A DNA stretch of 5,309 nucleotides, taken from contig CALVUU010000097.1 in NCBI GenBank assembly GCA_944363655.1, positions 1 through 5,309 of the forward strand. Reading direction: 5' to 3'. Below the pieces are notes generated by a model. It was not told the DNA's origin. It was given only the letters and a program-made list of their open reading frames with translations, and did not search any database. Shown one piece after another: positions 1-5,309 of this stretch. Position 1 is the stretch's first letter; each line of letters begins with the position of its first letter. Position numbers and translations under genes: made by a program. This DNA comes from an uncultured Bacilli bacterium (GTDB taxonomy: Bacteria > Bacillota_I > Bacilli_A > RF39 > UBA660).

Positions 1-323
1 ATATAGATGTATTAGATGTAGCACATATGTCTAGAAAAATAATAAAATCTGGTACAGAAGAAGTATCACTTGAATATTATTATACAGAAATAACAAGCGA
101 GAATGTAGATAAATGGAATGCAATTAAATGGCTTGCCGAACAATTACAAATAAAGAAAGAAGATATAATGGCAATAGGAGACAACATAAACGACAAAATG
201 ATGATAGAAAACGCAGGAATGGGAGTAGCAATGGGAAACAGCGACCCAGTTGTAAAAGAAATAGCAAATAAAGTAGTAGCAAACAACAACGAAAACGGAG
301 TAGCAGAAGCATTAAAAATGTAG
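1..323 (+). CDS. Cof-type HAD-superfamily phosphatase, C-terminal part (5' end outside window)
   Basis: The frame is open from base 3 to the TAG at 321-323, giving 106 residues with no start needed inside the window; the ATG at 27 is internal. The segment DKWNAIKWLAEQL carries the lysine of HAD motif III in the usual place. It is followed by MAIGDNINDKMMIENAG, the motif IV acidic pair (GDxxND), and by GVAMGNSDPVVKEIA, the usual C-terminal signature of Cof/IIB sugar-phosphate phosphatases. The family uses an N-terminal aspartate nucleophile, which lies left of the window, to dephosphorylate small phosphorylated metabolites in the cytoplasm; the substrate cannot be told. Full-length members have about 260-290 residues, so roughly 40% is visible. 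No U-rich terminator follows the stop. Family assignment is confident; specificity is unknown. Confidence 0.93.
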   Translation, partial: IDVLDVAHMSRKIIKSGTEEVSLEYYYTEITSENVDKWNAIKWLAEQLQIKKEDIMAIGDNINDKMMIENAGMGVAMGNSDPVVKEIANKVVANNNENGVAEALKM

Positions 324-468
324 AACTGTTACAAAACTATTAGCTGGCACGGTATGCTTGGTTGGATAAGGTTTCAATCAAAGGCACTATAGAAAATCAT
401 ATTTACAACTAATAAATATGCATATTTAAAAAAAATATACACAGACTGTAATAAGTAAAAACTTATTT
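324..468 (+). other. Intergenic region with two weak hairpins and a possible promoter
   Basis: This stretch separates the HAD gene from the small gene at 486. A hairpin can form from TGCTTGGTTG (355-364) and CAATCAA-AG-GCA (375-386), with one G-U pair and a two-base bulge. No T-run follows it, so it is not a convincing terminator. A second hairpin, AATAAGT (450-456) with ACTTATT (461-467) around AAAA, sits directly upstream of the SD of the small gene and could modulate access to it. TTTACA (402-407) and TTTAAA (425-430), 17 bp apart, are a weak SigA-like promoter candidate. Nothing here matches a riboswitch or T-box that I recognise. Confidence 0.3.
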
Positions 469-476
469 AGGAGGTG
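469..476 (+). promoter_or_regulatory. Ribosome binding site of the small gene at 486
   Basis: AGGAGGTG matches the complement of the 16S rRNA 3' end over eight bases and lies 9 nt before the ATG. Its strength is the main reason for calling such a short frame a gene. It directly follows a 7-bp AT-rich hairpin (450-467). Confidence 0.65.
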
Positions 477-485
477 TATTTTTTT

Positions 486-638
486 ATGGCTAAAGAAGAT
501 AAAAATAATGATATAGATAAACACGAGGAAACAGAGGATGTTACAAAATATGGAGAATTCGTATCATCATATTTTGCGTGGCTTACACCAGAAAAACAAA
601 AGAAAAGAGCAAAAGAAATTGATAATATGACAAAATGA
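486..638 (+). CDS. Small hypothetical protein, 50 residues
   Basis: The ATG at 486 is preceded by a near-ideal SD, AGGAGGTG (469-476), 9 nt upstream, and the frame runs 50 codons to TGA at 636-638. The product is highly charged. It begins MAKEDKNNDIDKHEE, continues through a short aromatic stretch (YGEFVSSYFAWL, residues 22-33), and ends in a lysine-rich probable helix (TPEKQKKRAKEIDNM). It has no signal peptide, membrane segment or cysteine, so it is probably cytosolic. I do not recognise the family. Codon use is like the neighbouring genes (AAA, GAA, GAT, ATA), which supports real coding. The last codons and stop fall inside the left arm of the 41-bp palindrome at 631-671, so the original C-terminus may have been altered by insertion of that element. 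Confidence 0.6.
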   Translation: MAKEDKNNDIDKHEETEDVTKYGEFVSSYFAWLTPEKQKKRAKEIDNMTK

Positions 639-671
639 GAAATTGGGGACAGTCCCCAATTTCTCATTTTG
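631..671. repeat. Perfect 41-bp palindrome, GGGGACAGTCCCC type (REP/MITE-like)
   Basis: The arms 631-650 and 652-671 are exact reverse complements of 20 bases around a single central A at 651. The core reads GGGGACAGTCCCC and the outer arms are AATGAGAAATT-like. A diverged copy occurs at 3273-3313, so this is a dispersed repeat rather than a private hairpin. From general knowledge, similar GGGGAC palindromes recur in many bacterial genomes, some near IS200-like or RAYT transposase genes; no transposase is present here. In RNA it would form a stable hairpin at the 3' end of the small gene. Only four T follow in the right arm, so it is a poor intrinsic terminator but could protect the transcript end. 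Confidence 0.85.
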
Positions 672-707
672 GGATAAATTACCATATACGTATAATTTCA
701 AATTAAC

Positions 708-735
708 TTGAATTTTATGTCGACTCAATGATAAT
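708..735 (+). promoter_or_regulatory. Possible SigA promoter of the surface-protein gene
   Basis: TTGAAT (708-713) and GATAAT (730-735) are separated by 16 bp and match the SigA consensus at 4/6 and 5/6 positions. They lie between the palindrome and the gene, and transcription would start near 742, leaving a leader of under 30 nt. The region is so AT-rich that other -10 choices exist (TATAAA at 735-740). Confidence 0.4.
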
Positions 736-769
736 ATAAAATTGTAAATAATATAAAAGGAGGAGTATG

Positions 770-3280
770 ATGAGTAAGAAAGCTAAATTAATTTTAACTG
801 GTATCTGCATGTTTTTGCTAATTATGCTATTACAAATACAAATTCCAAATGGAGTATTTGCAAATGAAGGTGTTAGTTTTGACGAATTTAACTTTCCAGA
901 TGCAAAGTTAAGAGAGGCAATACATATAGCTTATCCAAATTATACAAAAGACAATTATCTTTCTTTAGATGAAATTTCTAAAATTATCTCATTGGATGTT
1001 TCAGAAAGTGGAATTACTGATTTAACAGGAATTGAACATTTTATAAGTTTAGAATATTTGAATATATCGGTAAATAACTTAGCAAAGTTAGATTTATCTA
1101 AAAATATTTTGCTAGATACGATTGAAGCATCAAATAATCAGTTATTAGAAAGTATAGAATTACCAAAAGATATAGAAAACATTTATATTAATTTTAATTA
1201 TAGTTTAAAAGGTGTTGATATTTCTAAATATGAGAACTTAAAAAATTTTTATGGGGCGGATGTTAAGTTAGATAATATAGATTTAACAAACTCGGCAGAG
1301 CTTATTGCGTTAGATTTATCAAATACAAACTTAAGCCAAATTGATGTTAGTAAAAACATAAAATTAGAATATTTAAATGTTTCAGAAAATAATTTGGTAG
1401 AGTTGGATTTAAGAAGTAATACAAATCTTATTACTGTAGATGCAACAAATAATAAAATAAATTTAATAGAATTACCAAGTAGTAAAAGAAATGGGTCAGA
1501 AATTGAATTTTATACTCAACAAATTCAAAGTGGTTATGAAGTAATATGGTATGAAAACGATAAAATAATAAATGTAAATACCATTTTATCAATGAAAGGA
1601 CAAACACTAACCTCAAAAACACAAGCAAAATCATATAGCATAAATTTTAATGCAAATGGTGGTAGAGGCACAATGTCATCACAAGTGGTTAAAGTTGATG
1701 AGAAGATAAATCTTATTCAAAATGCTTTTACAAGAGATGGATATACATTTGCAGGATGGGCAATAGGTTCAAATTCAGAAACAAAATATTTGGATAAAGC
1801 TGAATTTGAACTAAATAAATATCCAACTAACGGAAAAATTACATTATATGCAGTATGGAAACCAATTAAGTACACAGTAGAATTTGATGCAAATGGTGGA
1901 ACTGGATCGATGGATAGAATGGAAAATATACTTTATGGAACATCAGTTAAATTATCATCAAATAATTTTACAAAAGAAGGATATACATTTGCAGGTTGGA
2001 CAAACAGCAAAACAAGTAGTGTAATACGATATTTTGATAAAGATACTGTATCAAATTTAGTAAACAATGAAGGTCAAAGCATTAAGTTATATGCAGTTTG
2101 GGAGAAAAATGAATATAATATAAAATTTAACGTTGATGGAGAAATAACAAGCACAAAAGTAAGTTATAGAGATAAAATAAGTGTTCCAAAAGTTCCTACC
2201 AAAACAGGCTATACATTTATAGGTTGGTATGATGAAAAGACAAATGAAAAATATGATTTTAATAAAGAGGTTACAGCTGGAGTTTCACTAGTGGCAAAAT
2301 GGAAAATAAATAGTTACAATGTAGTATTAAACGGAAATGGAAATACACGAAACAATATGAATAGAATAACATTAAAATATAATCAAATAGCTACTTTACC
2401 AGCAAATACATATATTAAAGATGGATATGAATTTATAGGCTGGTCTATAACCCCTAATGGAGCAGTTGTATACTCTAATAGAAGCAGTATAAAGAATCTA
2501 TCTAGCAAAGATAATGATACAGTAACTTTATATGCACAATGGAAATTTATAAAAAAAGATTTTAATATAAAAGCAGAAAATAAAAGTGTAACGTATAATG
2601 GTAAAGCTCAAACAATTAGTATAAGCAACATACCAGCAGGAAGTAAAGTAGAGTATCGTACAAGCATAAATGGAAAATGGACAACAGTAAAACCAACGAG
2701 AACATCAGTTGGAACAACAACAGTTTATTATAGAATCTCAAATCCAAATTATAATACAACTGAAGGAAGCAAAACAATTAAAATTAATGCAAAACAAATG
2801 AAAAATTTAAGCATAAGCAATATTTCAAACAAAACTTATACTGGAAAACAAATAAAACCAACTGTAACAGTAAAAGATGGAAGTACAATACTAAAAAACG
2901 GAACAAATTATACACTAAGCTATGGAACAAATAAAACTACAGGAAAAGCTTATGTAAAAATAACAGGAAAAGGAAATTATACAGGAACTATAACAAAATA
3001 TTTTAATATAGTACCAAAAACTCCAACATTAAGCATATCTGCTGGAAAAGGAAGTTTAAGTATTACAGCTAAAGCAACAGGTGCAAGTGGTTATGAAATT
3101 TCATACTCTACTTCAAAAAATGGAAAATACAAAGTTGTAACTTCAAGTAGTCAAAGAAAAACAATAAATAAATTAACAAGAGGGCGAAACTACTATGTTA
3201 AAGTTAGAGCATATAAAATTATTGATGGAAAGAAGGTATATAGCGGTTATAGCAGTGTAAAGATTGTAAAAATAAAATGA
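770..3280 (+). CDS. Secreted leucine-rich-repeat / InlB B-repeat surface protein
   Basis: There are two adjacent ATGs, at 767 and 770. The SD AGGAGG (758-763) is 6 nt from the second and only 3 nt from the first, so 770 is preferred (836 residues; 837 from 767). Residues 1-31 are a signal peptide: SKKAK, a hydrophobic core, and VFA before NEG. Residues about 37-236 hold an N-terminal cap and irregular leucine-rich repeats (for example LDLSKN, YLNVSENNLVELDL). Four InlB B-type (Flg_new) repeats follow at about 288-364, 367-445, 449-512 and 516-592. Each has a GYxFxGW motif and ends in an aromatic-rich strand such as LYAVW. Then come an MBG-like Ig module (598-676), a second Ig-like module with KTYTGKQIKPTVTVKDG (679-750), and an FN3-like module (751-836). 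No LPXTG motif, SLH domain, choline-binding repeat or C-terminal membrane anchor is visible, so it is either released or held by an unrecognised route, perhaps its basic C-terminus. Likely roles are adhesion or matrix binding; the ligand is unknown. The stop codon lies within the second palindrome. Confidence 0.92.
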   Translation: MSKKAKLILTGICMFLLIMLLQIQIPNGVFANEGVSFDEFNFPDAKLREAIHIAYPNYTKDNYLSLDEISKIISLDVSESGITDLTGIEHFISLEYLNISVNNLAKLDLSKNILLDTIEASNNQLLESIELPKDIENIYINFNYSLKGVDISKYENLKNFYGADVKLDNIDLTNSAELIALDLSNTNLSQIDVSKNIKLEYLNVSENNLVELDLRSNTNLITVDATNNKINLIELPSSKRNGSEIEFYTQQIQSGYEVIWYENDKIINVNTILSMKGQTLTSKTQAKSYSINFNANGGRGTMSSQVVKVDEKINLIQNAFTRDGYTFAGWAIGSNSETKYLDKAEFELNKYPTNGKITLYAVWKPIKYTVEFDANGGTGSMDRMENILYGTSVKLSSNNFTKEGYTFAGWTNSKTSSVIRYFDKDTVSNLVNNEGQSIKLYAVWEKNEYNIKFNVDGEITSTKVSYRDKISVPKVPTKTGYTFIGWYDEKTNEKYDFNKEVTAGVSLVAKWKINSYNVVLNGNGNTRNNMNRITLKYNQIATLPANTYIKDGYEFIGWSITPNGAVVYSNRSSIKNLSSKDNDTVTLYAQWKFIKKDFNIKAENKSVTYNGKAQTISISNIPAGSKVEYRTSINGKWTTVKPTRTSVGTTTVYYRISNPNYNTTEGSKTIKINAKQMKNLSISNISNKTYTGKQIKPTVTVKDGSTILKNGTNYTLSYGTNKTTGKAYVKITGKGNYTGTITKYFNIVPKTPTLSISAGKGSLSITAKATGASGYEISYSTSKNGKYKVVTSSSQRKTINKLTRGRNYYVKVRAYKIIDGKKVYSGYSSVKIVKIK
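1726..1999 (+). repeat. Near-identical DNA in B-repeats 1 and 2
   Basis: A 34-nt stretch at 1726-1759 recurs at 1966-1999 with three mismatches (1734, 1738 and 1756). The offset is exactly 240 nt (80 codons). It encodes the FTxxGYTFAGW core of the first two B-repeats. The third and fourth repeats are more diverged (GYTFIGW, GYEFIGW). This suggests that repeats 1 and 2 arose by the most recent duplication, or that the core is under strong constraint. Confidence 0.7.
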
Positions 3281-3313
3281 GAAAAAGGGGACAGTCCCCA
3301 ATTTCTCACTTTG
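3273..3313. repeat. Degenerate second copy of the GGGGACAGTCCCC palindrome
   Basis: The core AGGGGACAGTCCCC and the right arm (AATTTCTCACTTTG) match the element at 631-671. The left arm has AAAAAGGGG in place of AAATTGGGG and the right arm has CAC in place of CAT, so the arms no longer pair perfectly. It overlaps the last codons and TGA (3278-3280) of the surface-protein gene, as the first copy does with the small gene. The two copies therefore bracket the surface-protein gene. They are in inverted or direct orientation indistinguishably, because the element is palindromic. Confidence 0.8.
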
Positions 3314-3337
3314 TTGTAAAAAATTTGGAAAAAGTAG

Positions 3338-3366
3338 TTGACATAAGTATAAAAATATTGTATAAT
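3338..3366 (+). promoter_or_regulatory. Consensus SigA promoter of the structured RNA unit
   Basis: TTGACA (3338-3343) and TATAAT (3361-3366) are both perfect consensus hexamers separated by the optimal 17 bp. Transcription should start near 3373. It is the best promoter in the window and drives a unit with no ordinary-sized gene, as expected for an abundant small RNA. No CtsR box lies near it. Confidence 0.85.
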
Positions 3367-3413
3367 ATTTTCAGTGCTTGAATAACAAGCAAAAAATAAA
3401 AAAGGAGGAATTA

Positions 3414-3548
3414 GTGTATGCATCTGAAGAAGATGCGGTATCCGACTGGCTATATCTAGTACGAAAATTACTAGACCAAACAACGCGAGGTAAAAATGAT
3501 GTATACAACAGGGTTTATCTAGCACGACCATTTACCCAAAAAGTGTAA
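3414..3548 (+). CDS. Alternative 44-codon ORF overlapping micro-ORFs 1 and 2
   Basis: A GTG at 3414 lies 5 nt after GGAGG (3404-3408) and opens 44 codons to TAA at 3546-3548, starting MYASEEDAVSDWLYLVRKLL. Two copies of the TATCTAG motif are in this frame, as YLVRK and YLARP. Against it, three of its four arginines are CGA and none is AGA. It also uses GCG, ACG and TCC, unlike the nearby genes. The third motif copy is out of this frame and follows a TAG directly. It is probably fortuitous within a structured RNA, but the start context is good, so it is recorded as an alternative. Confidence 0.22.
   Translation: MYASEEDAVSDWLYLVRKLLDQTTRGKNDVYNRVYLARPFTQKV
3418..3459 (+). CDS. Micro-ORF 1 of three, 13 codons ending TGYI
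   Basis: The SD AAGGAGG (GGAGG at 3404-3408) lies 9 nt before the ATG, and the frame reads MHLKKMRYPTGYI then TAG. The C-terminal PTGYI parallels TTGFI and TSGFI of the other two micro-ORFs. Codons are atypical for the neighbourhood (CTG, CGG, CCG, ATC), which weakens a purely protein-coding reading. The first codons lie in the GCATCT/AGATGC hairpin. A competing GTG at 3414 opens a different frame. Confidence 0.35.
   Translation: MHLKKMRYPTGYI
3499..3522 (+). CDS. Micro-ORF 2 of three, 7 codons ending TGFI
   Basis: GAGGT (3487-3491) lies 7 nt before the ATG at 3499 (4 nt before an adjacent ATG at 3496). The frame reads MYTTGFI then TAG. Its SD overlaps GGTAAA (3489-3494), which can pair with TTTACC (3531-3536), so initiation could be occluded by structure. 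Confidence 0.33.
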   Translation: MYTTGFI

Positions 3549-3566
3549 GGCATCGGAGGAAAAACT

Positions 3567-3599
3567 ATGAACAGCCTGTACACTAGTGGCTTTATCTAG
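3567..3599 (+). CDS. Micro-ORF 3 of three, 10 codons ending SGFI
   Basis: GGAGG (3555-3559) lies 7 nt before the ATG at 3567, and the frame reads MNSLYTSGFI then TAG. The SD and start codon both fall in the 22-nt loop (3552-3573) closed by a 10-bp helix (3542-3551 with 3574-3584, one bulged G). This arrangement would present the start site to a ribosome. The end of the peptide matches those of micro-ORFs 1 and 2. Confidence 0.35.
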   Translation: MNSLYTSGFI

Positions 3600-3685
3600 C
3601 TACTAAAAATACGTTACCAGTCTGGTAACAAAAAACTAATTTCTGCCCCTGAAAACCGGAAGTCTCGGCTAAATTGGGGTCACCT

Positions 3686-3728
3686 GCGCCAGAGCATGTT
3701 TGCTCTGGCGCTTTCTACGTATTTTTTT
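3686..3728 (+). terminator. Intrinsic terminator of the structured RNA unit
   Basis: GCGCCAGAGCA (3686-3696) and TGCTCTGGCGC (3701-3711) form a perfect 11-bp GC-rich stem with a TGTT loop. TTTCTACGTA and seven T (3722-3728) follow. The T-tract is interrupted near the stem, but the hairpin is the strongest in the window. It insulates the unit from the ctsR promoter about 110 bp downstream. Confidence 0.85.
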
Positions 3729-3840
3729 ATATCCAATAAATTGAAACAAAAATTATTATAAAAATATATAGCATACGAAAGTATGTTAAATTACAATTAT
3801 AAACCTTAAGTAAATTCTATGACTAAATATTATAAAACTA

Positions 3841-3868
3841 TTGACTTTATGAAAAAAAGGTGTATAAT
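3841..3868 (+). promoter_or_regulatory. SigA promoter of the ctsR operon
   Basis: TTGACT (3841-3846) and TATAAT (3863-3868) are 16 bp apart, matching the consensus at 5/6 and 6/6 positions. Transcription should start near 3875, giving a leader of about 80 nt before ctsR. The start point falls at the edge of the CtsR operator. The region between the upstream terminator and this promoter is very AT-rich and holds only a small GAAA-loop hairpin (3771-3786). Confidence 0.85.
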
Positions 3869-3877
3869 ATTATTGTA

Positions 3878-3894
3878 AGTCAAAGAAAGTCAAA
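3878..3894 (+). promoter_or_regulatory. CtsR operator (heptad direct repeat)
   Basis: AGTCAAA (3878-3884), the spacer GAA and AGTCAAA (3888-3894) fit the CtsR consensus RGTCAAA-NNN-RGTCAAA exactly. It begins about three bases after the predicted transcription start, where a bound repressor would block initiation or escape. A partial third half-site, AGTCAGA (3894-3900), overlaps its end. It predicts autorepression of ctsR-mcsA-mcsB and release during heat or protein stress. Confidence 0.93.
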
Positions 3895-3954
3895 GTCAGA
3901 AATAAATCGAAATTATATAAAACTGATATACTAAGAAACAAAGGATGTGATTAA

Positions 3955-4404
3955 ATGAAAATGTCAGATATGATAGAAGAATTTATAAAAGAACTTTTTA
4001 ATGATGATGACTATATTGAAATACAAAGAAATGATTTAGCAGAACATTTTAATTGTGTGCCATCACAAATAAATTATGTTATATCAACAAGATTTAAGCC
4101 ATCTCAAGGCTATTATGTAGAAAGCAAAAGAGGTGGTGGTGGGCATATAAGTATTAGAAAAATAAATACTACCAAAAGTAACTACTTGATGCATACAATT
4201 TCAAGTATTGGAGATAAAATTACATCACAAGAGGTAGATGTTTTTTTAAGTAATTTTCTATCATATAATGTTGTAACTAAGAAAGAAGCAAAGCTTTTGA
4301 AAGTCGCAACAAGTGACAATGTACTAAATGTGCCACAAAACACAAAAGATGAATTGCGTGCAAGAATTTTTAAAAATATGCTTATAAATTTAGTAGAAGA
4401 TTAG
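3955..4404 (+). CDS. ctsR: CtsR, repressor of class III heat-shock genes
   Basis: The product has 149 residues, the usual length for CtsR. The N-terminal winged helix-turn-helix contains CVPSQINYVISTRF (residues 34-47), the recognition region. The glycine wing ESKRGGGG (56-63) follows; its arginine is an McsB phosphorylation target and its glycines serve as a thermosensor in Bacillus relatives. The C-terminal domain (about 85-149) ends with DELRARIFKNMLINL, the family's dimerisation and ClpC-linked segment. The start is the ATG at 3955, 9 nt after AAGGA (3941-3945). The SD resembles AGGAGGTGAT with one mismatch. It is the first gene of the operon and lies behind its own operator, so it should repress itself along with mcsA and mcsB. 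No key residue appears lost. Confidence 0.97.
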   Translation: MKMSDMIEEFIKELFNDDDYIEIQRNDLAEHFNCVPSQINYVISTRFKPSQGYYVESKRGGGGHISIRKINTTKSNYLMHTISSIGDKITSQEVDVFLSNFLSYNVVTKKEAKLLKVATSDNVLNVPQNTKDELRARIFKNMLINLVED

Positions 4405-4486
4405 CAAAAAAATATGCAAAATGTAAGGCTTATCTATAATAAAACATACTTATATAAAATTAAATAATGAAAAGGAGTTGATTTTT

Positions 4487-5086
4487 ATGTTGTGTCAAAA
4501 TTGTGGAAAAAACGAAGTTACTTTTAGATATACTCAGGTTATTAATGGAGTAAAAAAGGAAATGAATCTTTGCGATAAATGTGCAAGGGAATTAGGATTT
4601 AAAGATATTAATTTTAATATGCCAATTAGCTTTTCTAGTTTCTTAAGTGATTTCTTTAATGAATATAATGATAACTTATTACCAAGTTTTATAGGAACAC
4701 AAGCTAAAGAGTGCAGTGGCTGTGGTACTACATTTGATGATTTTATAAATAGTGGAGAGTTTGGTTGCAGTGAATGTTATAACATATTTAAAGATAGAAT
4801 TTCTCCAATCTTAAAGAATTTGCAAGGTGCAAACAGATACATTGGAAGAGGCTATAGAGAGATTGCACCAAGTACAGACAATGAAGAAAAAGCTAGCAAA
4901 AATGTAGAGAAGAAAGAAAAAAAGGAATCAAAACTAGAAAAATTGCAAAAAGATTTGCAAAAGGCAATAAAAGATGAAAGATATGAAGATGCTGCTAAAA
5001 TTCGTGACGAAATAAAAACAATGGAAACTACTAAAGCATCTAAAACTAAGAAAAACGAAAATAAAGAAAATAAGAAAGAAGAATAA
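4487..5086 (+). CDS. mcsA: McsA, zinc-binding activator of the McsB arginine kinase
   Basis: The start is the ATG at 4487, 9 nt after AAAGGAG (4471-4477). The in-frame TTG at 4478 abuts that SD and cannot be used, so the product has 199 residues. Four CxxC pairs are present: C3/C6, C29/C32, C76/C79 and C94/C97, fitting two zinc-binding units. A UVR domain lies at about 148-183 (KLEKLQKDLQKAIKDERYED, then AAKIRDEIK), the segment type also found in UvrB and ClpC. A Lys/Glu-rich linker (133-147) precedes it and a Lys/Glu-rich tail (184-199) follows. In relatives McsA binds McsB and stimulates its kinase activity, which also relieves CtsR repression. It lies 82 nt after ctsR with no terminator between, so the two are probably cotranscribed. 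Confidence 0.95.
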   Translation: MLCQNCGKNEVTFRYTQVINGVKKEMNLCDKCARELGFKDINFNMPISFSSFLSDFFNEYNDNLLPSFIGTQAKECSGCGTTFDDFINSGEFGCSECYNIFKDRISPILKNLQGANRYIGRGYREIAPSTDNEEKASKNVEKKEKKESKLEKLQKDLQKAIKDERYEDAAKIRDEIKTMETTKASKTKKNENKENKKEE

Positions 5087-5201
5087 TTTCTAAGATTAAG
5101 ACTAAAAAGTATTAGCCAAAATCTACTTAATAAAAGAGGCTAAAGGTTGGAAAAAAATATTTTTTACCAGGTTTAAGCCTTGAGAAAGGAATGAGAATAA
5201 A
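5087..5201 (+). promoter_or_regulatory. mcsA-mcsB intergenic leader with two competing helices
   Basis: This 115-nt gap is long for a tight operon. Helix A pairs TTAGCC (5112-5117) with GGCTAA (5138-5143). Helix B pairs AGGCT-AAA (5137-5144) with TTT-a-AGCCT (5172-5180). It encloses TGGAAAAAAAT (5148-5158) paired with ATTTTTTACCA (5159-5169), which has one mismatch. A and B share 5138-5143 and cannot coexist. Helix B ends 5 nt before the SD AAGGA (5186-5190). The layout resembles an attenuator or a translation switch, but no ligand or leader peptide is evident. It may equally be an RNA-processing site. Confidence 0.4.
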
Positions 5202-5309
5202 ATGGCAAATTGGTATTTACAAAATGGAAAAGAATCAGATGTTGTAGTAAGTTCAAGAGTTAGGCTATCTAGAAATCTAAATGGGTTTAATTTCCTAAAT
5301 AGATGTTCT
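5202..5309 (+). CDS. mcsB: McsB, protein arginine kinase (N-terminus only)
   Basis: The frame opens at ATG 5202 and runs 36 codons to the window edge. ESDVVVSSRVRLSRNLNGF (residues 11-29) is the N-terminal signature of McsB; its serine and arginine residues bind ATP in the phosphagen-kinase fold. The SD AAAGGA (5185-5190) lies 11 nt upstream. An ATG at 5191 is out of frame. McsB phosphorylates arginines on CtsR and on damaged proteins, marking the latter for ClpC-ClpP degradation. Position after mcsA confirms the call. About 90% of the gene lies outside, and clpC would be expected next. Confidence 0.96.
   Translation, partial: MANWYLQNGKESDVVVSSRVRLSRNLNGFNFLNRCS

What the first reader, a model, noticed from the sequence alone, without database searches (positions are those of the whole stretch)
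3404..3599. Three tandem SD-ATG micro-ORFs with a shared C-terminus [T/S]-G-[F/Y]-I then TAG
In one promoter-terminator unit, three separate SD sites (3404-3408, 3487-3491, 3555-3559) are each followed at 7-9 nt by an ATG. Each opens a frame of 13, 7 or 10 codons. The peptides end PTGYI, TTGFI and TSGFI, always with TAG. Lengths differ while the ends agree, and the Thr and Gly codons differ between copies (ACT/ACA, GGC/GGG), as expected if the peptide matters. I know of no described system of this form. Ribosome stalling, leader-peptide sensing or peptide signalling are inferences only. Atypical codons leave a pure RNA explanation open.
Basis: partly seen in the sequence, partly recalled or inferred. 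Interest (0 to 1): 0.75.

Follow-up and report, generated by a model that had tools for sequence, protein, structure and literature searches.

The report
Stand-alone array of tandem micro-ORFs
A gut bacterium and some of its relatives carry a small free-standing gene made of several tiny protein-coding frames in a row, all ending in nearly the same few amino acids and most holding a codon that these bacteria hardly use and seem unable to read, which points to a device that acts on the ribosome itself.

Summary
The three SD-ATG micro-ORFs are there; 0 of 4000 shuffles gave even one. Reading of loci found the same kind of unit in 29 further genomes of one lineage of uncultured gut Clostridia (30 loci): a consensus promoter, in 21 of 31 loci a different first micro-ORF, then one to four micro-ORFs ending mostly [YF]-[TP]-[ST]-G-F-[TVI]-stop. 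Serine and threonine codons exchange while residues stay, so peptides are made and matter. The unit stands alone: 8 of 17 clear downstream genes run the opposite way, so it is no leader for ctsR. Two features lie at codon level. TAG closes 49 of 57 motif ORFs but 4 of 21 first ORFs. An in-frame CGG stands in 43 of 57 and in 28 of 29 arrays, though CGG is 18 of 171,097 codons in long ORFs of ctsR loci and five incomplete genomes show no tRNA-Arg(CCG). Best reading, inferred: an RNA that engages ribosomes, CGG as decoding gate, the nascent peptide acting at RF1-dependent termination. No expression data exist.

The parts
3338..3366 (+). consensus sigma-A promoter TTGACA-17-TATAAT of the unit
   Evidence: 12 of 12; 15 of 29 units have a perfect one within 160 bases, against 2.6% of random same-strand 160-nt pieces
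3375..3391 (+). 5' hairpin right after the expected start of the transcript
   Evidence: -6.3 kcal/mol, z -3.2; arms GCTTG and CAAGC kept in L004 and L015
3403..3408 (+). SD of micro-ORF 1 (AGGAGG)
3418..3459 (+). micro-ORF 1, MHLKKMRYPTGYI-TAG, with in-frame CGG at codon -7 (3436-3438)
   Evidence: motif conserved in 51 distinct units
3455..3475 (+). hairpin that takes in the stop codon of micro-ORF 1
   Evidence: -5.6 kcal/mol, z -2.3; not a general feature of the family
3487..3490 (+). weak SD of micro-ORF 2 (GAGG)
3496..3522 (+). micro-ORF 2, MMYTTGFI-TAG (or from 3499, MYTTGFI); no CGG
3555..3559 (+). SD of micro-ORF 3 (GGAGG)
3567..3599 (+). micro-ORF 3, MNSLYTSGFI-TAG; no CGG, rare CTG at codon -7
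3613..3629 (+). hairpin GTTACCA-GTC-TGGTAAC
   Evidence: -7.6 kcal/mol, z -3.3
3686..3728 (+). probable terminator: 11-bp G+C-rich hairpin 3686-3711, then an interrupted U-run
   Evidence: -23.5 kcal/mol, z -6.8; not scored by the strict scan

Best explanation
It is a small free-standing gene, with a promoter that should be strong, whose work is the translation of its tandem micro-ORFs. Supported by sequence comparison: the micro-ORFs are conserved as coding sequence; the unit is in general not a leader of a neighbouring gene; and two decoding features, an in-frame CGG shortly before or in the conserved block and a TAG stop, are enriched beyond what the peptide requires. Inferred: the conserved last six or seven residues lie between the peptidyl transferase centre and the tunnel constriction when the ribosome reaches UAG, and act there on RF1-dependent termination (slow or arrested release). 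The CGG, for which no tRNA was found, is a decoding gate that holds or meters ribosomes before that point. Since no neighbour is regulated in cis, the effect falls on ribosomes or RF1 themselves (holding, tuning, or a conditional shut-off).
For: Coding: synonymous fraction 0.396 against 0.337 (sd 0.008), 0 of 2000; for the 32 units with CGG at -7 alone, codons -6 to -1, 0.412 against 0.340, 0 of 5000, so the codons behind CGG are read at some time. Stand-alone: perfect promoter in 15 of 29; 8 of 17 downstream genes of 149 residues or more on the other strand. TAG: 45 of 51 units against 98 of 470 long ORFs (p 7e-22); 49 of 57 motif ORFs against 4 of 21 first ORFs of the same kind of array (p 6e-8). 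CGG: 33 of 37 Arg codons at -7 against 18 of 60 other Arg codons in the same micro-ORFs; 36 in frame against 5 and 5 in the other frames of the 27-nt units; 42 of 57 ORFs have it at codon -9, -8 or -7, so the frame is kept while the distance moves. No tRNA-Arg(CCG) among the tRNAs recognised in G111, G156, G375, G002 and G466. TadA matches over the cut-off in 4 of 4 genomes (the G287 copy with one stop inside), so ACG is expected to become ICG, which leaves CGG to tRNA(CCG) alone (PMC8629427).
Against: No transcript, ribosome or peptide was measured. Action at termination is inferred from C-terminal anchoring and TAG. L010 carries the motif inside a longer frame (MKYYPTGFIRPKKFLN), although it looks degraded. 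14 of 57 motif ORFs have no CGG. CGG is more frequent in long ORFs of the loci L081-L150 (13 of 41,797 codons) than in the ctsR loci, and the arrays are G+C-rich in general: CGG also occurs at 71 of 5723 positions outside the micro-ORFs. All genomes checked for tRNAs are incomplete assemblies. The searches used nucleotide models trained on CGG- and TAG-rich units, so their frequency is biased upwards; in the 10 units known before any model CGG was at -7 in 6 and the stop TAG in 7 (with the second ORF of L060 read).
Confidence: 0.38

Rival explanations
1. Trans-acting peptide gene: the short peptides are released and bind a receptor by their C-terminus, as leaderless communication peptides do; tandem copies raise the dose.
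For: Conserved C-terminus with variable N-terminus; lengths of 7-10 residues are common; strong promoters and SDs.
Against: No receptor gene beside the loci examined; peptides vary within one array; stop and Arg codon identity should not matter. Receptors elsewhere in the genomes were not searched for.
Confidence: 0.22
2. Codon-locked tripwire: the array stays locked at CGG until a foreign tRNA-Arg(CCG), as some phages or plasmids may carry, or strong misreading lets ribosomes through; then peptide production or termination arrest acts as alarm or shut-off.
For: CGG nearly absent from genes with no tRNA found, yet 28 of 29 arrays carry it in frame, and the codons behind it are constrained; patchy occurrence, 5 of 30 and 8 of 27 genomes of two genera, mostly one locus each.
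Against: The last motif ORF is often free of CGG (9 of 17). No trigger tRNA was looked for in a phage of these hosts. Nothing shows defence.
Confidence: 0.13
3. Drug-clearing minigenes: translating the short peptides removes a tunnel-binding antibiotic from the ribosome, like the recalled erythromycin- and ketolide-resistance minigenes.
For: Such minigenes need strong promoter, strong SD and very short ORFs, all present; some peptides end in F-V. The likeness is recalled, not tested; one search found no paper on it that I read.
Against: ORFs reach 26 codons; the conserved Gly-Phe has no recalled parallel; a slow CGG would hinder constant clearing.
Confidence: 0.07
4. Leader-peptide attenuator of a downstream gene such as ctsR.
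For: Micro-ORFs followed by a hairpin upstream of ctsR in the window, L004, L015 and L010.
Against: ctsR has its own promoter at 3841-3868; elsewhere the downstream gene differs and is convergent in 8 of 17; of 81 sources, only the window and four loci hold an array, one of them (L060) not upstream of ctsR.
Confidence: 0.04
5. Purely structural non-coding RNA; the frames are incidental.
For: The transcript folds better than shuffles (z -5.65); 28 of 30 units are G+C-richer than their locus; CGG is common also between the ORFs.
Against: Serine AGY/TCN exchange and frame-specific CGG; no common pairing of CGG or of the stop codon.
Confidence: 0.05

Closest known systems
Leaderless communication peptides (SIP/RopB class; PMC10518010, passages read)
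   Same: SD-preceded ORFs of about 8-10 codons with no secretion signal, in Firmicutes
   Different: Those sit beside a RopB-like receptor gene, and the ones shown are hydrophobic; here no receptor is adjacent, copies are tandem, and stop and CGG are constrained
Termination-arrest leader peptides (TnaC: listing and start of an abstract; SpeFL: recalled)
   Same: Short ORF with C-terminal residues anchored at the stop codon
   Different: Those control a downstream gene in cis; here none is controlled in general and up to four copies share one RNA
Apidaecin and endogenously expressed apidaecin-like peptides (PMC11347161, passages and one section read)
   Same: A peptide with a constrained C-terminus, expressed from an SD-ATG mini-gene, can arrest ribosomes at stop codons and trap release factors
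   Different: Apidaecin is an 18-residue insect peptide with no evident sequence likeness; the mini-genes of that paper are laboratory constructs
Unassigned CGG codon in low-GC bacteria (PMC8629427, passages and section 11 read; Mycoplasma capricolum work cited there)
   Same: CGG almost absent and no tRNA able to read it, as described there for relatives of Clostridioides difficile
   Different: No conserved use of the unreadable codon in micro-ORFs is described in that section
Macrolide- and ketolide-resistance minigenes (recalled)
   Same: Very short, strongly expressed ORFs acting in cis on the ribosome
   Different: Artificial, about 5 codons, one copy, other sequence

Membership tests
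Leader-peptide attenuator | Short ORF with SD | tested here: met
Leader-peptide attenuator | Co-directional regulated gene downstream that depends on the leader | tested here: not met
   8 of 17 clear downstream genes on the other strand; neighbours differ
Leader-peptide attenuator | Ligand-dependent ribosome arrest | not testable with these tools
   needs toeprinting or profiling
Leaderless communication peptide (SIP/RopB) | ORF of about 8-10 codons, no secretion signal | tested here: inconclusive
   many motif ORFs are 7-10 codons, others up to 26
Leaderless communication peptide (SIP/RopB) | Adjacent RopB/Rgg-type receptor gene | tested here: not met
   10 neighbours scanned and the window genes hold no such domain; the other flanking ORFs were only read by eye; receptors elsewhere not searched
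Rfam RNA families | Match above the gathering score | tested here: not met
   window only
Lineage with unassigned CGG | CGG almost unused in genes | tested here: met
   18 of 171,097 codons in long ORFs of 80 ctsR loci, several in apparent frameshift tails or antisense ORFs; 13 of 41,797 in loci L081-L150
Lineage with unassigned CGG | No tRNA able to read CGG | tested here: inconclusive
   none among 31, 36, 30, 20 and 13 tRNAs recognised in G111, G156, G375, G002 and G466, but all these assemblies are incomplete
Phage- or plasmid-borne element | Occurs on phages or plasmids | tested here: not met
   0 matches in viral contigs for one strict pattern; no blastn match of the window unit in phage and plasmid records; diverged arrays would be missed by both
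Termination-arrest peptide | Stalls release at its stop codon | not testable with these tools
   only C-terminal anchoring and TAG enrichment are seen

The most novel reading that the evidence does not exclude
A codon-locked device: bacteria that lost the tRNA for CGG keep this codon mainly in a stand-alone array of micro-ORFs, so the array is a built-in sensor of decoding. It runs to completion only when something reads CGG (a foreign tRNA, or misreading), and its peptides then act on UAG termination.
Probability: 0.15. Interest if true: 0.95.

Novelty: categorically new. Interest (0 to 1): 0.8.

Why it matters
If CGG cannot be read in these cells, the arrays are a natural case of an unreadable codon kept on purpose inside translated frames. 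That would turn codon loss from a by-product of low GC content into a regulatory or defensive resource, and make directly testable what a cell does with an unassigned codon. Even without that, stand-alone tandem micro-ORFs with codon-level constraint on stop and sense codons are a form of gene that is easily overlooked, since frames of 7-13 codons fall below the usual size limits of gene finders (general knowledge, not tested here).

Tried and rejected
Rfam at E up to 10: nothing relevant. nhmmer with the whole unit found only L004 and L015, because the RNA between the ORFs diverges fast; motif models worked. Rejected as chance: 7 class-level and 7 phylum-level matches (E up to 0.02) outside G001, none with an SD micro-ORF of the kind (one genome, G633, is in both). 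Not validated: 5 of 11 genomes, 7 of 26, 17 of 37 (10 looked at, 7 never fetched), 4 of 9, 3 of 11. Borderline and counted as not validated: G217 (MRFTSGF-TGA behind a weak, distant SD). CGG kept for RNA pairing: mean unpaired probability 0.245 (n 32) against 0.257 for 97 other CGG in the same pieces. TAG kept for a hairpin at the stop: 0.44 against 0.48 with shuffled downstream bases, p 0.35.

Rows dropped. L030 MLFWKNFTSGYV was dropped as a lone TGA-ending frame before A4. L119 (same genome as L136) and L010 (degraded) were left out of the array counts; L119 alone out. In one search the third ORF of L127 was taken with a longer, upstream start; L145 and L148 share one identical motif ORF, hence 29 and not 30 arrays. 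The first-ORF table (1 TAG of 17) had been compiled by hand and left out four first ORFs, three of them closed by TAG (L010, L138, L114) and one by TGA (L326); one search puts them back (4 of 21), and that is the figure used. My cut for a clear downstream gene (149 residues) was set after seeing the table.

Literature: exact-string search for six forms of the heptad gave 0 papers; others (at least 4 of 5 terms; at least 5 of 6) for tandem micro-ORFs gave 0; one search gave one review, not read; some searches gave lists from which only the papers named in Closest known systems and PMC6207430 were opened. Supplementary files were not read.

Full report
What is in the window. and the readings confirm three SD-ATG micro-ORFs at 3418-3459, 3496-3522 and 3567-3599, giving MHLKKMRYPTGYI, MMYTTGFI and MNSLYTSGFI, all closed by TAG. 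They lie behind a perfect TTGACA-17-TATAAT at 3338-3366 and a 5' hairpin, and before a strong hairpin at 3686-3711. In 4000 dinucleotide shuffles of 3373-3735 no SD-preceded ORF ended [ST]G[FY]I, against 3 observed. The genes around are an internalin-like surface protein upstream and ctsR, mcsA and the start of mcsB downstream. ctsR has its own promoter (3841-3868, 11 of 12).

Relatives. No whole genome is held for the window. The ctsR protein brought 80 loci, nearly all titled as uncultured Clostridia or Clostridium assemblies. A nucleotide profile found the unit in only two of them (L004, L015), but a peptide scan that knows nothing of codons also found L010 and L060. In these ten units the frame, SD and start are kept while the DNA changes: Thr ACA, ACT, ACG, ACC; Ser AGT, AGC; all four Gly codons; TAG or TAA. 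Sequence-only models of the units then gave a match in 11 of 195, 26 of 390 and 37 of 385 genomes of the family or order of G001, the genome of L004; the three samples overlap. On reading the loci, 6, 19 and 20 of these hold SD micro-ORFs with the motif. Searches within one genus, with looser filters, gave 5 of 30 and 8 of 27 after reading. Together this is the window plus 29 genomes; one of them (G287) holds two arrays, so 31 loci in all. In 341 genomes of the class and 398 of the phylum, at E up to 0.02 and with only 15-17 candidates scored per genome, nothing beyond G001 itself was valid. The filters lose weak matches, so all these are lower bounds.

Anatomy. In 21 of 31 loci the array begins with a micro-ORF of another kind. 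In 12 of these 21 it carries R-[GD]-(x)-P near its N-terminus (MIRGPTNK, MTRGPNNSK, MVRGPGSNK, MTTRDRPTSNK, MRDGPSTSKK). One to four ORFs with the C-terminal motif follow. A few ORFs hold both ends (MKIRGPFFGYFRYPTGFT, MTRPSNRLLSLSRYRYFAGFT). L319 holds near-identical units repeated at a period of 97 bases, 2.5 copies, so arrays can grow by tandem duplication. Among 51 distinct units, codon -6 is Tyr or Phe in 45, -5 Thr or Pro in 41, -4 Ser or Thr in 43, -1 Thr, Val, Ile or Leu in 48. Gly at -3 and Phe or Tyr at -2 were required by my filter, and loose residue sets at -4 to -7, so their conservation is partly by construction; SD, third positions and stop identity were not filtered for.

The peptide matters. 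If the nucleotides at the three positions of each codon column are shuffled independently, synonymous differences are rarer than observed (0.396 observed, 0.337 expected, sd 0.008, 0 of 2000). The clearest column is -4, where AGY and TCN serine codons replace each other. Column -7 goes the other way (0.173 against 0.297), because CGG dominates it. For the 32 units with CGG at -7, codons -6 to -1 give 0 of 5000, and still 0 of 5000 for 23 of them less than 80% identical to each other; column -5 alone is weak (185 of 5000). The residue filter could favour the result a little at -4 and -5.

The unit stands alone. In 160 bases upstream of the first listed ORF, 15 of 29 units have a perfect consensus promoter and 24 of 29 at least 10 of 12 matches, against 2.6% and 13.8% of random same-strand pieces. 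A strict terminator was scored in 15 of 29, against 10% at random; the window's own was not. Of 17 loci with a downstream gene of 149 residues or more (L119 left out as a repeat of L136), 9 have it on the same strand, 4 of them ctsR, and 8 on the other. Of ten such neighbours scanned, eight convergent and two co-directional, most are unrelated: a peptidase, a cation transporter (twice), a PRK-type kinase, a branching enzyme, a tRNA synthetase anticodon domain, a Cna-B surface protein, PheT, a Mur ligase and a MinD-like ATPase. This excludes cis control of a neighbour as the general function.

Two codon-level features. First, the stop. TAG closes 45 of 51 units, while long ORFs in the 80 loci use TAG in 98 of 470 (p 7e-22). 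Over the wider set it is 49 TAG, 6 TAA, 2 TGA of 57 motif ORFs, against 4 TAG of 21 first micro-ORFs (p 6e-8). Second, CGG. It is 18 of 171,097 codons in long ORFs of the 80 loci, and several of these lie in apparent frameshift tails or antisense frames; in the loci L081-L150 it is 13 of 41,797. Yet it stands in frame in 43 of 57 motif ORFs and in 28 of 29 arrays, mostly at codon -7 (33 times), -8 (5) or -9 (5). In the 27-base units CGG occurs 36 times in frame and 5 times in each other frame; over whole arrays 51 in frame against 11 and 12, with 71 more among 5723 positions outside the ORFs, so the arrays are CGG-rich in general. Where -7 is not CGG, Arg is kept in only 4 of 19, so the codon rather than the residue seems to be kept. 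Within the same micro-ORFs CGG is 33 of 37 Arg codons at -7 but 18 of 60 elsewhere. In the 17 arrays with two or more motif ORFs, the last one lacks CGG more often (9 of 17) than the others (4 of 28; p 0.008). Because the models were trained on such units, the frequencies are biased upwards; before any model, 6 of 10 units had CGG at -7 and 7 of 10 TAG.

Can CGG be read? In G111, G156 and G375, 31, 36 and 30 tRNAs were recognised; their Arg anticodons are ACG, TCT and CCT only. G002 (20 recognised) and G466 (13), less complete, show no CCG either. TadA matches over the cut-off in 4 of 4 genomes tested, so ACG should become ICG, which leaves CGG to a tRNA(CCG) alone (as stated in PMC8629427). 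All are incomplete assemblies, so absence is not proof. That genetic-code screen (PMC8629427, section 11 read) describes such a state for relatives of C. difficile and likens it to unassigned CGG in Mycoplasma capricolum. Recoded E. coli resolves unassigned codons by near-cognate reading, frameshifting and rescue (PMC6207430, abstract read).

How it most likely works. A peptide constrained at its C-terminus up to the stop codon, a preferred stop codon, and an in-frame codon without a known tRNA are all properties that matter to a ribosome in the act of translation; only the first would matter to a free peptide. With no neighbour to control, I take the ribosome, or RF1, as the target: CGG holds or meters it, and the nascent peptide acts on UAG termination. 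This step is inference. Rivals are a free signalling peptide, a tripwire for foreign tRNA, and a drug-clearing minigene. Endogenous short peptides that arrest ribosomes at stop codons are possible in principle, as apidaecin-like mini-genes show (PMC11347161, passages and one section read).

Known or new. Leaderless communication peptides (PMC10518010, passages read) are the nearest in size but sit beside their receptor. No paper holding six forms of the heptad was found, nor any by the searches; the library lacks most subscription journals and holds no supplementary tables that I read.

Noticed in passing
634-668 and 3283-3309: Two copies of a long palindrome around GGGGACAGTCCCC flanking the surface-protein gene; similar GGGACAG pieces stand beside ctsR in L001, L002, L005 and L008.
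   Followed up: no
486-638: Small protein (MAKEDKNNDIDKHEETEDVTKYGEFVSSYFAWLTPEKQKKRAKEIDNMTK, read) whose core around TKYGEF..SYFAWL recurs upstream of ctsR in many loci.
   Followed up: no
3879-3899: Likely CtsR operator (GTCAAAGAAAGTCAAAGTCA) behind the ctsR promoter, kept in nearly all loci printed (motif recalled).
   Followed up: no
L010 4650-4795 and L016 upstream of ctsR: What looks like the same inverted-repeat element, about 150 bases with AGAAGAAGTATATATT-like ends, in both loci in opposite orientation; perhaps a MITE or a structured RNA (by eye).
   Followed up: no
L145 and L148, downstream of the last micro-ORF: Long G+C-rich stretch, with an internal near-repeat in L148, absent from the relative L140; the transcript may carry a further structured domain.
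   Followed up: no
L194 (G111:C3:19685-19800): tRNA-like gene called Asp(GTC) whose anticodon loop, as I read it, lacks the usual U33.
   Followed up: partly
L114 1459-1476: A further micro-ORF MRTGI-TAG with CGG as second codon, a shortened form of the motif, just before the two full units.
   Followed up: partly
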